64,000 nt of DNA from a virus, in the IMG/VR virus record IMGVR_UViG_3300035180_000343, positions 62,001-126,000 of that record; one strand, written 5' to 3'. The notes under the pieces were generated by a model. It saw nothing but the letters and a program-made list of their open reading frames with translations. It ran no database searches and was not told where the DNA came from. Positions 1 through 64,000 of the stretch are shown piece by piece. Each line of letters begins with the position of its first letter. The first letter of the stretch is position 1. The position numbers were made by a program, and so were the translations under genes.

Positions 1-3000
1 AACAGGATCAAGAACTTTAGTATCTGGCATATATTCTAGAAATTCCTGTTGCCCTTGATTTTGTTTTTCGATATTGACGTCGAACTCTTCAAGAAATTTT
101 ACCCCGATGTTGCCATGTCTATATTTGTTGAACACATCATATTCGATAGTCAGCCGATCCATTTCTTCTTCTGATTTGTCAAGTTTAGAAACTTTTAAAT
201 CTTGAATTAGTCCCGAATCTGAAATAGTTTTTCCGATATTTTCTTGTAATGCTTTATATGTCGTCAACTCTTCCTTTTTAACAGCCAGCGACGGAACATG
301 AATGTCATTATATTCCAAAATAGAAATTAAACTGTTATTATCAATGCTTATCAAAGGCTTAATGACATCGTTGGTTATTAGTTTTGCACTTTGTTCGATA
401 AACTTTACATTCATTATGCGGTTTGCTAGTTTTTTTCTTGTCGGTGTGTCTACTTTTTGAAAGACATCTTCTAAAACTTCATCTTTGTCTTCAACGACGA
501 GTTTATCAATAATTCGATTGACAGTCTCGTTCAAAGTATCTTTTATACTTTTTGCATATCCAGAATCAGTCTTTAATAGATTTAAAAAATTGAGTGTTGT
601 TTTTGTTGAAACTGCTTTCCAATTATCTCCATCAGAAAATGATTTCATTAGACCTACGCTAAATTTGTCAATTTTTATTGGTTGATGATCGAATGTGGTT
701 TCGACGAATTTATTTGCTTGTTCTGGAGTAAAAAGAACAGTTGCTAATAAACTAGATGTGTGGTCTAGAACTGGAGATTTCATTGTTTGTTCAAACAAAT
801 TTCCTCTCAATTTTTCTTTCAGCTTTTCTGGAAAGTTCGCGACTCCTGTAAAGTTTTCCAGAAGTTTTCCAGTTTTGACATCGTTATTCAGCAGTTGTTT
901 CATTTTTACGACTATTTCATCTGGGATTTCATCTCCTAATAGTTGAAAATGTTTTCCCAAACCGACGACTGCCGCTATGTCGGTTGCTGTGTCAACACGT
1001 TGTTCGATCATTGAAAAAAGTTTTTCTTTCATTTTCGGGAAAGCATTATAAATTCGGTTTAAATACTCAGGAAAATCGAAATAAGAGTTCAATATATCAA
1101 AAAATATACGTTTTACGTCGTCATCACTTGGAAGAGGTGTTTCTTTTTGGTTTTGTTTGATTTTAACAGTATTGTTATAAAAAAACTCATAATCAGTCGG
1201 TATATTATATTTAACTCTATACTCGAAAACTTTATCAGCAATTATCGAAGCCGAACTAAAATATGTAGAAGCAACCAATTTTAAGAATTTAAGGCTAAAC
1301 CCAACATCGAACATTCTGGACGCTATTGTCGAATCCTTGGCCATATTCCAAAATTGTTTTGCATCGACGGTGTCGTCGTTCCATACTAATTTGTATACTC
1401 CGATTACGATATCATTCAAAACATTTCGTTTCGCATTGCTCATGCGGTTTATCGTATTTTGATTAAATTTTTGTAAAAATCCCCCAAGATTTGTTCCAAC
1501 GACTGGTTGTGCTTTTGCTTGTCTAATTCCCTCGGTTATAGCAGATTGAGTGAACTCTTTCATATCGGAATTTTTAGTCAATTGGTCAAAATAACTAAAA
1601 TTCTGCTGATTCATCGTTAACGCTCGAACGAACTCATATACGATTTCCGCTGGAGTTCTGGTTTTGACGATTTTAAATATTTTAAACGGTAGATCCATGT
1701 CAATAACTCGTCTAATTGACATTGGAAGAATGTTATGATTGTCAGACGAAATTTCGATTGTGTCTGGGTCGGGAGAATATATTAAAGAATCTTCTCCCAA
1801 CCTTATTAGAAGATTCTCAATTCCAGTCTTAATGGAGGATAGTATATTTGGAAGAACTACGTTCGATGTCGAACACATTCTAAATGAGATGAATGCCTTT
1901 AATGTAGATTCGTCGCCGTTGCTGAGGCTATACTTTATTGAATCCATGTTCGACATTATTGGAGTATAACTCTTATTTGGTATCAACTCTCTATAAAATG
2001 ATCCAGCAAAAACTAAGAATTCTGAAATTTGTTTAATTCTATCTTCGCTATTGTCTTCTTTTAATAGGTTGAATATCTCTTCATTTTTGCGTCGCAAAAA
2101 TGCATAAATTCGTACCATATCACCAGGCTTGGCGTCGCGCTTTGACAAAATCAAATTGTTATTGTCTATGATCGTTTTTGCGACTGCTTTTAGTCTAGCT
2201 TCACATTGACTAATATTTGAAATGTCTTCAAATACGTCATTCAGTTCATTCATAGTTAATTTAACAAATAAATTGGTGCCTAATTTTTTCAGTTGCTTAT
2301 AAACTTCCCAATTTGAGAACAGTGGATAATTGCCATGAGTCGAATTTAAACCGAGATCGATATCGACAAAAGTAACTTTATCCGTTGCTTCAAACTTGTT
2401 GACGCCATAAGTTTTTAAAACTGCATTATATTCGGCGGCGGTTCTAGTGTTAAATAGGTCAATCCAGAATTGGTTGGATATTCCTTTTGGCGATTGTATA
2501 GTAGGAGTTATCGTTGCTTGAGTTTCCGGCGAAACTACATCTTTCAGTTTCTTTGGCGCAGGCGAATCGTTCTTTACAACAGTTGACGTATCTGCCGTGG
2601 GAGTTTTGACAGTCGATTGAGAAGTTGTCGTGGGTGTTTGTGTAGTTGTGGTAGATGGAGGCACATAGTCTCCCATCTTTCCAAAGATCGTGTTATATTT
2701 GCCTTTCATCACCAACTCTCGGACTTCAAGCGTCCCATCTTTATTTGGTTTAATTTTCGAAAGAAGATACAATTCCTTGGCGGTATGTTCGAGATCCAAT
2801 TTTCCATCTTGGAATTGTTCGACAATCGCTAATACTTTTTGGGATGGTCTGAAAGTCTTATACTTGATATCGGCGATAATTCCTCGAATTAAATTTTCGT
2901 CGAGATCCTTTCCAGACAATCTTTTTGATTTAATTAGAAACAACAGTTTCGTAATTCTTGTCGTTACCGCAGGAAGAAGAAACCCGGAATCATATGCCAG

Positions 3001-3243
3001 TTTAACCGAAACCGACACGTCATGGTTATCGTCCCCGATATTATCAATTTGCAACTTTCCTTCGGCAGTTTCATAATTCTTCATCCCTGCTGTCTGATCG
3101 TTCATCTTGAACATGCCGAGAAACATTAGGAAATTGAAGAAAAAGAGGTTCATCACCTTTTCTTTGTCTGCTAGCACTGCTGCTTTTTCTGCTGGAGTGG
3201 TGTAGATTGTGTTTTCTTCAAGAAAAGAATTTAGTTGTTTCAT
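1..3243 (-). CDS. Very large hypothetical protein, C-terminus beyond window edge
   Basis: I read an uninterrupted minus-strand frame from the ATG at 3243 to base 1, at least 1081 codons with no stop in the rows checked. The product begins MKQLNSFLEENTIY. After about 190 residues it has a low-complexity Thr/Pro/Ser linker (roughly residues 193-240, containing TTTTQTPTTT), followed by a long, mostly helical, charged region. I see no signal peptide, membrane segment or catalytic motif. An AATAAATA octamer at 3277-3284 resembles a T4 late promoter and would give a leader of about 28 nt, which suggests late expression and perhaps a virion role. Family not recognised. Confidence 0.8.
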   Translation of the reverse strand, partial: MKQLNSFLEENTIYTTPAEKAAVLADKEKVMNLFFFNFLMFLGMFKMNDQTAGMKNYETAEGKLQIDNIGDDNHDVSVSVKLAYDSGFLLPAVTTRITKLLFLIKSKRLSGKDLDENLIRGIIADIKYKTFRPSQKVLAIVEQFQDGKLDLEHTAKELYLLSKIKPNKDGTLEVRELVMKGKYNTIFGKMGDYVPPSTTTTQTPTTTSQSTVKTPTADTSTVVKNDSPAPKKLKDVVSPETQATITPTIQSPKGISNQFWIDLFNTRTAAEYNAVLKTYGVNKFEATDKVTFVDIDLGLNSTHGNYPLFSNWEVYKQLKKLGTNLFVKLTMNELNDVFEDISNISQCEARLKAVAKTIIDNNNLILSKRDAKPGDMVRIYAFLRRKNEEIFNLLKEDNSEDRIKQISEFLVFAGSFYRELIPNKSYTPIMSNMDSIKYSLSNGDESTLKAFISFRMCSTSNVVLPNILSSIKTGIENLLIRLGEDSLIYSPDPDTIEISSDNHNILPMSIRRVIDMDLPFKIFKIVKTRTPAEIVYEFVRALTMNQQNFSYFDQLTKNSDMKEFTQSAITEGIRQAKAQPVVGTNLGGFLQKFNQNTINRMSNAKRNVLNDIVIGVYKLVWNDDTVDAKQFWNMAKDSTIASRMFDVGFSLKFLKLVASTYFSSASIIADKVFEYRVKYNIPTDYEFFYNNTVKIKQNQKETPLPSDDDVKRIFFDILNSYFDFPEYLNRIYNAFPKMKEKLFSMIEQRVDTATDIAAVVGLGKHFQLLGDEIPDEIVVKMKQLLNNDVKTGKLLENFTGVANFPEKLKEKLRGNLFEQTMKSPVLDHTSSLLATVLFTPEQANKFVETTFDHQPIKIDKFSVGLMKSFSDGDNWKAVSTKTTLNFLNLLKTDSGYAKSIKDTLNETVNRIIDKLVVEDKDEVLEDVFQKVDTPTRKKLANRIMNVKFIEQSAKLITNDVIKPLISIDNNSLISILEYNDIHVPSLAVKKEELTTYKALQENIGKTISDSGLIQDLKVSKLDKSEEEMDRLTIEYDVFNKYRHGNIGVKFLEEFDVNIEKQNQGQQEFLEYMPDTKVLDPV

Positions 3244-3276
3244 GATGGCTCTTTGAAGTTAATTGGGAACTTAGAG

Positions 3277-3284
3277 TATTTATT
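3277..3284 (-). promoter_or_regulatory. Late-type promoter candidate upstream of the giant gene
   Basis: Minus strand reads AATAAATA, one base off the T4 late -10 octamer TATAAATA, placed about 34 nt before the start at 3243. No sigma-70 -35 is visible. Motif only. Confidence 0.4.
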
Positions 3285-3474
3285 ATTTGGTTTTGAAATC
3301 GGTCTCATAGAATCCAGTGCCGTTGAAGATTGGCCGTCCTGGTATAGAAACTTGTTTGACGAGAGAACCCTCAGACTTGCAAATCGGACAATCTTTCAAA
3401 TTGTCGTCTTTGATTGATTGGTAGGCTTCGATCAATTCGTTACATTTTTGACATCGATATTCATAAAGTGGCAT
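3283..3474 (-). CDS. FmdB-type zinc ribbon protein
   Basis: A 63-residue protein beginning MPLYEYRCQKC, with CxxC knuckles near residues 8-11 and again at CPIC. This is the FmdB_1 zinc-ribbon layout (LYEYRCxxCG). The family is small and DNA- or protein-binding, and often called regulatory without proof. The ATG at 3474 is preferred over 3489 because GGAG lies about 10 nt upstream and the longer form would overlap dexA more. It overlaps the dexA stop, so the two are probably co-translated. Confidence 0.7.
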   Translation of the reverse strand: MPLYEYRCQKCNELIEAYQSIKDDNLKDCPICKSEGSLVKQVSIPGRPIFNGTGFYETDFKTK

Positions 3475-3475
3475 T

Positions 3476-4084
3476 TCAATCTTCTCCAAATACGTCTTGG
3501 TAAACTGTTTTCATTCTGATGATGTCCGCACAAGTGTCGTGTAGACAATTGTGAGCAATCAACCCAGGAATATTCAAATTTTTGTACTTTCCGTATCCGT
3601 CGGTTGATCCAGTCAGAACATCGATGAAAGTTCTGATGTCGCGGATTGCCCAGGTATTGAACGGAAGATTCTTTCCAATCTGTTGATGCATTGACTCGAT
3701 CATGGGGAAATCAAAATAGTTGCCGCGACAAAAGACAAATGATTTTCTGTCATCGAATCGATATTCAGATTCGTGAAGATATTTAGACAGTTCGGTTAAC
3801 CCATCTTCCATCGTCATGTCTTCGTCGGAGTCTTCATAAACAGCTCTCGCCTCAGAACTCTGTTTCTTCCACCAGTCGATGGTGCTTTTGTCAACTGTTC
3901 GACGATATTTGTCCCTTTGTTCGCGTTTGTTGAATTTGACTGAGAATCCATCTTTAACATATTCTTCGAAGGATTTGTTTTCGTCAATTCGAAATGGAAC
4001 ACAGGCTAAAGACAACACAATTGAACTTGGCCGAGTCCCAAGAGTCTCGACGTCGAAATTTAGGAAAATTGGCGAATCTGTCAT
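3476..4084 (-). CDS. dexA: DexA-like 3'-5' exonuclease
   Basis: 202 residues with a DnaQ/RNase-T-like DEDD fold. Motif I is FDVETLG near residue 10. A central FCRGNYFDFPMIE corresponds to Exo II, and HNCLHDTCADI at the C-terminus to Exo III (DEDDh). T4 DexA (227 aa) is a single-strand 3' exonuclease of the same architecture. The start overlaps the end of the 59-like gene by 4 bases (ATGA), and a zinc-ribbon gene follows. It belongs to the 33-59-dexA run. The DexA assignment rests on motifs and context. Confidence 0.75.
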   Translation of the reverse strand: MTDSPIFLNFDVETLGTRPSSIVLSLACVPFRIDENKSFEEYVKDGFSVKFNKREQRDKYRRTVDKSTIDWWKKQSSEARAVYEDSDEDMTMEDGLTELSKYLHESEYRFDDRKSFVFCRGNYFDFPMIESMHQQIGKNLPFNTWAIRDIRTFIDVLTGSTDGYGKYKNLNIPGLIAHNCLHDTCADIIRMKTVYQDVFGED

Positions 4085-4590
4085 TTTTTGCTTCCCATGA
4101 GCAGTATATAACGGTTAATATGTTTGATTTCTTTTTCAAATGGATCAATATCCAACAATGCAATTGGCTGATATTTCGCCAGAGCTGCAACGGTATCAAG
4201 AGAAATTACGTTATTGATTGCTGACTGAATGATATTCTCTCTTGTTTGTCCAATACATTGTTCTTTCTCACGTTCAATGTTGGCATCTAAATTTTCCCGA
4301 AATTTGAAGAACTCGTCTGCCACTTGATATGCATGTTTAGACGCCATTAGATTTAGATACGGAGGACGGTCGAATTGTCTAAGGTTAGCAACGAAGTGAT
4401 ATTTGATTTTCTCCATGTCTGCGTCATAGTGATTCAACAACGACAAGCATTGTAAGTTGTATTTCAAATACTTTGAATCCGTTGATTTCGTCCATCCAAG
4501 TTTAGTAAAATCGTATTTTCCTTGAAAGTGTAAATATAGTCCCATGAAACAGTTGTAAACATCGATGGGAGAAAACGTTGTTGTGACCAT
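4081..4590 (-). CDS. 59: gp59-like helicase loader
   Basis: 169 residues. The N-terminal pattern VYNCFMGLYLHFQGKYDF, followed by a conserved Trp, resembles the T4 gp59 N-terminus (VYKLYLMIKQHMNGKYD). gp59 loads the gp41 helicase onto gp32-covered forked DNA. The ATG at 4590 overlaps the stop of the upstream 33-like gene (TGATG), reproducing the T4 order 33-59. An in-frame TTG one codon earlier is less likely. The C-terminal half is less conserved by eye. Confidence 0.6.
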   Translation of the reverse strand: MVTTTFSPIDVYNCFMGLYLHFQGKYDFTKLGWTKSTDSKYLKYNLQCLSLLNHYDADMEKIKYHFVANLRQFDRPPYLNLMASKHAYQVADEFFKFRENLDANIEREKEQCIGQTRENIIQSAINNVISLDTVAALAKYQPIALLDIDPFEKEIKHINRYILLMGSKK

Positions 4591-4877
4591 CAAAACTCCA
4601 TCATTTGATTTGAAGTTCGTTTCAATAATCCAACACTTTCTCCTTGGACTCTAAGTTTCTCTTTAAGGGATTCCGATAACATTGCTGGGATGTCTTCGAA
4701 ATCTACCTTATTAAGTTCGCTCCATTGAAGCAGTGCTTGGATATAATCCCCGTCAGTTTCGAGCACTGCTAACAATTCGATCTCTTCCGATACATTTCGT
4801 GGATTATCAAATTGACGATCAAACTTTTCAATTGGATCATTGATATGTTCGATGTCGTCAAAGAATAAATTATTCAT
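4590..4877 (-). CDS. 33: gp33-like late transcription coactivator
   Basis: 95 residues, acidic. The segment DYIQALLQWSELN followed by DFEDIPAMLSESLKEK resembles T4 gp33 (SYLEATTAFLEEN, then a helix), and the protein ends in a short hydrophobic tail (MMEF) where T4 gp33 has its clamp-binding LDFLL. In T4, gp33 bridges RNA polymerase, gp55 and the gp45 clamp at late promoters. The neighbouring 59 homologue supports the call. A gene-55 sigma factor is not in this window. Confidence 0.55.
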   Translation of the reverse strand: MNNLFFDDIEHINDPIEKFDRQFDNPRNVSEEIELLAVLETDGDYIQALLQWSELNKVDFEDIPAMLSESLKEKLRVQGESVGLLKRTSNQMMEF

Positions 4878-4888
4878 CTGCTATTCTC

Positions 4889-5944
4889 CTATCTTTTCCA
4901 AAGATTTTGTAAATTAAGATCGCCCAAATCATTCCTCACAGAGGATGTTAGATAACTAGACAATTCTACTTCCTGTGGAGCCACCTGTGAATTTTCGCTA
5001 GTGAAGTGCTTTTCAATCCAAGGTAAAGGATGCTCAATTCGTGGGATGCCATCCACCAGTTTCACCGCCTTCATACGTCGAGGTAACAAGTAGTCAATAT
5101 AATTTGACAGAATTTTCTCGTTCAAACCCAACATCGTTCCATTCTCAAACAAATACCTCGCCCATTCTTTTTCTTGTTCTGCCGCCGCCATGAAAATCTG
5201 TGTTGCATTCTTTCGATTGTCGCCGATGATTTGCACGAATTCTGGGTCATCTTGTGGAAGTAGCTTTAAGATGTGCTGAACTAAAACAAGGTGCATGTTC
5301 TCGTCACGAGCGATCATCTTGATAGTCTTAGCTGATGCTTCAACCATTCCTCGTTCCATGAATGCGAACGTGCATGCAAAAGAAACATAGAATCTGATGG
5401 CTTCAAGTGCATTTGCAGAAATCAGCGCAAGATAAAGATTTTCTTTGTTTGGATTGTTGCGTAGACGATCATATGATTCGGTGATGTCATGTGCGCAATC
5501 CACGATTGGACGAATATTGGGCATGTCGTCAACCACTTCAGCAGGGTTTGGATAGATAGCCCGTAAGATGTAGGTATAACTTGCACTGTGGATAGACTCG
5601 AAAAACGACCATGTTAGAATGGCATTTTCTAATGTCGGGTCAGTGCAGTGTTCCAAGAAAGTGAGAGCTGGTGCCCTTCCCTGGATTGAATCCAATAAGA
5701 TTTGTCGTTTAAGATTAGATGTAAAGATGAACTGTTCGGCATCTGTCATCTTATCGAAACTACGTTTCTCTTGAGAAAAGTCGATTTCCTGTGGACGCCA
5801 AAAAAAGGATTTCATCTTCTCGTCAATTTTGTCCAAGATTGGATAACGTATTGTATCGTAACGACAGATGCCATGTCCACTCTCGCCAAAGAATAACTTG
5901 TCGGGGTGAACATTCATTGATAGAACTGGTTGAAAAGTGGTCAT
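4889..5944 (-). CDS. nrdB: Ribonucleotide reductase class Ia, small subunit
   Basis: 351 residues from the second ATG (MTTFQPVLSMN), chosen because GGAG lies 8 nt upstream. NrdB houses the diferric-tyrosyl radical. Ligand patterns are visible: EHCTDPTLENAI, the WSFFESIHSASY helix, and ARDENMHLVLVQHIL with the last Glu/His pair. The tail ENLWKR-like end is shorter than in E. coli. It forms the holoenzyme with the NrdA encoded just upstream and has its own sigma-70 promoter at 5965-5993. Confidence 0.93.
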   Translation of the reverse strand: MTTFQPVLSMNVHPDKLFFGESGHGICRYDTIRYPILDKIDEKMKSFFWRPQEIDFSQEKRSFDKMTDAEQFIFTSNLKRQILLDSIQGRAPALTFLEHCTDPTLENAILTWSFFESIHSASYTYILRAIYPNPAEVVDDMPNIRPIVDCAHDITESYDRLRNNPNKENLYLALISANALEAIRFYVSFACTFAFMERGMVEASAKTIKMIARDENMHLVLVQHILKLLPQDDPEFVQIIGDNRKNATQIFMAAAEQEKEWARYLFENGTMLGLNEKILSNYIDYLLPRRMKAVKLVDGIPRIEHPLPWIEKHFTSENSQVAPQEVELSSYLTSSVRNDLGDLNLQNLWKR

Positions 5945-5964
5945 TAGTAACTCCATAAAGTTTA

Positions 5965-5993
5965 ATTATACGCTAAATTACCTGATAAGTCAA
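5965..5993 (-). promoter_or_regulatory. Sigma-70 promoter of nrdB
   Basis: Minus strand TTGACT, 17-bp spacer, TATAAT. It sits between the nrdA stop (5995) and the nrdB start. Confidence 0.75.
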
Positions 5994-5994
5994 G

Positions 5995-8241
5995 TCAGAG
6001 TTTACATGCACCACTTTCACATCCACCATCTTCTAACATATCATCCCCGGATCCATCATATGTGTTTGAATAGTATAACGTTTTCACTCCAGACTGATAA
6101 GCAAACAATAGGTCAGAAATAAGACAACTCATAGTAATTTCACCACGGGATGGGTTATAACTGGTATTTGCTGAGATTGATTGGTCAACCCAACGTTGCA
6201 TTACTGCAACTGTTTTAAGATAATCTCGAACATCGACATTCCATAGAGTCTCATATACGTTATTCAGTTTGCTAAATTCTGGAACAACTTGTGGCAATAC
6301 ACCCTCTTTGGATCCTTTGATGGTGATTAGACTTCTTGGCGGTTCAAATCCAGATGTTTCGTTCGATAGCTGTGAACTTGTTTCACAGGGCATTAGTGCC
6401 ATTAAAGTTGCGTTACGAATACCATATTTGAGTGCTCGAGTTTTCAATGCATCCCAATCCATTCTAGTTTGCCCTGGCACCACACTGACGTCTTTGGGGA
6501 AAATGCCGTCATGATATCGAGTGCGAACATCAATGCTTCCTCGTTCTTCCGCAAGACTGATTGACGATTCTGTTAGATAATAAGCAATACGCTCCATCAA
6601 CTTATCGGTTTCTAGCAGTGCTTCATCTGATCCCCATGTCATTCGACCTTTAGCTAACCAGTGTGCATATCCAATAATACCTATTCCAAGTGGACGATAC
6701 CGTTCGGTGTGACGTCGGGCAGCGTCGTTCATATAGTCTTGATATGATAAAAGCTCATCCAACCCTCTGTTTAAAACTTGACAACAATCTCTAAGAATAT
6801 CAATCTGTGACTCTGTCATTTCTTTGCTGAATTTACCAACATTAACAGCGGCCAGAGTGCATAGAGCAATGAGGGATTCATTATTGCCCATTGGTGCAGT
6901 AGGAAGACAGATTTCTTGGCATAGGTTAGATAAGAAAATGTGTTCATAGAATGGAGTTTGCGTATTTACGTTATCAGCATTAAAGATATAGATTCGACCA
7001 GTCTCAAATCGTTCGTTCATCAACTTGGAAAAATATTCCATTGCTGGGATACTTTTACGAGTGACCTTTGGAGACGTTTCGTATTTTTCATACAAAGTTT
7101 TGAAAAGTTCGGTGTCATTGCTATAGAAGGCATCATATAAATCTGGTACTTCTTCTGGGCTGAATAAAGTAATATTGCCACCAGTTACAAGTCGTTCATA
7201 CATGAATCCATTTAACGCAACCGAATAATCCATGGTTCTGATTCGTGTTTCTTCTGTCCCTTTGTTGTTCTTAAGCTCAATCAAGCTCTCGAACTCAATA
7301 TGCCAACCTGGATACGACATCGTAGCAGATGCACCACGAACTGATCCCTGTGAACATGATTTAAGTGCGGCATTGAAATACTTTGCAAAAGGAATGACCC
7401 CAGTAGTAACTGCTGTGCCTTTGTTGACTAATTGTCCAACACCACGAATACGCCCGACATTGATACCAATTCCTGCTTTCTTGGATGCATATTCAACAAT
7501 AGCGGAAGCAGTGGAATTTATAGATGACAGCGAATCTCCACTATCAATTACCGTACAAGATGAGAATTGTTTTACTGGTGTTCTCATACCAGCCATAATT
7601 GGCGTGGGCAATGAAATATAATGTTGACTTGCCAAATCGTAGAATTTCTTAACCCACATCATTCGAGTTTCTTTCGGATAACGTGCAAATAGCGTAGCAG
7701 CAACCATGATATATGGAAACTGGAAAGATTCATATATCTTCCTCGTCTTTCTATTTTGTACCAAATATTTCTTGCGCATCTGTTCGGCGCCGGCATATCT
7801 GAACAGATCGTCTCGACGGTGGTCGATCATTGAATTGAGTTCGTCTATTTCTTCATCGTTATAATATTGTAGAATATCGCCCGAGTAGAACCCAGATTCA
7901 ATGTTGCGATTTAAAACTGTTCGCAGGTGAGGTGGCATGTTAGTGCCGAATGCTTCTTTGCGAACTGTAAACCAAACCAGTCTTGCTGCCACGTGGTCAT
8001 AGTTTGGTGTGTCTTCGGAAATCAAGTCAGATGCTGCTTTTATTAGAAGTGAATGTATCTCACTTGTTTTCATCCTGTTGTAGAAATGTATTTGTGCCTG
8101 CATTTCTATATGCGACACGGAGACGCATCGAATGGGTGTGAGGCCATCGTCGTTGTCGCCACCACATGCCCATTCAAGGACATTATGGATTTTAGTTAAA
8201 TCAAGAGGTTGGACTGATCCGTCACGTTTAATTACGTTCAA
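5995..8241 (-). CDS. nrdA: Ribonucleotide reductase class Ia, large subunit
   Basis: 748 residues, the usual NrdA size. There is an N-terminal ATP-cone (VIKRDGSVQPLDLTKI), the radical-site loop around LSNLCQEICLPT, an active-site SCTVIDSGD segment, and a C-terminal redox pair in GGCESGACKL that accepts electrons from glutaredoxin or thioredoxin. It reduces NDPs to dNDPs for phage replication. No intron or intein interrupts it, unlike nrd genes of many T-even relatives. An intrinsic terminator lies upstream of its start, so it probably has a separate promoter that I cannot define. Confidence 0.95.
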   Translation of the reverse strand: MNVIKRDGSVQPLDLTKIHNVLEWACGGDNDDGLTPIRCVSVSHIEMQAQIHFYNRMKTSEIHSLLIKAASDLISEDTPNYDHVAARLVWFTVRKEAFGTNMPPHLRTVLNRNIESGFYSGDILQYYNDEEIDELNSMIDHRRDDLFRYAGAEQMRKKYLVQNRKTRKIYESFQFPYIMVAATLFARYPKETRMMWVKKFYDLASQHYISLPTPIMAGMRTPVKQFSSCTVIDSGDSLSSINSTASAIVEYASKKAGIGINVGRIRGVGQLVNKGTAVTTGVIPFAKYFNAALKSCSQGSVRGASATMSYPGWHIEFESLIELKNNKGTEETRIRTMDYSVALNGFMYERLVTGGNITLFSPEEVPDLYDAFYSNDTELFKTLYEKYETSPKVTRKSIPAMEYFSKLMNERFETGRIYIFNADNVNTQTPFYEHIFLSNLCQEICLPTAPMGNNESLIALCTLAAVNVGKFSKEMTESQIDILRDCCQVLNRGLDELLSYQDYMNDAARRHTERYRPLGIGIIGYAHWLAKGRMTWGSDEALLETDKLMERIAYYLTESSISLAEERGSIDVRTRYHDGIFPKDVSVVPGQTRMDWDALKTRALKYGIRNATLMALMPCETSSQLSNETSGFEPPRSLITIKGSKEGVLPQVVPEFSKLNNVYETLWNVDVRDYLKTVAVMQRWVDQSISANTSYNPSRGEITMSCLISDLLFAYQSGVKTLYYSNTYDGSGDDMLEDGGCESGACKL

Positions 8242-8266
8242 GTTGAAGACTCCGCGATGTTAGATG

Positions 8267-8294
8267 AAAAGCCACGAATTTTTAGGCTCGTGGC
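8267..8294 (-). terminator. Intrinsic terminator between the 58-aa gene and nrdA
   Basis: On the minus strand, GCCACGA and TCGTGGC pair around an A-rich loop and are followed by TTTT. It lies downstream of the gene at 8325-8501 and upstream of nrdA. Confidence 0.75.
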
Positions 8295-8324
8295 AGGTAA
8301 TTGACATACGATATATAAAATTTG

Positions 8325-8501
8325 CTATTCTTTTTGTGGAAAATTATTGATAATTTCAGCATCTTTTGGATTAGACGGGTCAAACTTTTGAATGCGAAAT
8401 CCTTTGGCATACTCTTCGTCGACTTTAGTTATTCTAACGAGTGGATATTTATTCCAATTCGTTCGTATATACTTTACATCGGTTTCGTTTTTAATCGTCA
8501 T
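8325..8501 (-). CDS. Small hypothetical protein, 58 aa
   Basis: ATG at 8501, TAG at 8325. The product starts MTIKNETDVKYIRTNW and ends NNFPQKE. It follows the stop of the preceding gene by 14 nt and is followed by a terminator, which fits the last gene of a short operon. The ribosome site is weak (AAGAAT). No family recognised. Confidence 0.55.
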   Translation of the reverse strand: MTIKNETDVKYIRTNWNKYPLVRITKVDEEYAKGFRIQKFDPSNPKDAEIINNFPQKE

Positions 8502-8514
8502 TATTCTTAAGCAC

Positions 8515-8757
8515 TTATAGTCCGACTTCGAGATGATAAAGCGCGTTCACTTCATATACTTCTAAATCGCCAATTTTTAGTGATTGGTTATCTTCTTCTG
8601 AACTCAGGACATTTTTTGTTAATGCATCCTTTTCTGCTCGAACGATTGCTAACTCGATACTACCGAGATATACCTTAGTTGGCTTCTTTCCAGTTTCGCG
8701 CTCAAAGTAGTATGCTTTTTTGAAAATCGTGGTGGAAATACTAGTAGATTGTTGCAT
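8515..8757 (-). CDS. Hypothetical protein, 80 aa
   Basis: Start taken at the ATG 8757 (MQQSTSIS) with GAGG upstream, rather than the in-frame TTG at 8778. The protein contains KPTKVYLGSIELAIV and a charged C-terminus. It is placed directly behind dCMP deaminase, so it probably belongs to the same transcript. Function unknown. Confidence 0.6.
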   Translation of the reverse strand: MQQSTSISTTIFKKAYYFERETGKKPTKVYLGSIELAIVRAEKDALTKNVLSSEEDNQSLKIGDLEVYEVNALYHLEVGL

Positions 8758-8774
8758 TAAGTTACCTCGAGAAA

Positions 8775-9212
8775 TCAATAGAAGTCGACTTCAACACCGC
8801 TTTCATTAAACATGGTGGCTGCTACTTCAAAACTGTCGGCCCACCGACCGTCTATCTCGGGTAAAGGGGCGATAACTTTAGTAATTCCTGCCTGGATGAT
8901 TAGTTTAGCGCATTCCGCGCATGGATGGAGCGCACTGACAATAAGTGTCCCACCTGCAACGGATATTCCTGAGCGTGCGGCAGTTGCTATCGCATTGGCC
9001 TCAGCGTGAATAACATACTTCAGCTTTGTAGCTCTGTCATTCAGTCTTGCATCGGTATCCTCCACCCCAACGGGGAATCCATTATACCCGATGCTTAATA
9101 TGCGATTCGCTTCGTTGACAATACAGCACCCGACCTTGGTACTTGGGTCTTTTGACCATGATCCTACCAAATGTGCCAGGTCCACAAATTTTGATTGCCA
9201 TGATGGTTTCAT
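8775..9212 (-). CDS. dCMP/deoxycytidylate deaminase
   Basis: 145 residues from ATG 9212. Zinc-site motifs of the cytidine deaminase superfamily are present: HAEANA (residues ~70-75) and HPCAECAK (~95-102). It feeds dUMP to ThyX for dTMP. The longer in-frame reading from GTG 9320 would place an out-of-family hydrophobic N-terminus on the enzyme. That stretch is better explained by a separate 31-aa gene in another frame, whose stop overlaps this ATG (ATGA). Confidence 0.88.
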   Translation of the reverse strand: MKPSWQSKFVDLAHLVGSWSKDPSTKVGCCIVNEANRILSIGYNGFPVGVEDTDARLNDRATKLKYVIHAEANAIATAARSGISVAGGTLIVSALHPCAECAKLIIQAGITKVIAPLPEIDGRWADSFEVAATMFNESGVEVDFY

Positions 9213-9304
9213 TCGCCTGTTCCAACGCCGATAAACCAACCAAGAAACAGGGAAACTGGTATCGACAAGAGAAACCAGAACAATAGTGCGAGCAAGTAAT
9301 TCAT
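9209..9304 (-). CDS. Small single-span membrane protein, 31 aa
   Basis: ATG 9304, TGA 9209-9211. The product (MNYLLALLFWFLLS, then PVSLFLGWFIG) is almost wholly hydrophobic, one membrane span. AAAGGAG lies just upstream of the ATG. It overlaps its upstream neighbour by 4 bases (ATGA) and the deaminase by 3-4 bases (ATGA), so three genes are translationally coupled. Function unknown; holin-like accessory or superinfection roles are only guesses. Confidence 0.65.
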   Translation of the reverse strand: MNYLLALLFWFLLSIPVSLFLGWFIGVGTGE

Positions 9305-9570
9305 TTCGTTCTCCTTTCACTTCGGCGCACAGGCTCGTATGTCACATCGAAAATATCCGGCTTACAGGGATATAACTCACCTTTGACACCCCGAATTATC
9401 CAATCCCCGATGTTTGCTTTCATCGTTCCTTCCAAGGTTACGATGTAAAGCCCTTCAGGACGGTTTCTAATTTCTCGCGTACCTCCCATGTTCATAATCC
9501 GCTCAACGCTTTCATTAGTCCCATCGTAGCATTCTGCTTCAATTACAACCGGCTTCTTTCTAAATTTCAT
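9301..9570 (-). CDS. Conserved phage protein, KPVVIEA family
   Basis: 89 residues starting MKFRKKPVVIEAECYDG, with GDWIIRGVKGELYPCKPDIF near the C-terminus. This is a common small phage/prophage protein of unknown role. A second member with the same layout lies at 47855-48145. It overlaps the small membrane gene. Confidence 0.75.
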   Translation of the reverse strand: MKFRKKPVVIEAECYDGTNESVERIMNMGGTREIRNRPEGLYIVTLEGTMKANIGDWIIRGVKGELYPCKPDIFDVTYEPVRRSERRTK

Positions 9571-9606
9571 GATTTTTAGTTTTCCTTTGTTGTTTATATC
9601 TTCGCG

Positions 9607-9933
9607 TCAGGCACCAGTCGCTTTCGACCCCATTAACGCTGCAAGCGTGTCCGATGTCATCGCGTCAGTGTTGCGCCCCTTGTCCAAATACATCAGTGTC
9701 AGTCTCCGTACAGCGGTCAGTGCCTCCACCTCGGTCAGCCCGGCAAGGCCGCCGCAGTGCGCAAGGTCTGCGATCTGCTTTAGCGTATTCTCTTCCTCCG
9801 CCACGTCGGTTTCTCGACGCGTTCTCAGTTCGCGCAGCCATCGCACAAGCTCCGCATGCTCATTTCCACAGTCCGTACCGCGGCACTTGTAAGCCTGCGC
9901 ATCTGCATGTGCTATCGCTTCGTCAATTGTCAT
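9607..9933 (-). CDS. Hypothetical protein in GC-rich block
   Basis: 108 residues from MTIDEAIAHADAQ (GGAG 8 nt upstream; an ATG two codons earlier is too close). Helical and Cys-containing (KCRGTDCGNEHAELVRWL). The coding sequence is clearly GC-richer than the flanking core genes, suggesting recent acquisition. No family recognised. Confidence 0.6.
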   Translation of the reverse strand: MTIDEAIAHADAQAYKCRGTDCGNEHAELVRWLRELRTRRETDVAEEENTLKQIADLAHCGGLAGLTEVEALTAVRRLTLMYLDKGRNTDAMTSDTLAALMGSKATGA

Positions 9934-9939
9934 ATTCAT

Positions 9940-10084
9940 GTCTCCGTAGTGTGTTCTAACCCAACAGTCGATGTGGACGTCTGAGCAATGAAGCTGTTAC
10001 AAGGCCAGTGACTTCTATGTTAGAGCACTCGCGTATACCCACGGCGCAATTGTGCGCCCCGTCGTGGTTATTCCATTCTCCTTT
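9940..10084. other. Intergenic stretch with short hairpin
   Basis: 145 bp without a convincing gene. It contains GGCGCA-CAAT-TGCGCC, a 6-bp perfect hairpin without a U-tract. Nothing else recognised. Confidence 0.4.
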
Positions 10085-10675
10085 CTACCCATCAATACGC
10101 TTGAACTCAATATGAGTTCCATTGCCACCGACCTCTATTACATATCTAGGGATAGTACTTCCTTCGGGAATCTCATCAAATTCCGGTGACAGAGCCGTGT
10201 ATTCAATTGCATCGGTATAGTACATCGTTTCACACCGAATAACAATACAGCGCCCCATGATAGATCTGACTATATCGGGGCGCTCTTCTATTAGTTTACG
10301 GCTTATCTCGAAACGGCCTACTCGTCTGTTCTCATTCGTCTGAGTTATTTTTCCATGTTCGTCATTCGTCGGGGCGGCGGACAATTCTTCTGCGTTATCG
10401 GATGGCTTTAAATGTACTGTCATTTGTGAACTATCTAAGGCAGTGCACTTCAGCACATCGACTCCAGAACGTACAGAGTAATCAGCGCCACCACTAGACC
10501 ATGAGTTAGTAATGGTTATAGTATTAATCATGTCGCTTACTTGATCACAATCATCACTACCTTGCTTCCAGTCACAGGAGTCACACTCCCACTTGCCGTT
10601 GCGCTCTTTAATGTTTCCACCACAGGCACATGGGAAACTAGGTTCTTTATCTTCCGGTATGCTATCGAACGCCAT
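10085..10675 (-). CDS. Hypothetical zinc-ribbon protein
   Basis: 196 residues. The N-terminal 45 residues hold a four-cysteine ribbon (CACGG then CDSCDW), followed by a soluble region with ENRRVGRFEISRKLIEERP. Start ATG 10675 follows an AAGGAGAACTA site. It is part of the GC-richer block and shares Cys-knuckle architecture with the two genes upstream in its transcript. Function unknown. Confidence 0.6.
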   Translation of the reverse strand: MAFDSIPEDKEPSFPCACGGNIKERNGKWECDSCDWKQGSDDCDQVSDMINTITITNSWSSGGADYSVRSGVDVLKCTALDSSQMTVHLKPSDNAEELSAAPTNDEHGKITQTNENRRVGRFEISRKLIEERPDIVRSIMGRCIVIRCETMYYTDAIEYTALSPEFDEIPEGSTIPRYVIEVGGNGTHIEFKRIDG

Positions 10676-10692
10676 TTAGTTCTCCTTGTTGT

Positions 10693-10905
10693 TCATATCT
10701 TCGCACCAGGCCATTGTCCGATGTCTCGGTGCAACTGCTCCAGCTCGCCGTCCCACGGAACGAACGCACGTACACTGTCATTCATTCCCCACTCTTTGCC
10801 ACATCGCGTACAACCAACCTTCCGGCTTGTCTGGCTGAAAACCCGTTGCACCACGTAGCGATGTCCAAACAGCGCGCAAATTAGTTTCTTAAGCACTTTC
10901 ATCAT
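10693..10905 (-). CDS. Small zinc-knuckle prophage-type protein
   Basis: 70 residues. LKKLICALFGHRYV followed by CTRCGKEW resembles the short DUF1660-like prophage proteins (basic N-terminus, GH, then CxxC). Start overlaps the stop of the upstream gene. Function unknown. Confidence 0.55.
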   Translation of the reverse strand: MMKVLKKLICALFGHRYVVQRVFSQTSRKVGCTRCGKEWGMNDSVRAFVPWDGELEQLHRDIGQWPGAKI

Positions 10906-11330
10906 TCTTTATGTTTGCCGCTGCCAATTCCAAGCCCCTCGTTAATCGTATCTAACGCGCGTACTACTGCATCAAGCATGCTAATGATGTCGCCTAGTAA
11001 TTTTTCAGAACTTCGGGAGGGTTCTTCAATATCTGACTTCACTGAGTTGTTCGGATATGACACGTCAGGTAGCTTAATCTCAACTGGCTTGCGGGTTTCA
11101 AATCCGCAGCATCGACCGACCAGATCAATTTTTCCGCATTGGGTGCACCTCCACATAACTTGTACTTTGTCACATGGTTGATCATTACTCAGCCAACGTT
11201 TAATGCCGTCCGATCCTACGTACCATTTCGGTGTTCCGGCAAATTCTGTTTTATTTACGCCGTACTTATCCAGTACGGCCTGCAAGTCATTTGTGAATGC
11301 CTGTGTTACTTGTTCCTTTGTCTGCATCAT
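10902..11330 (-). CDS. Hypothetical protein with zinc knuckle
   Basis: 142 residues starting MMQTKEQVTQAFTND. WRCTQCGKIDLVGRCC forms a Cys cluster at mid-protein, and the C-terminal third is helical. First gene behind the strong promoter at 11360-11388, so probably early. No family recognised. Confidence 0.6.
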   Translation of the reverse strand: MMQTKEQVTQAFTNDLQAVLDKYGVNKTEFAGTPKWYVGSDGIKRWLSNDQPCDKVQVMWRCTQCGKIDLVGRCCGFETRKPVEIKLPDVSYPNNSVKSDIEEPSRSSEKLLGDIISMLDAVVRALDTINEGLGIGSGKHKE

Positions 11331-11359
11331 TTTGTTCTCTGTTTATGCATTATGAACAA

Positions 11360-11388
11360 ATTATATAAGAAGACCGAAAGAATGTCAA
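11360..11388 (-). promoter_or_regulatory. Repeated early promoter, copy 1
   Basis: TTGACA, 17 bp, TATAAT on the minus strand, in a conserved frame (GACTTCTTATATAATTTGTT core) shared with the other copies. Drives the GC-rich block from 11330 downward. Confidence 0.85.
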
Positions 11389-11567
11389 GACTTTTTCTGA
11401 ATTTTGTTCTTCAGAATCCACTTGTCTCCAAGTGTTTCAATTGCTTTTAATCGTTTCTGTTCAAGTCTATCGGCAGCATCTTCGTCGACTTTGATACGTT
11501 TAACTGAAATGTATTCTTCATCGTCGATAGCAGAAGCAGAGAAAAGATTCCTGAAAAAGTTAAACAT
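11385..11567 (-). CDS. Small hypothetical protein, 60 aa
   Basis: Starts MFNFFRNLFSASAIDDEEY, then a highly charged helix. Its ATG overlaps the stop of the phosphoribosyltransferase gene (TAATG), so it is translationally coupled to it. Its 3' end overlaps the -35 box of the next promoter. Function unknown. Confidence 0.6.
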   Translation of the reverse strand: MFNFFRNLFSASAIDDEEYISVKRIKVDEDAADRLEQKRLKAIETLGDKWILKNKIQKKS

Positions 11568-12346
11568 TATTCGATTCCTTTAATAATTGCATCACGACCA
11601 CGGCTCATCTTCTTTACGTCTGCCATTGTTGGGTGGAAACCTTGAACTAAAATTGGGTCGTCAAATCGATTTCCAGTAGAAAGCGAAATTAGACAACATA
11701 TCTTAGGAAGAACTTGGGCAAGAATATATTCATTTTCGACTCCATCGTCATCTCTGATATTAACTCTTGAACCCAAAGGAACTTCTTTAAGAAGCTCTGA
11801 CTCTAATTCTTCCCTCCGTTTAATAAGTTCCGAGATCTGATCGTCAATTGTTTCTATCGTTTCCGGCTGCTCGACATATTCGGATTCAAACGGTTGCACT
11901 ATCCATTGATCGATTGGAACATTTTGTTCAACCACGAAATCTGGGGAACATTTAGAATTTTCTTTTTGCCACAATGTTGCGATACGCCAGAAATACAAAT
12001 CAACATATGACTCGATTAAAACTCGCTTAATTTTGTTAAGAGTTTCTCCAGAATCGACAAGATCATCCACTATAAGAAAGTTTGTCTGCCCATTTTTGTT
12101 CATATCTGGCGGAAGTATTAGATCCGAAACCAAGACATTTCCTGTTTTCTTCGTTCCTTCATATGATTTAGCAACGACAAAAATCAATGGAATATTTAAT
12201 GCCTCACTGATTCGATTTGCGACATAATATCCACCTCGCATTACTGCGACTACATGGGTGAACTTATAATTCGAACCTTTGATTTTATCAATCAATTGAT
12301 CGCAAAGTTTATTATACTCATTCCAGCTTACATATCGTTTTTTCAT
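11567..12346 (-). CDS. Phosphoribosyltransferase with C-terminal extension
   Basis: 259 residues. The first ~150 form a type-I PRTase domain with the PRPP loop FLIVDDLVDSGETL, and an upstream VVAVMRGGYYVANRISE matching xanthine/hypoxanthine-guanine PRTases. A helical segment (DQISELIKRREELESEL) and a ~90-residue C-terminal domain follow, which are unusual for the family. Probable role is base salvage or making a nucleotide from a free base; the substrate cannot be read. It has its own strong promoter at 12382-12410. Confidence 0.8.
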   Translation of the reverse strand: MKKRYVSWNEYNKLCDQLIDKIKGSNYKFTHVVAVMRGGYYVANRISEALNIPLIFVVAKSYEGTKKTGNVLVSDLILPPDMNKNGQTNFLIVDDLVDSGETLNKIKRVLIESYVDLYFWRIATLWQKENSKCSPDFVVEQNVPIDQWIVQPFESEYVEQPETIETIDDQISELIKRREELESELLKEVPLGSRVNIRDDDGVENEYILAQVLPKICCLISLSTGNRFDDPILVQGFHPTMADVKKMSRGRDAIIKGIE

Positions 12347-12381
12347 TTATTTCTCCTTCACTGTTTAACTACTATGGACAA

Positions 12382-12410
12382 ATTATATAAGAAGCCCGGA
12401 AGAATGTCAA
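12382..12410 (-). promoter_or_regulatory. Repeated early promoter, copy 2
   Basis: TTGACA, 17 bp, TATAAT on the minus strand, about 36 nt before the PRTase start. Confidence 0.85.
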
Positions 12411-12423
12411 GAACTTCGTGAGA

Positions 12424-12846
12424 TCAATTGAATTTGGATTGACGATAGAAAAAATGATTCCCAATCACGGCAGTTCGAATCATCTTTTTCGTCCATCCTG
12501 GCCGAACTGTTTGGTTGTGGAAAAATTCTGCACCGTGTGTTGTATCCGAATGCGGCGAATGTAGGAAACGATATGCAATATCCAAGGATTGTTTCCATTC
12601 TGGGTTCTCTGAACTTGGAATGATGGTCGGCGGCACAAAAACTTCATCTTCTCCGACGGGCTTGTGGACGAATCTTGATGTCCAAGAAAATTGTTTCCTC
12701 TCAAAAACAACACCACAGGTTGATTTGTCGGAACTATCTGATCTATTGAATGTTACGTGTGCGATGGCTTCTTTGCCACGAATTGATTCGTGCGATGCCT
12801 CGTAAAAAATGTTCAAAGCAAGACACATGAAAGTGCTAATAATCAT
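12424..12846 (-). CDS. SleB-type cell wall hydrolase (endolysin candidate)
   Basis: 140 residues. It matches the hydrolase_2/SleB fold: LALNIFYEASHESIRGKEAI near the N-terminus, CGVVFERKQFSW in the middle, AEFFHN and IGNHFFY at the end. This family cleaves peptidoglycan and is the commonest lysin type in alphaproteobacterial phages. Only a short hydrophobic start (MIISTFMCLAL) is seen, not a clear signal peptide, so export would need a holin. Preceded by a terminator at 12905-12928. Confidence 0.8.
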   Translation of the reverse strand: MIISTFMCLALNIFYEASHESIRGKEAIAHVTFNRSDSSDKSTCGVVFERKQFSWTSRFVHKPVGEDEVFVPPTIIPSSENPEWKQSLDIAYRFLHSPHSDTTHGAEFFHNQTVRPGWTKKMIRTAVIGNHFFYRQSKFN

Positions 12847-12904
12847 AGCTGGTCTCCTGACAGGGGAATAGAGTGTTTAGTGATCCTTCAGTTAAAATCA
12901 GTTG

Positions 12905-12928
12905 AAAATGGGAGGAACAAATCCTCCC
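12905..12928 (-). terminator. Intrinsic terminator after the 229-aa gene
   Basis: Minus strand GGGAGGA / TCCTCCC stem with a 5-6 nt loop, followed by ATTTTC. Confidence 0.75.
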
Positions 12929-12948
12929 AGGTTGTGACAAGAATGATA

Positions 12949-13638
12949 CTACTTGAATGCTGGCTCGGAACCATACTTCAGAAAAGCATGTGCTCCAGTT
13001 TCAGAGTTTTTAACTAGAATTGGTTTCTTAGGATAGGAGCTATGATATGCTTTGATTTCTTTTCCGACTGGATGATCGTCTGGGAAAAAGTCTGTCCATC
13101 TCTGACCCTTTTGTCTACCTTTGAAAGCCTTGTTCCAATCTTCTGGAGACAATTCAAACACTTGAGTGTCGAATATCTTTTCTTTTCTATCAACCCAATT
13201 GCGTCGTCTAACCATTCCACCCAATGGAACTCCAACATTCGTCGATGTAGATGACCCATCTCCAACAGAGTTAGCAGCAACATCTTCCATGATTGGTTGA
13301 AGAATTGAATCCAACTTTTCTTCTAGAATCGAAATATCATTCTCAGATACTCCACGTTCCATTAGTTCCTCCTTTAATAGAGCAATTGACGTAAAAAGTG
13401 TTGCAACTCGTGTTTTTCCAAGTGGAACAATTTCTAGCATTCGTTTAATATTGAACACTAATCTATCGAGTAGTGTATAAGCATCTTTTTCTTCGGTTGT
13501 TTTGAGCTCGGAATATTTCCGTAAGACTTTTCCGTTTGCGTCAATAATTCCAAGTTTAAACGCATCAGTCTCGTCCCATTTTTGATTCAACTTTTGAAGA
13601 ATCCTGAACGTAATAATCGAATCGAGAAATCTGCTCAT
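12949..13638 (-). CDS. Conserved T4-superfamily protein of unknown function
   Basis: 229 residues. The N-terminal 90 residues (MSRFLDSIITFRILQKL, LGIIDANGK, DAYTLLDRLVFNIKR, VPLGKTRVAT) look like a family I know from cyanophage-type T4 relatives, with no assigned role. A Gly/Ser linker precedes a basic C-terminal half. It overlaps its upstream neighbour by 4 bases and ends at a terminator, so it closes the 14487-12949 operon. Confidence 0.65.
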   Translation of the reverse strand: MSRFLDSIITFRILQKLNQKWDETDAFKLGIIDANGKVLRKYSELKTTEEKDAYTLLDRLVFNIKRMLEIVPLGKTRVATLFTSIALLKEELMERGVSENDISILEEKLDSILQPIMEDVAANSVGDGSSTSTNVGVPLGGMVRRRNWVDRKEKIFDTQVFELSPEDWNKAFKGRQKGQRWTDFFPDDHPVGKEIKAYHSSYPKKPILVKNSETGAHAFLKYGSEPAFK

Positions 13639-14051
13639 CTTGGTCTTTCCTGGGTAAACTCTTCTAGTTTGGCTAACATTCCGAAATCGAATTGTGTTCT
13701 GTCGGGTCGAATTGTTAAAGTTGAATTTATTCGCAATTCATCTGGCATGATTTCAAGCCACGTGAACAAACATGCCAGATGATTTTCTAAATTTCTCGAA
13801 TCTAACAGAAATGTGGATCTAACTACAAAATCAACATCCAAACAATTGCAAGCAATGACTACATTATTGATTGCTAATTTTAAGAATTTTTCATCCCCAC
13901 TCGAAATAAACTTGCTTAGGCTTAGGGAAATTCTCGAAATAGTATCGCAATCTTCTTGAAACGTCCGCATCGACACTGGCTGAACTTTATAAGCCTTTGC
14001 CGCATAAATTTGAAAATTTGATCTAGTCAGCTCCCGATAAGCAGTTGTCAA
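13635..14051 (-). CDS. Conserved phage protein of unknown function
   Basis: 138 residues starting MTTAYRELTRSNFQIYAAKAY. The pattern (TRSNF start, then NNVVIACNCLDVD, then LFTWLEIMPDE) recurs in T4-like phages beside the preceding family. Coupled by ATGA overlap to the downstream gene. Function unknown. Confidence 0.6.
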   Translation of the reverse strand: MTTAYRELTRSNFQIYAAKAYKVQPVSMRTFQEDCDTISRISLSLSKFISSGDEKFLKLAINNVVIACNCLDVDFVVRSTFLLDSRNLENHLACLFTWLEIMPDELRINSTLTIRPDRTQFDFGMLAKLEEFTQERPR

Positions 14052-14052
14052 T

Positions 14053-14487
14053 TTAGAAGAATTCCTTTAGTTCATCTTCTTCTTCGTTGAAGTCTGCACC
14101 GTCGTCATCCTCTTCGTCATCTTCAACATTTTCGCTTCGAAGAAGAATGGATACGTTATATCCTTGATTAAAGGAAAGTGAGAATTCATACTTCTCATTA
14201 TCTTTATCAAACATATCGATGTCAATTGAGATCAGGTCGTCCCCAATAGTTTCTGCAATTTCAGAATAGAGACCTGAAACCAACTCGTCTCTATTGAGTT
14301 CGACGTCTGGCTCAAGTCCGATTTCTTTAAGAGCATCCATACAAGCCAAAGTAAGATCGACGATTTCTTCTGGGGTCTTGCAATCGAATTCGTCGGAAAC
14401 ATCTGACAATGTATCAATTACTTCCTGTTCATCTTCACCCATCTCGTCGTCGTTGTTGAACATGACTGCGACAATTGCTGACATCAT
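14053..14487 (-). CDS. Acidic hypothetical protein
   Basis: 144 residues, very acidic, ending in a Glu/Asp run (NVEDDEEDDDGADFNEEED). No catalytic motif. Behaves like a nucleic-acid mimic or chaperone-type protein by composition only. It lies one base upstream of the next coding sequence. Confidence 0.6.
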   Translation of the reverse strand: MMSAIVAVMFNNDDEMGEDEQEVIDTLSDVSDEFDCKTPEEIVDLTLACMDALKEIGLEPDVELNRDELVSGLYSEIAETIGDDLISIDIDMFDKDNEKYEFSLSFNQGYNVSILLRSENVEDDEEDDDGADFNEEEDELKEFF

Positions 14488-14493
14488 CTATCC

Positions 14494-14844
14494 TTATTGG
14501 TTTTTTGGTTGATCGTTAGATTCTGGAGCAACTGGAGCAGCCACTTCTGGAGCAACTGGAGCAGCCACTTCTGGAGCCACTGGAGCAGCCACTTCTGGAG
14601 CCACTGGAGCAGCCGCCACTTCTGGAGTCGCATTGGGGTTTGAAGGTTCAACTTTTTCGACTTCAGCTTTAACTTCTTCTACAACCTTTTCAACTTCAGC
14701 TTTAACTTCTTCAACAACTTGTTCCATATACTTTGCCATATCAGGCACAGCTATCAACAGCTCTCCAGTGATACGATGTCTCCATCCTTCTTCAGACTTA
14801 ACTGCATCTTTACACCATTCTGGTGCTTTGTCGTAAATAGACAT
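14494..14844 (-). CDS. Small late protein with PEVAAPVA repeats
   Basis: 116 residues. An N-terminal module (MSIYDKAPEWCKDAV, GWRHRITGELL) is shared with the next gene. It is followed by a duplicated EEVKAEVEKV coiled segment and about four tandem PEVAAPVA units. The DNA repeats are visible at 14517-14627. GATAAATA at 14873-14880 and AGGAG before the ATG suggest late expression. The paralogous N-terminus may be a virion or carrier module, with the tail a flexible spacer. Function unknown. Confidence 0.65.
   Translation of the reverse strand: MSIYDKAPEWCKDAVKSEEGWRHRITGELLIAVPDMAKYMEQVVEEVKAEVEKVVEEVKAEVEKVEPSNPNATPEVAAAPVAPEVAAPVAPEVAAPVAPEVAAPVAPESNDQPKNQ
14517..14627. repeat. Tandem 24-27 bp coding repeats
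   Basis: Four to five copies of a unit reading gccacttctggagc.actgga on the plus strand, encoding PEVAAPVA in the late protein. Copy number could vary by slippage. Confidence 0.8.
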
Positions 14845-14871
14845 ACTTTTCTCCTGATTGATAATTTTGTT

Positions 14872-15126
14872 TTATTTATCTACAACATCCGTTGCTTTTG
14901 GCGTAGACTTCTTAGTTCTTGGTTTCTTAACTACCAGTGGTTTTTCTTCAACAGTCTCAACTACCAGTGGTTTTTCTTCAACAGTCTCGACTGTCTCAAC
15001 TACTTCCATATACTTATCCATTTCTGGAACAGAAATTAAGAGTTCCCCTGTAACATGATGTGCCCACCCTTTAGGTGTCTTGACCGCATTTTTGCACCAA
15101 TGTGGTGCTTCATCATAAACAGACAT
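14872..15126 (-). CDS. Small late protein, paralogue with VETVEEKPL repeats
   Basis: 84 residues. Same N-terminal 40-residue module as its neighbour (MSVYDEAPHWCKNAV, GWAHHVTGELL), but the tail is a twofold VETVEEKPLVV repeat ending in KPRTKKSTPKATD. The gene pair arose by tandem duplication, with the tails diverging. GATAAATA at 15155-15162 lies directly at the insertion point of tnpB element 1. Confidence 0.65.
   Translation of the reverse strand: MSVYDEAPHWCKNAVKTPKGWAHHVTGELLISVPEMDKYMEVVETVETVEEKPLVVETVEEKPLVVKKPRTKKSTPKATDVVDK
14873..14880 (-). promoter_or_regulatory. Late-type promoter candidate
   Basis: GATAAATA on the minus strand, 29 nt before the ATG at 14844. No -35. Confidence 0.4.
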
Positions 15127-15154
15127 ACTTTTCTCCTGGCTAATGATTTTGTTT

Positions 15155-15162
15155 TATTTATC
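15155..15162 (-). promoter_or_regulatory. Late-type promoter candidate abutting element 1
   Basis: GATAAATA on the minus strand. ATAAATA is phage sequence; the first base is contributed by the transposon left end. 29 nt before the ATG at 15126. Confidence 0.45.
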
Positions 15163-15226
15163 AGATGGCACCGTAAAACCTTGGCCTTTATGTCAGGGAT
15201 ATAAGGCGTGTTTTTAACTTGTTCCA

Positions 15227-15255
15227 AGTATATATTAGTAAAACCATTTTGTCAA
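15227..15255 (-). promoter_or_regulatory. Outward promoter in left end of element 1
   Basis: Minus strand TTGACA, 17 bp, TATACT, pointing out of the element toward 15126. Conserved at the same place in all three elements. Confidence 0.7.
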
Positions 15256-15310
15256 GTGCTTTGACAATAATGAGTTCGTCAAAGTTGAACAATTATATAA
15301 ATATACGTAT

Positions 15311-16579
15311 ATGAAACAATTACTCGCATACAAATATCGGATTTATCCAACAAAGGATCAAGAAATCCTCTTGAGCAAAACCTTTGGTTGTAAGAGAGTA
15401 ATCTTCAACCATTACCTAGAAGTGCAGCAAACCAGATACAAAAACAAAGAACCTCGGTTAAGCAATTTCGACATCAACAAAGACATCACCAAGTTAAAAG
15501 ATGAAAAGGAATGGTTGAGGGAAGTCGATATAAACGCACTACAAGCGGCGGCGGGAGATTTGTCTGTTGCATATGACAATTTCTTCAAGTCGGTTACTGG
15601 TAAGAGAAAAGGTCCGAAGATTTCTCCACCGAAGTTCAAGAACAAAAATTCTAGACAGTCGTATAGGACTCGTAATGTTCGCGTCAATGAAGACGGTTCT
15701 TTACAGATACCAAAACTAAAGTCAGTCAAAGCAGCCATCCACAGAGAAATTCCAGAAGGATCGATAATTAAATCGGCGACCATATCAAGGAACCCAGATG
15801 GAAGATATTACGCATCAATATTAGTTGAAACAGAAGTAGCATTGCAGCCAATGACAGGTAAAGAAGTCGGTTGCGATTTAGGTCTCAAGGATTTGTTAAT
15901 CACTTCAAGTGGTATAAAATTCAAAAGACCCGATGATTTACCAAACATTGCGAGAACCAAGCAATTGTTGAAGTTGAAGCAAAGACAGTTCGCAAGAACC
16001 GTTAAAGGTAGCAAAAATCACGAATCGTTAAGACTTCAAGTAGCACGACTTTATTCGAAGAGCACAAGACAAAGAAATGAATATTATCATCTAGTTAGCA
16101 GATACTTGGTTGATAATTACGATTCTATCTACGTCGAAGACTTGTCGAGTAAAAATATGTTACAGAATAGGAAGTTGAGTCGAGCGATTCATGAAGTGGC
16201 TTGGACAACTTTGTCCAATATGATTTCATATAAATCATCTTGGGCTGGTAAAACTTATCATCAAATCGATCGTTGGTATCCAAGTAGCAAGACCTGTAGC
16301 TCTTGTGGTCATAAGCTCGAGAAACTTGATCTTGGCACTAGAGAATGGACTTGTCCGTCTTGTGGAACTCATCATGATCGTGATTTAAATGCTGCTATGA
16401 ACATTCTTCATGTCGGTCAAGCCGACTGCTACGGAGAAGAAATGAAGTCGCAAGCAACAGGCGACTTGGGACTAGAGATCCCAGTGGCCCTACAGAAAAT
16501 GACCATTAAAATCGAGAGATCCAACGCTACGTTGGTTGGTCATGGGAGTGGGCAAGCTACGTCCTTTAGGGCGTGGTAG
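15311..16579 (+). CDS. tnpB: TnpB RNA-guided nuclease, copy 1
   Basis: 422 residues. An N-terminal helix-turn-helix/REC region leads to a split RuvC domain: GCDLGLKDLL (Asp), YVEDLSSKNM (Glu), and a four-Cys zinc finger CSSCGHK...CPSCG followed by DRDLNAAMNI (last Asp). All catalytic residues are present, so it should cleave DNA using an omega-RNA from the right end. The start is MKQLLAYKYRIYP. TATAAATA just upstream would give an almost leaderless mRNA. The stop codon lies inside the right-end hairpin. Confidence 0.93.
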   Translation: MKQLLAYKYRIYPTKDQEILLSKTFGCKRVIFNHYLEVQQTRYKNKEPRLSNFDINKDITKLKDEKEWLREVDINALQAAAGDLSVAYDNFFKSVTGKRKGPKISPPKFKNKNSRQSYRTRNVRVNEDGSLQIPKLKSVKAAIHREIPEGSIIKSATISRNPDGRYYASILVETEVALQPMTGKEVGCDLGLKDLLITSSGIKFKRPDDLPNIARTKQLLKLKQRQFARTVKGSKNHESLRLQVARLYSKSTRQRNEYYHLVSRYLVDNYDSIYVEDLSSKNMLQNRKLSRAIHEVAWTTLSNMISYKSSWAGKTYHQIDRWYPSSKTCSSCGHKLEKLDLGTREWTCPSCGTHHDRDLNAAMNILHVGQADCYGEEMKSQATGDLGLEIPVALQKMTIKIERSNATLVGHGSGQATSFRAW

Positions 16580-16604
16580 TTGACCATAAATTGACATTTT
16601 GATT
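16440..16604 (+). ncRNA. Presumptive omega-RNA of element 1 with guide
   Basis: In TnpB families the guide RNA scaffold is the 3' end of tnpB plus the right end, followed by about 16-20 nt of flanking guide. Here GTCGC..GCGAC and GGGACTAG..CCC stems lead to the right-end hairpin. The guide would start at 16585 (cataaattgacattttg). Limits are approximate. Confidence 0.45.
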
Positions 16605-16615
16605 CTCCTATATCT

Positions 16616-17443
16616 TCAATGTTTTTTCGGTTTAGCAGTTTCCATCCGCTTAAGAGTTGTTTGCCACAACTTTCTAAACTTCCCACGAACAACTCCACCT
16701 CTAGCAAACGACAAGATTTGCTTTGACGCAAACCGATTCGACGATGACGTAGATTTCGATTTATCCCAAATTTGCTTCAATGATTTATATGGCAACCCAG
16801 TTATTTTTACAAGTTTTGCTACTTCTGGATTTGTTCGTCCTTCTTCAATGAAATCTCCGTCTATCGAATCTTGAACCATCTCGTCAATTAAATCCGCAAG
16901 CGCCAATTCATTTTCTTCTAGAATTGTCCGGAGTTCTTCAAAGAGTTTCTTAGCAGATGTAGCAGTCGCCGTCGACGGACACATCGACTTAAATAACTGG
17001 AAATTATTTGTTTTGACTGCTTCTCTTGATTTGGTTGCGCTAACGTCTTCGTCTGTTCTTGGGGACTGGATGATTTCAACTTTTGTAAATCCTTTGTCAG
17101 TGGCCCACTTTTCAAGACTCTTAGCATAACCACCAGTAGCTTGATCTTCACCAACAACTATATATAATTGGGTATATCCGAGTTCTTTTAACGCTGTTAC
17201 CATTTTAAATGGATCTCGGATTTTATCGTTTTCAATGACTGTTATGTTTTTAAAGAATGTCTTGACCCATTTGACCTTGGAATTGAAATCCAATGGATTT
17301 TTCTTGTTATCTTGTGTATGCGAAAGACAAAGTATTGGATCCCCGTTGACTTTCTTTGCAGTCTCGACCGCAAGATTTACAAGTTTTTCGTGTCCGGATG
17401 TCGGGGGATTAAACCTCCCAAAGATTGCAACTGCTGTTTTCAT
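16616..17443 (-). CDS. Nucleotidylyltransferase-domain protein
   Basis: 275 residues. The first ~150 form a cytidylyltransferase/NMNAT-like Rossmann domain with FGRFNPPTSGHEKLV (HxGH-type site) and a late SATKSREAV (ISSTxxR-type) motif. The C-terminal ~120 residues are unrelated, helical and basic (RFASKQILSFARGG, KRMETAKPKKH). Likely transfers a nucleotide to a small phosphorylated substrate; NMN is one candidate. Last gene of the five-gene operon, overlapping the phosphoesterase gene by 4 bases. Confidence 0.7.
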   Translation of the reverse strand: MKTAVAIFGRFNPPTSGHEKLVNLAVETAKKVNGDPILCLSHTQDNKKNPLDFNSKVKWVKTFFKNITVIENDKIRDPFKMVTALKELGYTQLYIVVGEDQATGGYAKSLEKWATDKGFTKVEIIQSPRTDEDVSATKSREAVKTNNFQLFKSMCPSTATATSAKKLFEELRTILEENELALADLIDEMVQDSIDGDFIEEGRTNPEVAKLVKITGLPYKSLKQIWDKSKSTSSSNRFASKQILSFARGGVVRGKFRKLWQTTLKRMETAKPKKH

Positions 17444-17943
17444 TGTTCCAGTTCCGAGTAAAGAAGTCTAGGTCTAAACGAAAAACTATCGACCCCAACA
17501 TCTAAGAGTTTCCTATGTGTTTTGGTATTTGTGCCATGGCAATGACCATGCAAAAACAAATCAATTTCATCCCCAATCTTTTCAATATCTTTTGGATCGA
17601 TTGGACGATGTGACATGAAGAATGTGTTACCACCAACTTCTATTGTTGCACAATCCTGAATCTCAACCCATTCTAAATCAAGTGTTTTCTTCTTATCATG
17701 GTTCCCGATAATAAGAACCTTTTGTCCGTTCAATCTAGAAAATATTTCGGAATTCAGTTCGGTAGAAATTCCACATGAAAAATCCCCTAGATGAAACACC
17801 AGATCATCTGGTGATATCGATTCATTCCATCGTTGGATCATAGTTTCGTTCATTTCTTCCGATGTTTCGAATGGACGATTGCAGTATTTAATGATATTCC
17901 GATGCCCAAAATGTGTATCCGACGTAACCCAAATTTTACTCAT
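17440..17943 (-). CDS. Calcineurin-like metallophosphoesterase
   Basis: 167 residues. The full motif set is present: SDTHFGHRN, HLGDF, IIGNHDKK, MSHRP and HGHCHG, giving a two-metal phosphodiesterase/phosphatase site. Compact phage size. It is sandwiched between a KxDG ligase-like gene and a nucleotidylyltransferase with overlapping ends, so its substrate may be a nucleic-acid end or a nucleotide made by them. Substrate cannot be read. Confidence 0.85.
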   Translation of the reverse strand: MSKIWVTSDTHFGHRNIIKYCNRPFETSEEMNETMIQRWNESISPDDLVFHLGDFSCGISTELNSEIFSRLNGQKVLIIGNHDKKKTLDLEWVEIQDCATIEVGGNTFFMSHRPIDPKDIEKIGDEIDLFLHGHCHGTNTKTHRKLLDVGVDSFSFRPRLLYSELEQ

Positions 17944-17944
17944 C

Positions 17945-18844
17945 TCAAACCTTTCTTTTAGAGTCTTTAAACTCTTTCGTCGTTACTTTAAGAGATTTGC
18001 CATTGATCGCAAGGACAATCCCTTCAATTTCTTTTCCAAACTTATCTTTTCCGTCGATATCAGCATTTAGAATCAACGTCGCAAGGTCTTCTTTTACTTT
18101 ATTGACAATAGCAAGCAAATTCTCTTTTTGAATTTTGTCGGCTGCTTTTCTACTTTTCAAAATTTCTATATGAGAATCATCAAAATTGACTAGAGGATCA
18201 ATAGTAGCATTTATATCCAATGAGTCTATTTTCATTGAAGTATCGGCAAATTTAATTTTATCATTGCTAAACTTGAACAAATTTTTCTTTATAGACTCTT
18301 GTTGATCTTTTGGCAACTGTTCGCCAGTTGAAGCAACAACAAAATCAATTGGAAAAATAGTCATCAAACTTCCGAGTTTTGTCTTGTCATATTTTATAGT
18401 GACAAACGTAATCCCAGTGTCGTCTTCGGTTGCCATTGGGTTATAAAATATCTCACATATAAGTTTAACGTCATTTGGGATTGCTGTCAAGAAGTCTGCC
18501 GATTTAAAAATGTCAAACATATCGTCATAGTGTTGAGCACGGATAACAATTTCGTCCTTTGCTCCTTTTGCTTTTGCATGAGTCGAGAATGCTTTTGGTT
18601 CAAATATCGGACCAGTTCTTGACCCCTCAACAAACACTTTTCCGTCTTTGTTTTTTCCAATACGAAATCCTAGTCCGTCTACTTTCAATGATACCGGAAT
18701 ATCTTTTAAAACCCCACCTAATTCAGATTTAAACGATTTTACGAGGGAGATGAATTCTTCCGGTTTCATCGCTTGTAGATGTTCCATTGTAGTTCGTTTT
18801 GTCTGGACTACGTCTTCATAAATGAACTGTCGAAATGTTTTCAA
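17945..18844 (-). CDS. Ligase/nucleotidyltransferase-fold protein with virion-targeting-like N-terminus
   Basis: 299 residues. Residues ~50-62 read VSLKVDGLGFRIG, a covalent-nucleotidyltransferase motif I (KxDG). A later GKEIEGIVLAI resembles motif IV and LKVTTKEFK motif V of DNA/RNA ligases and capping enzymes. The start MKTFRQFIYEDVV resembles T4 capsid-targeting sequences (MKTYQEFIAEA) with a gp21-type IxE cleavage signal, suggesting packaging in the head. Coupled on both sides by overlaps. The ligase activity is inference. Confidence 0.6.
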   Translation of the reverse strand: MKTFRQFIYEDVVQTKRTTMEHLQAMKPEEFISLVKSFKSELGGVLKDIPVSLKVDGLGFRIGKNKDGKVFVEGSRTGPIFEPKAFSTHAKAKGAKDEIVIRAQHYDDMFDIFKSADFLTAIPNDVKLICEIFYNPMATEDDTGITFVTIKYDKTKLGSLMTIFPIDFVVASTGEQLPKDQQESIKKNLFKFSNDKIKFADTSMKIDSLDINATIDPLVNFDDSHIEILKSRKAADKIQKENLLAIVNKVKEDLATLILNADIDGKDKFGKEIEGIVLAINGKSLKVTTKEFKDSKRKV

Positions 18845-20088
18845 AGTTGAAACCCCATCTTGTCTGCGGCGCGGCCATCGAGTGACCCTCTAACCTGATA
18901 CGATTTTGACCTAAGATATACTCTTGAGGACGACATATTATTCAATAAATCTTTTCCAGTTAAAACTTCCCATTTTGGGATACCAGTTGCGCCAATGTCT
19001 AGTTTTACATAAACTAAATCGGATGACAATGCATCTGAAATAAATGGTCTAAAATCTAACCTTGGGTCGGTTTTCGAATAAGTCTCAATCAATTGTCCAA
19101 CTACTTGACTCAGCCCAATTGTTGTAATGCCCTTATTCCAAAAATCAATCTTGGATGGGTCAACTGATTCAATCCACTTCATTGCCGCATACGGAATGAG
19201 TTCATCTTTTCTCGCGTTCTTTTGAACCCACGAAGAATCAAATGTCTTGAACTCTTTGAACTTCATTTCTTTCAGATATTCCCCAGCTTTTATAGGACCA
19301 ACCCAAGCAGTATTTGACTCGATCTCCCGAATTATATTCGTCATTGGATCATTAAACCACTTCGACTTCTTATCTAACATTGAAAGAAGATCGGAACCCT
19401 TGACGGTATTTGTATGTTTTGCTGCAGTCTTTGCAGATACATTTATTACGCCAGTTGACTCAATAATATAGTCGAGCAATGGTTCGTTTGGTCTTTTTGG
19501 AAATTCAACGATTGAATATTTGTTGGCAACCTTTCCGATTGTTGCAAACATATCATTTTCAACAATTGCAATCGGTCCGAGACATTCTCCAAAGTCCTTC
19601 ATCACTGATGCGATGTCAATATTCTTTCTATGTTCTTTGAAAAAATCAACCAACGTGGAATTTGGAATTTTGCCCAATTGATGAGAAATTAACATTGAAC
19701 AATAAGACCCAGTCATTCCTAATTTTAACTCGTTTGTATTTCCTTGTAAAGTCTCGACATATTTTGGATATTTCAGGGGTTGAGTTAGACCAAACTTATC
19801 GGGTTTCAGAACATTTTGAGGAAGACGAGTTGACGTCACTTCGATTTTCATAACAATGAATTCGGTTGGGCTTATTTCGATATATCCTTTGGATGATTTC
19901 AAAATGCCGGACCCGTTTGTTTTTCTCTTCCATTTTGGGTTGTGATCTAGAAGTGTGGTGATTGCTCCCGCTCGTTGTGCATTCGGCAAGAATATATGAT
20001 AAACCGTCTTCTTAGGTCTTCCTTGTGTCAGAACAGAAATATCAGACGCACCAGTGATTTCTTTTAGCTCTTCAACAAAATCTTTCAC
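18841..20088 (-). CDS. Unknown protein of the 16.6-21.2 kb operon
   Basis: 415 residues, soluble, mixed alpha/beta. Contains GYIEISPTEFIVMKIEVTS near residue 70 and a basic C-terminus (YQVRGSLDGRAADKMGF). It starts 4 bases inside the preceding gene and ends 4 bases inside the ligase-like gene. No family recognised. The ExK-like spacing near residues 70-86 is compatible with a nuclease core, but I do not claim it. Confidence 0.6.
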   Translation of the reverse strand: MKDFVEELKEITGASDISVLTQGRPKKTVYHIFLPNAQRAGAITTLLDHNPKWKRKTNGSGILKSSKGYIEISPTEFIVMKIEVTSTRLPQNVLKPDKFGLTQPLKYPKYVETLQGNTNELKLGMTGSYCSMLISHQLGKIPNSTLVDFFKEHRKNIDIASVMKDFGECLGPIAIVENDMFATIGKVANKYSIVEFPKRPNEPLLDYIIESTGVINVSAKTAAKHTNTVKGSDLLSMLDKKSKWFNDPMTNIIREIESNTAWVGPIKAGEYLKEMKFKEFKTFDSSWVQKNARKDELIPYAAMKWIESVDPSKIDFWNKGITTIGLSQVVGQLIETYSKTDPRLDFRPFISDALSSDLVYVKLDIGATGIPKWEVLTGKDLLNNMSSSRVYLRSKSYQVRGSLDGRAADKMGFQL

Positions 20089-21194
20089 TTGTACCTCGCG
20101 TAGAAGGATTTCTTCATTTCGTCGAAGTCTTTAACGGATCCACCGAGTTTCTTAGTTAGAACGCTAATCATCGCATTCTTCTCATCGAGATCCTTGTCTG
20201 GATCTCCACGGTATAGTCCCTGTGCCGAATCTCCCCAGAGTGTATAAGCAAACCCAGTAACAATCGGCTTCCATGTGGACTTCGGAAGATTTTTTTGAAT
20301 GAGGTCGATAAGTCCCGTGAAACTACTAAATTGTTTGAGCTCGTCCGAAGATGGAGAATGTCCAAACCATTCTTTAAATACGAAATCTAGATCAGTGTTG
20401 CCAGGAGATTCTGTTGTCGACATTTCTCTATAATGTGGAATGTCGTTTGTCTTTATTTGTTTTCCAGAATCATCTTTGATTGGGGAAAGTTTGGTTCGTA
20501 GCCCACCAGTAACACTGAATGCGCGCTCACTTGAAAGGATTTCTTTATCTTTCCCTCTAGACGTCTTTGCTGGAATCAAAACCTTCTTAAGATTTGGAGC
20601 TTCCATTGCGCGCAGAAGATATTTGTGAGCAACTCCCTTAATACCTTGCTCCATATCTTCCCATGCTGAGGAATGACTAAACTGTGCCCATGGCGTCGGT
20701 TTGCCAGTTTTGTCGAATTCTACCAACTCCATATCAATCTGAATGTTGGTATCATATGGAACAAGTGTCCATAGAGTGATAAATTGTCCAGCCGATTTCT
20801 TATATCCAACGAATGTCAACGGGCCAAATGTTTCACCTTCGATACCAGAATTCAAGAATTTTTCAACAAACGGTTCAAGGTTGCCATCGACTTGAGTGTC
20901 AATATCTCCAACCGACTGTTTCACTTTAGAAAACTTTTCGTCTTCAATTTTCTTCAAGTCAAAGAAATGAAATGCAGAACCAGAAAGAAATTCTTTAGAC
21001 TTGAAAAGAGAATCGTTCCACAAATAAAGACCAGTCGACTTCGAAAATGCTTTATTGATTTCAGACAATCCCTTATCAATAACAGGGACGATTTCTTTTC
21101 TTGATAGTTTTGTCAGGTCAATTCGTTGTGCTTCGGCGTCTCCCAAACGAACATTTCCACCTTCTGAAACGAACTTTCTAAAACTTTTTAACAC
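20085..21194 (-). CDS. Candidate nucleotidyltransferase with virion-targeting-like N-terminus
   Basis: 369 residues from a GTG at 21194, chosen because GGTGG lies 8-12 nt upstream; a TTG at 21209 is the alternative. The start is LKSFRKFVSEGG, parallel to MKTFRQFIYED two genes on. SVGDIDTQVDGN around residue 95 is the D-x-D pattern of pol-beta-type nucleotidyltransferases. First gene of the operon, with a CATAAATA late-type promoter at 21229. The catalytic call rests on one motif. Confidence 0.5.
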   Translation of the reverse strand: MLKSFRKFVSEGGNVRLGDAEAQRIDLTKLSRKEIVPVIDKGLSEINKAFSKSTGLYLWNDSLFKSKEFLSGSAFHFFDLKKIEDEKFSKVKQSVGDIDTQVDGNLEPFVEKFLNSGIEGETFGPLTFVGYKKSAGQFITLWTLVPYDTNIQIDMELVEFDKTGKPTPWAQFSHSSAWEDMEQGIKGVAHKYLLRAMEAPNLKKVLIPAKTSRGKDKEILSSERAFSVTGGLRTKLSPIKDDSGKQIKTNDIPHYREMSTTESPGNTDLDFVFKEWFGHSPSSDELKQFSSFTGLIDLIQKNLPKSTWKPIVTGFAYTLWGDSAQGLYRGDPDKDLDEKNAMISVLTKKLGGSVKDFDEMKKSFYARYK

Positions 21195-21227
21195 GAGATT
21201 TCCACCCAAAGTAATTTCCTTATCGTG

Positions 21228-21980
21228 TTATTTATGGACATTTCGATACTTGACAATCATATCGATCATAACTTGTTCGTCTTGGTTTGGATTCTCACAC
21301 TTTAAATAGGAATCCATTAAATCATTTGCAAACTTGGATGTGCTTGGATCGACTTTATAAACTTCGTCAATTCCATTCAACTTCATTACGAGAAACCGTT
21401 TGACGCATTGTTTACATTCGCCACATGGGACTCCATCATTATGCCAACAACTTGTAGTTTCTTTCAGTTCTGGAATGATTTCTTTTCCGAATGTCTCGAT
21501 AGCCCATTTTACGGTGTCAACCTTTGACATCTTCTCTTCGACGAACGGAAACCTAACTTTACATCCATTGATGAATGGAGATAGCACATATGACAATACT
21601 TCCGAAGTCATTGCCCTAAACTTTTCATTCTTGTCGGTTGCTTGTTCGTTGTCCTCGTCAAACAATGTCCCCATCCATACTTCATCTGGAAGTTCTTGGC
21701 TTGCGGCCAGAGTAGCAAATACAAGATTCCTTCCAGGAATATAGATAGCAGATGCAAACGGATCAGACTTCTTGGACACGGGACGAATACCAGCTGGAGA
21801 TAACCAATCAATAGTTCGAATCTCAACATATTCTGGAAGTCGGTCAATCTCAACCTCTTCGGAATCTGCTCCATGTGCATAGTAAATACACTTTACATCC
21901 GCATCTGGATAATTCTTCTCGGCATATTTCTTCATCAGGAAACTGTCCAACCCACCACTATACAAAATCACAATCTTCAT
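21228..21980 (-). CDS. queC: 7-cyano-7-deazaguanine (preQ0) synthase
   Basis: 250 residues. The N-type ATP pyrophosphatase P-loop is SGGLDS at residues 8-13. YIPGRNLVFAT and the zinc cluster CWHNDGVPCGECKQCVKR are diagnostic of QueC. Converts CDG to preQ0 with ATP and ammonia. It is a stand-alone QueC, not a Gat-QueC fusion. Lies 19 bp behind the HAD gene and ends against the late promoter of the next operon. Confidence 0.92.
   Translation of the reverse strand: MKIVILYSGGLDSFLMKKYAEKNYPDADVKCIYYAHGADSEEVEIDRLPEYVEIRTIDWLSPAGIRPVSKKSDPFASAIYIPGRNLVFATLAASQELPDEVWMGTLFDEDNEQATDKNEKFRAMTSEVLSYVLSPFINGCKVRFPFVEEKMSKVDTVKWAIETFGKEIIPELKETTSCWHNDGVPCGECKQCVKRFLVMKLNGIDEVYKVDPSTSKFANDLMDSYLKCENPNQDEQVMIDMIVKYRNVHK
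21229..21236 (-). promoter_or_regulatory. Late-type promoter of the five-gene operon
   Basis: CATAAATA on the minus strand inside the end of queC, about 35 nt before the GTG at 21194. Confidence 0.4.
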
Positions 21981-21999
21981 TTGGAATCCTTAAAAATAA

Positions 22000-22386
22000 T
22001 CATTTGTGCCTTACGTTCTCTTTAGTAACCAAATCGTGCACAATTCTAACAACTTTTACGTCAGGACACAACCTTTCAATTTCGTCGGCCTGGATTGGGT
22101 CGTCTTCGTAGTGAATTACTATTTTCATGTCAAAAATAGAGTTCAACAGATTGATGGTTTTTCCTTTATGAGTCCCAGACGACAATCTACTCTTTTTGTC
22201 GAATGGAAGTGGATTGAAGAAGGGGTAATTCATAATCCCCCTACTCTTCAACATCGCTATCGTTTCTGGAATTTCTTCAAACGACCTTCCAGTGATAATG
22301 ACATCGTTTTCTCTTGGAGTTAATCCAGGATATTCTCCCATGAAAATAACTCCGTCAATGTCATAACTCGCAATAGGATCATTCAT
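22000..22386 (-). CDS. HAD-family phosphatase
   Basis: 128 residues. Motif I YDIDGVIF (DxD), motif II VIITGRS, a Lys region, and motif IV HYEDDPIQADEI are in order; no cap domain fits. It starts 8 bases inside the end of ino1, so the two proteins are made together. It could dephosphorylate inositol 3-phosphate or act on a nucleotide. The substrate is inference from position. Confidence 0.75.
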   Translation of the reverse strand: MNDPIASYDIDGVIFMGEYPGLTPRENDVIITGRSFEEIPETIAMLKSRGIMNYPFFNPLPFDKKSRLSSGTHKGKTINLLNSIFDMKIVIHYEDDPIQADEIERLCPDVKVVRIVHDLVTKENVRHK

Positions 22387-23665
22387 AGTCAGTCTTTCCA
22401 GCTTGAAATGTATATGGAAGATCTTTCGCCCTTGGCCGTTTGTCTTTTAGTTGAGGCTCAGTCAACTTTGTCAACACTCTCCTTGCAAGTGCATCACACT
22501 CAAACTTTGCATCGTTGGTTGAAAGTTGAAGAGGAGGAGTTTTCTGAGTCCAAGCAGAAGGACCACGCAAAAATCCAACGACTCCAAGTTCCGAAGCCAC
22601 TTTGCAGAATCGAATTGCCGAGATAACCACTCCACCGGAATTAGGAGAATCTTGAACCGACATTCGACATGCAAGCTCATAACGAGCTCCAGCAAATCCG
22701 TAAGCAACTATGTCGATATTACAAATCTTATTATCAGACCCAACATATTGTCCACCTGGTTTCTGATGAACAGTTAATGATGGGCCAGCATAGAGTGTCA
22801 TTCCGGCAATTGATTCATTTCGAACCGAGTTTTGTCCCTTCAATACGTTTTCTTTTGAAACGTGTTTACTATGGAGCCTATCTTTGCTCGACATATTTAA
22901 GAAATCGGTATTTGCCGTTCTACCAGTTCTAATATGTTCCTGACCCTGTGTGCTTCCCGCGCTCATATTAAGTTGAATATGCTGAGAAACTATAAGACCA
23001 GAATCGAGCATTGCTCCTTGGAGAACTTCGGAAAGTCTCGATGCTCCCCATGCCGACCGCATATCTGACCCAACAATTGTTAGCCCAGCATCAATAAATT
23101 TCTGTTCATATTCCATAGTCTCTTCGGTTGAAATTAGTGTCGGAATACAATTTACTACATGGCATTTTGCTTGAATTGCGGCGTCAATATAAAACCGACT
23201 TGCTTCTTCTGAACCAACTGGAAGGTAGTTAATTACTACGTCGACCTTATGATATTTTAAAAGATCGACAATTCGTTGGAACGGCTCGGCTGGAATTGCT
23301 CCAGTCCTAAATGAAACATCTTCTGGGAAATCTAGCATATAGGGAGCAACTCCGTCGAGCTCAGGTCCAGAGTAGACAATTGCTCCCTTTTCGACACACG
23401 CAGTCGGTCCAGTGTCAACAATCTGCCGAACGTGGTCCATCGCACAATTTGGTTTAGCGCGAAGTGCTTCGATTAGTGGACGGTTAACTTTTCGAATATC
23501 AACATCAAACCCACAAACGAATTCAATATCGTGAGCAGTATAACCCCCAATATCATGATACATCAACCCGACTTTATCGGTCGGGTTTTCATTGTAATAT
23601 TGGACTCCCTCAACTAAACTTTTTGCACAATTTCCAACACCAACAATCGCGACTCTGATTTTCAT
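22379..23665 (-). CDS. ino1: Myo-inositol-1(3)-phosphate synthase
   Basis: 428 residues. The Rossmann start RVAIVGVGNCAKSLVEGVQY, then DIEFVCGFDVD, DMRSAWGASRLSEV and FLNMSSKDRLHSKHVSK match the actinobacterial/archaeal Ino1 type. NAD-dependent conversion of glucose 6-phosphate to inositol 3-phosphate. I know of no standard phage role. Without tnpB element 2 its start would lie about 24 bp behind the dpdA stop. It is now transcribed from the element's outward promoter or by read-through. Confidence 0.88.
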   Translation of the reverse strand: MKIRVAIVGVGNCAKSLVEGVQYYNENPTDKVGLMYHDIGGYTAHDIEFVCGFDVDIRKVNRPLIEALRAKPNCAMDHVRQIVDTGPTACVEKGAIVYSGPELDGVAPYMLDFPEDVSFRTGAIPAEPFQRIVDLLKYHKVDVVINYLPVGSEEASRFYIDAAIQAKCHVVNCIPTLISTEETMEYEQKFIDAGLTIVGSDMRSAWGASRLSEVLQGAMLDSGLIVSQHIQLNMSAGSTQGQEHIRTGRTANTDFLNMSSKDRLHSKHVSKENVLKGQNSVRNESIAGMTLYAGPSLTVHQKPGGQYVGSDNKICNIDIVAYGFAGARYELACRMSVQDSPNSGGVVISAIRFCKVASELGVVGFLRGPSAWTQKTPPLQLSTNDAKFECDALARRVLTKLTEPQLKDKRPRAKDLPYTFQAGKTDYE

Positions 23666-23752
23666 ACAATTTCCTTCATTATATCAGTTAGTGCCATAAA
23701 ATCTTGGTCTTTAGGCCAAAAATATAAGGCGTGGTTTTCAACTTGTTTTAAT

Positions 23753-23781
23753 AGTGTATATTAGTGGAATGATTTTGTCAA
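23753..23781 (-). promoter_or_regulatory. Outward promoter in left end of element 2
   Basis: Minus strand TTGACA, 17 bp, TACACT, reading out toward ino1. Confidence 0.65.
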
Positions 23782-23834
23782 GTGCTTTGACAAAATTATT
23801 TCGTCAAAGTTGAACAATTATATAAATACGTAAT

Positions 23835-25106
23835 ATGAAACAATTTATCTCGTACAAATATCGGATTTATCCAACAGAAGACCAACAAGTTCTTCTGAGT
23901 AAAACCTTTGGCTGTAAACGAGCGATTTTCAACCATTACCTTGAAATACAGGAAACTCGATTTAAAAACAAAGAACCTCGGTTAAGCAATTTCGACATCA
24001 ATAAAGACATTACCAAACTGAAGAAAGAAAAGGAATGGCTATATGAAGTTGATAATGCTGCATTACAATCTTCTGCTGAAGACTTAACAAAAGCATACGA
24101 CAATTTCTTCAAGTCGGTTACTGGTAAGAGAAAAGGTCCGAAGATATCTCCACCGAAGTTCAAGAACAAGAATTCGCGCCAATCATATAGAACTCACTAC
24201 GTTCACGTTAATGAAGACGGAACACTGCATATTCCGAAACTAAAGTCAGTCAAAGCAGCCATCCACAGAGAAATTCCAGAAGGATCGAAAATTAAATCGG
24301 CGACCGTTTCAAGAAATCCTGACGGAAGATATTATGCATCAATTTTAGTAGAAACAGAAGTAACATCAAGGCCGATGACCTATCGGGAAGTCGGTTGCGA
24401 TTTAGGTCTCAAGGATTTGTTAATTACCTCAAGTGGTATAAAATTCAAGAGGCCAGATGAATTGCCGAACATTGCGAGAACCAAGCAATTATTGAAGTTG
24501 AAGCAAAAACAGTTCGCGAGAACCGTTAAAGGTAGCAAAAATCACGAATCTTTAAGACTCCAAGTAGCACGGCTTTATTCGAAGAGCACAAGACAAAGAA
24601 ACGAATATTATCATCTAGTTAGTAGATACTTGGTTGATAATTACGATTCTATCTACGTTGAAGACTTGTCGAGTAAAAATATGTTACAAAACAGGAAGTT
24701 GAGTCGAGCAATCCACGAAGTGGCGTGGTCAACCTTGTCTGGGATGATCCAGTACAAATCATCTTGGGCTGGTAAAACTTATCATCGGATTGATCGTTGG
24801 TATCCAAGTAGCAAGACTTGCTCTTCTTGTGGTCATAAACTTGAAACACTTGACCTCGGCACCAGAGAATGGACTTGTCCGAACTGTGGAACTCATCATG
24901 ACCGTGATTTAAATGCTGCTATGAACATTCTTCATGTCGGACAATCCGACTGTTATGGAGAAGCAATAAAGTCGCATGCAATAGGCGACTTGGGACTAGA
25001 AATCCCATCGGCCCTACAGAAAATGACCATTAAAATCGAGAGATCCAATGCTAATGTGTTGGTTGGTCATGGGAGTGGGCAAGCCGCGTCCTTTAGGAAG
25101 CGGTAG
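23835..25106 (+). CDS. tnpB: TnpB RNA-guided nuclease, copy 2
   Basis: 423 residues, highly similar to copy 1 throughout. Catalytic GCDLGLKDLL, YVEDLSSKNM, zinc finger CSSCG...CPNCG and DRDLNAAMNI are all intact. Begins MKQFISYKYRIYP. TATAAATA lies 8 nt upstream and no Shine-Dalgarno is seen. Differences from copy 1 are scattered substitutions, so it is an older divergence and not a fresh transposition. Confidence 0.93.
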   Translation: MKQFISYKYRIYPTEDQQVLLSKTFGCKRAIFNHYLEIQETRFKNKEPRLSNFDINKDITKLKKEKEWLYEVDNAALQSSAEDLTKAYDNFFKSVTGKRKGPKISPPKFKNKNSRQSYRTHYVHVNEDGTLHIPKLKSVKAAIHREIPEGSKIKSATVSRNPDGRYYASILVETEVTSRPMTYREVGCDLGLKDLLITSSGIKFKRPDELPNIARTKQLLKLKQKQFARTVKGSKNHESLRLQVARLYSKSTRQRNEYYHLVSRYLVDNYDSIYVEDLSSKNMLQNRKLSRAIHEVAWSTLSGMIQYKSSWAGKTYHRIDRWYPSSKTCSSCGHKLETLDLGTREWTCPNCGTHHDRDLNAAMNILHVGQSDCYGEAIKSHAIGDLGLEIPSALQKMTIKIERSNANVLVGHGSGQAASFRKR

Positions 25107-25131
25107 TTGACCAAGCTCAAAAGAAACTACT
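24960..25131 (+). ncRNA. Presumptive omega-RNA of element 2 with guide
   Basis: Same scaffold region as in element 1; guide would begin at 25112 (caagctcaaaagaaacta). Limits approximate. Confidence 0.45.
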
Positions 25132-26388
25132 GATGTCGACTTGCTTTTCTTTCACTGCAACTGATTTCATTGACGATTTAAAAATGTTCGACCATTCGTC
25201 AAAATCTGTTTTTGTATCTACATCTTGAAACGAACGATACATCGAAAACTTTTTCATGTCAACAACATCCTCAAGTCTTGGAGCAGACAAGAATGTTTTT
25301 ATAGCTTCCAACAATGCCAAACTCGATGTAACAGCAAATGCCGTCCATACTCTAACAATCTCATTCTTATCTTTTCCAGCAGCAATATGTTTTTCGTTGC
25401 TGCTGTTGATTACATTGTGTAGGTGCTTTGGGCTATGGACTCCATCCAACTGGTCTATCTCTTTGATTTTGTTGAATATTTTTTCATATGCTACTTGGTC
25501 ATAATGCCGTCCAAATGAAAATTGATTTTGGTCTGGACCGTCCGCAACATAAAAACAACCTTTTGTGATTCCACTTGTATGAGATGTCGAATCGAAACTT
25601 AAAATAACATCTGAATTTCTACCATCTCTAAAGCATACCAAGTTTGGTACGAGCCGACGCATTGATCCAACACCCAAAAGGTGAATCTGTTTGTTTTTTA
25701 GATTATATTTTCGAAGTATTTGGAAACTAGCGAATGTTCGAACAAAGGATTCATATTCTCCATTTCCAAGTGAGGTTGAACCAAGAGAAATTCCACCTAA
25801 GTAGTCATGATAATCTGGGGGAAGTTCGTTCAGAATAATATCCGCCCATTGTAAAAAAGTGTCGACATCATTTCCCTGAACAATCATCAATGGTTTGCTA
25901 ACTGTTCCGAATTCTCTAAAGGCGTCGATTTGCTCTTTCAGATTAGCTGCCGAATCCTTCGCACACTTTACGAAAATATCCTTATCGAAGAATCTGTCAC
26001 CAGTGCTACCAATCTTTGAGGAAGCAGTTGGGGTATAAAGAGGAATCTCGTCAAACGACATCGCAATTGTTGAGTTCTTTGCTTGAGACTCATATATTTT
26101 TCGCTTGATGCCAGAGTCAATCTTCGACCCACGAGTGATAATTTGAAGACCGCCAGAATCAGCATGAATATCACAAATTACATCTCGTAGATATTTGTTC
26201 AGTACATCTCCTCCCGATTTTTCCGTAAATGCGTTATATAACATTCCAAGAGAATATCCTTTTGCCTTTACCTTTTTGAATAAATTGCGAAGGAACTCGG
26301 TATTCTCTTCTGTATAAGACGAATTCATCAAGAGTTTTGGATATCCAACTCCAGACATAATGTAGTGGAACCGATCAACATCAACCAT
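25117..26388 (-). CDS. dpdA: DNA 7-deazaguanine transglycosylase (DpdA-like, TGT fold)
   Basis: 423 residues. Features of the tRNA-guanine transglycosylase barrel: HADSGGLQI (DSGGFQ-type Asp), YLGGISLGSTSLG (base-binding GGLSxG) and LLGVGSMRRLVP then LSFDSTSHTSG, where the catalytic Asp of TGTs lies. The Cys zinc site of tRNA TGTs is absent, as in phage DpdA proteins. Expected to swap guanine in DNA for preQ0 or a derivative. Start overlaps the folE stop (TAATG). Confidence 0.8.
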   Translation of the reverse strand: MVDVDRFHYIMSGVGYPKLLMNSSYTEENTEFLRNLFKKVKAKGYSLGMLYNAFTEKSGGDVLNKYLRDVICDIHADSGGLQIITRGSKIDSGIKRKIYESQAKNSTIAMSFDEIPLYTPTASSKIGSTGDRFFDKDIFVKCAKDSAANLKEQIDAFREFGTVSKPLMIVQGNDVDTFLQWADIILNELPPDYHDYLGGISLGSTSLGNGEYESFVRTFASFQILRKYNLKNKQIHLLGVGSMRRLVPNLVCFRDGRNSDVILSFDSTSHTSGITKGCFYVADGPDQNQFSFGRHYDQVAYEKIFNKIKEIDQLDGVHSPKHLHNVINSSNEKHIAAGKDKNEIVRVWTAFAVTSSLALLEAIKTFLSAPRLEDVVDMKKFSMYRSFQDVDTKTDFDEWSNIFKSSMKSVAVKEKQVDISSFF

Positions 26389-27065
26389 TATTTTTGCCTT
26401 GCTAAAGAAAGAAATTCTTGTCGAGCACTTGGATTATCTCTAAACGCACCCGACAAGAAACTTGTCGATGTTGTTGCTCCAGTTGACTCAACACCTCTCC
26501 ATGAAACGCAAAAATGTTCACATTCCATTACAACGGCGACATCGTCTGTCTCACAAATAAATTTTACTGTTTCACCAATCTGTTGGGTCTGAAGTTCTTG
26601 GAGTGTCGGGCGGCGAGAAAAATATTCAACAATTCGTGGGAGTTTAGATAGTCCCAATGCAATATTCTTGGGCTTATAAGCAATTGTGCATGTTCCAACA
26701 ATCGGAACAATATGATGAGAGCAGCTACTTTTCACTGGAATATTATGCTCGATAACAATCTCATCATAATGGTGGTCATTTGGAAACCCAGTACACTTGG
26801 GGAAATTTTCGGGTTTCAGACCCCACATTGTTTCTTTAACTAACATCTTCGCAACTCGTTTTGGAGTGTCAACATGGGATGGGTTTGTCATATCCATACC
26901 AATAGTCGTCAACATTTCCAAAACATTCTGTTGAATTTTCTCAATTTTTTCATCGTCTGGAACATTTAACATTGCTTCATCTACCGCACTTTCGAGGTGC
27001 AAAGATTTTAAATGTTGAAGAACCTTCAATCCAAGAACTGGATCACATTTCGTTGATTGTAGCAT
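26388..27065 (-). CDS. folE: GTP cyclohydrolase I
   Basis: 225 residues with the canonical core: DTPKRVAKMLV, SSCSHHIVPIVG (zinc Cys/His), KLPRIVEYFSRRPTLQE and MECEHFC. First step of de novo preQ0 synthesis (GTP to dihydroneopterin triphosphate, feeding QueD). A sigma-70 promoter lies at 27095-27123. First gene of the folE-dpdA-(element 2)-ino1-HAD-queC run. Confidence 0.95.
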   Translation of the reverse strand: MLQSTKCDPVLGLKVLQHLKSLHLESAVDEAMLNVPDDEKIEKIQQNVLEMLTTIGMDMTNPSHVDTPKRVAKMLVKETMWGLKPENFPKCTGFPNDHHYDEIVIEHNIPVKSSCSHHIVPIVGTCTIAYKPKNIALGLSKLPRIVEYFSRRPTLQELQTQQIGETVKFICETDDVAVVMECEHFCVSWRGVESTGATTSTSFLSGAFRDNPSARQEFLSLARQK

Positions 27066-27094
27066 TCGAGTTTCCTTTTTGTTTTCGAATTTAA

Positions 27095-27123
27095 ATTGTA
27101 ACTTAAACTTGAGGAATTGTCAA
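27095..27123 (-). promoter_or_regulatory. Sigma-70 promoter of folE-dpdA
   Basis: TTGACA, 17 bp, TACAAT on the minus strand, about 30 nt before folE. Confidence 0.75.
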
Positions 27124-27149
27124 GTCCTCATACCTACTTATGCGAGGTT

Positions 27150-28985
27150 TTACACCTCAATTGATGAGAAATCTTTCTTCTTTTTCAATGTGCTAAATCC
27201 ACTTGGGCCACTTTTTTCTTCTTTTTCGTCTGGACTTCCCTTCTCGAGTATTCTACCGTTAGCAGGTTGATCGACGTTGTAGAGAAGCATCTTTGCCCGA
27301 TCAACTCCGACAACGAATCTCTTGTTCATCACTGGATCGGAAAACCGATTCTTCAACTGCTTAAACATAATCATGTTCTGTTCATCAAGTGCTTCGGTTC
27401 TAATGATAGCAAATATTGCATCTGCAATCATTGCTGTTCCGAACGAATCTGAGATTTCGGTGATTTCCGAATCGGAATTATTGTTACCAGATCTGGAGAA
27501 CTGTGTACTACTTATAATCGGAACATTAAATTCAATTGCCAACCCACGCAATTCTTCTGCAATCGATTTTACCATACTATAACTATTAACATTATTCCCT
27601 GCTTTATATCGAACAGACGACATAATATTAACATAATCAACCATTATAATATCTGGAACAAATTCTTGTTTCAATTGAAGGTCATTTAGAAGTGCTCGAA
27701 AATGTGCAACATTTGCGCCAGCAGTTGGATATTCTTTAACCACCATCTTTCCAGTTATTGTTGGCAGAACCTCGGACATTCGTTGAACATATTTTTCCTT
27801 TGACCACTTCTCAAGCTCGCCAAGATTCGTTTGCAAAAGATTTGCGTCAATACGTTCGAGGATGCGTTCTTCAGCCATCTCTAGTGTGATATAAAGAACA
27901 TTTTTCCCAGACTTGATATAAGACGATGCGAGGCTACATTTTACCATGCTTTTGCCAGCATTGGTATTATGTGAGCTAACATTTTCTGTCCAGTATCTAT
28001 GATTAGGATGGTCAATTACAACGTCAACAATTGGAATTCGATTCCCCGTCTTTTGTATTACGTATTCCGTTCGATATCCAGATTTTGTTAGAATATTTAG
28101 ATGGGGAATATTATTCGCGTCAAGATCAAGCAGTTCTTTTGCAGAAAACCACCCAGATACAGTTTCGAATAAATGATTCTCATTACACCTAATCAAGTGA
28201 CCGTCTATTTGGAGGATATATTCGTCCCATATCCCCTTATCAACATATTCCGCAATCGGAACCCATCCATCGGGCGAGTCAATTTCAACATCGGAATTAT
28301 TCATCAACTGTTGAATTCTACCAACCGTTGAGTTCAACTCGTGCCAATGTTGCGTAGACTTTTGTCGAGTTCTAATCTTAACTTTAGTATCTGGATGAAC
28401 ACAACCCGCTATTAGCAACGTCAATGTTTTCTTAGGCAATCCACCACCGGTAATGGTATTGAGCATGTCGATATCAAACGGAATTCGAACCGATTCCGCA
28501 TGCAACTTCTCAAACCGTTCTTCAACGTCAGTTAATGACTGCCCAACCGATTTATTAAAAGATACTGATAATGCATCTTTTAGAATATCCGGAAGTTGAT
28601 CTCGGCTTTGTTCTTCGTCGTTAATAATTTCAATACATTTTAGAACAGAATTATAAACACTTCGTTCTTTAATCCAGGCTTCGGCGTGTTCGACTAACCA
28701 TGCCTGGCTTGGCTCCTTAATTCTCGATGATGCAACCTCAGCAAGGACGCACTCCGCTTGTGTTACAGAATCTTCTGAAAGTTTATTGTTCGTTCGTAAA
28801 GAAACAATAATCTCATCTTTTGACGGCAGAACATTGTATTTAGAAACAAACTCGTCCACTGCTTTGAAAACAGTTTTTTTGCTTGTTTCTGTGAAATATT
28901 CCTCCTTCAAAAAAGGAAGAACATGCTTAGCAAAGTCTGGGTTAAAGAAGAGACCATGTAAAACTTGCTCTTCGATTCCAGACAT
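27150..28985 (-). CDS. 41: Replicative DnaB-type helicase (gp41) with mini-intein
   Basis: 611 residues: helicase N-domain (1-194), a 146-residue intein (195-340) and the RecA-like motor. The extein junction rebuilds LLIAG-TNAGKS, so the intein sits inside the Walker A loop. VLYITLEMAEERI, IIMVDYVNIM (Walker B) and SSTQFSRS (H3-like) follow. T4 gp41 moves 5'-3' on the lagging strand and binds the gp61 primase. Protein splicing is required for an active P-loop. The spliced product would be 465 residues, like T4 gp41 (475). Confidence 0.9.
   Translation of the reverse strand: MSGIEEQVLHGLFFNPDFAKHVLPFLKEEYFTETSKKTVFKAVDEFVSKYNVLPSKDEIIVSLRTNNKLSEDSVTQAECVLAEVASSRIKEPSQAWLVEHAEAWIKERSVYNSVLKCIEIINDEEQSRDQLPDILKDALSVSFNKSVGQSLTDVEERFEKLHAESVRIPFDIDMLNTITGGGLPKKTLTLLIAGCVHPDTKVKIRTRQKSTQHWHELNSTVGRIQQLMNNSDVEIDSPDGWVPIAEYVDKGIWDEYILQIDGHLIRCNENHLFETVSGWFSAKELLDLDANNIPHLNILTKSGYRTEYVIQKTGNRIPIVDVVIDHPNHRYWTENVSSHNTNAGKSMVKCSLASSYIKSGKNVLYITLEMAEERILERIDANLLQTNLGELEKWSKEKYVQRMSEVLPTITGKMVVKEYPTAGANVAHFRALLNDLQLKQEFVPDIIMVDYVNIMSSVRYKAGNNVNSYSMVKSIAEELRGLAIEFNVPIISSTQFSRSGNNNSDSEITEISDSFGTAMIADAIFAIIRTEALDEQNMIMFKQLKNRFSDPVMNKRFVVGVDRAKMLLYNVDQPANGRILEKGSPDEKEEKSGPSGFSTLKKKKDFSSIEV
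27966..28403 (-). other. Mini-intein in gp41 Walker A loop
   Basis: 146 residues starting CVHPDTKVKI (Cys1), with a block-B-like GHLIRCNENHLF, block F VVIDHPNHRYW and terminal SSHN, followed by Thr (+1). No LAGLIDADG or other endonuclease domain fits in this length, so it is splicing-only. Confidence 0.88.
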
Positions 28986-29311
28986 TATTCTTCCTCATTG
29001 ATGAATTTAGTGGATTCAAGCAGATGTTTGAGTACGATATCATAAATGATATCTTGAATTTTCAATTTAATATCGCCTTCCAATTCAACATCTTCTTCGT
29101 CCAAATTAAATGTATTGTATTCAAAACTCAAGACACCGTCTTTCAACTCAAATGTTTTAGAGTTAAGTTTGACCAAGACTTTCTCGTCCTCTAACGCAAT
29201 TAAGATATCTTGATCCAACGAAGAAATTGCATACTTAACGTTTGCTAATTTATCATCAACTGCCTTTATAAGTTCGTCGATGGAGGTAATGTTTTCATAA
29301 GAGTTACTCAT
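28985..29311 (-). CDS. gp40-position protein (head vertex chaperone candidate)
   Basis: 108 residues from ATG 29311 (GAGGAG upstream; ATG overlaps the uvsX stop). Acidic, with LDQDILIALEDEKVLVKL and a beta-rich middle. T4 has gene 40 (about 114 aa, vertex assembly) between uvsX and 41, and this gene has the same place and size. I cannot confirm sequence homology. Overlaps the 41 start by one base. Confidence 0.5.
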   Translation of the reverse strand: MSNSYENITSIDELIKAVDDKLANVKYAISSLDQDILIALEDEKVLVKLNSKTFELKDGVLSFEYNTFNLDEEDVELEGDIKLKIQDIIYDIVLKHLLESTKFINEEE

Positions 29312-30368
29312 TCGTTGTCTCCTCTGGTTGGGCCTCATCTGTATCTACTTCTCCTGCACCATAACAAAACAATGGTTTCATTTTCTCATTGATGAGATCC
29401 AATATTTCCTTTGTAAAATACTTCTCGGGGTCTCGATTTATTTGCGTTCCAAACACCTTTCTACCATCTGGGAGAACAAGCCGAGTCGAATCCTTCTTGA
29501 AGACTCCACATTTTTCCGCAATATCAACTAAACCATAGTATCGTTGTAGGCCGGTGTCGTGCCGAATCAAGACGGAAACCTCTGCTCCAGTCTTAGTCAA
29601 CCTAGATTTATAAAGATTCGCGCGAATATTCAATCCAACCAGTTGGCCATCTTCTTTCTCTTTGCGCTTGTTCAGGATAACAATTGTCGATGCCGCATAC
29701 TTGACACCACTTCCACCACCTATCTCGGCTGGACTATACATATCAAAAACGGCGTAGACATGGTTGGTCAAAATCATCGGGACTTTTGCTTGTGCCAGCT
29801 TCAGTGTTAAAATCCTGAATGCTCCCTTAATAAGCTGCGTCCGAGTCATGTCTTTTACATCTTTTCCCTCTGTAGTATCCTTTACCTCTTTATTAGTCGA
29901 CAACATGCCAAGAGAATCTAGAACAAACAACATTCGTGGCCGAGATTCCTTCTTTGCTTCGATATATTTGTCAAGAATCCTAACTGCCTGAGTCCGAAAG
30001 TCTTCAACTGTTGCAACTGGAATAATGAATATGCGCTTTGAATCAATCCCACGACTTTCAATATCTTCCTTTGTAATTGCACCTTCTGATTCAAAATAAA
30101 AGCAAGCAGAATCGGGATGTGCTTCCAAGAAGTTTTTTGTTCCAGTCAAGACCGCAAAAGATTTTCCCGAGGCTTCCTCACCAGCTAAAGCAGTCACTTT
30201 CCCAACTGGATATCCTTTGTAAATATCCCCAGAAATCAAAGCATTGAGCGCATATGAACCAGAGTCGATATATTCCGTTATATCCCCACTCATTACACCG
30301 TCACATACTGCTTGTGCCATGTTGTTCTTTGTTTCTTTTACCAAACTATTCCATAGTGCGTCACTCAT
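29304..30368 (-). CDS. uvsX: UvsX RecA-like recombinase
   Basis: 354 residues (T4 UvsX 391). Walker A is LAGEEASGKSFAV near residue 65, Walker B LFVLDSLGML, and a L2-like GGSGVKYAAST segment follows. Catalyses strand exchange for recombination-dependent replication with gp32 and gp46/47. The C-terminus is acidic (GAGEVDTDEAQPEETTNE), as in RecA proteins. A sigma-70 promoter at 30395-30423 drives uvsX-40-41. Confidence 0.92.
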   Translation of the reverse strand: MSDALWNSLVKETKNNMAQAVCDGVMSGDITEYIDSGSYALNALISGDIYKGYPVGKVTALAGEEASGKSFAVLTGTKNFLEAHPDSACFYFESEGAITKEDIESRGIDSKRIFIIPVATVEDFRTQAVRILDKYIEAKKESRPRMLFVLDSLGMLSTNKEVKDTTEGKDVKDMTRTQLIKGAFRILTLKLAQAKVPMILTNHVYAVFDMYSPAEIGGGSGVKYAASTIVILNKRKEKEDGQLVGLNIRANLYKSRLTKTGAEVSVLIRHDTGLQRYYGLVDIAEKCGVFKKDSTRLVLPDGRKVFGTQINRDPEKYFTKEILDLINEKMKPLFCYGAGEVDTDEAQPEETTNE

Positions 30369-30394
30369 AGTTACATCCTTCTTGTAAAATTTGA

Positions 30395-30423
30395 AGTATA
30401 ACGGATTCTTTTCGAAAAGTCAA
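30395..30423 (-). promoter_or_regulatory. Sigma-70 promoter of uvsX-40-41
   Basis: TTGACT, 17 bp, TATACT on the minus strand. Confidence 0.75.
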
Positions 30424-30429
30424 GAGACA

Positions 30430-30458
30430 AAAACAAGAATGAGGCCGAAGCCTCATTC
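30430..30458 (-). terminator. Strong intrinsic terminator with TTCG tetraloop
   Basis: Minus strand GAATGAGGC-TTCG-GCCTCATTC followed by TTGTTTTTG. Separates the late-type gene 30478-30762 from uvsX. Confidence 0.9.
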
Positions 30459-30477
30459 TGTTTGGTTGGATTGTTGG

Positions 30478-30762
30478 TTAGCCGACAACGTAAGCATTAA
30501 CTTTTCCGTCAGTATAACCTGTAACTGTTGCCATCATTTTCGGATATTTGTCCGTTAGAGATAACTTGGCAATTGGAGCCGCCGGAGTTGTCGAGCATGT
30601 TCCAAGAGGTAACCAATTCACTCCAGTAACAGATCCGTAGAAGGTTACCGTGCTTGTTCCAACATTCTCGACGACAAACGTACCATCCATTTCTAATAGT
30701 GCTTCAATTACTGCCGAATCGTTCAACGTCGAAGAGTTTTCAAAAAACTTTCTAACTTTCAT
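30478..30762 (-). CDS. Small late-type beta-rich protein
   Basis: 94 residues. MKVRKFFENSSTLNDSAVIE, then an Ig-like beta pattern (GTFVVENVGTSTVTFYGS, WLPLGTC). Composition suits a virion decoration or fibre-associated protein. GATAAATA at 30783-30790 with AAGGA before the ATG suggests late expression. It forms a monocistronic unit closed by the terminator. Family not recognised. Confidence 0.6.
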   Translation of the reverse strand: MKVRKFFENSSTLNDSAVIEALLEMDGTFVVENVGTSTVTFYGSVTGVNWLPLGTCSTTPAAPIAKLSLTDKYPKMMATVTGYTDGKVNAYVVG

Positions 30763-30782
30763 GATTTATTCCTTCAAAACCA

Positions 30783-30790
30783 TATTTATC
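30783..30790 (-). promoter_or_regulatory. Late-type promoter candidate abutting element 3
   Basis: GATAAATA on the minus strand; ATAAATA is phage sequence and the leading base comes from the element left end. Confidence 0.45.
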
Positions 30791-30857
30791 AGGTGGCGCC
30801 GTAAAACCTTGGCCTTCAGGCCAGGGATATAAGGCGTGCTTTTTAACTCGTTCCAAT

Positions 30858-30886
30858 AGTATATGTTAGTGAAACCATTTTGTCAA
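30858..30886 (-). promoter_or_regulatory. Outward promoter in left end of element 3
   Basis: TTGACA, 17 bp, TATACT on the minus strand, reading toward 30762. Confidence 0.7.
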
Positions 30887-30938
30887 GTGCTTCGACGAAA
30901 TAATTTCATCAGAATTAAATAATTGTATAAATACGTAT

Positions 30939-32213
30939 ATGAAACAATTACTCGCATTCAAATATCGGATTTACCCGACAAAGGATCAAGAAATCCTCTT
31001 GAGTAAAACCTTTGGCTGCAAGCGAGCAATCTTCAATCATTACCTAGAAGTGCAGCAAACCAGATACAAAAACAAAGAACCTCGGTTAAGCAATTTCGAC
31101 ATCAACAAAGACATCACCAAACTAAAAGATGAGAAGGAATGGTTAAGGGAAGTCGATTCGGTTGCTCTACAATCTTCTGCTGAAGATCTAACAAAAGCAT
31201 ATGACAATTTCTTCAAATCCGTAACTGGTAAAAGAAAAGGTCCAAAGATTTCGCCACCGAAGTTCAAGAACAAGAATTCACGTCAGTCGTATCGAACTCG
31301 TAATGTTCGAATTAATGAAGACGGTTCGTTACAAATACCGAAACTAAAGTCAGTCAAAGCAGCCATCCATAGAGAAATCCCAGAAGGATCGGTGATCAAG
31401 ACAACGACCATTTCGAGGAATCCAGATGGAAGATATTATGCATCAATTTTAGTAGAAACAGAAGTAGCACTGCAACCAATGACCCATAGGGAAGTCGGTT
31501 GCGACCTCGGGTTAAAGGATTTGCTTATCACCTCAAGAGGTATAAAATTTAAAAGACCAGATGAATTACCGAACATTGCGAGAACCAAGCAATTGTTAAA
31601 AGCAAAGCAAAAACAGTTCGCAAGAACTGAAAAGAGTAGCAAAAATCACGAATCTTTAAGACTTCAAGTGGCACGTTTATATTCAAAGGTCACCCGACAA
31701 AGAAATGAATATTATCATCTAGTTAGTAGATACTTGGTTGATAACTATGACTCCATCTATGTCGAAGACTTGTCGAGTAAGAACATGCTACAAAACAGGA
31801 AGTTGAGTCGAGCGATTCATGAGGTAGCTTGGTCAACCTTATCTGGGATGATCCAATATAAATCATCTTGGGCTGGTAAAACTTATCATCGGATTGATCG
31901 TTGGTACCCAAGCTCAAAGACCTGTTCTAGTTGTGGTCATAAACTTGAAACACTTGACCTCGGCACCAGAGAATGGACTTGTCCAGATTGCGGAACTCAT
32001 CATGATCGTGATTTGAATGCTGCTATGAACATTCTTCAGGTCGGTCAAGCCGACTGCTACGGAGAAGCAATAAAGTCGCATGCAATAGGCGACTTGGGAG
32101 AAATCCCATCGGCCCTACAGAAAATGATCATTAAAATCGAGAGATCCAATGTTGATACGTTGGTTGGTCATGGGAGTGGGCAAGCCGCGTCCTATAAAGG
32201 ACGCGGTAGTTGA
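30939..32213 (+). CDS. tnpB: TnpB RNA-guided nuclease, copy 3
   Basis: 424 residues, all RuvC and zinc-finger residues intact (GCDLGLKDLL, YVEDLSSKNM, CSSCG...CPDCG, DRDLNAAMNI). One codon is missing near the C-terminus compared with the other copies (GDLGEIP against GDLGLEIP). This shortens a loop of the predicted omega-RNA stem while keeping both reading frame and stem. TATAAATA precedes the ATG by 8 nt. Confidence 0.93.
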   Translation: MKQLLAFKYRIYPTKDQEILLSKTFGCKRAIFNHYLEVQQTRYKNKEPRLSNFDINKDITKLKDEKEWLREVDSVALQSSAEDLTKAYDNFFKSVTGKRKGPKISPPKFKNKNSRQSYRTRNVRINEDGSLQIPKLKSVKAAIHREIPEGSVIKTTTISRNPDGRYYASILVETEVALQPMTHREVGCDLGLKDLLITSRGIKFKRPDELPNIARTKQLLKAKQKQFARTEKSSKNHESLRLQVARLYSKVTRQRNEYYHLVSRYLVDNYDSIYVEDLSSKNMLQNRKLSRAIHEVAWSTLSGMIQYKSSWAGKTYHRIDRWYPSSKTCSSCGHKLETLDLGTREWTCPDCGTHHDRDLNAAMNILQVGQADCYGEAIKSHAIGDLGEIPSALQKMIIKIERSNVDTLVGHGSGQAASYKGRGS

Positions 32214-32234
32214 CGCTTAGCCTGTCGACTCAGC
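32065..32234 (+). ncRNA. Presumptive omega-RNA of element 3 with guide
   Basis: Scaffold as in the other copies, with a GGGAGAAATCCC stem. Guide would begin at 32215 (gcttagcctgtcgactca), antisense to the end of dsbA. Limits approximate. Confidence 0.45.
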
Positions 32235-32513
32235 ATCACCCAAAAGGGTTTCGGCCAAGATTTGAAACTCTTCGTCTTCCGAAATCAACTCATTCAGATT
32301 GTTCTTAAAATACGTTTTGGCAAGTTTCCGTAGATGTTTGGGAGCAATCTTATACTTTTCCGAAAGAGCCTTGATTTCTTCTGAAATAAACGATCTCTCT
32401 CCTGCAATACGAATCTGACAATCGCCGATTTCTTTAATCGACTTCATAATTGTGTCGCGAACTTTAGGATCCGCTAGTACGTTGGTAATGCTTGATTGGT
32501 CAATTTCTTTCAT
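32217..32513 (-). CDS. dsbA: DsbA-like double-strand DNA-binding protein
   Basis: 98 residues. RIAGERSFISEEIKALSEKY, HLRKLAKTYFKNN and EEFQILAETLLG follow the T4 DsbA pattern (KISGYNELIKDIR, NRLLALYHKDN, EEVVELYDTVF). T4 DsbA (89 aa) binds DNA near late promoters and aids late transcription in vitro. Similarity was judged by eye. Here it is close to gene 32 and not beside gene 33. Confidence 0.6.
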   Translation of the reverse strand: MKEIDQSSITNVLADPKVRDTIMKSIKEIGDCQIRIAGERSFISEEIKALSEKYKIAPKHLRKLAKTYFKNNLNELISEDEEFQILAETLLGDAESTG

Positions 32514-32540
32514 CTTTCATTTTCCTAATTGAATCTTCGT

Positions 32541-32744
32541 TCAAATGTCGTCTAGCACTGCTTGAATTTCATCTGGATCAATTGCTTGGCCACAGACAAG
32601 CTGGTCTTTGACGTATCCCAATGCTTCGTAAAGTTCATCAGCATCATTGGCAACCTTTTTCAATCTTTCACCATCTACGTAATTCGCGACGGCCACTTTA
32701 ATGATTCCTCTTCCGTCACGAACATCTATTTCAAATAGATACAT
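32541..32744 (-). CDS. Small hypothetical, paralogue family A copy 1
   Basis: 67 residues from MYLFEIDVRDGRG (GGAG upstream; ATG at 32759 rejected as too close to its neighbour). Ends GQAIDPDEIQAVLDDI, nearly identical to the end of the gene at 52307-52510. Acidic; function unknown. Confidence 0.65.
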   Translation of the reverse strand: MYLFEIDVRDGRGIIKVAVANYVDGERLKKVANDADELYEALGYVKDQLVCGQAIDPDEIQAVLDDI

Positions 32745-32755
32745 TTCGTTTCTCC

Positions 32756-32968
32756 TCATCGTCCCATGCCTCTAAAAATGCGTCGAGAGAACTGAAGACG
32801 ACGCTTCATGTTTTTAGGGGGAACTGAAGAAAAGAATGGCAAATTATATTCGCCTGTGGCAAACTCATTTCCGCATTCCGACATACGAACAAAATTCATC
32901 TTCGTTCCTTTATCGTCGGCATCAGCTGTTGCGAACTTTACAAATGGGACTTGTTGATATTTGTACAT
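32756..32968 (-). CDS. Small hypothetical, paralogue family B copy 1
   Basis: 70 residues, MYKYQQVPFVKF start, NLPFFSSVPPKNMKRR and RRIFRGMGR end. A paralogue with the same ends is at 54988-55206. Basic C-terminus may bind nucleic acid. Function unknown. Confidence 0.65.
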   Translation of the reverse strand: MYKYQQVPFVKFATADADDKGTKMNFVRMSECGNEFATGEYNLPFFSSVPPKNMKRRLQFSRRIFRGMGR

Positions 32969-33001
32969 TTTCTTTCTTCTTAATCGCGTTAGAAAACAAC
33001 T

Positions 33002-33400
33002 TTACTTAACATCTCCAGAAACTTTCATGTTTCCTCTGATATGCATTGTCCCATTGACTACTGCATTTCCACGAATCTTTGCGTTCGAATAGACACTCGC
33101 ACAATCGCAAACCTCTGCATTCTCAAAAACTTCCGAGTCTCCAGCAACCCACGAGTCACCACAAACCTTTGCGTTTCCGTAGATCATTGCATTTCCATAA
33201 ACCCATGCGTTCTCAAAGACTTGTGCGTCGTCAAACACCATTGCGTTTTCATAAACCCAAGAATCTCCATCTTGGGACAAATTTGCTTCGGACGCAATCC
33301 AGCCGCCAAGATCACCGGCCTTTACATTGCCGAAGTCCTTGAGTGCTTTGATTTGGAACAGGCCGCGGTCGTTCTTGATATCCGTCAACTCATATTTCAT
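33002..33400 (-). CDS. Hexapeptide beta-helix protein, paralogue family C copy 1
   Basis: 132 residues. After a 40-residue cap (MKYELTDIKND, GDLGGWIASEANLS) there are about 12 hexapeptide-like repeats of the type VYGNAM/VFENAE, which predict a left-handed beta-helix. The second copy is at 44141-44509 with the same cap but different repeats. Driven by a repeated promoter at 33437. Function unknown; such proteins may mimic DNA or form a structural rod. Confidence 0.7.
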   Translation of the reverse strand: MKYELTDIKNDRGLFQIKALKDFGNVKAGDLGGWIASEANLSQDGDSWVYENAMVFDDAQVFENAWVYGNAMIYGNAKVCGDSWVAGDSEVFENAEVCDCASVYSNAKIRGNAVVNGTMHIRGNMKVSGDVK

Positions 33401-33436
33401 TTTATTACTCCTTCACTGTTTAACCACTATAAACAA

Positions 33437-33465
33437 ATTATAAAAGAAGTCTGAGAGAATGTCAA
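33437..33465 (-). promoter_or_regulatory. Repeated early promoter, copy 3
   Basis: TTGACA, 17 bp, TATAAT on the minus strand. Confidence 0.85.
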
Positions 33466-33485
33466 GAACTTTTCGAAATTTTTAC

Positions 33486-33523
33486 AAAAAAATGTGGAGG
33501 ACATTTTGACATGTCTTCCACAC
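33486..33523 (-). terminator. Intrinsic terminator after gene 32
   Basis: Minus strand TGTGGAAGACAT / ATGTCCTCCACA stem followed by TTTTTTT. A near-identical copy lies at 52247-52283. Confidence 0.88.
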
Positions 33524-33531
33524 ATCCAACA

Positions 33532-34467
33532 TTAGAACGGGATGTCGTCTTCGTCGCTTGCCAAGGATTTGAAGAAGTCGTCGTCATCGCTGTTTAGGAC
33601 AGTCTCTTTCTTCTCTGCTCCCCGCGATTGTGTCGGCTTTTCAAATGGGGTTTCGGTTTCCTTAACTCCACTTGTCATTGCCTCAAGCTCTTTTTCTGCC
33701 TTGACATCTTCAATGCCGATGATAGAATTGAATTTCTTGGTCAGCTCTTCGAACGATTTGAAATGCACTGGAGAAACGATCTCTTGAAGATCAGTCATTT
33801 CCTCAAGAATAGCCTCCAACTTCTTTTCATCTCCGTCGAACAAGTCCTCGGCTGGAGATACCTCGGACAGGTCATAGTTACGATAACCTTCGACCTTCCG
33901 AATCTTCAACTTCATAATACAACCGTCGAAGAAAGCAAACGGATCTCGTGGCTCTTCGCCAAATTCTGCTGGGGGATCCATTGCCAATTTTAGCTTGTCA
34001 AAGATTTTAGCACCGAACTTGAACTTGAATACCTTGCCTTCACATTCGGGTTTCTTTGCATCAGTGATGACAATAATGTTCGCAATATAACTCATCTTAC
34101 GTTTGCGTTCGCGAGCAACTACTTTATCCGATTCGATGCCAGAATTCCACAAAATAGAATTCTCTACACAAACTGGACATTCTTGGTTTAATGTAGTCGG
34201 ACAGTTCTCGATAAACCATTTCCCCTTAGGTCCTTTGAACCCATGGGAATACATCTTTACGAACGGCAGACCGTCTTCTGTTTTTGCTGGAAGAAAACGA
34301 ATCTTTGCAAAGCCGTTGCCGTTCTCGTCTACTGTTGGTTGCCAAAATCCTTCGTCGTCCTTTGCAAACTTGCCTGCGGATGCTTCTTCGGCAACATTCT
34401 TTTTCAACTTGTCTAGTAGGGACGATGATTTGTTTTTCTTTAGTGCGCTTAAATTTATAGCTGTCAT
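33532..34467 (-). CDS. 32: Single-stranded DNA-binding protein gp32
   Basis: 311 residues (T4 301). Basic N-terminal cooperativity domain (LSALKKNKSSSLLDKLKKN). Core zinc site H..C..CxxC in YSHGF, ENCPTTLNQECPVC. Acidic C-terminal tail DDDDFFKSLASDEDDIPF for protein contacts. Coats ssDNA for polymerase, gp59/41 and UvsX. The leader carries three direct repeats (34468-34518) suggesting translational autoregulation. Followed by a strong terminator. Confidence 0.95.
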   Translation of the reverse strand: MTAINLSALKKNKSSSLLDKLKKNVAEEASAGKFAKDDEGFWQPTVDENGNGFAKIRFLPAKTEDGLPFVKMYSHGFKGPKGKWFIENCPTTLNQECPVCVENSILWNSGIESDKVVARERKRKMSYIANIIVITDAKKPECEGKVFKFKFGAKIFDKLKLAMDPPAEFGEEPRDPFAFFDGCIMKLKIRKVEGYRNYDLSEVSPAEDLFDGDEKKLEAILEEMTDLQEIVSPVHFKSFEELTKKFNSIIGIEDVKAEKELEAMTSGVKETETPFEKPTQSRGAEKKETVLNSDDDDFFKSLASDEDDIPF

Positions 34468-34518
34468 GTTTCGGGTCTTCCTTATGGTTTGGGTCTTACA
34501 ATTAGTTTTGGGTCTTGC
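34468..34518 (-). promoter_or_regulatory. Three direct repeats in the gene 32 leader
   Basis: Minus strand carries AAGACCCRAAAC three times (about 34505-34518, 34486-34499, 34468-34481), the last abutting the ATG. T4 gp32 represses its own mRNA by binding the leader. The repeats here are a candidate operator or protein-binding array. Confidence 0.5.
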
Positions 34519-34525
34519 TGTATAT

Positions 34526-35572
34526 TTAGCTCAGTTTTAACAGCAACGTATCTGACGTAAGTCGACTTGAGATGGTTCCTTCGACTGACGCAATCGAATC
34601 AAAAATCTTCTTCAATTCAGATACCGATTTGTTGACAATTTCCTTCACAAAGAGATCTGGTTTCCGAATGGTTTTCCACAACGACTTTTCCAAGTCATAT
34701 CCACGAATAGACGTTCCAGAAACTGTCAATCCAGCTGGTTCGGTTGAAACGAAGAATCCAAACTTACGACGGACGACGTCATAAACCCACAGTTGACGAG
34801 AGCCAACAATTCTAATTGGGTTCACTGATTGAATGTTGAATTCTTCGCTCTTCCCCAAATAATTCAGCTTCTGAACAACCTTTGCGGCGTTCACTTTTTT
34901 GACCACTGGGGCCTTGACTCGAGTTTTACGAGTCGCATGAACGAATGAGGAAATTCGTTCTTTTAGTTTTTTCATTTCCGATTTCAGTGTTTTTGCAGTC
35001 GTTTGGTTATATTGATCTTCGTTCTCCTTAATATCTAACAGAAGAGATTCAATTTGCTTAACACCTTCTGCCAACGACTTTGCATCGTGGCCATTTACAT
35101 CGATTTTAATTGGCTTGTTAAGCACCAATCCATCGATAAAATATTCCAATTCTTCGAGGAAGAGATTGGGTTTGGGTTGAACAACCCGAGCTGGTTTAAC
35201 TTCTACTTCTACTTCGTCCACTTCTTTATAATTTGCTGCCAATGATTCCAACCGATTCTTCATCTTCTCTAGGTCGGAATCCATCAAATCAAACCCACGG
35301 TCTTTGATCCGCAATACAAATCCAATATTCTTAAACTCGTCGCGATGAACCTTTTGTAGGGTCGAAACAATTTGTGGAAGCTCTTTCTTCGCGAACCAAA
35401 TTGAATACGTTTTGCTATCATCTTGAGAAGCAGTTGCCGCATAAAAATTCAGTGCTTTCATGAGCTCCAACCGATACTCGGATGTCTGAATATGATTAAT
35501 CCATGTCGGCTCAATGCCAGTTCCAAGCAACTGAACTGCTAACTGTTTTTCTCGATTACCAATCTTTGCCAT
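34526..35572 (-). CDS. Conserved hypothetical phage protein upstream of gene 32
   Basis: 348 residues from MAKIGNREKQLAVQLL (GGAG upstream; two earlier ATGs are possible). Helical N-terminal half with a long charged coiled region (residues ~180-235) and a compact C-terminal domain (PIRIVGSRQLWVYDVVRRKFG). No motif recognised. Directly behind a repeated early promoter and co-transcribed with gene 32, so perhaps a replication accessory. Confidence 0.6.
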   Translation of the reverse strand: MAKIGNREKQLAVQLLGTGIEPTWINHIQTSEYRLELMKALNFYAATASQDDSKTYSIWFAKKELPQIVSTLQKVHRDEFKNIGFVLRIKDRGFDLMDSDLEKMKNRLESLAANYKEVDEVEVEVKPARVVQPKPNLFLEELEYFIDGLVLNKPIKIDVNGHDAKSLAEGVKQIESLLLDIKENEDQYNQTTAKTLKSEMKKLKERISSFVHATRKTRVKAPVVKKVNAAKVVQKLNYLGKSEEFNIQSVNPIRIVGSRQLWVYDVVRRKFGFFVSTEPAGLTVSGTSIRGYDLEKSLWKTIRKPDLFVKEIVNKSVSELKKIFDSIASVEGTISSRLTSDTLLLKLS

Positions 35573-35606
35573 TTTCTTCTCCGTCATCACTCAACCATCT
35601 GAACAA

Positions 35607-35635
35607 ATTATATAAGAAATCCGGAAGAATGTCAA
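35607..35635 (-). promoter_or_regulatory. Repeated early promoter, copy 4
   Basis: TTGACA, 17 bp, TATAAT on the minus strand; drives 34526-35572 and gene 32. Confidence 0.85.
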
Positions 35636-35637
35636 GG

Positions 35638-35859
35638 CTAGAACAGTGGCAATTTATATTTTTCACAGAAATGTTCCAGGAAAGCGGCAGAAACTCCGAA
35701 ATGCGCCGCTAAACCTTCTCTCGTTCTGTGCTCATTGAACATCGAAAGCCACTTGTCGATGTCGATCAATTTCATAACAATTTCGGCCTCACGATTCAGC
35801 AGACAAATTCGGTATTGGTCTTCTATCATCTTCTCGGCGATGTTATAATCAATCGTCAT
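35638..35859 (-). CDS. Small hypothetical protein, 73 aa
   Basis: Start at ATG 35859 (GGGAG upstream), overlapping the thyX stop. MTIDYNIAEKMIEDQYRI, and a C-terminal EGLAAHFGVSAAFLEHF that looks like a short helix-turn-helix. Function unknown. Confidence 0.6.
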   Translation of the reverse strand: MTIDYNIAEKMIEDQYRICLLNREAEIVMKLIDIDKWLSMFNEHRTREGLAAHFGVSAAFLEHFCEKYKLPLF

Positions 35860-36499
35860 TTTCTGTCTCCCGTTGAACAGCAAAATCACCGAACAAAACT
35901 GGCCACCGTTTGGCAAATTCGTCACCAAGTGGAATCATGATCTGTCGAATTTGTGGATGTGCGTCTCGATGTGTCCTAAGACGCAAAACGTGTCGCCATT
36001 CTCTAGCATTAGCAGTCATTTGAATTTCTGTCTTGGTGCTGTTTGGAAGAACGGACCGCGCTTCCTGGGGACTTGCTCCAGCCTCTAGCATCGCAAAATA
36101 AGTTTCTTCCGCAAAGTTCATTCCAATCTGCCAGACCGCACGACATTCTGGCGAAGAATCCGGGAATGCTCCAAACGGATCAATGACAGTGATTTCATTT
36201 CCGAACTTTTCTTTTCCGTAATTACAATATCGCGTCGACTCTTGACTATACGCGGCTAAACGATGTCGCACTAATTCGTGGGACACTCCACGATCAGTCA
36301 CGAACTTCACAGTGATTACACCGTGCTCTAATACGCTTTCGTGTTTCATGTTCATTAACCGAGAGATCAGTGCTTCGTCTGACCCCGGACACATTTTGTC
36401 TTCACTCTTGTAACAGACTCGACCGCCGAGCTCGATGTTTCGAAGCAAATCGTTGTGGTCGATGATTTCGAATGATGGTTGAATTACTCGCACAGTCAA
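35849..36499 (-). CDS. thyX: Flavin-dependent thymidylate synthase
   Basis: 216 residues. The ThyX signature RHRxxSxxxxSxRY appears as RHRLAAYSQESTRY, preceded by HESVLEHGVITVKF and followed by QMTANAREWRHVLRLR. Methylates dUMP with methylene-THF and FADH2. Together with dCMP deaminase, dUTPase and NrdAB it completes dTTP supply. Starts 4 bases inside the 66-aa gene. Confidence 0.93.
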   Translation of the reverse strand: MTVRVIQPSFEIIDHNDLLRNIELGGRVCYKSEDKMCPGSDEALISRLMNMKHESVLEHGVITVKFVTDRGVSHELVRHRLAAYSQESTRYCNYGKEKFGNEITVIDPFGAFPDSSPECRAVWQIGMNFAEETYFAMLEAGASPQEARSVLPNSTKTEIQMTANAREWRHVLRLRTHRDAHPQIRQIMIPLGDEFAKRWPVLFGDFAVQRETENDD

Positions 36500-36696
36500 A
36501 CTCCGTTGATGATTTTGGAAAATTTTTCATTTGCTACTTTTAAAGACGCATACGATCCTTTAGGGTCAATTTTATTTCGGTCGACCTGTTCAATTTGATA
36601 TTCTTTTGAATGATTAAAAATATCTTCAATCTCAACAATCCTTAGAAAAAGATTCTTGCTTGAATGAACGCGAACGACATGTCGATTTGCTAGCAT
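36496..36696 (-). CDS. Small hypothetical protein, 66 aa
   Basis: MLANRHVVRVHSSKNLFLR start; charged; ATGA overlap with thyX. No family recognised. Confidence 0.55.
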   Translation of the reverse strand: MLANRHVVRVHSSKNLFLRIVEIEDIFNHSKEYQIEQVDRNKIDPKGSYASLKVANEKFSKIINGV

Positions 36697-36854
36697 TTGA
36701 ACCTCAAGTAATAATTTACTTTAATATCAATAAGTTAAGTCATTTTCTTCAAGTAAACTTTATACTTTAAAATCAATGACTTACCCGTTTTGGCATGTTT
36801 ACGACGTCTTTTTTAATGTTTGAGCTACCCTAGCTCGTTTTTCTTTGCGTAATC
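36697..36854. other. Intergenic AT-rich spacer with stem-loop
   Basis: 158 bp without a gene. GAGCTA-GGG-TAGCTC (about 36823-36838) is followed by T-rich sequence only in the plus direction. No clear promoter for 36696 found. Confidence 0.4.
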
Positions 36855-37766
36855 TCAGCCATTTCTCTTTTCATACATTGCACCCTTAGCCAAGCCCTCA
36901 GAAACGTATATAGACGAGATTTTGTCTACATCCAGCCCGTCTGTCAAGCATTCGGCCTTTATTTGTTCTACAAAAAAGTCGGTAAGGTTTTCAACTGTGG
37001 TTTCAGTGTCAACAATTTGATATTTTGCATCGTCCGAAATAATCTTAATTTGAATAGTCCCACGACACTTGCTATCATATGTGACAGTCTTTGATGATTC
37101 ATCCCAGTTGCTCGACCAAATGAACATTGTGTTGTCAAATTTGGCTACAACCTTTTGAATTGTTTTTCCAAACCCAACTAATTCATCTTTTGAAATGGAA
37201 TTGATTGTAACCGTCAAATAAGACAGATGACCATGTAAAGTCTGACATCCAAACGAAGAAGAGTTCTTCAAACCATGGGTATAGGAGAAATAAAATACGT
37301 TTTCATTATTTTGACCAGGCATTCCTTCGATGTCAATTGTGTTGAAACATTTAATCTTAAGAGTTGGGTTCAACTCATTCAAATATTCTTCCAGTGCAAC
37401 CGTGAAGGTATCAAACAGATTCTTTTCGGGATCTTCTTCGATGAACCGAACCCCATTATCTGGAACTCTAATCTCAAACATCTTCGTCTTAATGATATAG
37501 ACATGCCCAACTAACTTCGTCGAAACAACACCAGATCGATTAGAAATGATTAACTTGTGGTCAAACCCAGTCTCTTTGTCGTCAATCTGACTCTTCAATT
37601 TCTTTTTAATTGAAGAAAAATCTTCGACAACTTGTTCTTCATTGTCGGTTGATCCGGAAACGGTGAATTTTGGGTTAAACGAAGCCCCCAAAATATTTCC
37701 ATTTTCTGTAATAAAAGCACAATCAATGGTAGTAACCTGACCTAACCACATCGTCGAAGTGTTCAT
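36855..37766 (-). CDS. queD: QueD/6-pyruvoyl-tetrahydropterin synthase-like, double-size
   Basis: 303 residues, over twice a usual QueD (~120). The N-half retains VVEDFSSIKKKLKSQI...FDHKLII (the DF..LK and DHxxL parts). The C-half holds the zinc-type FSYTHGLKN and LHGHLSYLTV, then TVENLTDFFVEQI and VSEGLAKGAMYE (PTxEN and E-x-Y parts). The two halves look like divergent tandem copies that complement each other. Expected to make CPH4 for QueE. Sigma-70 promoter at 37791. Confidence 0.75.
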   Translation of the reverse strand: MNTSTMWLGQVTTIDCAFITENGNILGASFNPKFTVSGSTDNEEQVVEDFSSIKKKLKSQIDDKETGFDHKLIISNRSGVVSTKLVGHVYIIKTKMFEIRVPDNGVRFIEEDPEKNLFDTFTVALEEYLNELNPTLKIKCFNTIDIEGMPGQNNENVFYFSYTHGLKNSSSFGCQTLHGHLSYLTVTINSISKDELVGFGKTIQKVVAKFDNTMFIWSSNWDESSKTVTYDSKCRGTIQIKIISDDAKYQIVDTETTVENLTDFFVEQIKAECLTDGLDVDKISSIYVSEGLAKGAMYEKRNG

Positions 37767-37790
37767 TTATAAATCCCTTTGTAAAATTGT

Positions 37791-37819
37791 AGTATAACTG
37801 AAAATGTCTGACTTGTCAA
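37791..37819 (-). promoter_or_regulatory. Sigma-70 promoter of queD
   Basis: TTGACA, 17 bp, TATACT on the minus strand. Confidence 0.75.
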
Positions 37820-37822
37820 ACC

Positions 37823-40819
37823 TTAAAAGAAATCATCGATGCTATATCGTTTTTCGGCCGACCAATTGATGGTAGATAGAATGTTGTTAATCGGACTCAT
37901 GAATGCTTTTTCCCATTGAAGTTCCTTGTCAATGTACGGGACCAAATCGGGTGGCATTTTATCGACAAAAGCAAACGCATTCTCTCGCATTGGATTTGGA
38001 ATTTTCATATAGAAAAACTTGATCTTTTCCCCTTCTCCTACCAATCTAAACTCTGATTCCAATTTAGAATCGGTGACGTACTTATTATACATCAATGCTG
38101 CTCGAACGTGAAACGGCGTTCCTCCCCTATAAATTGAATTTTTGTCCTTATACTTTTCCAAGTTATTAGCAGTTCTTGGAAAGGCAATCTGCTCTGGGGG
38201 AAAATTCATGAATTCATTTTTACACTGTTTGATGAATTCTTGCAAATCAGACTCGGTGCTCAATAAGCATTTCTGTAGAGCAGTCTTTAAAGTTTTTCTA
38301 CATACGGTTGGAGTGCTCGCCCGATTAACTTCGATTCCAGTTACTGAAATCTGTGGCTCGTCATATATTACACCTTCATTATAAAGATAGGCAAGAACAT
38401 ATCGTTTCTTCCCTCTCCAAATTGCGGCCTGACAAATCTTTTCAATCTTAAATGCAAATGCATTCTCATAACAATTTAGGCCGTCGAATATTTCCTTACA
38501 TGCCGCATCTACTACCTGTTGAAGTTTTTGGTTAACGAATTTCTCGATAGCGATAGCAATTTTGTTTGCATTAGATAAAATTGATTCTGGGAATAGTTTT
38601 GTAACTATTTGATTTAAATCGAGATATAATGAATTGTGCACTAAAATGTTGTTGGCAAAAAAGTTATGACATTCATTCACTTCGATGTCATATACCCAAT
38701 CTTCAACGATTCCCAATGACTCAATCTTAAAATCTGTTTCTTCTTTCATCGATGTTCTTTTGAGTTTAATAAATTTGTCCGATGATAGTACATCTTTTGG
38801 TTTAATGGAAATTATTTCCCCGTCTCGCTTAACAATCAAGGAATGGTCGGAGGTACAAATAATAGAATCTTTCCCCACAGTTATTTTAAACATCTCTTTC
38901 TTTACTTTATGTTTCATAACATAGTTGATTGGTCTATATACTTGGTTTCCCTCGGAATCGACGGCTGCTGCGTTCAATCCAACTTTAGACTTTACTATAT
39001 TTCCGGTACTTGTTTTAATCTCGGGTGCATCTGTTTGATTAAAGATTTCCTCGATTGTCTTTTGGCAATTGTCTAGCTGAATTAACGACGATCCAGCGAC
39101 GGAATCAGTATCGGTGTACGCAACAAAATCAATATCCTGTGTTTTCAGCAATTGATTCAAAAATTCGTTGACTCGATTGCCGACATGACGAATCAACAAC
39201 TGACCAGTCAACGTCGTTGCTTCCGCACACCTATTGTCAAAGTGTCTGAAGAAACGATTAGCAGTGGCGCCATAAAACGAATTCAACAACGTTTTCAATG
39301 CGTTTTGTTTATTATCTAACGCTGAAATTTCCAAATCCAGTTCTAACTTTCGCCTTTCGTCTGTCTCTTTTTGCTTTTCCTTTTTCTTCTCGATCATCAA
39401 CTTTTTCGTATCTGCGCGTCTATTATATACTCGAGTTACGATCTTTCCGATATGACTTTGTTTACGCCGATAAAAAGATCCATTAGGAGCAAACGACAAG
39501 TCATACTTCTTTAAAACTGCTTCAATCTTTTTAATGTTCTTTAACAAAGCATCGACAGAATGCATTAAATAGAATTCTCTGAGCTCCAATGGAAGAGCGT
39601 CATATTCAACAATTGTCTCGGATGAAATATTAACAGAACGAATATTAGATGGGTAAAGTGAGTTTGCATCGAGACTTACTACCCATTCATGTCGCCCAAC
39701 AATCGGGTCTTTTACATACGCACCTTCAATTGAACTTGAATCGCTTGGAGGTGTAAAAACAGCATCGACAAAAATGTTTTCCCTTGCCAGCTCATTTTGA
39801 ATAAAGAAATCCCATGTTTTAACTGGGCTAAACACGTCCTCGTAGTTCACCCCAGCCATATAGGCAACACTGATATGCTGGCTTAGAAGTTTCTTTTTGT
39901 TTTCAATGTCTACAATTAGTTGAACGTCTATGCAGTTATATTCGACGAACTTTTTCCAGTCTCGATCTTGAAATGCTTGGAATGATTCAAACTCGCTGTG
40001 ATCTAGCTTGTTTGCGCCAAGCACTTCGAACGCTATATCGTCAAGTTTATAACTTTCTCTTTCACCTGGAACATACTTCTTAAACAAGTCAAGATAATCA
40101 ATGAGAGCAATGCCACCAATCTTATATGAATAAGAATTTGTTAGATCATCATACCTCTCATATATGTTACCAATTGGCGAAAGTCGTTTTGTTTCTTCTG
40201 GGCCAAGAATTTTCGATATCCGACGAACTAGATATGGGATATCAAACCCGTCACTATTCCATCCTACGATGATGTCTGGACAATTTCCGTTAATATGATT
40301 TACAAAAGATTGAAGAAGGAATTGTTCAGTTGCACAATAACGATAATCTGTCTTATCTGTTTCAAGCGGATGAAGTCCCCATGTGATGAACTTAGACCCG
40401 TTAAAAATTGTGATGAGGGAAACCCTTTCTGCAGCATCCCTCGGATTTGGGAATCCACCGAGAACAACCTCGGTTTCGATGTCCAAATAATAAGTTAGAA
40501 TCTTTGATTCATCATACGTCGACGGAATTTCAAATTTCTCTGAGATATATGCGTAGGGGAAATTGGTATTTCCAAACAGCTCAAACCCTACAACAGCATC
40601 ATATTCCTTTAAGTATTCTTTTGCTTCTCGAATTGAATCGAATTTGGTGGGGGAAATATTATCTCCCTTCATCGACTTATACTTAGATTCCTTGTTTGAC
40701 TTGGTGAATAAAGTAGGGGAATATTCGTCAATGGTCGTGACACGATTGCCATTCCGATCAATAAATCTACAAAAGACTTTGTTTCGATATTGCTGGAAAT
40801 TTAGAAAAAACGGTTGCAT
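37823..40819 (-). CDS. 43: Family B DNA polymerase (gp43) with mini-intein
   Basis: 998 residues; 841 after removal of a 157-residue intein (573-729). Exonuclease motifs: YYLDIETE, IVGWNSDGFDIPYL and VEYNCIDVQ. Polymerase motif A is SLDANSLYPSNIR, motif B LLNSFYGATANR. Motif C is YTDTD-S, split by the intein right after DTD and rebuilt as DTDSLYLDL on splicing. The C-terminus YSIDDFF resembles the T4 clamp-binding tail. In T4 43 follows regA; here it is 18 kb away beside queD. Confidence 0.95.
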   Translation of the reverse strand: MQPFFLNFQQYRNKVFCRFIDRNGNRVTTIDEYSPTLFTKSNKESKYKSMKGDNISPTKFDSIREAKEYLKEYDAVVGFELFGNTNFPYAYISEKFEIPSTYDESKILTYYLDIETEVVLGGFPNPRDAAERVSLITIFNGSKFITWGLHPLETDKTDYRYCATEQFLLQSFVNHINGNCPDIIVGWNSDGFDIPYLVRRISKILGPEETKRLSPIGNIYERYDDLTNSYSYKIGGIALIDYLDLFKKYVPGERESYKLDDIAFEVLGANKLDHSEFESFQAFQDRDWKKFVEYNCIDVQLIVDIENKKKLLSQHISVAYMAGVNYEDVFSPVKTWDFFIQNELARENIFVDAVFTPPSDSSSIEGAYVKDPIVGRHEWVVSLDANSLYPSNIRSVNISSETIVEYDALPLELREFYLMHSVDALLKNIKKIEAVLKKYDLSFAPNGSFYRRKQSHIGKIVTRVYNRRADTKKLMIEKKKEKQKETDERRKLELDLEISALDNKQNALKTLLNSFYGATANRFFRHFDNRCAEATTLTGQLLIRHVGNRVNEFLNQLLKTQDIDFVAYTDTDSVAGSSLIQLDNCQKTIEEIFNQTDAPEIKTSTGNIVKSKVGLNAAAVDSEGNQVYRPINYVMKHKVKKEMFKITVGKDSIICTSDHSLIVKRDGEIISIKPKDVLSSDKFIKLKRTSMKEETDFKIESLGIVEDWVYDIEVNECHNFFANNILVHNSLYLDLNQIVTKLFPESILSNANKIAIAIEKFVNQKLQQVVDAACKEIFDGLNCYENAFAFKIEKICQAAIWRGKKRYVLAYLYNEGVIYDEPQISVTGIEVNRASTPTVCRKTLKTALQKCLLSTESDLQEFIKQCKNEFMNFPPEQIAFPRTANNLEKYKDKNSIYRGGTPFHVRAALMYNKYVTDSKLESEFRLVGEGEKIKFFYMKIPNPMRENAFAFVDKMPPDLVPYIDKELQWEKAFMSPINNILSTINWSAEKRYSIDDFF
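38633..39103 (-). other. Mini-intein at the pol-c site of gp43
   Basis: 157 residues beginning SVAGSSLIQLDN (Ser1), with block B ITVGKDSIICTSDHSLIV, block F YDIEVNECHNFFANN, terminal LVHN, and Ser +1. No endonuclease domain. The insertion point matches the archaeal pol-c site (after YxDTD). Confidence 0.9.
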
Positions 40820-40859
40820 GTATTTCCCTCTCGCTAAACCACAATTTTAAAGTCTTTTA

Positions 40860-40887
40860 AGCTGAAAGTCAAATGTCTTTCAGCTTG
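40860..40887 (-). other. Stem-loop between the 67-aa gene and gp43
   Basis: Perfect 10-bp stem AAGCTGAAAG / CTTTCAGCTT with 8-nt loop. No U-run follows on the minus strand, so terminator, processing or attenuation site is uncertain. Confidence 0.5.
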
Positions 40888-41072
40888 GTGGTTAACCAAA
40901 GGTAGATTGGTCGTTGTGCCTTTTCGTGATGTGTCAACGTGTCTTTGATTTGCTGAACGACGGCTGGGATTGGAACAAAATCTGAAGAATCTGTCAGATC
41001 AATTGTTGGCATCTCTTCCTGTTCCGGAGACTGTGCCACTGGAACACTCTTCTTTCTTTTCGCTTCTCCCAT
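40869..41072 (-). CDS. Small hypothetical protein, 67 aa
   Basis: MGEAKRKKSVPVAQSPEQEE start. The MGEAKRRK opening is common in short phage proteins. Lies 2 bp behind queE. Function unknown. Confidence 0.6.
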   Translation of the reverse strand: MGEAKRKKSVPVAQSPEQEEMPTIDLTDSSDFVPIPAVVQQIKDTLTHHEKAQRPIYLWLTTKLKDI

Positions 41073-41074
41073 TT

Positions 41075-41959
41075 TTAAGCTCCAATTGCGTTGTTATATA
41101 CTTCAACTTGAAGTCTTGGGCTGAACATAAATCCTTTATTAAGGGCATAATCTGCAATAAAATGTTCGATTTTATTTTGTTGTTCTAGATCAGCACCAAC
41201 AGGCATCAATGCAATTTTAAAATTACCATTCTGTTCAATTCCGAGTTTATCAATGGCAGCTTTAAGATCTCGAACCGAACTAATATTCCAATCAACTACA
41301 AACTTATATCCAATTGAAAGATTCGTTGGAAATTCCGAAATCAAATTATCGAACGCACCAGGAATAATTGCCTTTTCGCTCTTCTCACCTGAAACACTTT
41401 CCAATTTCGGGCTGACATTGATTTCAACTGGAACATCCCCAACCAATCGTTTGAATTCGAAAACAAATTCTTTTGATAGCACTTGGGTTCCATTGGTCTC
41501 AAAACAGAACTTTTTGAACACAATGTTTCTTTTTTGAAATTCTTGTAGAATTAACAATATTGCTTCTTGGTTCACTGGAAGAAACGGCTCGCCTCCAGTG
41601 AATGTCATATTAAACTTTGAAGAGGGAACAAAGGAAGGCAACAAATCAAGAAGATTATCGACAACTTCTTCTGGTGTCTCGTTCTTCTGGAGTTTCTTAA
41701 ACGGCCCAGCCCAACTATACGCACTGTCACATCCGAGCGAAAATTGTTCTGCAGTTAGTTGTTCGACCCCAATGTCATTGTTTGTTGCTTTAGCAATTTC
41801 AATATAAGAATCTAGGTGGGAATCGACACCAGAATTTCCAAACCCAGCACATTGAAGGTTGCAACCAAAAAACCTTAACCAAAGACTTGGCTCCCCAACT
41901 TGGAATGCCTCTCCTTGCATCGAGGCAAACATTTCACTATAACGAATCAATTTAGACAT
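41075..41959 (-). CDS. queE: Radical SAM 7-carboxy-7-deazaguanine synthase, expanded
   Basis: 294 residues from ATG 41959. Pattern: FASMQGEAFQVGEPSLWLRFFGCNLQC, then 39 residues, then GCDSAYSW, the usual CDTxYxW. So the cluster motif is CX3CX39C and not CX3CX2C. TFTGGEPFLP is the SAM-binding GGE motif, followed by FETNGT and VSPK. Ring contraction of CPH4 to CDG. The insertion occurs between cluster ligands 2 and 3. Overlaps the NTPase gene by 8 bases. Confidence 0.85.
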   Translation of the reverse strand: MSKLIRYSEMFASMQGEAFQVGEPSLWLRFFGCNLQCAGFGNSGVDSHLDSYIEIAKATNNDIGVEQLTAEQFSLGCDSAYSWAGPFKKLQKNETPEEVVDNLLDLLPSFVPSSKFNMTFTGGEPFLPVNQEAILLILQEFQKRNIVFKKFCFETNGTQVLSKEFVFEFKRLVGDVPVEINVSPKLESVSGEKSEKAIIPGAFDNLISEFPTNLSIGYKFVVDWNISSVRDLKAAIDKLGIEQNGNFKIALMPVGADLEQQNKIEHFIADYALNKGFMFSPRLQVEVYNNAIGA

Positions 41960-42515
41960 GTTCAAGTTCCTTAATTACGAATTCAATTCTTTCATCTAGA
42001 TCGATAATCGATTCTGGAATACAAATCATTGTCACCCCGTTGATCGAAATTCGACCAAATATGTATTTCAATGATTCGTTTATACTTTTCACGAAAGAGG
42101 AATCACACGATGCTTTATATTTCAAATTGCGTTCTTCTTCTGGAATTTCAATTCCAGGTTGAACAAGAAAGACGACATCAAAATATGATTGCAAATTCTT
42201 AAAACATTTCAATGTATGTTCGCCATCATATCCATATAAACGTGAATTGTGAGATTCAATATAAGAGGAATAAGCCAATACATCCAGTGGAGTTCTATCG
42301 GAAACAAAATCAATTCGTTTGTATTCTTTAAATTGTTTCTTCAGATATTTCCGAATCTTCTCTTGTGTTTCAAGAGAACTAGCCACTTCTAATCTATGTT
42401 CTTCTAGGAACTTTGCAACGTTGGTTTCGAGAAATTCATACCCCAGTCGTTCTGCTAAAGCAATGGCAAGTGTCGTCTTGCCAGTTCGTTGTGCCCCACA
42501 AATTCCAATTCTCAT
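41952..42515 (-). CDS. P-loop NTPase/kinase (NadR-like AAA_28 type)
   Basis: 187 residues. Walker A is GAQRTGKTTLAIALA at residues 6-20; DFVSDRTPLDVLAYS is the acidic/lid-type motif and DVVFLVQPGIEI follows. Resembles phage dNMP-kinase-like or NadR C-terminal ATPases. It likely phosphorylates a nucleotide or nucleoside. Placed between queE and a deaminase, so a nucleotide substrate is plausible. Confidence 0.65.
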   Translation of the reverse strand: MRIGICGAQRTGKTTLAIALAERLGYEFLETNVAKFLEEHRLEVASSLETQEKIRKYLKKQFKEYKRIDFVSDRTPLDVLAYSSYIESHNSRLYGYDGEHTLKCFKNLQSYFDVVFLVQPGIEIPEEERNLKYKASCDSSFVKSINESLKYIFGRISINGVTMICIPESIIDLDERIEFVIKELEHV

Positions 42516-42532
42516 CTTACTTCTCCTTTGTG

Positions 42533-42910
42533 TTAAACTTTGATCTCGCTGTATCCAGTTGCTGTCGAAAACACAATCCTTTTTATCTTCATTGCTTGAA
42601 TGATCGGAAAACAGAGTTCACATGGCATAGCTAACCCAGTTCCACCTTTTTTCATCGACCTAGAGACAAACATAGTCGAACCATTCAACTCTTTAATTCT
42701 GCCACTTTTAATCAACTTCATCACAGCATCCATCTCGGCATGAAGAGAACCCTCAAAGTGATTAGATTTTAGCCGACTCTTTCTAATTTGGTTATGACCA
42801 GTCGAAATAATTCGATCACCTTTAGTAATCACGCATCCGACATTAGCTCTGTCGAATGTAGACTTAAAGGATTCGATAGTCGCCTTTTCCATCAATCTTG
42901 TGTAGTTCAT
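42533..42910 (-). CDS. Cytidine/dCMP deaminase-family protein
   Basis: 125 residues from ATG 42910; an internal ATG at 42892 is possible. Zinc motifs are SLHAEMDAVM and MPCELCFPII with deaminase spacing. A second deaminase besides 8775-9212, with a different sequence. The sigma-70 -10 box ends only 7 nt before ATG 42910, so the mRNA is leaderless or begins at 42892. Could act on a modified-base precursor; substrate unknown. Confidence 0.75.
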   Translation of the reverse strand: MNYTRLMEKATIESFKSTFDRANVGCVITKGDRIISTGHNQIRKSRLKSNHFEGSLHAEMDAVMKLIKSGRIKELNGSTMFVSRSMKKGGTGLAMPCELCFPIIQAMKIKRIVFSTATGYSEIKV

Positions 42911-42916
42911 GCTAAA

Positions 42917-42945
42917 AGTATAATGGATTTGGTCTGAAATGTCAA
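42917..42945 (-). promoter_or_regulatory. Sigma-70 promoter of the deaminase operon
   Basis: TTGACA, 17 bp, TATACT on the minus strand, immediately downstream of the tmRNA terminator. Confidence 0.75.
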
Positions 42946-42958
42946 TAATTTTCTGTAG

Positions 42959-42987
42959 AAAAGAAAGGGATGTCGTTTGACATCCCC
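42959..42987 (-). terminator. Intrinsic terminator of the tmRNA
   Basis: Minus strand GGGATGTC-AAAC-GACATCCC followed by TTTCTTTTC. Confidence 0.9.
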
Positions 42988-42989
42988 GA

Positions 42990-43315
42990 ATATTTGATCC
43001 AGCCACTTCTGTTGCCAAGCAGGCTGGTCGCTCCGAGTCTTAAATCAGTCTGCAATTAAGCAGCCAGACGAACCTCATATGTTGCGTCGTTAGACGCTTC
43101 CACGTTTGCATTTACTTCATTTGCTTCTTCAACTATCACGGCTTCTGCGTTGCCGATTCTCCAGTTATCTTAATCATCGCCAATCGATTCCAATTCAGCC
43201 CCATCGGAAATACAGACAATTGCGTCTATACTTCTGATGAGGTTGGTGGAGCTGGAGAGACTCGAACTCTCTTCTTGTTCGACTTTCGATAACCTTCACC
43301 GAATTCTTTAAATCA
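42990..43315 (-). ncRNA. ssrA: Circularly permuted (two-piece) tmRNA
   Basis: Minus strand, 5' to 3'. An acceptor piece ends with T-arm GAGAG-TTCGAGT-CTCTC and CAGCTCC-A-CCA (CCA at 43244-43246). Then a 41-nt spacer (43203-43243). Then a coding piece starts GGGGCTGAATTGGAATCGAT at 43202. GGGGCTG pairs with CAGCTCC, including the G3-U70 wobble read by alanyl-tRNA synthetase. GATAAC in the coding piece pairs with GTTATC in the acceptor piece (P2). A pseudoknot-like CGGC/GCCG precedes the tag. The tag frame ends TYEVRLAA-stop (TAA at about 43061). A terminator follows. The 5' limit is approximate. Confidence 0.85.
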
Positions 43316-43385
43316 ATTTGGGCCAAAATACATCAGAGGATTTGGCGAAAAACGTTTTAATTGACAACCACGTACCAAAAACATA

Positions 43386-43775
43386 TTACTTCTCCAGGTA
43401 CTTTCTCCAAGGCTCGGGCATGTTACAATTTGAACCACACCGCTTAAAGAGTGGAGCAATATCTTTGTCATCGAATCCTGCCAAGCCACAACCTACCCTT
43501 GTGACCCAGAATTGAATGTGAGGGTTAGCAAGGGATGCATTAACGAAGTCATTGATGTGACCTCGAACTTTGTCGAACGAAAGACTCCGAATGTTTTCGT
43601 CTTTTGTTGGAATTGCTAGAGATTGTCCCACCAACCCTCGTCCAAGTCCACGCACGGCGCCGAATCGAAGTTGAGCTTCGAGTGCGGCACCTGCTCCGTG
43701 AATCCCGGCAAGGTTTGATCCGAACACGAAGATTTCTCCATTCTCTGGAGTTGTCATGTCTTTATGGTATTTCAT
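43386..43775 (-). CDS. Macro-domain-like phage protein
   Basis: 129 residues from ATG 43775. FVFGSNLAGIHGAGAALEA, GLGRGLVGQSLAIPTKD and VTRVGCGLAGF follow the A1S_2505-type phage family, which resembles macrodomains (glycine-rich ADP-ribose loops). It may bind or hydrolyse ADP-ribose-type ligands; activity is inference. Its ATG overlaps the stop of a 39-aa membrane protein (ATGA). Directly upstream of the tmRNA on the same strand. Confidence 0.65.
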   Translation of the reverse strand: MKYHKDMTTPENGEIFVFGSNLAGIHGAGAALEAQLRFGAVRGLGRGLVGQSLAIPTKDENIRSLSFDKVRGHINDFVNASLANPHIQFWVTRVGCGLAGFDDKDIAPLFKRCGSNCNMPEPWRKYLEK

Positions 43776-43891
43776 GATCCAGCCCCAATCAAAATTGTTC
43801 CGTTGATCTTCTCGAAAATCGTGATGACGACCAAAGCACACATCATCACACCACAAACAATCCCAATCACTCGATCTGTATTGATTTCCAT
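43772..43891 (-). CDS. Small single-span membrane protein, 39 aa
   Basis: MEINTDRVIGIVCGVMMC then ALVVITIFEKINGTILIGAGS. GGAG lies 9 nt upstream of the ATG at 43891. One clear membrane span. Coupled to the macro-like gene by ATGA. Function unknown. Confidence 0.6.
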   Translation of the reverse strand: MEINTDRVIGIVCGVMMCALVVITIFEKINGTILIGAGS

Positions 43892-43902
43892 TTTATTCTC
43901 CA

Positions 43903-44139
43903 TCAAAATTCGATTACTTCATAATTGTCAATGCAGCCATCTTCGCGATCGTCGAATCTCTTAACATTAATGTCAACGGAAAACTTTTCGAATGTGTCTC
44001 CGATTTGTTCGAGCAGTTTGTTGTAGCAGAAATCTTCAGACATGAGAACTGCTTCACCTTCATCTTCGGCAAATGTGATAGCACTGCCACCAAAATTCGA
44101 ACCGTAATCTGTGCTAAACTTCACTACATACGCGTTCAT
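43903..44139 (-). CDS. Small acidic hypothetical protein, 78 aa
   Basis: Start ATG 44139 with GGGGAAATAAA upstream: MNAYVVKFSTDYGSNFGG. Longer in-frame readings run through the antisense repeats of the neighbouring gene and are rejected. Resembles short T4 early acidic proteins in style only. Confidence 0.6.
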   Translation of the reverse strand: MNAYVVKFSTDYGSNFGGSAITFAEDEGEAVLMSEDFCYNKLLEQIGDTFEKFSVDINVKRFDDREDGCIDNYEVIEF

Positions 44140-44140
44140 T

Positions 44141-44509
44141 TTATTTCCCCTGAGCATTGCCAAGCATCCATGTATTGCCGAACACCTCGATATTGTCACC
44201 CACTTGGGCGATACCGCCGACATAGGCATTATCGCCCACCAGCGCATTGTCAAACACTGATGCATCGCCTCCCACCCATGCATCGCCTCCCACCCATGCA
44301 TTGTCGAACACGTGTGCATTGCCACCAACCAACGCGTTACCACTAACCCACGCATTGTCACCAACCCATGCGTTCCCTTTTTGGGACAAATTTGCTTCGG
44401 ACGCAATCCAGCCGCCAAGATCACCAGCCTTTACATTGCCGAAATCTTTAAGTGCTCTAATTTGGAACAGACCACAGTCGTTCTTGATATCCGTCAATTC
44501 ATATTTCAT
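44141..44509 (-). CDS. Hexapeptide beta-helix protein, paralogue family C copy 2
   Basis: 122 residues. Same cap as 33002-33400 (MKYELTDIKND, GDLGGWIASEANLS). About 11 repeats of WVGDNA/WVSGNA/VFDNA type follow, more regular than in copy 1. Behind repeated promoter copy 5. Left-handed beta-helix expected. Confidence 0.7.
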   Translation of the reverse strand: MKYELTDIKNDCGLFQIRALKDFGNVKAGDLGGWIASEANLSQKGNAWVGDNAWVSGNALVGGNAHVFDNAWVGGDAWVGGDASVFDNALVGDNAYVGGIAQVGDNIEVFGNTWMLGNAQGK

Positions 44510-44546
44510 TTTCGTTTCTCCTTCACTGTTTATACACTATGAACAA

Positions 44547-44575
44547 ATTATATAAGAAGTCCGAAAGAATGTCAA
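44547..44575 (-). promoter_or_regulatory. Repeated early promoter, copy 5
   Basis: TTGACA, 17 bp, TATAAT on the minus strand. Confidence 0.85.
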
Positions 44576-44589
44576 GAACTTTTTGATAG

Positions 44590-44633
44590 CCCACCCTAGA
44601 ATTTTCAAATAATTCTAATTTTTCTAGGGTGGG
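44590..44633 (-). other. Long stem-loop, possible terminator
   Basis: 12-bp stem CCCACCCTAGAA / TTCTAGGGTGGG with A/T loop, between the stop at 44644 and promoter copy 5. No U-run, so termination is uncertain. Confidence 0.5.
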
Positions 44634-44643
44634 TTGATAAGGA

Positions 44644-44952
44644 TTAAAGCGTTGTTCGTTCTAAAGAATGTTCGATGAAGTCGAGCGCGTTCTCTATTGC
44701 GACAAGTTGATGTCGAAGTTCAGAAAACAGTGGAGGATATTCTTCTGGGAGAATGTGATCTTTCTCTTTAAATGGTGGAATGTTAGATGCCATTACTGGA
44801 TACAACTTTACGTTCACCGATTCTGCAAGGCGTTCTGCTCTTTGAACTATATGTTTTGCTAATGCTACTACATCTGTTGCCACTGATGAGTGTTCAACTG
44901 TCTCGAGACTCTCTTGATGATTGCGGAAAGTCGTATTAATTTTCTGATTCAT
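44644..44952 (-). CDS. Hypothetical protein, 102 aa
   Basis: Start ATG 44952 (AAAGGAG upstream): MNQKINTTFRNHQESLE. Helical with a C-terminal ELRHQLVAIENALDFIEHSL. Function unknown; resembles small phage helical proteins. Confidence 0.6.
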   Translation of the reverse strand: MNQKINTTFRNHQESLETVEHSSVATDVVALAKHIVQRAERLAESVNVKLYPVMASNIPPFKEKDHILPEEYPPLFSELRHQLVAIENALDFIEHSLERTTL

Positions 44953-44984
44953 TCTATTTTCTCCTTTACTTGTTTTCATCATTA

Positions 44985-45266
44985 TTACACAACGATATAC
45001 CAGTCTTCTGAAAGCATATCTGTCTGACTGGCAAGCCAACCTGGCAGCATCGCCTGGCGCCCATTCGAGTCAACAGTCCACATATCAATATGCGGCAGAA
45101 TTTCACAACTATCTGTTTGTAAGGCATCGTGGTATGGGGTTCCTTCTTTCAACCTCGCATCCTTCGTTCCTGGAACAAGAATAAGCCACATGCCCTTTCC
45201 GTTCCATCCGACGCGAGAAACTTTCTCGCCGGATTTAAGTGCTTCAATGGCTTCGCCAAAGTTCAT
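44985..45266 (-). CDS. Tad2-like (DUF2829) anti-Thoeris protein
   Basis: 93 residues from MNFGEAIEALKSGEKVSR. It has the family hallmarks: ALKxGxxVxRxGWNGKGM, LVPGTKD and PGWLASQTDMLSEDWYIV. Characterised Tad2 proteins sequester the cyclic ADP-ribose signal of Thoeris defence. Start at 45266 is chosen because AAGGAA is spaced 8 nt. It lies in the accessory zone, 1.2 kb from the macro-like gene, which may also handle NAD-derived ligands. Confidence 0.75.
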   Translation of the reverse strand: MNFGEAIEALKSGEKVSRVGWNGKGMWLILVPGTKDARLKEGTPYHDALQTDSCEILPHIDMWTVDSNGRQAMLPGWLASQTDMLSEDWYIVV

Positions 45267-45328
45267 ATTCATTTCCTTTACGGTATGTTCCCTGAGTGGG
45301 CAGGGGGCTAACCCATTTTGTAAATTCA

Positions 45329-46402
45329 TTACGACCTTCTAAGGTACTTGAGCCAAATACGTTCAGATTGATTAACAAAACTTTTCAAGTAGAATCGTTC
45401 GACTGTAACATTTACTGGTTTCATCGCCCAAACAATCCTCATTTTACACGAGATATCATCGGAATCGTTAGGAGATGCATTGAACATTGGCGCGGCCCAT
45501 TTAACCTCATTCCCAGTTACAATTGGCACGCCAGCAGTAACCATATCAGCGGCAATGATGTTGAAGGTCTCACTGAAGTTCACTTGCAACCCGATGTCAA
45601 TTTTAGAAGAAATCAATTTCATAAACTGTTCATGTGGCATCCATGGATGCTCAATAAGTTTGTGACCATTAACACTAAGTCTAACAAAAAGTTCTCGAAG
45701 ATTCTTTAGAATTGGATCTCCGTTGCCTTCTACTCGATTGCCATTGATATGGAAATGTAACTTTTTACCAATACGCCGTGCAAACTTTAAAGCAGCCACT
45801 GCTTGTAGTAGTTGATTCTTCAATGGACGAACAGCACCGAAACATCCAACCGAAACATAGTCTTTAGAAGAATCATATTTCTTTATTGGAAGAGGGGAAC
45901 TAATGTCATAGTAATTGGGGAGGAATACAACCTTTTCTTTCACTTTATGGGACGGCCATCCAAAATGATGACCAATCAAGAACTCAAGCTCTTCTTGTAT
46001 GACATCCGAGTTCCCCGAAACCGAAACATTAGGATGCTCAACAAATCGGAATAACCAATTCATTGCAATTCCTTCGGTTGCTACGAATGGAACTTCCGAG
46101 TGAAACCTAATGATCCATTTTACATTGGGGTGCAGTTTTGTCAGCACTTCGAATTTCTCTGGCACTACCCAAAGAGCTTCAATTATTACATGAGTTGGGC
46201 GAAATTCTGTTACAACTTTATCAATTGAATTATTATCCTCTACCACGGCAAGCTCAGAGCATATACCATTTTTTAATAGCATATCTTTTACAAACCGAGC
46301 CGAGTTTAGTAGACCCGTTGAGACTCCCGAATGTGAATAGGATTCATGTTGGCTGTAATCTTCACGACGTTTGCAAATAAATAAAACTCTTTTACTTTTC
46401 AT
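45329..46402 (-). CDS. Glycosyltransferase (GT4-like)
   Basis: 357 residues, two Rossmann halves. N-half: VSTGLLNSARFVKDML. C-half: VGCFGAVRPLKNQLLQAV (the GRxxxxKN-type donor site) and IGLQVNFSETFNIIAADMVTAGVPIV (the ExFG-type motif, here ETFN). Transfers a sugar from an NDP-sugar; acceptor unknown. In a phage with modified DNA, base glycosylation is possible, but protein or surface glycosylation is equally so. Confidence 0.75.
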   Translation of the reverse strand: MKSKRVLFICKRREDYSQHESYSHSGVSTGLLNSARFVKDMLLKNGICSELAVVEDNNSIDKVVTEFRPTHVIIEALWVVPEKFEVLTKLHPNVKWIIRFHSEVPFVATEGIAMNWLFRFVEHPNVSVSGNSDVIQEELEFLIGHHFGWPSHKVKEKVVFLPNYYDISSPLPIKKYDSSKDYVSVGCFGAVRPLKNQLLQAVAALKFARRIGKKLHFHINGNRVEGNGDPILKNLRELFVRLSVNGHKLIEHPWMPHEQFMKLISSKIDIGLQVNFSETFNIIAADMVTAGVPIVTGNEVKWAAPMFNASPNDSDDISCKMRIVWAMKPVNVTVERFYLKSFVNQSERIWLKYLRRS

Positions 46403-46408
46403 CTTGTG

Positions 46409-46561
46409 TTCTCCATCGAACCATTTTAGTCAACTACCACGCCCTAAAGGACGTAGCTTGCCCACTCCCATGACCAACCAACACATCAGCATTGGATCTC
46501 TCGATTTTACTAGTCATTTTCTGTAGGGCCGATGGGATTTCTAGTCCCAAGTCGCCTGTTG
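46409..46561 (-). ncRNA. Candidate solo omega-RNA 1
   Basis: Right-end and tnpB 3' sequence only, behind TTGTCA-16-TATAGT. Scaffold stems GTCGC..GGCGAC and GGGACTAGAAATCCC are kept; guide would be 46428 downward (taaaatggttcgatgg). Transcription is inference. Confidence 0.4.
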
Positions 46562-46714
46562 CTTGCGACTATACTACTTCTAGTTACTTTGACAAAATCA
46601 TTTCACTAGGTAAAATGTAATAATTTGGTTCTCGTCATTACATGGTTATTTATACAAATTAAAAGCACGCCTTATATCCCTGGCCTGAAGGCCAAGGTTT
46701 TACGGCACCATCTG
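46429..46714 (-). mobile_element. Internally deleted tnpB element 4 (non-autonomous)
   Basis: About 286 bp in minus orientation. Left end CAGATGGTGCCGTAAAACC with the CTTGGCC hairpin, then a short AT-rich segment, then directly the last ~125 bp of tnpB and the right end GTGGTAGTTGAC. All catalytic coding sequence is gone. Its deletion junction matches element 5. Confidence 0.8.
46568..46595 (-). promoter_or_regulatory. Promoter candidate inside element 4
   Basis: TTGTCA, 16 bp, TATAGT on the minus strand, reading into the omega-RNA-like part. Confidence 0.5.
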
Positions 46715-46749
46715 ATAAGCAGGTTCATCGAGAACCCTTCGATATTTAT

Positions 46750-46790
46750 CAGATGGCGTCATAAAACCTTAGCCTTTAGATATGGCAGTT
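46750..46790 (+). mobile_element. Left-end remnant of a tnpB element
   Basis: CAGATGGCGTCATAAAACC directly after ATATTTAT, then TTAGCCTTTAG. Lies head-to-head with element 4; the rest is lost. The stop of the gene at 46769 falls inside it. Confidence 0.6.
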
Positions 46791-47098
46791 GGATTTTCAA
46801 AACAAATTTCAACGAGATGTTCTAATGTATTGATAAAATACTCGCCTTCGCCAATATACACATTAGGACTTTCTGTTTCTTGTTTGTTTCGATCATATAT
46901 AAACCACATCAGCCAATCGAAATTATTAGCGCCAATAACTTCTTTTAACAGATTATCCCTGTTATTCCAAAACGAATCTGGAACCAAGGTCAAAATGCTA
47001 TTATCTTCTCCGAATGCTTCACTAATTTTGTCGACGCGTTGGTTATAATCTTCAGTAGCCTGGACGTATTCTTTTACGATTTCCAAGAAGTTAGCCAT
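46769..47098 (-). CDS. Hypothetical protein with 3' end in a transposon remnant
   Basis: 109 residues, MANFLEIVKEYVQATEDY start, WLMWFIYDRNKQE in the middle. The last codons (NPTAISKG) are read within the left-end remnant at 46750-46790, so the original C-terminus may have been altered by the insertion. Function unknown. Confidence 0.6.
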   Translation of the reverse strand: MANFLEIVKEYVQATEDYNQRVDKISEAFGEDNSILTLVPDSFWNNRDNLLKEVIGANNFDWLMWFIYDRNKQETESPNVYIGEGEYFINTLEHLVEICFENPTAISKG

Positions 47099-47117
47099 TA
47101 CATCATCCTTTGATAAG

Positions 47118-47285
47118 TTAGTAGTTTTCTTTTGTAATACGATATTCCGAACCTTTATATTCTTCTTTCTTTTCTTTCAACAACTTATTAGCTTCTTCGA
47201 CTGTTAGGCACTGTTTATTGAAGAGAGTTTTGTATCCCTCTGCTACGATGACGTGCCATGTCTTCATATTGTGAGATGTTGCCAT
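47118..47285 (-). CDS. Small hypothetical protein, 55 aa
   Basis: ATG 47285 with AGGAG upstream; MATSHNMKTWHVIVAEGYK, then a charged LTVEEANKLLKEKKEE helix. Function unknown. Confidence 0.6.
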   Translation of the reverse strand: MATSHNMKTWHVIVAEGYKTLFNKQCLTVEEANKLLKEKKEEYKGSEYRITKENY

Positions 47286-47315
47286 TTTAGTTCTCCTATT
47301 TACTTCTATCTAGAA

Positions 47316-47389
47316 GGAGTCTAGGTGGATTCGAACCACCGACCTCGCGTTTATCAGATCGCGCGCTCTAACCACCGAGCTTCAGACTC
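47316..47389 (-). tRNA. tRNA-Ile (GAT), irregular anticodon arm
   Basis: Acceptor GAGTCTG / TAGACTC, D-arm GCTC..GAGC, T-arm GGTGG-TTCGAAT-CCACC. The CTGATAA loop gives anticodon GAT. The anticodon stem CGCGAT / ACGCG has one extra base on the 5' side, a bulge. No CCA encoded. Confidence 0.75.
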
Positions 47390-47397
47390 CTAAATTT

Positions 47398-47474
47398 TGG
47401 TGGGCCCGCACGGACTTGAACCGTGGACCAAAGGATTATGAGTCCTCTGCTCTAACCAACTGAGCTACAGGCCC
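47398..47474 (-). tRNA. tRNA-Ile2 or Met (anticodon CAT)
   Basis: 77-nt cloverleaf, GGGCCTG / CGGGCCC acceptor, CTCATAA loop, encoded CCA. The body resembles bacterial tRNA-Ile2 (lysidine CAU, reads AUA) more than elongator Met. Confidence 0.9.
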
Positions 47475-47475
47475 T

Positions 47476-47678
47476 AAATTTTGGCGGGCTATGGCCTCAA
47501 ACCCCGGCCCGTCGAATAAAAGAGTGTAGGTCAGGTCGCTATATCGTTCGGTGTGTTCCCAACCGGATAACGGATCGAAATCCCCGATTTCTACCAGCTA
47601 CATACTATGCGGCTGGCTACCCCGAACAAACGTCTTATATCGACGAATACCCCTCACTGCTACACTTAAAACTTCATT
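47476..47678. other. Spacer in tRNA cluster with tRNA-like structure
   Basis: About 200 bp with no gene. On the minus strand GTTCGG..CCGAAC encloses CCAGC..GCTGG and GAAATC..GATTTC hairpins, like a decayed or non-tRNA structured RNA. No standard anticodon or T-loop found. Confidence 0.3.
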
Positions 47679-47760
47679 GCACGGCCGAGTGGACTCGAAC
47701 CACCATACTCCAGTTACTCGGTTAACGTCCGCTTAGAAGGCGGATGAGATACGGCCGTGC
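47679..47760 (-). tRNA. tRNA-Arg-like (TCT) lacking a D-arm
   Basis: Acceptor ACGGCCG / CGGCCGT (extends to 9 bp), anticodon arm TCCGC-CTTCTAA-GCGGA, and T-arm with TTCGAGT. Only 7 nt (TATCTCA) link acceptor and anticodon stems, so there is no D-arm. The variable region is long with a GTTA/TAAC stem. Confidence 0.55.
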
Positions 47761-47811
47761 ATTAAAGTTTCATCAACTAACTTTTTGATGTTTCTTTAAC
47801 ATCACAAACAA

Positions 47812-47840
47812 ATTTTAACTTCTTTTTGTCGCGATGTCAA
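47812..47840 (-). promoter_or_regulatory. Repeated early promoter, copy 6 (tRNA cluster)
   Basis: TTGACA, 17 bp, TAAAAT on the minus strand, about 50 nt before the first tRNA. Confidence 0.7.
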
Positions 47841-47854
47841 GAACTTTTACGAAA

Positions 47855-48145
47855 TCACGCTTCTTCGAACAGTTCGTTAAATGTATCGGCGGTATATACG
47901 AAAAAGTTTCCATGCGCGTCTCGAACAACCCAATCACCTGGCTCGGCAATGTAGTATCCATCAAATGTCGGAATGAGGAGAACTTCATTGACCCATCTGG
48001 CATATCTTTTACTGTTAAATTTTGAATCAGCGAACAACCTCGAGTTAATCCAGTCTAACACCAAATAACTATCTGCGTCGTTGAGAAACTGTTGTGCCTC
48101 AATGAACTCCGGTTTTTTCCTAAATATTTTAACATTCACTGACAT
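47855..48145 (-). CDS. Conserved phage protein, KPxxIEA family copy 2
   Basis: 96 residues from MSVNVKIFRKKPEFIEAQQF (GGAG upstream). EPGDWVVRDAHGNFFVYTADTF matches the end of the family member at 9301-9570. Function unknown. Confidence 0.7.
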   Translation of the reverse strand: MSVNVKIFRKKPEFIEAQQFLNDADSYLVLDWINSRLFADSKFNSKRYARWVNEVLLIPTFDGYYIAEPGDWVVRDAHGNFFVYTADTFNELFEEA

Positions 48146-48159
48146 TTTAATCTCCAAAT

Positions 48160-48294
48160 TTACTTCACTTCAAGAAATCGAACCTTGAATCCAGAATCTT
48201 GCATTTCATTAGCAAACTTCAACGCCGATTCCTCAGATTTAAATGCACGAAAATCAACCATAACCGAATCCACAAACACTATAACTTTAAACAT
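48160..48294 (-). CDS. Small hypothetical protein, 44 aa
   Basis: ATG 48294 preceded by GAAGGAG; MFKVIVFVDSVMVDFRAFK start, EESALKFANEMQDSG helix. Beta-alpha-beta size; function unknown. Confidence 0.6.
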   Translation of the reverse strand: MFKVIVFVDSVMVDFRAFKSEESALKFANEMQDSGFKVRFLEVK

Positions 48295-48339
48295 CTTGTT
48301 CTCCTTCACTGTTTAACCACACTATGAACAAATTGTTAG

Positions 48340-48361
48340 AATTCCGAGCTGAAGCTCGGAA
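48340..48361 (-). terminator. Hairpin after the 91-aa gene
   Basis: ATTCCGAGC-TTCA-GCTCGGAAT, 9-bp stem just downstream of the stop at 48367; weak U content after it. Confidence 0.6.
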
Positions 48362-48366
48362 TAAAA

Positions 48367-48642
48367 TTAGATGTAAACTAAACCGGATACGAGGACATAC
48401 CCGAAATATGGATCAAAATAGGAAATGATAAAAGCAAAAGAACGATCGTTGGGGGAGGGAACCCAGGCCCGAACCTCATAGGTAGACTTCTCAATGAGGT
48501 TGGGGTCTTCGCCAGCAGTAGAAGCCATCCAACGTTCAAACGCCAGAGCAACAGACTCTCCAGTGATTTTGGGAGCTTCAAAATCGAACGTGCCAGACTC
48601 GCCGGTACCAGAATCAGTAAAAACAACACGAGCGTTAATCAT
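48367..48642 (-). CDS. Hypothetical protein, 91 aa
   Basis: Start ATG 48642 (AAGGAG upstream): MINARVVFTDSGTGESGTFD. Mixed beta; IEKSTYEVRAWVPSP in the middle, aromatic C-terminus. Function unknown. Confidence 0.6.
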   Translation of the reverse strand: MINARVVFTDSGTGESGTFDFEAPKITGESVALAFERWMASTAGEDPNLIEKSTYEVRAWVPSPNDRSFAFIISYFDPYFGYVLVSGLVYI

Positions 48643-48708
48643 GATATTCTCCTTTTCTTTTGTTTGCATCGTATTTCCTTCGTCGCGGTTTAACTACACT
48701 ATGAACAA

Positions 48709-48737
48709 ATTATATAAGAAGTCCAAAAGAATGTCAA
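48709..48737 (-). promoter_or_regulatory. Repeated early promoter, copy 7
   Basis: TTGACA, 17 bp, TATAAT on the minus strand. Confidence 0.85.
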
Positions 48738-48931
48738 GAACTTTTTAACAAATCGGACAAAATTCTTTGAATAGTCAACAATTCTTCAATTGCCTTTTTG
48801 TTAAACCCGTTCCGATTAGGTCGATCGGCAATGACCAACGAGTTCAAATATTGGTCACAGAGATCAGACGGCCAAAGCAACTTTAATGCCTCGATTACAT
48901 GAGGATATTTCTTTTCCAATTCACTACACAT
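48734..48931 (-). CDS. Small hypothetical protein, 65 aa
   Basis: MCSELEKKYPHVIEALKLLW start (AGGA upstream), IEELLTIQRILSDLL end; all-helical. Its 3' end overlaps the -35 box of promoter copy 7. Function unknown. Confidence 0.55.
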   Translation of the reverse strand: MCSELEKKYPHVIEALKLLWPSDLCDQYLNSLVIADRPNRNGFNKKAIEELLTIQRILSDLLKSS

Positions 48932-48945
48932 TTTAATCCTGACAA

Positions 48946-49152
48946 TCAAAACAATTTTAGGTTTTCTCGGATGACATCAATTTCGGCATATTTGTTGAAC
49001 ACTCCGAGGAATTCGTTAGGATAGTCGTTGACCATCAAATTGAACTTCAATGTTTCGGACGTTGGAAAAGATGATACAACCCCATTGACCTTGAATACTG
49101 CAATGTTCCCAAATTGCGTCTTTTTAACGATATCGTGCACAGTTTCGCTCAT
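48946..49152 (-). CDS. Small hypothetical protein, 68 aa
   Basis: MSETVHDIVKKTQFGNIAVF start; beta-rich middle. Good AGGAG site. Function unknown. Confidence 0.6.
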   Translation of the reverse strand: MSETVHDIVKKTQFGNIAVFKVNGVVSSFPTSETLKFNLMVNDYPNEFLGVFNKYAEIDVIRENLKLF

Positions 49153-49179
49153 TTTGCTTCTCCTCTTTGTTTAAAATAG

Positions 49180-49470
49180 TTACCGCCACCCTATCTGCCG
49201 CATGATTTTGACGTCACATCGACAAACTGGATCATATACCCATTCTTCACGATACACAGGAATTGGTTCTCGGTATTGAGGCTCATAGTAGATTGTTTGT
49301 GGTGGCTGTTGATACTGTGGAGGTTGAACTGAACGAGATTGGTTCAAGTCGTACCCGAGAATTCCACCGATAATAGCGGGCGCAACCCAACCGCCGTGAC
49401 CGAACCCATGCTCAGCGTGAGCAGTAAACGATATAGCCATTAAGGCAGCAGCAATCAATGTAGATTTCAT
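49180..49470 (-). CDS. Secreted/periplasmic small protein
   Basis: 96 residues. Signal peptide MKSTLIAAALMAISFTAHA with an AHA cleavage box before EHGFGHGG. Then a short glycine-zipper-like APAIIGGILGYDL, a Gln/Pro/Tyr-rich stretch and two Cys (PVCRCDV). A phage-coded exported protein of this kind could act at the envelope, for example in superinfection exclusion; that is inference. Confidence 0.7.
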   Translation of the reverse strand: MKSTLIAAALMAISFTAHAEHGFGHGGWVAPAIIGGILGYDLNQSRSVQPPQYQQPPQTIYYEPQYREPIPVYREEWVYDPVCRCDVKIMRQIGWR

Positions 49471-49480
49471 TTTTGTTCTC

Positions 49481-49675
49481 CTATGCAGTTTGTGGATCCA
49501 TCGCGAACGGCACTTCTGTTCGCGGAACCTGAATTAGTATCGTCTTTGCAGTCGGAAGGTGCTCCGTCACGACACCTTTGATCTCTTCCATGCTACAATC
49601 CCCGATGTGGATGAGATGTTTAGTTCCGTCTGCTAAACGACACGCACATACATACTTTACTTCGTCGTTTCCCAT
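49481..49675 (-). CDS. Small hypothetical protein, 64 aa
   Basis: MGNDEVKYVCACRLADGTKH start. Overlaps the next upstream gene by 19 bases. Function unknown. Confidence 0.55.
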   Translation of the reverse strand: MGNDEVKYVCACRLADGTKHLIHIGDCSMEEIKGVVTEHLPTAKTILIQVPRTEVPFAMDPQTA

Positions 49676-50298
49676 TTTGATTTTTCCTCGAGGAAGTCGT
49701 CTTTCGAATATGTTCCAGTCATTTCAAGTGGAACACCTGTCTTAATGCTTTCTTTCAATTTCAAAGCAAATTCAGTGATTTCCTGTTCGTTACGAAGTTC
49801 AACTGGATAACAAAGGTCAATACCTTTTCCATAGTTAAGCCATTCTGTTTTAATTGAAGGATGAACTACGATATCAGACGTTGTCTTATATCTTTCATTC
49901 GCCTTCTTGAACTCATCATACCACAATTTACGTTGAGACCTAGAATCATTTTGAGAGATTTTATATCCAATGACCTTCTTACGACTCTTTCCCTGCTTCT
50001 TCCAAATTGGGGTATCTTTAGATAACCAGTCCGAAGCCAATCCAGAATTAGGATATAGATGTTGAACTTCATTATGTGCAAGGTCTTCACATTTATCCAA
50101 ATATCTCATTCGAGGATGAACCCACCAAACAACATGGTAGATTCCATTGATAAAAAACCCGAAGTCATCCCACCAAGAATAGTTCTTTTGTTCGTCATAA
50201 CAATGATAAATGACGACCCCGTCTTTGTTTGGGATACGATGCTTTGCTCCTTGGACATTCCATCTTGACCGAAGCAATTCCATATGTTTATTCTTCAA
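49657..50298 (-). CDS. Hypothetical protein with TTG start
   Basis: 213 residues. Start taken at TTG 50298, since GGAG is spaced 8 nt from it and 23 nt from the next ATG (50283). Trp-rich N-half (NYSWWDDFGFF, YHVVWWVHPRMRYLD) with a conserved-looking HNEVQHLYP, basic middle. Not recognised. Confidence 0.6.
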   Translation of the reverse strand: MKNKHMELLRSRWNVQGAKHRIPNKDGVVIYHCYDEQKNYSWWDDFGFFINGIYHVVWWVHPRMRYLDKCEDLAHNEVQHLYPNSGLASDWLSKDTPIWKKQGKSRKKVIGYKISQNDSRSQRKLWYDEFKKANERYKTTSDIVVHPSIKTEWLNYGKGIDLCYPVELRNEQEITEFALKLKESIKTGVPLEMTGTYSKDDFLEEKSKWETTK

Positions 50299-50300
50299 TT

Positions 50301-51062
50301 TTACATCTCCACTATCAAATCAGGTCTAAAAGAATTATACTCGCCGTAATATCCACGTGGATTACAAATGACCCGAGTTCCATTCTTAGCATAATCACAA
50401 GAAGAATGAGTGTGACCATGTACCCAAAGATCACACTTTCCAAGAAGATGCCCGAGATCGTTAGTGAAATATGGTCCTAAACTATTTCCAGAATAGCGAG
50501 GATCTATGCTTTCCAAAAATGGGACAAAGTGTGTCATGACGACAGTTTGTCCATCAAACTTTTTCTTCAATTGGCCTTCGATCCATTTAATGTTCCTCTG
50601 TCCCATTGCTCGGCATTCTTCAACTGTGAACCGACCATTTTCTCCTTTGATTTGGAAGAAATCGTTAATGTCCGCCCTCGCCTGTCGCATGTTGAACTCG
50701 ACTCGTTCTTCAGAGTGCATTTTCCATTCAAACGTAGTCCACAACGTACTTCCAATGAATCTAATTCCTTGTATTTCAACTGTCTTGTTGTTCAGCAAAA
50801 CGACCTGAGTATTCTTGAACTCTTTCTGAAAATGTTTGTTCAACTCATCGATTGTTTTGACACTATAGTATTCGTGGTTTCCAGGAACAAACAACACAGG
50901 AACTTCACGTGGAATATTCCGAATCAAATCCTTGACCTTGTTAGGAGTCTCCAGTCCACTATAAACGTCACCAACTAGGAGCAATATATCCTCATCCAAA
51001 TATTCTAATTCCAATGGATGATTCTCCAAGTGGAGATCCGACAAAATTCGAATAGCAGTCAT
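50301..51062 (-). CDS. Calcineurin-like metallophosphoesterase 2
   Basis: 253 residues. ILSDLHLE, LLLVGDVYSG, FVPGNHEYY, VMTHFVP and VHGHTH are all present. Ends 3 bp before the next gene and starts 4 bases inside RNA ligase 1. Possible end-healing phosphatase in RNA repair, in addition to PNK. Substrate not readable. Confidence 0.85.
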   Translation of the reverse strand: MTAIRILSDLHLENHPLELEYLDEDILLLVGDVYSGLETPNKVKDLIRNIPREVPVLFVPGNHEYYSVKTIDELNKHFQKEFKNTQVVLLNNKTVEIQGIRFIGSTLWTTFEWKMHSEERVEFNMRQARADINDFFQIKGENGRFTVEECRAMGQRNIKWIEGQLKKKFDGQTVVMTHFVPFLESIDPRYSGNSLGPYFTNDLGHLLGKCDLWVHGHTHSSCDYAKNGTRVICNPRGYYGEYNSFRPDLIVEM

Positions 51063-52165
51063 TGAGAATTCTTTTTAAAGTTCGAGTAAACATTACGAAG
51101 AGAATATTTATTTAGCATATACTTTTCAAAAAACTTCTTGAAATCTGGATCTTTTCCTTCGATTTCCTTTATGGCCAATCCAAAATACGGATGACAACGG
51201 TGGAGCAATGCAAACTCTTTTCTTTCTAACTGTTTCCCAATATTCGCCAATTCTTTCGTCGATTCGATAATTTGATCAAAATCTTTAGTCACTTGATGTT
51301 CAATATCCAAGATCGGATCGAGTGACAATCCCTCTTCAACGATAGTAGATTTCAAATCATCTAAAGTTTCGTCGAGAATCAATTTAACAACATCCCGACC
51401 ACGCAATTCAGTCCTAAGTCTGTGATGAAGAAGATACCATTCGGTCTTTATCTTAACGCGTTCTTGAGTGCTCTTATTGAAGAGAACGTAGCCCTCAAAG
51501 TTTATTTTAAGTTTGACATCGAGAAAGATCTCGTCTAGGGTCTTGTTCCATACTGGAATTGAATCAATCCCCAATTGTTTAGCATAAAATATTGGATCAT
51601 GATACCATCCATCGTTATTTTCTCGAACAGCCAGTAAAACTAAACGAGGTTCTTGTCCATAGTCCAATACAATTCTGCTATCGGGAGAAGTGAATTCAAA
51701 AATCGAAGTCAGGCTATCGTTTGCGATGGATTTGACTGCTTCGTAAAACCGACCGTTTGTTGTATTATTGTATTCATCTGCAAATTTTTGACAATTCACT
51801 GCGACGTCTGAGTAAAATGACTTCTTCGTTTTCCAGAACACTTTATCATTAACGACAACTGGAGAAACCATTGAGCCGTCACGTTTCTCCAGAACGATGA
51901 CGTCGTTCCAATTCCAGTTTCGAACAACACCGATCTGAGTTTCCGGCCGCTCTCCCATGTTAAAAAACTTCTCGAATGGCCGACAAACAACATTTCCAGT
52001 GGAGTCAAACGTGATGCCACGACATTCTTTTGCCAAAGGAATTTCCCAAAGATCATTAGTGGAAATCATATATGAGCAGATAGTCAATTGCTCACCATTA
52101 ACTTCCTCTTCTTTAAACTTAATCATGGGTTCATTTTGTAAACCCTTGAAATCACTGATATTCAT
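51059..52165 (-). CDS. rnlA: T4 RNA ligase 1-like
   Basis: 368 residues (T4 Rnl1 374). Motif I EKRDGSMVSP (lysine nucleophile near residue 93), motif III-like SIFEFTSPDSRIVLDY, motif IV NFEGYVLF, motif V VKIKTEWYL; helical C-terminus as in Rnl1. Seals tRNA breaks made by anticodon nucleases such as PrrC, together with the PNK at 54017-54952. Promoter copy 8 at 52197. Confidence 0.92.
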   Translation of the reverse strand: MNISDFKGLQNEPMIKFKEEEVNGEQLTICSYMISTNDLWEIPLAKECRGITFDSTGNVVCRPFEKFFNMGERPETQIGVVRNWNWNDVIVLEKRDGSMVSPVVVNDKVFWKTKKSFYSDVAVNCQKFADEYNNTTNGRFYEAVKSIANDSLTSIFEFTSPDSRIVLDYGQEPRLVLLAVRENNDGWYHDPIFYAKQLGIDSIPVWNKTLDEIFLDVKLKINFEGYVLFNKSTQERVKIKTEWYLLHHRLRTELRGRDVVKLILDETLDDLKSTIVEEGLSLDPILDIEHQVTKDFDQIIESTKELANIGKQLERKEFALLHRCHPYFGLAIKEIEGKDPDFKKFFEKYMLNKYSLRNVYSNFKKNSQ

Positions 52166-52196
52166 TATACATTCACTGTTTATACACTATGAACAA

Positions 52197-52225
52197 ATTA
52201 TAAAAGAAGTCAAGAACATTGTCAA
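52197..52225 (-). promoter_or_regulatory. Repeated early promoter, copy 8
   Basis: TTGACA, 17 bp, TATAAT on the minus strand. Confidence 0.85.
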
Positions 52226-52246
52226 GAACTTTTTCGAAGTTTTTAC

Positions 52247-52283
52247 AAAAAAATGTGGAGGACATTTTGACATATCCTCCACA
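52247..52283 (-). terminator. Intrinsic terminator, duplicate of 33486-33523
   Basis: TGTGGAGGATAT / ATGTCCTCCACA stem followed by TTTTTTT on the minus strand. Confidence 0.88.
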
Positions 52284-52306
52284 CATTTTCCTAATTGAAG
52301 CTTCGT

Positions 52307-52510
52307 TTAGATGTCATCTAACACTGCTTGAATTTTGGCTGGATCAATTGCTTGACCACGATCAAGCTGGTCTTTGACATATTCTACTGCGTCATAAAGG
52401 TTAACAACATCCTTGACAAGTTTTCCCAATCTTTCGCCATCTACGTAATTCGCGACAACTATTTCCATGGGTCCTTTTCCGTCACAAATATCTATCTCGA
52501 ACATTTGCAT
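52307..52510 (-). CDS. Small hypothetical, paralogue family A copy 2
   Basis: 67 residues, MQMFEIDICDGKG start and GQAIDPAKIQAVLDDI end, close to 32541-32744. Monocistronic between promoter copy 9 and a terminator. Confidence 0.65.
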   Translation of the reverse strand: MQMFEIDICDGKGPMEIVVANYVDGERLGKLVKDVVNLYDAVEYVKDQLDRGQAIDPAKIQAVLDDI

Positions 52511-52546
52511 TTTATTTCTCCTTCACTGTTTAACCACTATGGACAA

Positions 52547-52575
52547 ATTATATAAGAAGTTCGAAAGATTGTCAA
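52547..52575 (-). promoter_or_regulatory. Repeated early promoter, copy 9
   Basis: TTGACA, 17 bp, TATAAT on the minus strand. Confidence 0.85.
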
Positions 52576-52582
52576 GAACTTT

Positions 52583-53341
52583 TTAGGTTGACGATTCCGA
52601 TTCTACATCGTCACAAACGGCTTGGAATGGAATAACGACGGGTTTAAAACTACCGACCCCATTTTCGTATAAAAGAATATGGCTATCTTGTGGCGCATAT
52701 AGTTTAAAAATGTCGGGATGAATAATGTGCTTTGGCGATTCGGTTACTTTGTCGCGGAATTCTTCTGGTACTTTATGAGTTCCTTTGCGTTCAAAAATCA
52801 ACAAATTTTGACGATACCAAGATTCAACTTTTATATTTTCCCAAAATTCTTCACGGATGTCATAACAGACAAATCCTTTGGCAGCAAACAAATCGCTCCA
52901 ATATTTGGGTGGTTGTTCGTTGACATGGAACACTCCGCCTTGCCCTGGAACTGCGGCGGAGAAAATAACCATGTCACAATGTCGAGCAATGTTATCAACG
53001 AGTCCTTTTGCGGATTCTGGAGGCAGATGCTCGGCAACTTCAACGCAAACACCAATGTCAAACTTCCTTCCAAGATCAATTTCGTCGGAAGCTAAGTCTC
53101 CATAGAACACGGGGACATCAATCGGTTCAATGCTGTCGAATTCCGTTTCAACGCCTTGGACAACATCAGCACCCATATCCCTAGCAACTTTTAGCCATTC
53201 TCCCGTTCCACATCCAAAATCAACAACCGAATAGTTCGGCTTCATAAACCGTCGCAGCAATTCTTCGGCAGAAGATCGTTTGAAGTAAGAAGAATACTTC
53301 ATTGCTCGATGCAAAATTCCATAAAGATCGTTTTTTGTCAT
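52583..53341 (-). CDS. SAM-dependent methyltransferase
   Basis: 252 residues, class I fold: VVDFGCGTGEWLKVA (motif I), VETEFDS, and DIGVCVEVAEHLPP (motif IV region). Resembles Methyltransf_23-type small-molecule or sugar methylases rather than DNA methylases (no DPPY/NPPY or PC motif). Acceptor unknown. It runs upstream into 53343-53906 with a 1-bp gap. Confidence 0.75.
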   Translation of the reverse strand: MTKNDLYGILHRAMKYSSYFKRSSAEELLRRFMKPNYSVVDFGCGTGEWLKVARDMGADVVQGVETEFDSIEPIDVPVFYGDLASDEIDLGRKFDIGVCVEVAEHLPPESAKGLVDNIARHCDMVIFSAAVPGQGGVFHVNEQPPKYWSDLFAAKGFVCYDIREEFWENIKVESWYRQNLLIFERKGTHKVPEEFRDKVTESPKHIIHPDIFKLYAPQDSHILLYENGVGSFKPVVIPFQAVCDDVESESST

Positions 53342-53342
53342 T

Positions 53343-53906
53343 TTACTTCCCCTTTCGGCTTTCTTTAATTTGTTTCAGTGCTGCTGCTCCGTTGTCTGGA
53401 AAGACCCGCTTGAGTTCTTTTCGGATGAACTCAACAAGTGCCAAACCAGAGTTAGTGAATTCGTCGAGAGAAAACAAATAATATTCTTCTTGGTTCATTC
53501 GCTCTCTGGTAATTTCTTTAGCAATTTCTTTGCTAAAATTTTCACCATTGCAAACAGAAATAGCAACTCTCAAATCGCGAGTGTCATAATCCATTACAAT
53601 GTAGAAGCATGTTCCCTTGGTGCTGTCGGCATATCCAGTTTTTTTGTCTATTGGTCGAACGTATCGATAGAACTCCGCTACGCCTGGTTTAGAAGACGAC
53701 GCAGGTTTAACATCTTTGAACATCGGATGTCGACGTTTGTTTGCTTCGTTCTTTCGACGCATCCGAAGAGTCCTCAAAACAGAACGAAGCGCATTCTTGG
53801 CATAGTTTTCAGTCATTTCGCCAACAGGAATTTCTTGACCGCCAGCAGTGACCCACAGTTCATCGAGTTCGTTACGTTCGGGTGGATATTTAATTTGATT
53901 ACACAT
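53343..53906 (-). CDS. Hypothetical phage protein
   Basis: 187 residues. DELWVTAGGQEIPVGEMTEN and YAKNALRSVLR are a pattern I associate with short phage early proteins. Basic middle, helical end. Function unknown. Confidence 0.6.
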   Translation of the reverse strand: MCNQIKYPPERNELDELWVTAGGQEIPVGEMTENYAKNALRSVLRTLRMRRKNEANKRRHPMFKDVKPASSSKPGVAEFYRYVRPIDKKTGYADSTKGTCFYIVMDYDTRDLRVAISVCNGENFSKEIAKEITRERMNQEEYYLFSLDEFTNSGLALVEFIRKELKRVFPDNGAAALKQIKESRKGK

Positions 53907-53918
53907 TTTTAGACTCCT

Positions 53919-53996
53919 TCAAAATTTTTTGCATATTGGAATTTGTATTCGGATTTCGGCTTGCTTTAATAGCCGATCAATTAAATCTTGATACAT
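53919..53996 (-). CDS. 25-aa gene fragment
   Basis: MYQDLIDRLLKQAEIRIQIP, then 5 residues and stop. The start resembles phage proteins opening with LLKRAEIRKQIPTRKS; here truncated. Likely a decayed gene. Confidence 0.3.
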   Translation of the reverse strand: MYQDLIDRLLKQAEIRIQIPICKKF

Positions 53997-54016
53997 TGTT
54001 TACTTTTCTAAAACAA

Positions 54017-54952
54017 TTAGAACTCGATGTAGGGATTTCCAACTTGCATCACTTTAAATCCAAGGTTTCTCCACATACGACATACACTTGGCCTGTCATC
54101 AATAACGCCAATAACATTATAGAATGGAGCAACGTGTTTCCAAAACAATTCTTCCTTAACTACGACGTCTTTTCGCATGTCATTTTTTGATCTCATATAC
54201 AGCGCAGAATAAGGAATCTTGTTAGTTTTAATCCATTCTTCTGTTTCTGGCCTACACACTTCATCCCTGCCAGACATCAAAACAATATCAACCCGACCAG
54301 CCAATCCCACAATAATCTCTCGAACAAGGCTGTCTACATCGTCCAGACCAACTTTTGACCATTCAAACGGTTTACGTTTACCATTCATATGTGCAAGCGT
54401 TCCGTCGATGTCACACAAAACAGCAGTAGGAAGGTTAGAGTTTGGGTAATATTGGGATGTAACCCCAATCGACTTCATCATCTCATGCCACTGTTCCATC
54501 TGCTTGGCGATAACACTATGTCCAACACCATTCTTTCGGGCAGCATCTCTAGCCCAGGCTTCTTCAATAGTGATTGGGAAATACTTTACTTCAATGTCTT
54601 TTGGGTCGACACCATAATCCCAAATCATCTTCGATTTGTGTGCGTTCAACCGTTTGACATTAAGATTGGTGTCGGCGACAATAAACCCGTCCATCTGACT
54701 ATATGAAACCAACCAAGAAATATATTTTTCAACTCCCTCGGTGATCTCGGATTCCCATTGCCAATTCCACTTTGACCAAACAAGTTCTCGACACTCACCG
54801 TTTGTTTTCTCAACGAGAAGATTTTTACGAAAATCATCTCTCGAAACAATGGCCCAATGTTCTCCGATTTTCGACTTTTCGGCCACAAACTGATTGGCCC
54901 AAGTCGTCTTGCCACTGGCACTAATGCCGACCGTGTAAATAACTTTCATCAC
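54017..54952 (-). CDS. pseT: Polynucleotide 5'-kinase/3'-phosphatase
   Basis: 311 residues (T4 301). N-terminal kinase P-loop VGISASGKTTWA and SRDDFRKNL; C-terminal HAD phosphatase with CDIDGTLAH (DxDGT), LMSGRDE and VIDDRP. Heals 2',3'-cyclic phosphate and 5'-OH ends so that RNA ligase 1 can seal broken tRNA. Confidence 0.95.
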   Translation of the reverse strand: MMKVIYTVGISASGKTTWANQFVAEKSKIGEHWAIVSRDDFRKNLLVEKTNGECRELVWSKWNWQWESEITEGVEKYISWLVSYSQMDGFIVADTNLNVKRLNAHKSKMIWDYGVDPKDIEVKYFPITIEEAWARDAARKNGVGHSVIAKQMEQWHEMMKSIGVTSQYYPNSNLPTAVLCDIDGTLAHMNGKRKPFEWSKVGLDDVDSLVREIIVGLAGRVDIVLMSGRDEVCRPETEEWIKTNKIPYSALYMRSKNDMRKDVVVKEELFWKHVAPFYNVIGVIDDRPSVCRMWRNLGFKVMQVGNPYIEF

Positions 54953-54987
54953 TTATACCTCTAAAATGTGTCGTTTCCAATTCTTTC

Positions 54988-55206
54988 TTAAGCAAGATAG
55001 TCAAGCTGTCCAATGCTTCTAAAGATGCGTCGAACAACCTGATGACGACGCTTTATGCTTTTAGGAAGAACTGAAGAAAAAAATGGCAAGTTGCATTCGC
55101 TTACGGTAACCTCTTCACCACTTTCCAGTTCTCGGACAAAGTATATCGTTGCCCCAGTATCGTCTGTTATGAACTTTATAAATGGGTTTTGCTGATATTC
55201 GTACAT
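54988..55206 (-). CDS. Small hypothetical, paralogue family B copy 2
   Basis: 72 residues, MYEYQQNPFIKF start, NLPFFSSVLPKSIKRR; paralogue of 32756-32968. Function unknown. Confidence 0.65.
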   Translation of the reverse strand: MYEYQQNPFIKFITDDTGATIYFVRELESGEEVTVSECNLPFFSSVLPKSIKRRHQVVRRIFRSIGQLDYLA

Positions 55207-55231
55207 TTTATTTTTCCTTCACCTCTGTTTT

Positions 55232-55315
55232 TGGTGCATGAGGAGAGACTCGAACTCTCAATCCTTGCGGCGGCAGATTTTAAGTCTGCTGTGTATTCCA
55301 TTCCACCACTCATGC
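55232..55315 (-). tRNA. tRNA-Leu (TAA)
   Basis: 84-nt type II tRNA, GCATGAG / CTCATGC acceptor, GCAGA-CTTAAAA-TCTGC anticodon arm, long variable arm, T-arm GAGAG-TTCGAGT-CTCTC, encoded CCA. Confidence 0.92.
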
Positions 55316-55330
55316 TATTGTTCAATGTTT

Positions 55331-55831
55331 TTAGAATTCTTTAATCGTGTTTGTATACGAAAGGTATTCACCTTTCATGGTATATTTCGCAACACCGGAA
55401 CTCATTTTTTCATGTTGCTGCTTTGTCAAATAACAAAATTTGCCTGTCGGTGTTACATAAACCCAGCGTTTAACTGTTTTCCTACGAACTTCGGAACCGC
55501 TCAATTTCATGTTGTGACGCGTCGAATGGTCAACTCCCAATCCCTTCATTAAGGAACGAAATTCGGGGCCGTGAAACTGTTTTGCGTGTGGAATATATTT
55601 AGAAACATAATGGTGGCACACTTCGTGAGCAACAGTCCTCACCAACACTTGTCCTGGGAATTCTTTAAGGTAATCGATACTGATTACAATTTTACCGGCA
55701 TTTAATTTTGCAACACCGGCAACGCCCTTTTTTAGTTTGTCGATGCTGATATCCAATGGAAATTTAGGATATCCCATTTTTTGGAGTTTGTCTTGAACTT
55801 CGGCCATACGAGCTCTAACTATTTCAATCAT
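55331..55831 (-). CDS. SprT-like zinc metalloprotease
   Basis: 166 residues from MIEIVRARMAEVQ (AAGGAG upstream). VAHEVCHHYVSKY...H gives HExxH and a third His (AKQFHGPEFRSLM). A C-terminal beta segment resembles the SprT zinc ribbon but lacks most Cys. Spartan/SprT proteases clear protein-DNA crosslinks; role here unknown. Promoter copy 10 at 55872. Confidence 0.8.
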   Translation of the reverse strand: MIEIVRARMAEVQDKLQKMGYPKFPLDISIDKLKKGVAGVAKLNAGKIVISIDYLKEFPGQVLVRTVAHEVCHHYVSKYIPHAKQFHGPEFRSLMKGLGVDHSTRHNMKLSGSEVRRKTVKRWVYVTPTGKFCYLTKQQHEKMSSGVAKYTMKGEYLSYTNTIKEF

Positions 55832-55871
55832 GTTCTTCTCCTTCGTCACTGTTCAACTACACTATGAACAA

Positions 55872-55900
55872 ATTATATAAGAAGTCCAAAAGATTGTCAA
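55872..55900 (-). promoter_or_regulatory. Repeated early promoter, copy 10
   Basis: TTGACA, 17 bp, TATAAT on the minus strand. Confidence 0.85.
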
Positions 55901-55926
55901 GAACTTTTTGAAAGATTCTGCAACTT

Positions 55927-55962
55927 GTGTGATTGGATTGTCGGTTTCAAATCCAATCACAC
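55927..55962 (-). other. Stem-loop after the DUF932 gene
   Basis: 12-bp stem GTGTGATTGGAT / ATCCAATCACAC; no U-run. Probable weak terminator. Confidence 0.5.
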
Positions 55963-55971
55963 ACCGTTGAA

Positions 55972-56928
55972 TTAAGCCAGCAGAGCTGCCATTGCTTCGT
56001 TCTTGATTTTGTCGGAACCGCCGAAAGAAGCATCCCAAAACTGTTGAGATTCATTCCGCTTTCCAGAGCCATGAGTATACATATTCGTAATTGCGTTCAA
56101 TGCACCCCACGCAGTTCCCTTTGCAATATCGGCCCCAGCACCAGTACGGTAAAGGTCGAGAAGTTGATTCACTTTCCGAATATCGCCCCAAGACTGTTCT
56201 TCTTTCTTAGGATCAAAAAACAGTTTTTGGTAGAACTCTTGAACAGCGTTTTCTGTCATCTTTGTCGACGCCAGAGTTTCAACATTCTGTTTGAATTTGT
56301 CCCACGCATCGTCAATCAAACCAAGATCTAGTTTAACTGAGTTCGCGTCAAAATCCGAACGATGAGTCTTCTTTACAAGGTTCTTTGACGATTCATTGAG
56401 AGCAATCGACAGCGTGTTGTTACAAACTACACGCTCAGAAACAAACTTAGCAGTAGTTGAAAGGGTACCGTCGACACTTGTTACCAACAGAAGGTTTCCT
56501 TTGACTTCATCTTCACCTGCAAGTTTGAAGTCTTTTCCAGTCTCAGCAAGAGCCCAGAAACGCTTTCCGCCGAACAAAACTCCAGCAGTCGACAAAGCCA
56601 TTCCATGGGTTGTGGTCAGATCACGGAAAAATTCCAACACTTCCCCAGGTTGAACAACCCGATAGTCATTCGATACGATGCTTAACGCTGTATTGGTATC
56701 AGAACGAAAAAGTGCTTTCCTATCTGGGAAAATATGTTCGCCAGCAGCCGACTGATATTTCACCATGGATTCGAATACTTCCCAATCCATCCCAGCCTGC
56801 GTCTTCCAGACTTCAATTGGTGCACCAACTTCGAGCTCTTCGCCCAAACCGTGCCAAATTTTTGAACGCTGACCAGTAAAGGCCATTTCAACTTTTCCGT
56901 TTTCGCGAATTGACAATTCATGTGCCAT
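55972..56928 (-). CDS. DUF932 phage/plasmid-like protein
   Basis: 318 residues. WHGLGEELEVGAPIEVWKTQ, ALFRSDTNTALSIVSNDY, VQPGEVLEFF, FVSERVVCNNTLSIAL and TAWGALNAITNMYTH match the DUF932/TIGR03299 family seen on phages and plasmids. Biochemical role not established to my knowledge. Strongly expressed early gene by its promoter (copy 11). Confidence 0.85.
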   Translation of the reverse strand: MAHELSIRENGKVEMAFTGQRSKIWHGLGEELEVGAPIEVWKTQAGMDWEVFESMVKYQSAAGEHIFPDRKALFRSDTNTALSIVSNDYRVVQPGEVLEFFRDLTTTHGMALSTAGVLFGGKRFWALAETGKDFKLAGEDEVKGNLLLVTSVDGTLSTTAKFVSERVVCNNTLSIALNESSKNLVKKTHRSDFDANSVKLDLGLIDDAWDKFKQNVETLASTKMTENAVQEFYQKLFFDPKKEEQSWGDIRKVNQLLDLYRTGAGADIAKGTAWGALNAITNMYTHGSGKRNESQQFWDASFGGSDKIKNEAMAALLA

Positions 56929-56962
56929 TTTTATTCCCCTTCATCACTGTTAATAAAAACAA

Positions 56963-56991
56963 ATTATATAAGAAGATAGAAAGAATGTTAA
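56963..56991 (-). promoter_or_regulatory. Repeated early promoter, copy 11
   Basis: TTAACA (variant -35), 17 bp, TATAAT on the minus strand. Confidence 0.75.
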
Positions 56992-57060
56992 GAACTTTTT
57001 CGAAAGATTTTGTTCTTTAGAATTCGTTCTTTAGGCGTAGCAGTTAACCAATTCTGCTTT

Positions 57061-57387
57061 TTAGCCTCGCAGTCCGATCAAGTAGTTAAGCATCGCCTGA
57101 GCATTTTCGAGAGTTTCGCCACCATTTTTCCAATCTGACCAACGCTCGTATGGCGACCCATCACAATAATCCTTCCCAGTGTTTCTTTTGATCGGACATG
57201 ATTTAGAGCAACCGTTCGACATTCGTTTGCCGGTATTGATGGGGTGGTAAAGCTGACAAAGTGGACAATCATCACTTCCGTTCTCAATGGGATGGTTATT
57301 TCCGAACTTCATTTCCTCGACGATTCTCGTCCACTTCACGATCGAGCCTTCAATTGCTTCGAGTTCTTCGAGTCCCGTTTCAATCAT
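57061..57387 (-). CDS. Cys-rich hypothetical protein
   Basis: 108 residues from MIETGLEELEAIEGSIVKW (AAGGAG upstream). DDCPLCQLYHP, NGCSKSCPI and KDYCDGSPYERW give a likely zinc site. Function unknown; the pattern is shared with small phage proteins. Confidence 0.6.
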   Translation of the reverse strand: MIETGLEELEAIEGSIVKWTRIVEEMKFGNNHPIENGSDDCPLCQLYHPINTGKRMSNGCSKSCPIKRNTGKDYCDGSPYERWSDWKNGGETLENAQAMLNYLIGLRG

Positions 57388-57427
57388 ATTCTTCTCCTTC
57401 TTCACCATTCAACTACACTGTAAACAA

Positions 57428-57456
57428 ATTATAAAAGAAAACTGAAACATTGTCAA
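57428..57456 (-). promoter_or_regulatory. Repeated early promoter, copy 12
   Basis: TTGACA, 17 bp, TATAAT on the minus strand. Confidence 0.85.
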
Positions 57457-57486
57457 GAACTTTTCGAAAGATTTTGTTCTTTAGAA

Positions 57487-57636
57487 TTCGTTCTTTAAAT
57501 GTTTCAGTTAACTGCCACGCCCTAAAGGACGTAGCTTGCCCACTCCCATGACCAACCAGCATTGTACTGGATCTCTCGATTTTAACGATCATTTTCTGTA
57601 GGGCCATTGGGATTTCTAGTCCCAAGTCGCCTATTG
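57487..57636 (-). ncRNA. Candidate solo omega-RNA 2
   Basis: Same scaffold as solo omega-RNA 1 with the stems kept; guide would be 57506 downward (tgaaacatttaaagaacg). Transcription is inference. Confidence 0.4.
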
Positions 57637-57700
57637 CATGCGACTATACTATTTTTAGTTACTTTGACAAAATCATTTCACTAAATAATATATACATGCA
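57507..57700 (-). mobile_element. Internally deleted tnpB element 5, left end lost
   Basis: About 190 bp in minus orientation: TTGTCA..TATAGT segment, last ~125 bp of tnpB, and right end GTGGCAGTTAAC. Same deletion junction as element 4. The left-end CAG..GCC and hairpin are missing. Confidence 0.75.
57643..57670 (-). promoter_or_regulatory. Promoter candidate inside element 5
   Basis: TTGTCA, 16 bp, TATAGT on the minus strand, as in element 4. Confidence 0.5.
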
Positions 57701-57708
57701 ATCAACTT

Positions 57709-57951
57709 CTAGTCCGGAATTTTACTAAACCAATTCTTAACAGCAGCCTCAACTGCTTTTACTGCTTCATCTTCAGTATCAAAGTCGCCAATATGTCTTT
57801 GAATTCCAGGTAATTCACAAATAGCAGTAAATTTTGACTTGCCAGCCTTGGAGATACCACTGTCGAAGTGAACCCCTCCGACATTCCATGGACCGAGGAA
57901 CATTGCATCGCTGCTATCTGTTTTCTTTTCAGTTTCTTTTTTTACTCTCAT
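57709..57951 (-). CDS. Small hypothetical, tandem paralogue 1
   Basis: 80 residues, FLGPWNVGGVHFDSG core and DFDTEDEAVKAVEAAVKNWF end. Tandem duplicate of 57992-58213. Charged N-terminal tail. Function unknown. Confidence 0.6.
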   Translation of the reverse strand: MRVKKETEKKTDSSDAMFLGPWNVGGVHFDSGISKAGKSKFTAICELPGIQRHIGDFDTEDEAVKAVEAAVKNWFSKIPD

Positions 57952-57991
57952 TCTGTCCTTCCTTTTCTTTACGTTTAACTATTATGGGAAA

Positions 57992-58213
57992 TTATTTCGG
58001 CAATTTGCCGAACCAATATTTAATATCTTTTTCAACTGCTTCTTTTGCTTTATCTTCCGCGTCAAAAGTGCCAATACGACCACTAACGCCTGGTAAACCA
58101 ATTAAAGCAGTATATTTCGACCCTTCAAATTGAACACTGCCAACATTCCACGGCCCAAGAAATACCGAGCTGTTTTTTGAACTCTGTGAATCTTTTTTCC
58201 AATCAATCTTCAT
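57992..58213 (-). CDS. Small hypothetical, tandem paralogue 2
   Basis: 73 residues, FLGPWNVGSVQFEG core and TFDAEDKAKEAVEKDIKYWF end. The fold suggests an AP2-like or beta-beta-alpha module (three strands then a helix). Behind promoter copy 13. Confidence 0.6.
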   Translation of the reverse strand: MKIDWKKDSQSSKNSSVFLGPWNVGSVQFEGSKYTALIGLPGVSGRIGTFDAEDKAKEAVEKDIKYWFGKLPK

Positions 58214-58263
58214 TTTTTATTTCTCCTTTACTGTTTAACTACGTTTTACTACACTGCGAACAA

Positions 58264-58292
58264 ATTATATAAGAAGTCCGAAAGAATGTCAA
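58264..58292 (-). promoter_or_regulatory. Repeated early promoter, copy 13
   Basis: TTGACA, 17 bp, TATAAT on the minus strand. Confidence 0.85.
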
Positions 58293-58304
58293 GAACTTTT
58301 TCGA

Positions 58305-58733
58305 TCAACTTCCTTTAAACTTTCGTTTTCCGATAGAATGTTTTGCTACTAAATTCCAGTCATTCTTTTCGTCAAACGACAATACCTTGATATTCGAACA
58401 AATTGGGCCAAAATGTTTCATCTCTTTCTCTTTTTCAAGAATCTTCACTAGATTCCAATTTTCTAACAAAAGAGCAATCGACCTAACCCTCTCTAAATCC
58501 GAATCGGATGGAACGGCATCCTTACCATCCATTGCGAGCAACGATTTAAAATGAGAGATAAAGTATCGCCCCATTTTATGGAACACGTGACAAGATTGAG
58601 TTAGAGTCCGTTGCTTTATGCTTGGGATTCCAATTCTTGAAAGTGTTTCAACGACACGGTTAAATTGGCTCGTAGAAAGTGGTTCAATTTCAACCATCTC
58701 AGCTAGAATGTCTTGCATATATTCCTGTTCCAT
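58305..58733 (-). CDS. regA: RegA translational repressor
   Basis: 142 residues (T4 122). ETLSRIGIPSIKQRTLTQSC, YFISHFKSLLAMDG and IALLLENWNLVKIL align well with T4 RegA (ETLTRMGI, LYYIVHFKEMLRMDG, IAWLLEDWGLIEI). Binds start sites of early mRNAs. The N-terminus is about 12 residues longer than T4 unless the internal ATG (MVEIEPL) is used. The 62-regA order is as in T4. Confidence 0.88.
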   Translation of the reverse strand: MEQEYMQDILAEMVEIEPLSTSQFNRVVETLSRIGIPSIKQRTLTQSCHVFHKMGRYFISHFKSLLAMDGKDAVPSDSDLERVRSIALLLENWNLVKILEKEKEMKHFGPICSNIKVLSFDEKNDWNLVAKHSIGKRKFKGS

Positions 58734-58759
58734 CGTTAGCTCTTTTTGATTGCAACTGA

Positions 58760-59167
58760 CTATTTATCCCGCTTTGATTTAGCTTTCCCACCCATTTCAT
58801 ACCAGCTTGAAATGGTTTCTAAATCTTTCTCAGACAGAATAGACAAGTAATCCCTTGCCTCTCGGGTAGAACATTCAAATACTTTAGAAATGAGTTCTAC
58901 GTTTTCCTCTTTGACACCCTTTGCCCATTTACAATACGGAGATAGTTTTTTTGTTTTTGCAATATGAAACAGAAAATCATATTGTAGTTTCGGGTCAAGG
59001 TGGAAGTTTTCATTTATCACCTGGGCTGCCTCTGCCATCGAAGCATTCATCGACCCCCATTTCATCATCATAAATGTTGGATAATCTTTCTCGTCATCTT
59101 CGGTAAGTTGAAGATATTTCTTATTAGTGATCGACGGAATAATTTCCTTGAAAAGATCGTAACTCAC
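58760..59167 (-). CDS. 62: Clamp loader small subunit gp62
   Basis: 135 residues; T4 gp62 is 187. SYDLFKEIIPSITNKK start, DYPTFMMMKWGSMN, and KTKKLSPYCKWAK fit gp62 relatives. Works with gp44 (4:1) to load gp45. Starts 4 bases inside gp44. The shorter length is within the range of distant T4 relatives. Confidence 0.75.
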   Translation of the reverse strand: MSYDLFKEIIPSITNKKYLQLTEDDEKDYPTFMMMKWGSMNASMAEAAQVINENFHLDPKLQYDFLFHIAKTKKLSPYCKWAKGVKEENVELISKVFECSTREARDYLSILSEKDLETISSWYEMGGKAKSKRDK

Positions 59168-60132
59168 TTGAAAGTCACCTCAGACATACATTCCACGCTA
59201 AATGCAGCCAAATTTATTTCTGGGTTTACACTCGACATTGCTCGATATTCGTAATTAGCAATTAGCAGGATTAGATTTGGAATACTTTGTGGTTCGACGA
59301 GTTCATATGCCAAATCATAAATCTTACGAAACAACCCTTGCACATCGGAATGACAGTTAGCAGCAATCCATTGTCTAGCATCCCCGAACTTTTTGTTCTT
59401 CAATGCTCGAATATACATTGTGATGTCTTGATCTCCAGAAGATGCTGAAACAGAAACTTCGTCAATCTTACCAGTCGTTTGAGCAATATTCTGAAGTTCG
59501 TTAATAGTTCGGCGAAAGTCTGGAAAATACTTTTTCACAAGAGATGCTAAAGCTGGTTTTTCAACTGGGATTTGTTCTTCTTCTAAAATCTGAATTAAAC
59601 GACCCATGAAAGTCTTAGCAACCTTTGACATTTCGTCTTTAGGGATTGCTAGTGAGATATTCGTACAACGTGAATGGATTGCGTCGATAATCTTATTGGG
59701 AAAATTGCAAGTTAGAATGAATCGACATGTTTTTGCGAACTCTTCCATCGCTCCACGAAGAGCTGCCTGAAAGATTGGAGTTGCATGATCGAACTCGTCG
59801 AGAATTACGATTTTGATTGGGGATTCTGAATCGAACGACACGGTGCTCGCAAACGTTGTAATTGTGCTCCGAAGAACATCAATCCCTCTGGCGTCTGATG
59901 CATTGATAACAATGAAGTCAGCCCCCATTTCTCTCGCTAGAGCTTTAGCAAAAGTTGTTTTTCCAATGCCAGCCGAACCCGACGCGAGGATATTAGGACA
60001 ATCTTTCTGATCAACGAACGACTGAAGGGTTTGCTTCACGGTATCGACTAAAATACAGTCTCGAACTCGAGCTGGGCGGTACTTTTCGACCCAAAGCAAA
60101 TGAGATGGATCAAATTCAAAATCTTCTGACAT
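59164..60132 (-). CDS. 44: Clamp loader large subunit gp44
   Basis: 322 residues from MSEDFEFDPSHLLWVEKYRP (GAGGAG upstream; T4 319). Walker A ASGSAGIGKTTFAKAL, Walker B VILDEFDH, SRC motif HSRCTNI. AAA+ ATPase that loads the clamp. Confidence 0.95.
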   Translation of the reverse strand: MSEDFEFDPSHLLWVEKYRPARVRDCILVDTVKQTLQSFVDQKDCPNILASGSAGIGKTTFAKALAREMGADFIVINASDARGIDVLRSTITTFASTVSFDSESPIKIVILDEFDHATPIFQAALRGAMEEFAKTCRFILTCNFPNKIIDAIHSRCTNISLAIPKDEMSKVAKTFMGRLIQILEEEQIPVEKPALASLVKKYFPDFRRTINELQNIAQTTGKIDEVSVSASSGDQDITMYIRALKNKKFGDARQWIAANCHSDVQGLFRKIYDLAYELVEPQSIPNLILLIANYEYRAMSSVNPEINLAAFSVECMSEVTFK

Positions 60133-60185
60133 TTTTGACTCCTCACAAGATGTGGTGGAAAATTTCCACCACATCGAACTCACAA

Positions 60186-60635
60186 TTAGTGTGCCGACAC
60201 CCCAGAACTACCAAACCCACCTTCACCCCGATCAGAAACTCCGAGTTCTTCAACAATTTCAAACTCGGGTTGAATCACTGGAAGAAACATCATTTGACAA
60301 ATTCGATCATGGGGATTGATAACAAATTCATCGTTTGGGTTAGTGTTCCAAATACATGCCTTCACTGGCCCACGATAGTCCGAATCAATTAACCCAACGA
60401 GGTTTCGAAGAACAATTCCTTTCGTGCCAAGGCCAGAACGTGGAAGCAAAACAGCACAAACATCTGGATCAGCAATTTCCATTTTAAATCCAAGATCAAT
60501 CATCATGGACTCGCCTGGATATATGACCACTTTTTCAGTAATGCACGCATAACAATCTACTGCAGCTGCCCCAGAACTCGCCCGTTTCATGGATGCTGCA
60601 AATGCAGACGTCGGCAGAATCCTAACTTTAGACAT
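60186..60635 (-). CDS. dut: dUTPase
   Basis: 149 residues, trimeric dUTPase motifs in order: AAAVDCYA, PRSGLGTKGI, GLIDSDYRGP, DRICQMMF and RGEGGFGSSG. Removes dUTP and supplies dUMP for ThyX. Its ATG overlaps the end of the 58-aa gene. Confidence 0.95.
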   Translation of the reverse strand: MSKVRILPTSAFAASMKRASSGAAAVDCYACITEKVVIYPGESMMIDLGFKMEIADPDVCAVLLPRSGLGTKGIVLRNLVGLIDSDYRGPVKACIWNTNPNDEFVINPHDRICQMMFLPVIQPEFEIVEELGVSDRGEGGFGSSGVSAH

Positions 60636-60804
60636 GTGCAGTGTCTCCTGTCTTTTCTTTCTGCTTGGTCTTCTTGAACTCCAGGTAGTGTTTTTCGGCA
60701 GAAATAATCGATTTTTTAAAAATGTTTCGAGCTGCTTTGTCCTTGATCCCGTTTAGCAGGTTCTTTACTTCATGTGACATTTTAAAATGTTGATCTAGTG
60801 ACAT
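60628..60804 (-). CDS. Small basic hypothetical protein, 58 aa
   Basis: ATG 60804, TAA 60628. MSLDQHFKMSHEVKNLLNGI, then KKSIISAEKHYLEFKKTKQK; helical, basic. Lies between 45 and dUTPase, where T4 has rpbA on the other side of 45. Homology not shown. Confidence 0.6.
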   Translation of the reverse strand: MSLDQHFKMSHEVKNLLNGIKDKAARNIFKKSIISAEKHYLEFKKTKQKEKTGDTAHV

Positions 60805-60815
60805 CGTAATTCCTT

Positions 60816-61478
60816 TTAGTTTGCTTCAAGTGTGATTGCATATTGAATAGAACCGTCTGCAGATGTCCAAATTGAAAATCCCCTAGCAGACACCCGAACA
60901 ACATAATCCATAGGCATTACTTTAATATTTTCCAACTTCAAGGAAAGTTCGAGCTCCTTGGACTTCACATCGCTAACTGGAAGCTGAAAAGAATTGGACG
61001 AACTGTTCTTGTTATCTTGGACAATAAGAAATACTCCATCTTTTCCACTCTTGATTTTAATATCAGGAACATTCAAAATCCCACCAGCCTTCTGAAGTTT
61101 GGCGATCTGATCCTTTGTAATAGTGAACGTCAGGTCAACTTCTTCTGGCAATTTGATTTCTTTGGTTGGAAAAACGATTAGAGCTGGATTACAATAACCA
61201 TACTTAATACCACCTCGAGTGTCGCCCTCTTCTCGAACAATTAAAAACTTTTCGTCAAACGAAATGTCCGGAGTATTGAACAAGGAAAGAACACCAATAA
61301 ATTCGGAAAGCGAATAAATCGCGAAGTCGGATGGGAACGTGTCCTTGATTGTCGATTCAGCAACGATGTTTCTTGCAATGGCAATAGTGCTGAGTTTATT
61401 TCCCGCTTTAACGTTCAACGAAAAGTTGATTGCGGAAAAATTCTTAAGAACGTCAATTGTTTCTGGGGATAGGCGCAT
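60816..61478 (-). CDS. 45: Sliding clamp gp45
   Basis: 220 residues (T4 228). MRLSPETIDVLKNFSAINFS start, and a clamp-type repeat of beta-alpha-beta units with ARGFSIWTSADGSIQYAI near the end. Processivity factor for gp43 and, in T4, mobile activator of late transcription with gp33. Confidence 0.92.
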   Translation of the reverse strand: MRLSPETIDVLKNFSAINFSLNVKAGNKLSTIAIARNIVAESTIKDTFPSDFAIYSLSEFIGVLSLFNTPDISFDEKFLIVREEGDTRGGIKYGYCNPALIVFPTKEIKLPEEVDLTFTITKDQIAKLQKAGGILNVPDIKIKSGKDGVFLIVQDNKNSSSNSFQLPVSDVKSKELELSLKLENIKVMPMDYVVRVSARGFSIWTSADGSIQYAITLEAN

Positions 61479-61515
61479 TGTGTTTCACTTCCTTCAATTG
61501 TTGAAAAATGATATT

Positions 61516-62139
61516 TTAATTACTTTCGTCTTGGTTGTCAAGCGATTCTTCATCCAATTGTTGTGGAGGATAAGGAATTCTTGGAAGCCAATCGAAATCT
61601 GTTACTATTCTGTCTGCAAGTTTAAACTTTATCATTTCTTCTGCCGTCATCCAAAAATCAGATGGGCCAAAGAAAGTTTTGCTAATTTGTCGATGAGTTA
61701 AATTGCTATATTTTTCGATCAACCTGAACATTCGATTCCTAACATTTTTAGTCTCCGAATTGTAAGCCAAGATCTCATGTTCTTTAACAGAATCACCAAA
61801 ACTCATCGAAAATTGGTGGCACAAAATCGAAACATTTTCAGTTAAAAGCCGTTCATGTGCTGCAATAAAAATCATGAATGCCGAACTATAAACTTCCCCG
61901 ATTCCAATTGCAGTGATTGGAATGGAACTCATTCTAATTGCGTCGATTAGTTTAAATGCATAAGCAACATCGCCCCCTCCAGAAGTAATAATCAAGTAAA
62001 TTCTATCAAGTCTTTGGGCAGCATTCTCGAACATGATTGAGTTGACGATCGGAATAACTGTTTCCTCGGAAATCATTCCATCTAGTGTATAAACACCAAG
62101 CGTTTCTAAAACCTTTTTGTCCTCATCTTGTTCACACAT
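61516..62139 (-). CDS. ClpP-like serine protease
   Basis: 207 residues, ClpP/crotonase fold. YLIITSGGGDVAYAFKLIDAI (oxyanion Gly turn), VYSSAFMIFIAA (Ser), LLTENVSILCHQFSM (His). Acidic C-tail. Inserted between genes 45 and 46, where T4 has rpbA. Phage ClpP homologues are usually head-maturation proteases, but here the context is replication, so the target is unclear. Confidence 0.8.
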   Translation of the reverse strand: MCEQDEDKKVLETLGVYTLDGMISEETVIPIVNSIMFENAAQRLDRIYLIITSGGGDVAYAFKLIDAIRMSSIPITAIGIGEVYSSAFMIFIAAHERLLTENVSILCHQFSMSFGDSVKEHEILAYNSETKNVRNRMFRLIEKYSNLTHRQISKTFFGPSDFWMTAEEMIKFKLADRIVTDFDWLPRIPYPPQQLDEESLDNQDESN

Positions 62140-62174
62140 TTTGATTCTCTCAAGTTACACTACAGGGTTAAAGG

Positions 62175-63875
62175 CTACTCCAGCTGACTCCAGTTTCCAT
62201 TTTTACGAATCTTTATAATAGATTGAAGTTTGTCCTGAAGATCAGGGCGATGTGAAATCATAAAGACATTTGAGTCTAGAGATTCCAACAGATTCACAAA
62301 CACCGTCATTCCGTCTGAATCAAAAACACTATCAAACAATTCATCAAAGAACAAAAGATTCGTATTTAATGAGTTCTTAATCTTTGCCAATTCTATTAGA
62401 GTCAGAAGAATTGAAAAGTCAATTCTTGCTCTTTCGCCGGCGCTAAAATTTTCATATGAGAAGTCTTCGAAGAATCTTGCTTTTATTGTTTCATCAAATG
62501 TCTCATTTAACATAAACGACACATTCAAGTCTTGTTGCTCGAGATATTTATTAATCAATCCATTGATGATTGGTAGATATATCGAAATGATCTTGGCTCG
62601 AATTCCAGAATCCTTTAACAACAGGCCACACGTATCTAGATAATGTTTTTTAACAATTAGTTCTTTTTTATCAATCTTTGTCTGTTCAAACTCTTTATAA
62701 GCGACTCGAATCTGCTGTTTGACATTGAACTGTTCTTGATTATTTTTGTCTACATCCGATATCTTTCCCTCTAAGTCCCTGATAAACTTAAGGTTATTGT
62801 CAATCTCTTTGGTATTTGACGAAATTTCGGTTTCGAGTTTGGAAATCTTTGAAATCAAAGAGTTATATGTTTTGGCATCTGATTCGTGTTGTTCAATTTC
62901 CTTTAACAACTTGTCTAATTTATGTTTTAAATCATTTATTTGTTCTTCGTCTTGGTCAATCTTTGATTTTCTAAAATCTTCATTTATTGGTTGGCTACAG
63001 GTTGGACAGCAAACATTCTCAGAAAAGAATTTGATTTCCTTTAGCAATCTATTCTGGTCTTCTTTATTCTGGTTCGTTGCAACCTTGAAAGACAATAAAA
63101 CATTGTCACTCGCCTTATTTGCCTTCGAGGAACTTAGCTTGGAAATTTCCTTTAACAGCTCCGAATTCTTCGTGTTTAACTTGTCAATGTCCGCCTCAAG
63201 TTTTTTAATATGATCGATCAACGATTTTTTCTGGGTTTCACTGTTAGCAATTAGTGCTTCATATCCAGTTTTCAATGCCAACATCTTTTCTTTTAAAACT
63301 TTCTGGAGATTATCTAATTCTCTAGCCGATTCTTTCAATTCTTTATTGATAATATAGAGTTGTTCGTTCATTCCAGTAAATATTGAAATGTCAAGAATAT
63401 CCTCGATAATTTGGCGTCGATTCGCAATTGGCAGTTGCATAAACGAAACATATTCCGCACCACCAAGACATACCAATTGAGTGAATGTATTGATATTGAA
63501 ATGTAGAATGTGGTCTTCAAGGAATTTCTGATAATCCCTTACCGATGGATTCTGATTTACAACCGTTCCATTCTCATAAATTTCAAATACTTGTGGATTC
63601 TGCCCACGGCGAACCATGAACTGAATTCCGTTCGATTCAAATTCTAACTCGACTAGACAATCTTTCTTGTTTATAGAGTTAATTAAATTCTTCTTGGTAA
63701 CCCCTCGAGAAGTTTTCCCAAACAATACCCATGTCAGTGCAGTTGGAATAGAACTTTTTCCACTTCCGTTGGTGCCTTGAATAAGTGTCGTCTTGGATCT
63801 ATTAAGGAAAATCTCAGTAAATTGATTGCCAAAAGAAAGAAAATTCTTAAATCGAAGTGTCTTAAAAGTAATCAA
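62175..63875 (-). CDS. 46: Recombination nuclease subunit gp46 (SbcC/Rad50-like)
   Basis: 566 residues (T4 560). Walker A IQGTNGSGKSSIPTAL, coiled coil with CCPTCSQPIN zinc hook at ~residue 290, signature FSAGERARIDFS, Walker B LLFFDELFDSVF. The start codon is TTG at 63875, overlapping the gp47 stop (TTTGATT). With gp47 it resects ends for UvsX-driven replication. Confidence 0.95.
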   Translation of the reverse strand: MITFKTLRFKNFLSFGNQFTEIFLNRSKTTLIQGTNGSGKSSIPTALTWVLFGKTSRGVTKKNLINSINKKDCLVELEFESNGIQFMVRRGQNPQVFEIYENGTVVNQNPSVRDYQKFLEDHILHFNINTFTQLVCLGGAEYVSFMQLPIANRRQIIEDILDISIFTGMNEQLYIINKELKESARELDNLQKVLKEKMLALKTGYEALIANSETQKKSLIDHIKKLEADIDKLNTKNSELLKEISKLSSSKANKASDNVLLSFKVATNQNKEDQNRLLKEIKFFSENVCCPTCSQPINEDFRKSKIDQDEEQINDLKHKLDKLLKEIEQHESDAKTYNSLISKISKLETEISSNTKEIDNNLKFIRDLEGKISDVDKNNQEQFNVKQQIRVAYKEFEQTKIDKKELIVKKHYLDTCGLLLKDSGIRAKIISIYLPIINGLINKYLEQQDLNVSFMLNETFDETIKARFFEDFSYENFSAGERARIDFSILLTLIELAKIKNSLNTNLLFFDELFDSVFDSDGMTVFVNLLESLDSNVFMISHRPDLQDKLQSIIKIRKNGNWSQLE

Positions 63876-64000
63876 ACCGTTTCCGCCTGTTGAGCTTTAA
63901 CCAAAAGATCTCGCATATAGTTTTTCAATGTTTCCTTGTCTAGATCAGTTTGAATCTCAGAATTTATGAAATCTGAAATGAACTCGAAAGTGTCCTTCGA
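63872..64000 (-). CDS. 47: Recombination nuclease subunit gp47, C-terminal end only
   Basis: The last 42 residues are readable (FEFISDFINSEIQTDLDKET, then DLLVKAQQAETV-stop). The C-terminal helical tail and its place directly before 46 fit T4 gp47 (SbcD/Mre11-like). The rest lies beyond the right edge. Confidence 0.75.
   Translation of the reverse strand, partial: SKDTFEFISDFINSEIQTDLDKETLKNYMRDLLVKAQQAETV

Follow-up and report, generated by a model that had tools for sequence, protein, structure and literature searches.

Linked nucleotidyltransferases with T4-type leaders in a phage genome: a possible virion-packaged end-repair set

What would a phage (a virus of bacteria) do with a compact set of nucleotide-handling enzymes, two of which begin like proteins destined for the phage head? 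The question is raised by five minus-strand genes packed end to end (positions 16616-21194, as read from open reading frames [ORFs]) in the window analyzed here, a 64,000-nucleotide stretch of IMG/VR virus record IMGVR_UViG_3300035180_000343. Because two of the enzymes carry a T4-like particle-targeting tag, a kit for mending or changing broken ends may be delivered at infection.

Gene layout and linkage among relatives

The genes encode a 369-amino-acid (aa) Pol-beta-type nucleotidyltransferase, a 415-aa protein, a 299-aa ligase-type protein, a 167-aa calcineurin-like phosphoesterase and a 275-aa (T/H)xGH nucleotidylyltransferase. The tight joining of these ORFs described in the first-pass annotation is confirmed: the 369- and 415-aa genes overlap by GTGA, the 415- and 299-aa genes by TTGA and the 167- and 275-aa genes by ATGA, with a 1-bp gap between the 299- and 167-aa genes. 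Designation as a five-gene operon holds for gene adjacency but not for a conserved unit, which consists of three enzymes, with the phosphoesterase and the 415-aa slot present in some loci and absent from others. A late-type promoter had also been placed before the set. The box exists (CATAAATA, positions 21229-21236, minus strand), within the final codons of QueC, the gene upstream, but YATAAATA occurs 5 times in the window against 5.8 in shuffles, so that this possible T4-type late promoter box is at chance level and is weak evidence. The same box lies 37 bases ahead of a leader-bearing kinase gene (record position 60781).

Of 58 related loci, 51 have the transferase, ligase-type and (T/H)xGH families together, and these three form one unit. 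Two or three of them are fused in 32 loci (transferase-ligase-(T/H)xGH in 15, ligase-(T/H)xGH in 15 and transferase-ligase in 2) and are encoded by separate genes in 26; one locus (L048) has a transferase with neither partner in 17 kb. All 11 distinct transferase-ligase fusions, which are mutually related, carry [LIV]xE ahead of the KR.GI anchor of the ligase domain, at a distance of 5 to 9 residues (the background frequency is 1.2% per position). Calcineurin relatives lie within about 3 kb of the transferase in four other loci (L063, L064, L068 and L069), once on the opposite strand.

When 84,980 species of bacteria and archaea were searched for the transferase, using patterns built from five sequences, a single relative turned up in 97 candidate stretches. 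It is on a contig of 8 kb, the first ORF of which resembles, by eye, the end of a gp41 helicase, and the contig is probably phage. Among 18 records searched for head proteins, 10 (nine fusion-bearing records and L018, which may be fragments) gave no match to PF03420 and none over the cut-off to PF07068; the same 10 had no PF04586 or PF07230 match, one of these searches giving no control match either. The T4-type head expected in polyprotein-type phages was thus not borne out by these four family searches, and because of this the fusion-bearing phages may not be T4 type.

Folds and motifs of the five proteins

The 369-aa protein (20085-21194, minus strand; GTG start at 21194, also called as 374 aa from a TTG) matches phrog_19290 (E 8.5e-31) and has the GS, GDID and QID motifs. 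Its core residues G61 S62, D86, D88 and D143 (numbered from GGN) are invariant in all 37 aligned sequences, i.e., the window protein and 36 of 37 nonredundant relatives, one incomplete row having been left out. The structure model (pLDDT 95.5) matched Pol beta in a Foldseek search of the PDB (E 5.3e-3, prob 0.99, TM 0.26), with no PDB match reaching E 0.001, and the best 50 rows listed by VIA were all of the Pol-beta superfamily (best Z 8.0 over 174 residues at 3.7 Å; Z values of 8.0 and below are weak if taken alone). Neither a Pfam search at E up to 1, in a set that presumably includes the RlaP model, nor comparison of the family profile with PDB sequences gave a meaningful match. By its invariant core, model and PDB matches, the protein is a Pol-beta superfamily nucleotidyltransferase with a complete GS/DxD/D core, as the D-x-D candidate of the first-pass annotation had anticipated.

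The 299-aa protein (17945-18844, minus strand; TTG start at 18844) has motifs I (K54xDG), III (E131), IV (E274-G275) and V (K286). K54, D56 and E131 are present in 23 of 23 family members and G57 in 22 of 23 (L030 has Leu), while E274, G275 and K286 occur in all 22 rows spanning that region, one further row ending before it. The lysine of the KVDG proposed as a ligase-like active site is thus the invariant K54. In the structure model (pLDDT 94.0), RNA ligases ranked first by Foldseek (T4 Rnl2, E 4.3e-5, prob 1.00, TM 0.37; then TbREL1, Naegleria and Rnl1), with low TM scores of 0.27 to 0.43 for the PDB matches, and VIA placed Naegleria RNA ligase (Z 10.6, 199 residues, 4.1 Å) ahead of DNA ligases (Z 8.5 or below). 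The protein ends 13 residues past K286 and lacks the OB domain of DNA ligases. A Pfam search at E up to 1 matched it to no family, hence not to PF09511 (Rnl1), its family profile found nothing meaningful among PDB sequences, and scans of viral contigs with the single 299-aa or 415-aa protein found no relative. Motifs and model identify it as an RNA-ligase-fold adenylyltransferase of the covalent nucleotidyltransferase superfamily; both structure predictions show nucleotidyltransferase folds, the check originally suggested for these two proteins.

The two remaining enzyme assignments also stood up. The 275-aa protein (16616-17443, minus strand) matches PF01467 (CTP_transf_like; E 5e-6), phrog_3041 and phrog_395, and G17 H18, S135 and R140, of the (T/H)xGH and SxxxxR-type motifs, are invariant in 14 of 14 family members. 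Its profile fits NMNAT (MJ0541, E 6.2e-7) and PPAT (E 8.6e-7) about equally; as judged from motifs and profile, it is a (T/H)xGH enzyme like NMNAT/PPAT, matching the earlier call of an HxGH nucleotidylyltransferase. The calcineurin phosphoesterase is likewise confirmed in the 167-aa protein (17440-17943, minus strand) by PF12850 (Metallophos_2, E 8.5e-11) and phrog_547. The 415-aa protein (18841-20088, minus strand; GTG start at 20088) matches neither Pfam nor PHROG families at E up to 1 and has no useful PDB sequence match. E168, D206 and S218xK220 are invariant in 4 of 4 members, Ser replacing the Glu of ExK, and by motif only the protein looks PD-(D/E)xK-like. A protein directly upstream of the transferase in another locus (L024) carries a canonical D..EIK; its profile found nothing meaningful among PDB sequences.

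Leaders and predicted packaging

T4 internal proteins and Alt have a short N-terminal leader that ends in Glu and is removed by a gp21-type protease. The window set shares the Glu-ending leader, and the record contains both a T4-type gp21 protease gene, whose own product starts MILIESQFVTE/A, and a gp23 capsid gene. It differs from T4 internal proteins and Alt in that the cargo consists of nucleotidyltransferases and a leader stands directly before an invariant GGN. On the transferase, the leader is MLKSFRKFVSE (21162-21194, minus strand), with a predicted cut after E that would leave an N-terminal GGN. On the ligase-like protein, it is MKTFRQFIYE (18815-18844, minus strand), recognized as a sequence motif, and model pLDDT is 53 over the first ten residues. 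Judged by eye, the N terminus of the 415-aa protein, MKDFVEELKE, might count as a third leader, though a weaker one; neither the phosphoesterase nor the 275-aa enzyme of the window phage has any.

Capsid-targeting-like N termini on two proteins, as first proposed, are genuine and exceed chance expectation. In the 129-kb record, a strict leader motif, written after examples had been seen, fits 8 of 788 start codons that lie within the first 20 codons of ORFs, as against 3 of 2719 that lie later (Fisher p 5e-4), and the same motif, with the same caveat, occurs at 3 of 5382 internal Met residues over a collection of loci. In the 58 loci, the residue before the transferase GGN is the Glu of [LIV]xE, the start Met or Cys; [LIV]xE precedes GGN in all 33 distinct transferases with Glu there, and Cys is found in three loci (L028, L029 and L031). 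Since GGN is invariant behind either a protease site or the start Met, sequence comparison suggests an enzyme that may depend on proteolysis. T4-type leaders on the two proteins, with a predicted cut, are well supported, because relatives place the cut exactly before the invariant GGN, gp21 and gp23 genes are present, and the partner enzyme appears in cyanophage virion proteomics.

These proteomic data come from three phages. In Synechococcus phage S-SZBM1, the (T/H)xGH partner enzyme has a leader and is present in the full virion mass spectrometry table, a list of 30 virion proteins that lacks the DUF6267 and 415-like neighbors. The partner enzyme is also recorded by mass spectrometry in S-CREM2 and S-SCSM1 particles in the accessible parts of those reports. 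In the window phage, by analogy and from the leaders, the leader-bearing enzymes would be packaged and carried into the next host. That the leaders have only a scaffold role was given little weight, since the enzymes bearing them have intact motifs. Packaging is not essential, because some relatives lack leaders on one or both proteins: leaders are absent from the transferase and ligase-type proteins of X1 (a Xanthomonas phage), YB07, Va1 and L041, and in L017 and L037 the transferase has one and the ligase-type protein does not. The record further encodes a zeta-toxin/PNK-like kinase with a leader (E 2.5e-12) and a 1319-aa protein whose leader is looser and in which PF00644 points to a PARP-like domain (E 5.9e-4; 19.8 bits, short of the cut-off of 26.7).

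Related systems and candidate functions

Bacterial Pnkp combines a ligase-type adenylyltransferase with a calcineurin-like phosphoesterase, a pairing that the window set shares. It differs from T4 Rnl1 and Pnkp-Hen1 in that none of the five operon genes matches a Pnkp kinase or Hen1 family in the Pfam and PHROG searches and the Rnl1 match is a separate gene (51434-52027, minus strand; PF09511, E 1.8e-25, the only such match in the record), in agreement with the first-pass annotation. That the phage already encodes Rnl1 counts against an end-repair role for the operon.

In phage RNA repair, the RlaP Pol-beta transferase acts beside ATP-grasp RNA ligases (PMC7824862), and that system, as described in the accessible part of the source, shares with the window set the pairing, in large phages, of a Pol-beta transferase with an RNA ligase and phosphoesterases. 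The window set differs in its invariant N-terminal GGN, (T/H)xGH partner, triple fusions and capsid leaders and in having no Pfam match, the last point coming from family searches and not from a direct comparison with RlaP. Polyvalent proteins (Iyer and others 2017, PMC5512222) are multidomain phage proteins for which injection has been proposed, and some of them include Pol-beta transferases; the three-enzyme combination is not named in the accessible part of that paper, and in the window each enzyme has its own gene, an arrangement seen in 26 of 58 loci. No description of the three-enzyme unit was found in the literature searched, judged by titles and abstract beginnings.

Cyanophage virion proteins described, in the source material available, as NMNAT-like or cytidylyltransferase belong to the (T/H)xGH family of the 275-aa enzyme and are encoded next to DUF6267 (PF19782). 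In DUF6267, KxDG, the motif IV EG and the motif V K are invariant in 7 of 7 sequences. The S-SZBM1 member has no leader, and no Pol-beta transferase was found in 10 cyanophage stretches (stretches, not whole genomes). Profile comparison of DUF6267 with the 299-aa family (hhalign) gave prob 23 over the motif I region only, and 5.5 with one sequence, so that the link stays at motif level; there was no HMM cross-match, the DUF6267 profile found nothing meaningful among PDB sequences, and no mention of DUF6267 was found in the literature searched.

The reading we favor, to which we give close to an even chance, is a nucleic acid end-repair set that is at least partly packaged in the virion; RNA is the more probable substrate, given that the closest folds are those of RNA ligases. 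Late in infection, the transferase and the RNA-ligase-type protein would be made as precursors with T4-style leaders, enter the prohead core and be cut after Glu by the gp21-type protease; the mature enzymes would remain in the head and pass into the next host with the DNA, the transferase now beginning Gly-Gly-Asn. We infer that the injected enzymes would then divide the labor on a substrate such as tRNA cut by host defense nucleases: the transferase would add nucleotides onto broken 3' ends, the ligase-type enzyme would self-adenylylate and seal 5'-phosphate ends, the (T/H)xGH enzyme would supply, recycle or itself make the adenylylated intermediate, the phosphoesterase would remove blocking phosphates, and the PD-(D/E)xK-like protein would trim. 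The leader-bearing zeta-toxin/PNK-like kinase of the record also speaks for this reading; the low TM scores of the PDB matches, the lack of any transferase match reaching E 0.001, the two neighbors missing from the S-SZBM1 virion list and the leader-free relatives speak against it. A broader proposal, tentative and somewhat doubtful, is that three nucleotidyltransferases of unrelated folds act as one unit that arrives with the genome; the head protease would free the three enzymes while also creating the active Gly-Gly-Asn N terminus of the transferase (formed through Met removal in leader-free phages), and in some phages all three would be made as a single polyprotein, with LxE at the position corresponding to the leader cut of the stand-alone ligase-type protein.

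Because the looser-leader 1319-aa protein has a PARP-like domain, the cargo may be effectors, the transferase and ligase-fold enzyme nucleotidylating host tRNA or proteins for takeover or inactivation. The leader-bearing zeta-toxin-like kinase of the same record would fit such a role, and Pol-beta transferases are listed among protein-modifying injected domains in the accessible part of PMC5512222. However, end repair better suits a ligase-fold partner with sealing motifs and a phosphoesterase, and fixed linkage to ligase-type and (T/H)xGH enzymes would be unusual for single-hit effectors, which makes this explanation unlikely. Repair of the incoming DNA genome, with a polymerase X-like gap filler and a ligase fixing nicks and gaps at entry, would agree with the longest transferase matches (DNA polymerases mu, lambda and beta and AsfvPolX, over model residues 5-282) and with the position of the module near the gp41 primase-helicase in several phages. 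Nevertheless, terminal uridylyltransferases score within 1 Z of these polymerases by VIA, so that the transferase fold does not settle RNA versus DNA, and the ligase domain resembles RNA ligases more closely and lacks an OB domain for clamping duplex DNA; we regard DNA repair as distinctly improbable. Least probable is a cofactor module, with NAD+ or a related adenylylated molecule being synthesized by the (T/H)xGH enzyme upon entry and then used or reworked by the others, e.g., against NAD-depleting defenses, since, despite the near-equal NMNAT and PPAT fits and the NMNAT-like name given to the virion enzyme by cyanophage authors (in the accessible part of their report), that enzyme has no leader in the window phage, a Pol-beta transferase would have no evident role in NAD synthesis, and the ligase-type protein, having no Pfam match, matched no NAD-ligase domain.

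Parts of the unit are matched in hundreds of phage records, most of them from cyanophages (530 records match the 275-aa enzyme and 465 match DUF6267), under labels such as hypothetical protein or cytidyltransferase. If virion-delivered end repair is the true function, the recurrent "cytidyltransferase" of cyanophage particles would be explained, DUF6267 would gain a testable function, and phages would mend damage ahead of any phage gene expression.

Three nucleotidyltransferase-type enzymes as a linked unit

The five genes of the operon (window 16616-21194) all lie on the minus strand with tight junctions throughout, according to the ORF listing and the sequence read, and are transcribed in the order 369-aa, 415-aa, 299-aa, 167-aa and 275-aa protein. 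Pfam matches were obtained only for the 167-aa calcineurin-like phosphoesterase and the 275-aa NMNAT/PPAT-like protein, the (T/H)xGH enzyme. The record (129,321 bases) contains T4-type prohead protease (PF03420, E 2.4e-43) and gp23 major capsid (PF07068, E 7.4e-123) genes, and an Rnl1 gene (window 51434-52027) away from the operon. A TnpB/OrfB_IS605-like gene (window 15311-16579, plus strand) converges on the operon's 3' end. Similar start regions occur on the plus strand after window 23821 and 30926, and TATAAATA directly precedes all three, of which the first alone was profiled. ARAGORN called a tmRNA gene, unusual for a phage, at window 42965-43337 (minus strand; tag EEANEVNANVEASNDATYEVRLAA), and starred it, presumably to denote the permuted form.

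The 369-aa Pol-beta-type transferase belongs to phrog_19290, a family of unknown function. Searching with an alignment of five sequences recovered 58 IMG/VR loci. Across 37 transferases (the window's and 36 relatives, numbered from GGN onward), G1 G2 N3, G61 S62, G85 D86 x D88 and Q141 x D143 x E145 are invariant, the invariance of GGN being a product of trimming the rows at [EMC]GGN; nevertheless, every transferase HMM hit contains [EMC]GGN. The structure model is confident (pLDDT 95.5, pTM 0.90). Its PDB matches are weak by E value (best Pol beta, 5.3e-3, prob 0.99, TM 0.26) and interspersed with unrelated folds. All 50 rows listed by VIA belong to the Pol-beta superfamily, led by Pol mu 6aeh (Z 8.0, 174 residues, 3.7 A), and the five viral BFVD proteins matching at E 0.001 or below are unnamed or uncharacterised.

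HMM searches placed the transferase, ligase-type (299-aa, KxDG) and (T/H)xGH families together in 51 of the 58 loci. Three of the seven incomplete loci (L002, L033 and L067) run into a contig end, three (L060-L062) are Campylobacter phages with a ligase-(T/H)xGH fusion elsewhere, and L048 is a real exception. Transferase-ligase-(T/H)xGH fusions occur in 15 loci, ligase-(T/H)xGH fusions in 15 (one, L058, in reverse order), transferase-ligase fusions in 2 and unfused genes in 26; restricting the tally to the 41 loci that differ in their last 150 residues gives 10, 11, 1 and 19. Xanthomonas phage X1 and Stenotrophomonas phage YB07 keep the order transferase, slot protein (the second gene's product), ligase-type protein and (T/H)xGH enzyme, flanked by gp41 and a baseplate-hub gene. 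In a 1605-aa protein of L035, the locus scanned, the three nucleotidyltransferases are joined to LysM and phage-lysozyme domains; L036, L051 and L054 encode proteins of the same length. No description of the three-enzyme unit was found in the open-licence literature searched.

Predicted capsid-targeting leaders and virion evidence

The transferase and the ligase-type protein begin with predicted T4-type capsid-targeting leaders ending in [LIV]xE, with a putative gp21-type protease cut after Glu. Over the 58 loci, GGN is preceded by Glu (44), Met (10) or Cys (3); in L002 the script picked up an upstream GGN, and the true leader ends in Glu. Protease cutting and Met removal would thus leave an identical GGN N-terminus. 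Among 33 distinct xxE|GGN sequences, which are kin rather than independent cases, the third position before the cut is occupied by L in 21, I in 9 and V in 3. In the window and 10 of the 58 loci, the leader of the ligase-type protein fits the strict motif; in some others it is looser (e.g., L016, L022 and L025). The protein is leader-free together with the transferase in L041, L049 and L053, and alone in L017 and L037.

In the record, the strict motif follows 8 of 788 early start codons versus 3 of 2,719 later ones (p 5e-4). The eight proteins are two operon products, three phrog_12810-kind paralogs, a zeta-toxin/PNK-kind kinase and two small proteins. The tandem paralogs (about 260 aa; record positions 57529-60028, 4.5 to 2 kb before the window) have leaders MKTF[KI]Q[YF]IQE, and the two that were scanned align with phrog_12810 over its first third; a later part of that family is matched by the P-loop kinase (60010-60768; Zeta_toxin E 2.5e-12, PNK PHROG E 3.5e-10). 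We take the paralogs' WRGE motif to suggest ADP-ribosyltransferases. A 1319-aa protein with a looser leader (61284-65258, minus strand, reaching window 3258) carries a PARP-like domain at its C-terminal end, with a match (E 5.9e-4) that falls short of Pfam's cut-off. In L068, the transferase is followed by a kinase whose N-terminus resembles a leader. With such proteins among the candidate cargo, effector action of the operon's products upon host molecules is conceivable, if unlikely.

Ten cyanophage stretches offer counterparts: DUF6267, a KxDG protein with 465 matching phage records, is present in nine and the (T/H)xGH family in nine. Both occur in eight, adjoining except in S-PM2, where they share a single frame; S-SSM7 contains only DUF6267 of the two and AG-345-F15 only the enzyme. 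None of the ten stretches read contains the transferase. Table 1 of the S-SZBM1 study lists 30 virion proteins, including the (T/H)xGH enzyme (2 peptides) and its 457-aa downstream neighbour, and none of DUF6267 (397 aa) or slot-protein (445 aa) length. The S-SZBM1 enzyme has the leader MRFRQFIIE and its DUF6267 has none, in agreement, for this one phage, with the rule that leaders predict packaging. The N-terminus of the 457-aa protein (L070:9359-10732) is longer, with VTE at residues 25-27 followed by Gly28, and may be an extended leader. The S-CREM2 and S-SCSM1 reports also place the enzyme in virions (3 peptides in S-CREM2), the S-CREM2 authors cautioning that carry-over is possible. For CP220, the figure legend names 11 gel bands, CPT_0100 not among them; this is the transferase by the record's gene order if the numbering is as assumed.

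In 11 distinct transferase-ligase fusions, [LIV]xE (background 1.2% per position) stands 5 to 9 residues before a KR.GI anchor, which is doubtful in L035; in 10 of them the distance is 8 or 9. By eye, the leader cut of the window's own ligase-type protein is also 8 before the anchor, so that the fusions may be processed as polyproteins. Profile searches of nine fusion records found no T4-type protease, no capsid above the cut-off and no T4 portal, a result that counts against such processing.

Candidate substrates

The ligase-type protein retains motifs I, III, IV and V in an alignment of relatives and ends soon after motif V, and therefore has no OB domain. Its model (pLDDT 94.0, with 53 over the first ten residues) best matches RNA ligases (T4 Rnl2, E 4.3e-5; TbREL1; Naegleria; T4 Rnl1), with low TM-scores. 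VIA gave Z 10.6 for the Naegleria RNA ligase (199 residues, 4.1 A), 9.5 to 8.1 for the remaining RNA ligases and 8.5 or less for DNA ligases. Repair of incoming DNA appears rather improbable beside these scores.

Relatives of the 415-aa slot protein were found only in AG-345-F15, S-SZBM1 and S-WAM1 among phage records, and E168, D206 and S218xK220 are invariant in all four aligned members, motifs by which the protein may be nuclease-like. In other phages, different proteins occupy the slot or nearby cluster positions, several of which show, on visual inspection, a comparable D...[SE]xK pattern. In L024, L030 and L033, one of these different proteins, with a strict-motif leader, is encoded immediately upstream of the transferase. 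A single family, phrog_12709, covers the YB07 slot protein and a ligase-type domain, paralleling phrog_455, which covers DUF6267 and the (T/H)xGH domain.

A profile of 14 (T/H)xGH relatives scores nearly the same against archaeal NMNAT (E 6.2e-7) and PPAT (8.6e-7), so either substrate class is possible. Cofactor chemistry as the role of the whole set seems the least probable reading. We tentatively favor, at nearly even odds, a packaged end-repair set that would act at entry, on RNA more likely than on DNA; its packaging in this phage, its injection and its substrate are putative.

Follow-up and report, generated by a model that had tools for sequence, protein, structure and literature searches.

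Does this stretch of phage DNA encode a working tmRNA of the two-piece kind, and, if so, at which codon would translation resume on its coding piece? tmRNA is an RNA that releases ribosomes which have stalled and tags incomplete proteins for destruction. The window, that is, the whole stretch of 64,000 nucleotides analysed here, corresponds to positions 62001-126000 of the 129,321-base IMG/VR virus record IMGVR_UViG_3300035180_000343, which is a linear fragment. A first-pass annotation had described a phage-encoded, circularly permuted tmRNA with a tag of alphaproteobacterial style on its minus strand.

The identification as a circularly permuted, two-piece tmRNA is supported by two kinds of search. 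The Rfam model RF04321 (tmRNA_permuted) matches positions 43304-43056 of the minus strand along its entire length (model positions 1-213 of 213), with a score of 79.9 bits and an E-value of 1.1e-13 in a scan of the 64-kb window. The score exceeds the curated 47-bit cut-off, and the match is the sole one to RF04321 in the whole record. ARAGORN agrees, reporting a permuted gene (tmRNA*) at 42965-43337 minus, and the fold z-score of the whole tmRNA is -3.4. The gene is closest to the alphaproteobacterial type, and all 355 positions of the corresponding model, RF01849 (alpha_tmRNA), could be aligned with it (43353-42996), but the score of 37.1 bits falls below the curated cut-off of 50 bits. We have therefore filed the gene in the general permuted family, as a member with alpha-like features. 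The gene and its immediate surroundings are made up of the following features.

44547-44575, minus: candidate sigma-70 promoter with a 12/12 match to consensus, the nearest exact site upstream of the tmRNA
43386-43856, minus: gene of a phage family without known function, phrog_2072, next to the tmRNA
42965-43337, minus: whole permuted tmRNA precursor (ARAGORN; RF04321 and RF01849)
43288-43294, minus: P2 strand of the acceptor piece, GGTTATC, which pairs with GATAAC at 43169-43164 and is paired in the covariance-model alignment
43244-43272, minus: part of the acceptor piece with the T arm, the 3' strand of the acceptor stem and the CCA, AGAGAGTTCGAGTCTCTCCAGCTCCACCA; T stem 5/5
43203-43243, minus: intervening spacer of 41 nt, expected to be removed, which folds as a 14-bp hairpin (-14.6 kcal/mol, z -5.5)
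43180-43202, minus: start of the coding piece, comprising the 5' strand of the acceptor stem and a region resembling a D loop, GGGGCTGAATTGGAATCGATTGG
43164-43169, minus: P2 strand of the coding piece, GATAAC (RF01849 alignment)
43139-43158, minus: hairpin at the position of pseudoknot 1, with stem 1 CGGC/GCCG (structure line of the covariance model)
43056-43130, minus: alternative tag frame, GAA resume codon at 43130 after ATAGTT, EEANEVNANVEASNDATYEVRLAA-stop, 24 residues (ARAGORN)
43056-43109, minus: preferred tag frame, GCA resume codon at 43109, ANVEASNDATYEVRLAA-stop, 17 residues (RF04321 and RF01849 alignments)
42999-43027, minus: 3' hairpin of the coding piece with the alpha-type loop GGCAACAGAA (-14.4 kcal/mol; end of the RF01849 match aligned)
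42966-42987, minus: intrinsic terminator (fold z -4.8)
42533-43018, minus: dCMP deaminase gene, next to the tmRNA

The two halves of the tRNA-like part lie in permuted order: the CCA ends at 43244, the spacer follows, and the coding piece starts with GGGGCTGAATTGGAATCGAT from 43202 (GGGG; strand GGGGCTG). All 7/7 acceptor pairs form, as first described, including the G-U at the third pair that provides the alanine identity element G3-U70; an anticodon arm is absent. The other elements of the proposed layout, namely the CCA end, the 41-nt spacer, P2, the tag ending in TYEVRLAA and the terminator, were likewise all found in place. Pseudoknot 1 has no clear stem 2; inspection by eye yields a short CAAC/GUUG candidate.

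The C-terminal end of the tag, LAA (RLAA), is followed by a TAA stop codon at 43056. The annotation had suggested that it may begin at the GAA codon, for a tag of about 24 residues, and ARAGORN gives the same reading. ATAGTT makes a good motif ahead of the GAA, with an A at position -4 and a T at position -1. E. coli tmRNA requires an A four bases upstream of the resume codon (PMC2481249), and 69 of the 75 alphaproteobacterial genes in which the codon was called have this A together with the T at -1. The GCA of the window gene, however, is preceded by the same two bases. What is more, both RF04321 and RF01849 place the conserved UAAAUGCAAACG at the resume codon, which makes this codon GCA (GTAAAT followed by GCA). 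The context AGTAAAY followed by GCAAAY is common to other phage tmRNAs, and in L090, L092 and L096 it recurs in the longer form GAAGTAAAY followed by GCAAAY, with GAAGTAAAC preceding GCAAAT. The distance from GGGG to the resume codon is mostly 82-89 nt in alphaproteobacterial genes, with a mode of 84-86, and amounts to 93 nt for the GCA and to 72 nt for the GAA. Between the stem-1 strand GCCG and the GAA there are only 8 nt, while related genes have ~22-24 nt there (counted from printed sequences); since 8 nt is too short for a pseudoknot, the GAA reading is disfavoured, and we consider it unlikely. The comparison points to GCA as most likely the resume codon and to ANVEASNDATYEVRLAA as the tag, so the shorter tag from a later GCA, which the annotation had offered as its second choice, appears to be the better reading. 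Because A is at -4 in both sites, minor use of the GAA is possible. The two readings are in one frame and have one C-terminus, and degradation would thus be the same either way. The tag given by a gene finder can evidently be wrong in permuted tmRNAs, which matters where tags serve for guesses about the host.

The genes around the locus are those of a T4-like phage. On the same strand lie replication genes for a T4-type family-B DNA polymerase, gp32, a RecA-like protein, a DnaB-like helicase, the clamp loader and an SbcC-like subunit, together with genes for the ribonucleotide reductase NrdA/B, QueE, PTPS and an RNA ligase. The position of the tmRNA inside this cluster of replication and nucleotide genes, with a consensus sigma-70 promoter upstream, confirms that it is phage-borne. 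For the polymerase and the SbcC-like subunit, the nearest annotated phages are cyanomyoviruses and Melnitz at ~40% identity, which indicates a distant T4-like lineage. We found no close relative that spans the tmRNA locus. Contig L021 encodes a polymerase 98% identical to that of the window, but it begins within the polymerase gene, short of the tmRNA, and no permuted tmRNA was found in 37 of the 40 records related by polymerase or neighbour gene. SmpB is absent from the 129-kb record, which represents an incomplete genome; host SmpB is presumably used.

Two phage records, L066 and L067 (the latter on a contig of 166 kb), encode a phrog_2072 relative at 58% identity together with a one-piece tmRNA with the tag GNYNLALAA. 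They had been candidates for permuted tmRNAs, but their match to the model was below the cut-off. Phages that share the phrog_2072 gene therefore carry either form of tmRNA.

Exact TTGACA-16/18-TATAMT sites occur 15 times in the window, all on the minus strand, against 0.09 in shuffled sequences, and 17 times in the whole record. The 15 sites of the window span 11360-58292 minus, with the form TTGACA-17-TATAAT/TATACT and many with the common spacer TTCTTTCGGACTTCTTA, and they may form a family of early promoters of the phage. Between the site at 44575-44547 and the tmRNA lie two open reading frames (43903-44424 and 43386-43856), and no terminator-like site was found on the minus strand in this interval. 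A further promoter at 42945-42917, downstream of the tmRNA terminator, serves the deaminase. This arrangement suggests a unit that ends with the tmRNA gene and is transcribed by host RNA polymerase, probably at an early stage of infection.

Several other features of the window were noted. The T4-like DNA polymerase gene (37823-40819 minus) encodes 998 residues, compared with ~830 in relatives, and residues 583-729 match the intein splicing domain PF14890 with 41.7 bits (cut-off 35.8); the polymerase matches in relatives L038-L041 are longer still. Three TnpB-type IS605 OrfB genes of 422-424 codons lie on the plus strand among minus-strand genes (15311-16579, 23835-25106 and 30939-32213), two of them with near-identical TTGACAAAATGGTTT promoters directed away from the gene start (15255-15227 and 30886-30858). 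ARAGORN reports a tRNA-like gene at 47315-47390 minus with no assigned amino acid and a two-base anticodon, which scores 49.6 bits with the Rfam tRNA model. The 428-residue protein encoded at 22379-23665 minus contains a myo-inositol-1-phosphate synthase domain (PF01658, 34.7 bits, cut-off 27), an unusual enzyme for a phage.

The first-pass annotation named only the one-piece kind among known phage tmRNAs, but a two-piece gene in a phage is not novel. Buchholz et al. 2022 found tmRNAs in 402 of 18,146 phage genomes; of 133 unique structures 53 were two-piece, and 50 of these 53 were marine or aquatic (PMC9004378). The same study describes a two-piece tmRNA in phage Melnitz and proposes upkeep of ribosomes or degradation of host proteins as its role, and the 2025 tmRNA database, the source of RF04321, contains 79 phage sequences (PMC11915505). 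More such genes were found in IMG/VR, as described below. The window gene is a divergent example of the known phage two-piece tmRNAs and not a new kind.

The gene of Methylophilales phage Melnitz (MZ577096.1) is, like that of the window, a permuted alpha-type tmRNA in a T4-like phage. It scores higher with both models, 113.4 bits with RF04321 and 106.7 bits with RF01849. Its tag is ANDNYVPVDYALAA, whereas the 17-residue tag of the window gene is without the usual ANDN start. The Melnitz gene also has a 142-nt spacer and is immediately followed by a glutamine riboswitch, both of which the window gene lacks. With the Caulobacter-type alpha_tmRNA of RF01849 the window gene shares the gene order, G3-U70, the GCA resume context, the loop of the 3' hairpin and the LAA end of the tag. 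It differs in having a C5-G68 pair, UUGGAAUCGAU where GGGGGCGAAAUAGGAUCGAC is usual, a pseudoknot 1 without a clear second stem, and five tag residues between A and ND. In alphaproteobacteria the family was found over the cut-off in 174 of 190 genomes, and RLAA ends 6 of the 75 tags that could be called. This distribution supports an alphaproteobacterial origin for the type of tmRNA, not the assignment of a host to this phage. Melnitz infects OM43, yet its tmRNA is of the alpha type (PMC9004378), so the type of tmRNA is no safe guide to the host.

Pattern scans and model searches of IMG/VR recovered about 20 more phage lineages with a permuted tmRNA over the cut-off, although some of the contigs are short with beta-type genes and a few may be host DNA. 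G3-U70 is kept throughout 28 non-identical pattern hits (one of which, L005, is spurious), while pair 5 of the acceptor is C-G, G-C or A-T, a compensated position. Spacers of 30-62 nt are present in other phage permuted tmRNAs. Pattern matches L005, L013 and L017 were discarded because they are not tmRNAs. The strict pattern of T arm and acceptor gave no near-identical copy of the window gene in IMG/VR, and a DNA search in which the tmRNA was compared with annotated phages gave only a 28-bp match at chance level. By nhmmer, the nearest genes are that of L011, on a 229-kb contig, and the L087/L106 group. These exceed the RF04321 cut-off and have ATCGATTGG after the acceptor strand in common with the window gene; they differ from it in their spacers and tags, the latter being ANDNFFATAIAA in L011 and ANLKASGNVTFVNFGAKLPTNDQVFALAA in L087.

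Tags of 28-29 residues, such as ADFKANGNVTFVNFGAKLPTNEEFALAA, are encoded by the phage permuted tmRNAs of L087, L088, L100, L104, L106 and L107, and the differences among them fall mainly at third codon positions (8 of 12 between L087 and L088). This bias is consistent with selection on the peptide. The L087, L088 and L104 contigs contain ribonucleotide reductase and weak baseplate-hub matches. A long tag as a general mark of phages was dropped, since ARAGORN gives 20-30 residues for alphaproteobacterial L205, L206, L214 and L217; tags of this length are present in reduced alphaproteobacterial genomes. The permuted tmRNA of a further phage, recovered from three samples (L085, L099 and L102), scores 68.1 bits with RF04321; its spacer is 41 nt long and its stem-1 region resembles that of the window gene. 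It has no Ala-Ala tag end; by eye, the tag could be EIELT or come from a frame of 27 residues with the end LQANA.

The acceptor piece, spacer hairpin, coding piece with tag, 3' hairpin, terminator, G3-U70 and an intact LAA frame are all present in the window, and on this sequence basis we regard the gene as very probably a functional two-piece tmRNA of the alphaproteobacterial type in a T4-like phage. Against this stand a score below those of bacterial alpha genes (79.9 bits compared with 127-166 bits in the bacterial genes listed), a pseudoknot 1 that is hard to complete because stem 2 is not evident, the lack of a close relative with the locus, and the lack of SmpB in the record. The first three points would favour a captured host gene without selected function, now decaying, whose tRNA-like part is still good because the capture was recent. 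In such a gene, however, the critical elements would hardly be expected all to be intact, as are the 17-codon LAA frame, G3-U70, P2, the strong 3' hairpin and the terminator. In addition, the closest nhmmer matches are mostly phage tmRNAs (L011 and L087/L106) and not the bacterial ones sampled, with the reservation that the phage loci were chosen by DNA pattern, and this makes it less likely that the gene was captured very recently from a known group of hosts. Decay thus appears quite improbable. The absence of SmpB bears on another possibility, a decoy that ties up SmpB or stalled ribosomes and slows host trans-translation, since the phage RNA must compete for host SmpB. There is a precedent in DS6A, whose tag-less tmRNA slows host trans-translation when expressed in E. 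coli (PMC11915505, PMC4131195). A decoy has no need of a tag frame, yet the resume signal, the 17 codons, LAA and the stop are intact in the window gene, and we give this possibility even less credence than decay.

If the gene is a functional tmRNA, the early transcript from the promoter at 44575-44547 would end with it. Host RNase P and tRNA 3'-processing enzymes would excise the 41-nt spacer, and the two resulting RNAs would stay joined by the acceptor and P2 helices. After charging by host AlaRS, host SmpB would deliver the tmRNA to ribosomes stalled on truncated mRNAs, which are likely to be abundant in lytic infection through mRNA decay. The nascent chain would gain Ala and ANVEASNDATYEVRLAA and would then pass to host proteases of the ClpXP type. 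The likely gain for the phage is that ribosomes would be kept free, and amino acids perhaps recycled, during the destruction of host DNA and RNA.

One could also speculate that an early-made phage split tmRNA swaps the host tag for a longer one, so that proteins truncated in the course of infection are treated differently from those of the host, and that this purpose is common to the lineages with tags of 17-34 residues (the window, L087/L088/L104, L093 and L098); we see a slim chance that this is so. With the window gene, the phages known to have two-piece tmRNAs gain a divergent T4-like lineage. The intact anatomy of the gene and its place in an apparently early unit lend support to the view that phages of this kind may sustain ribosome rescue during infection.
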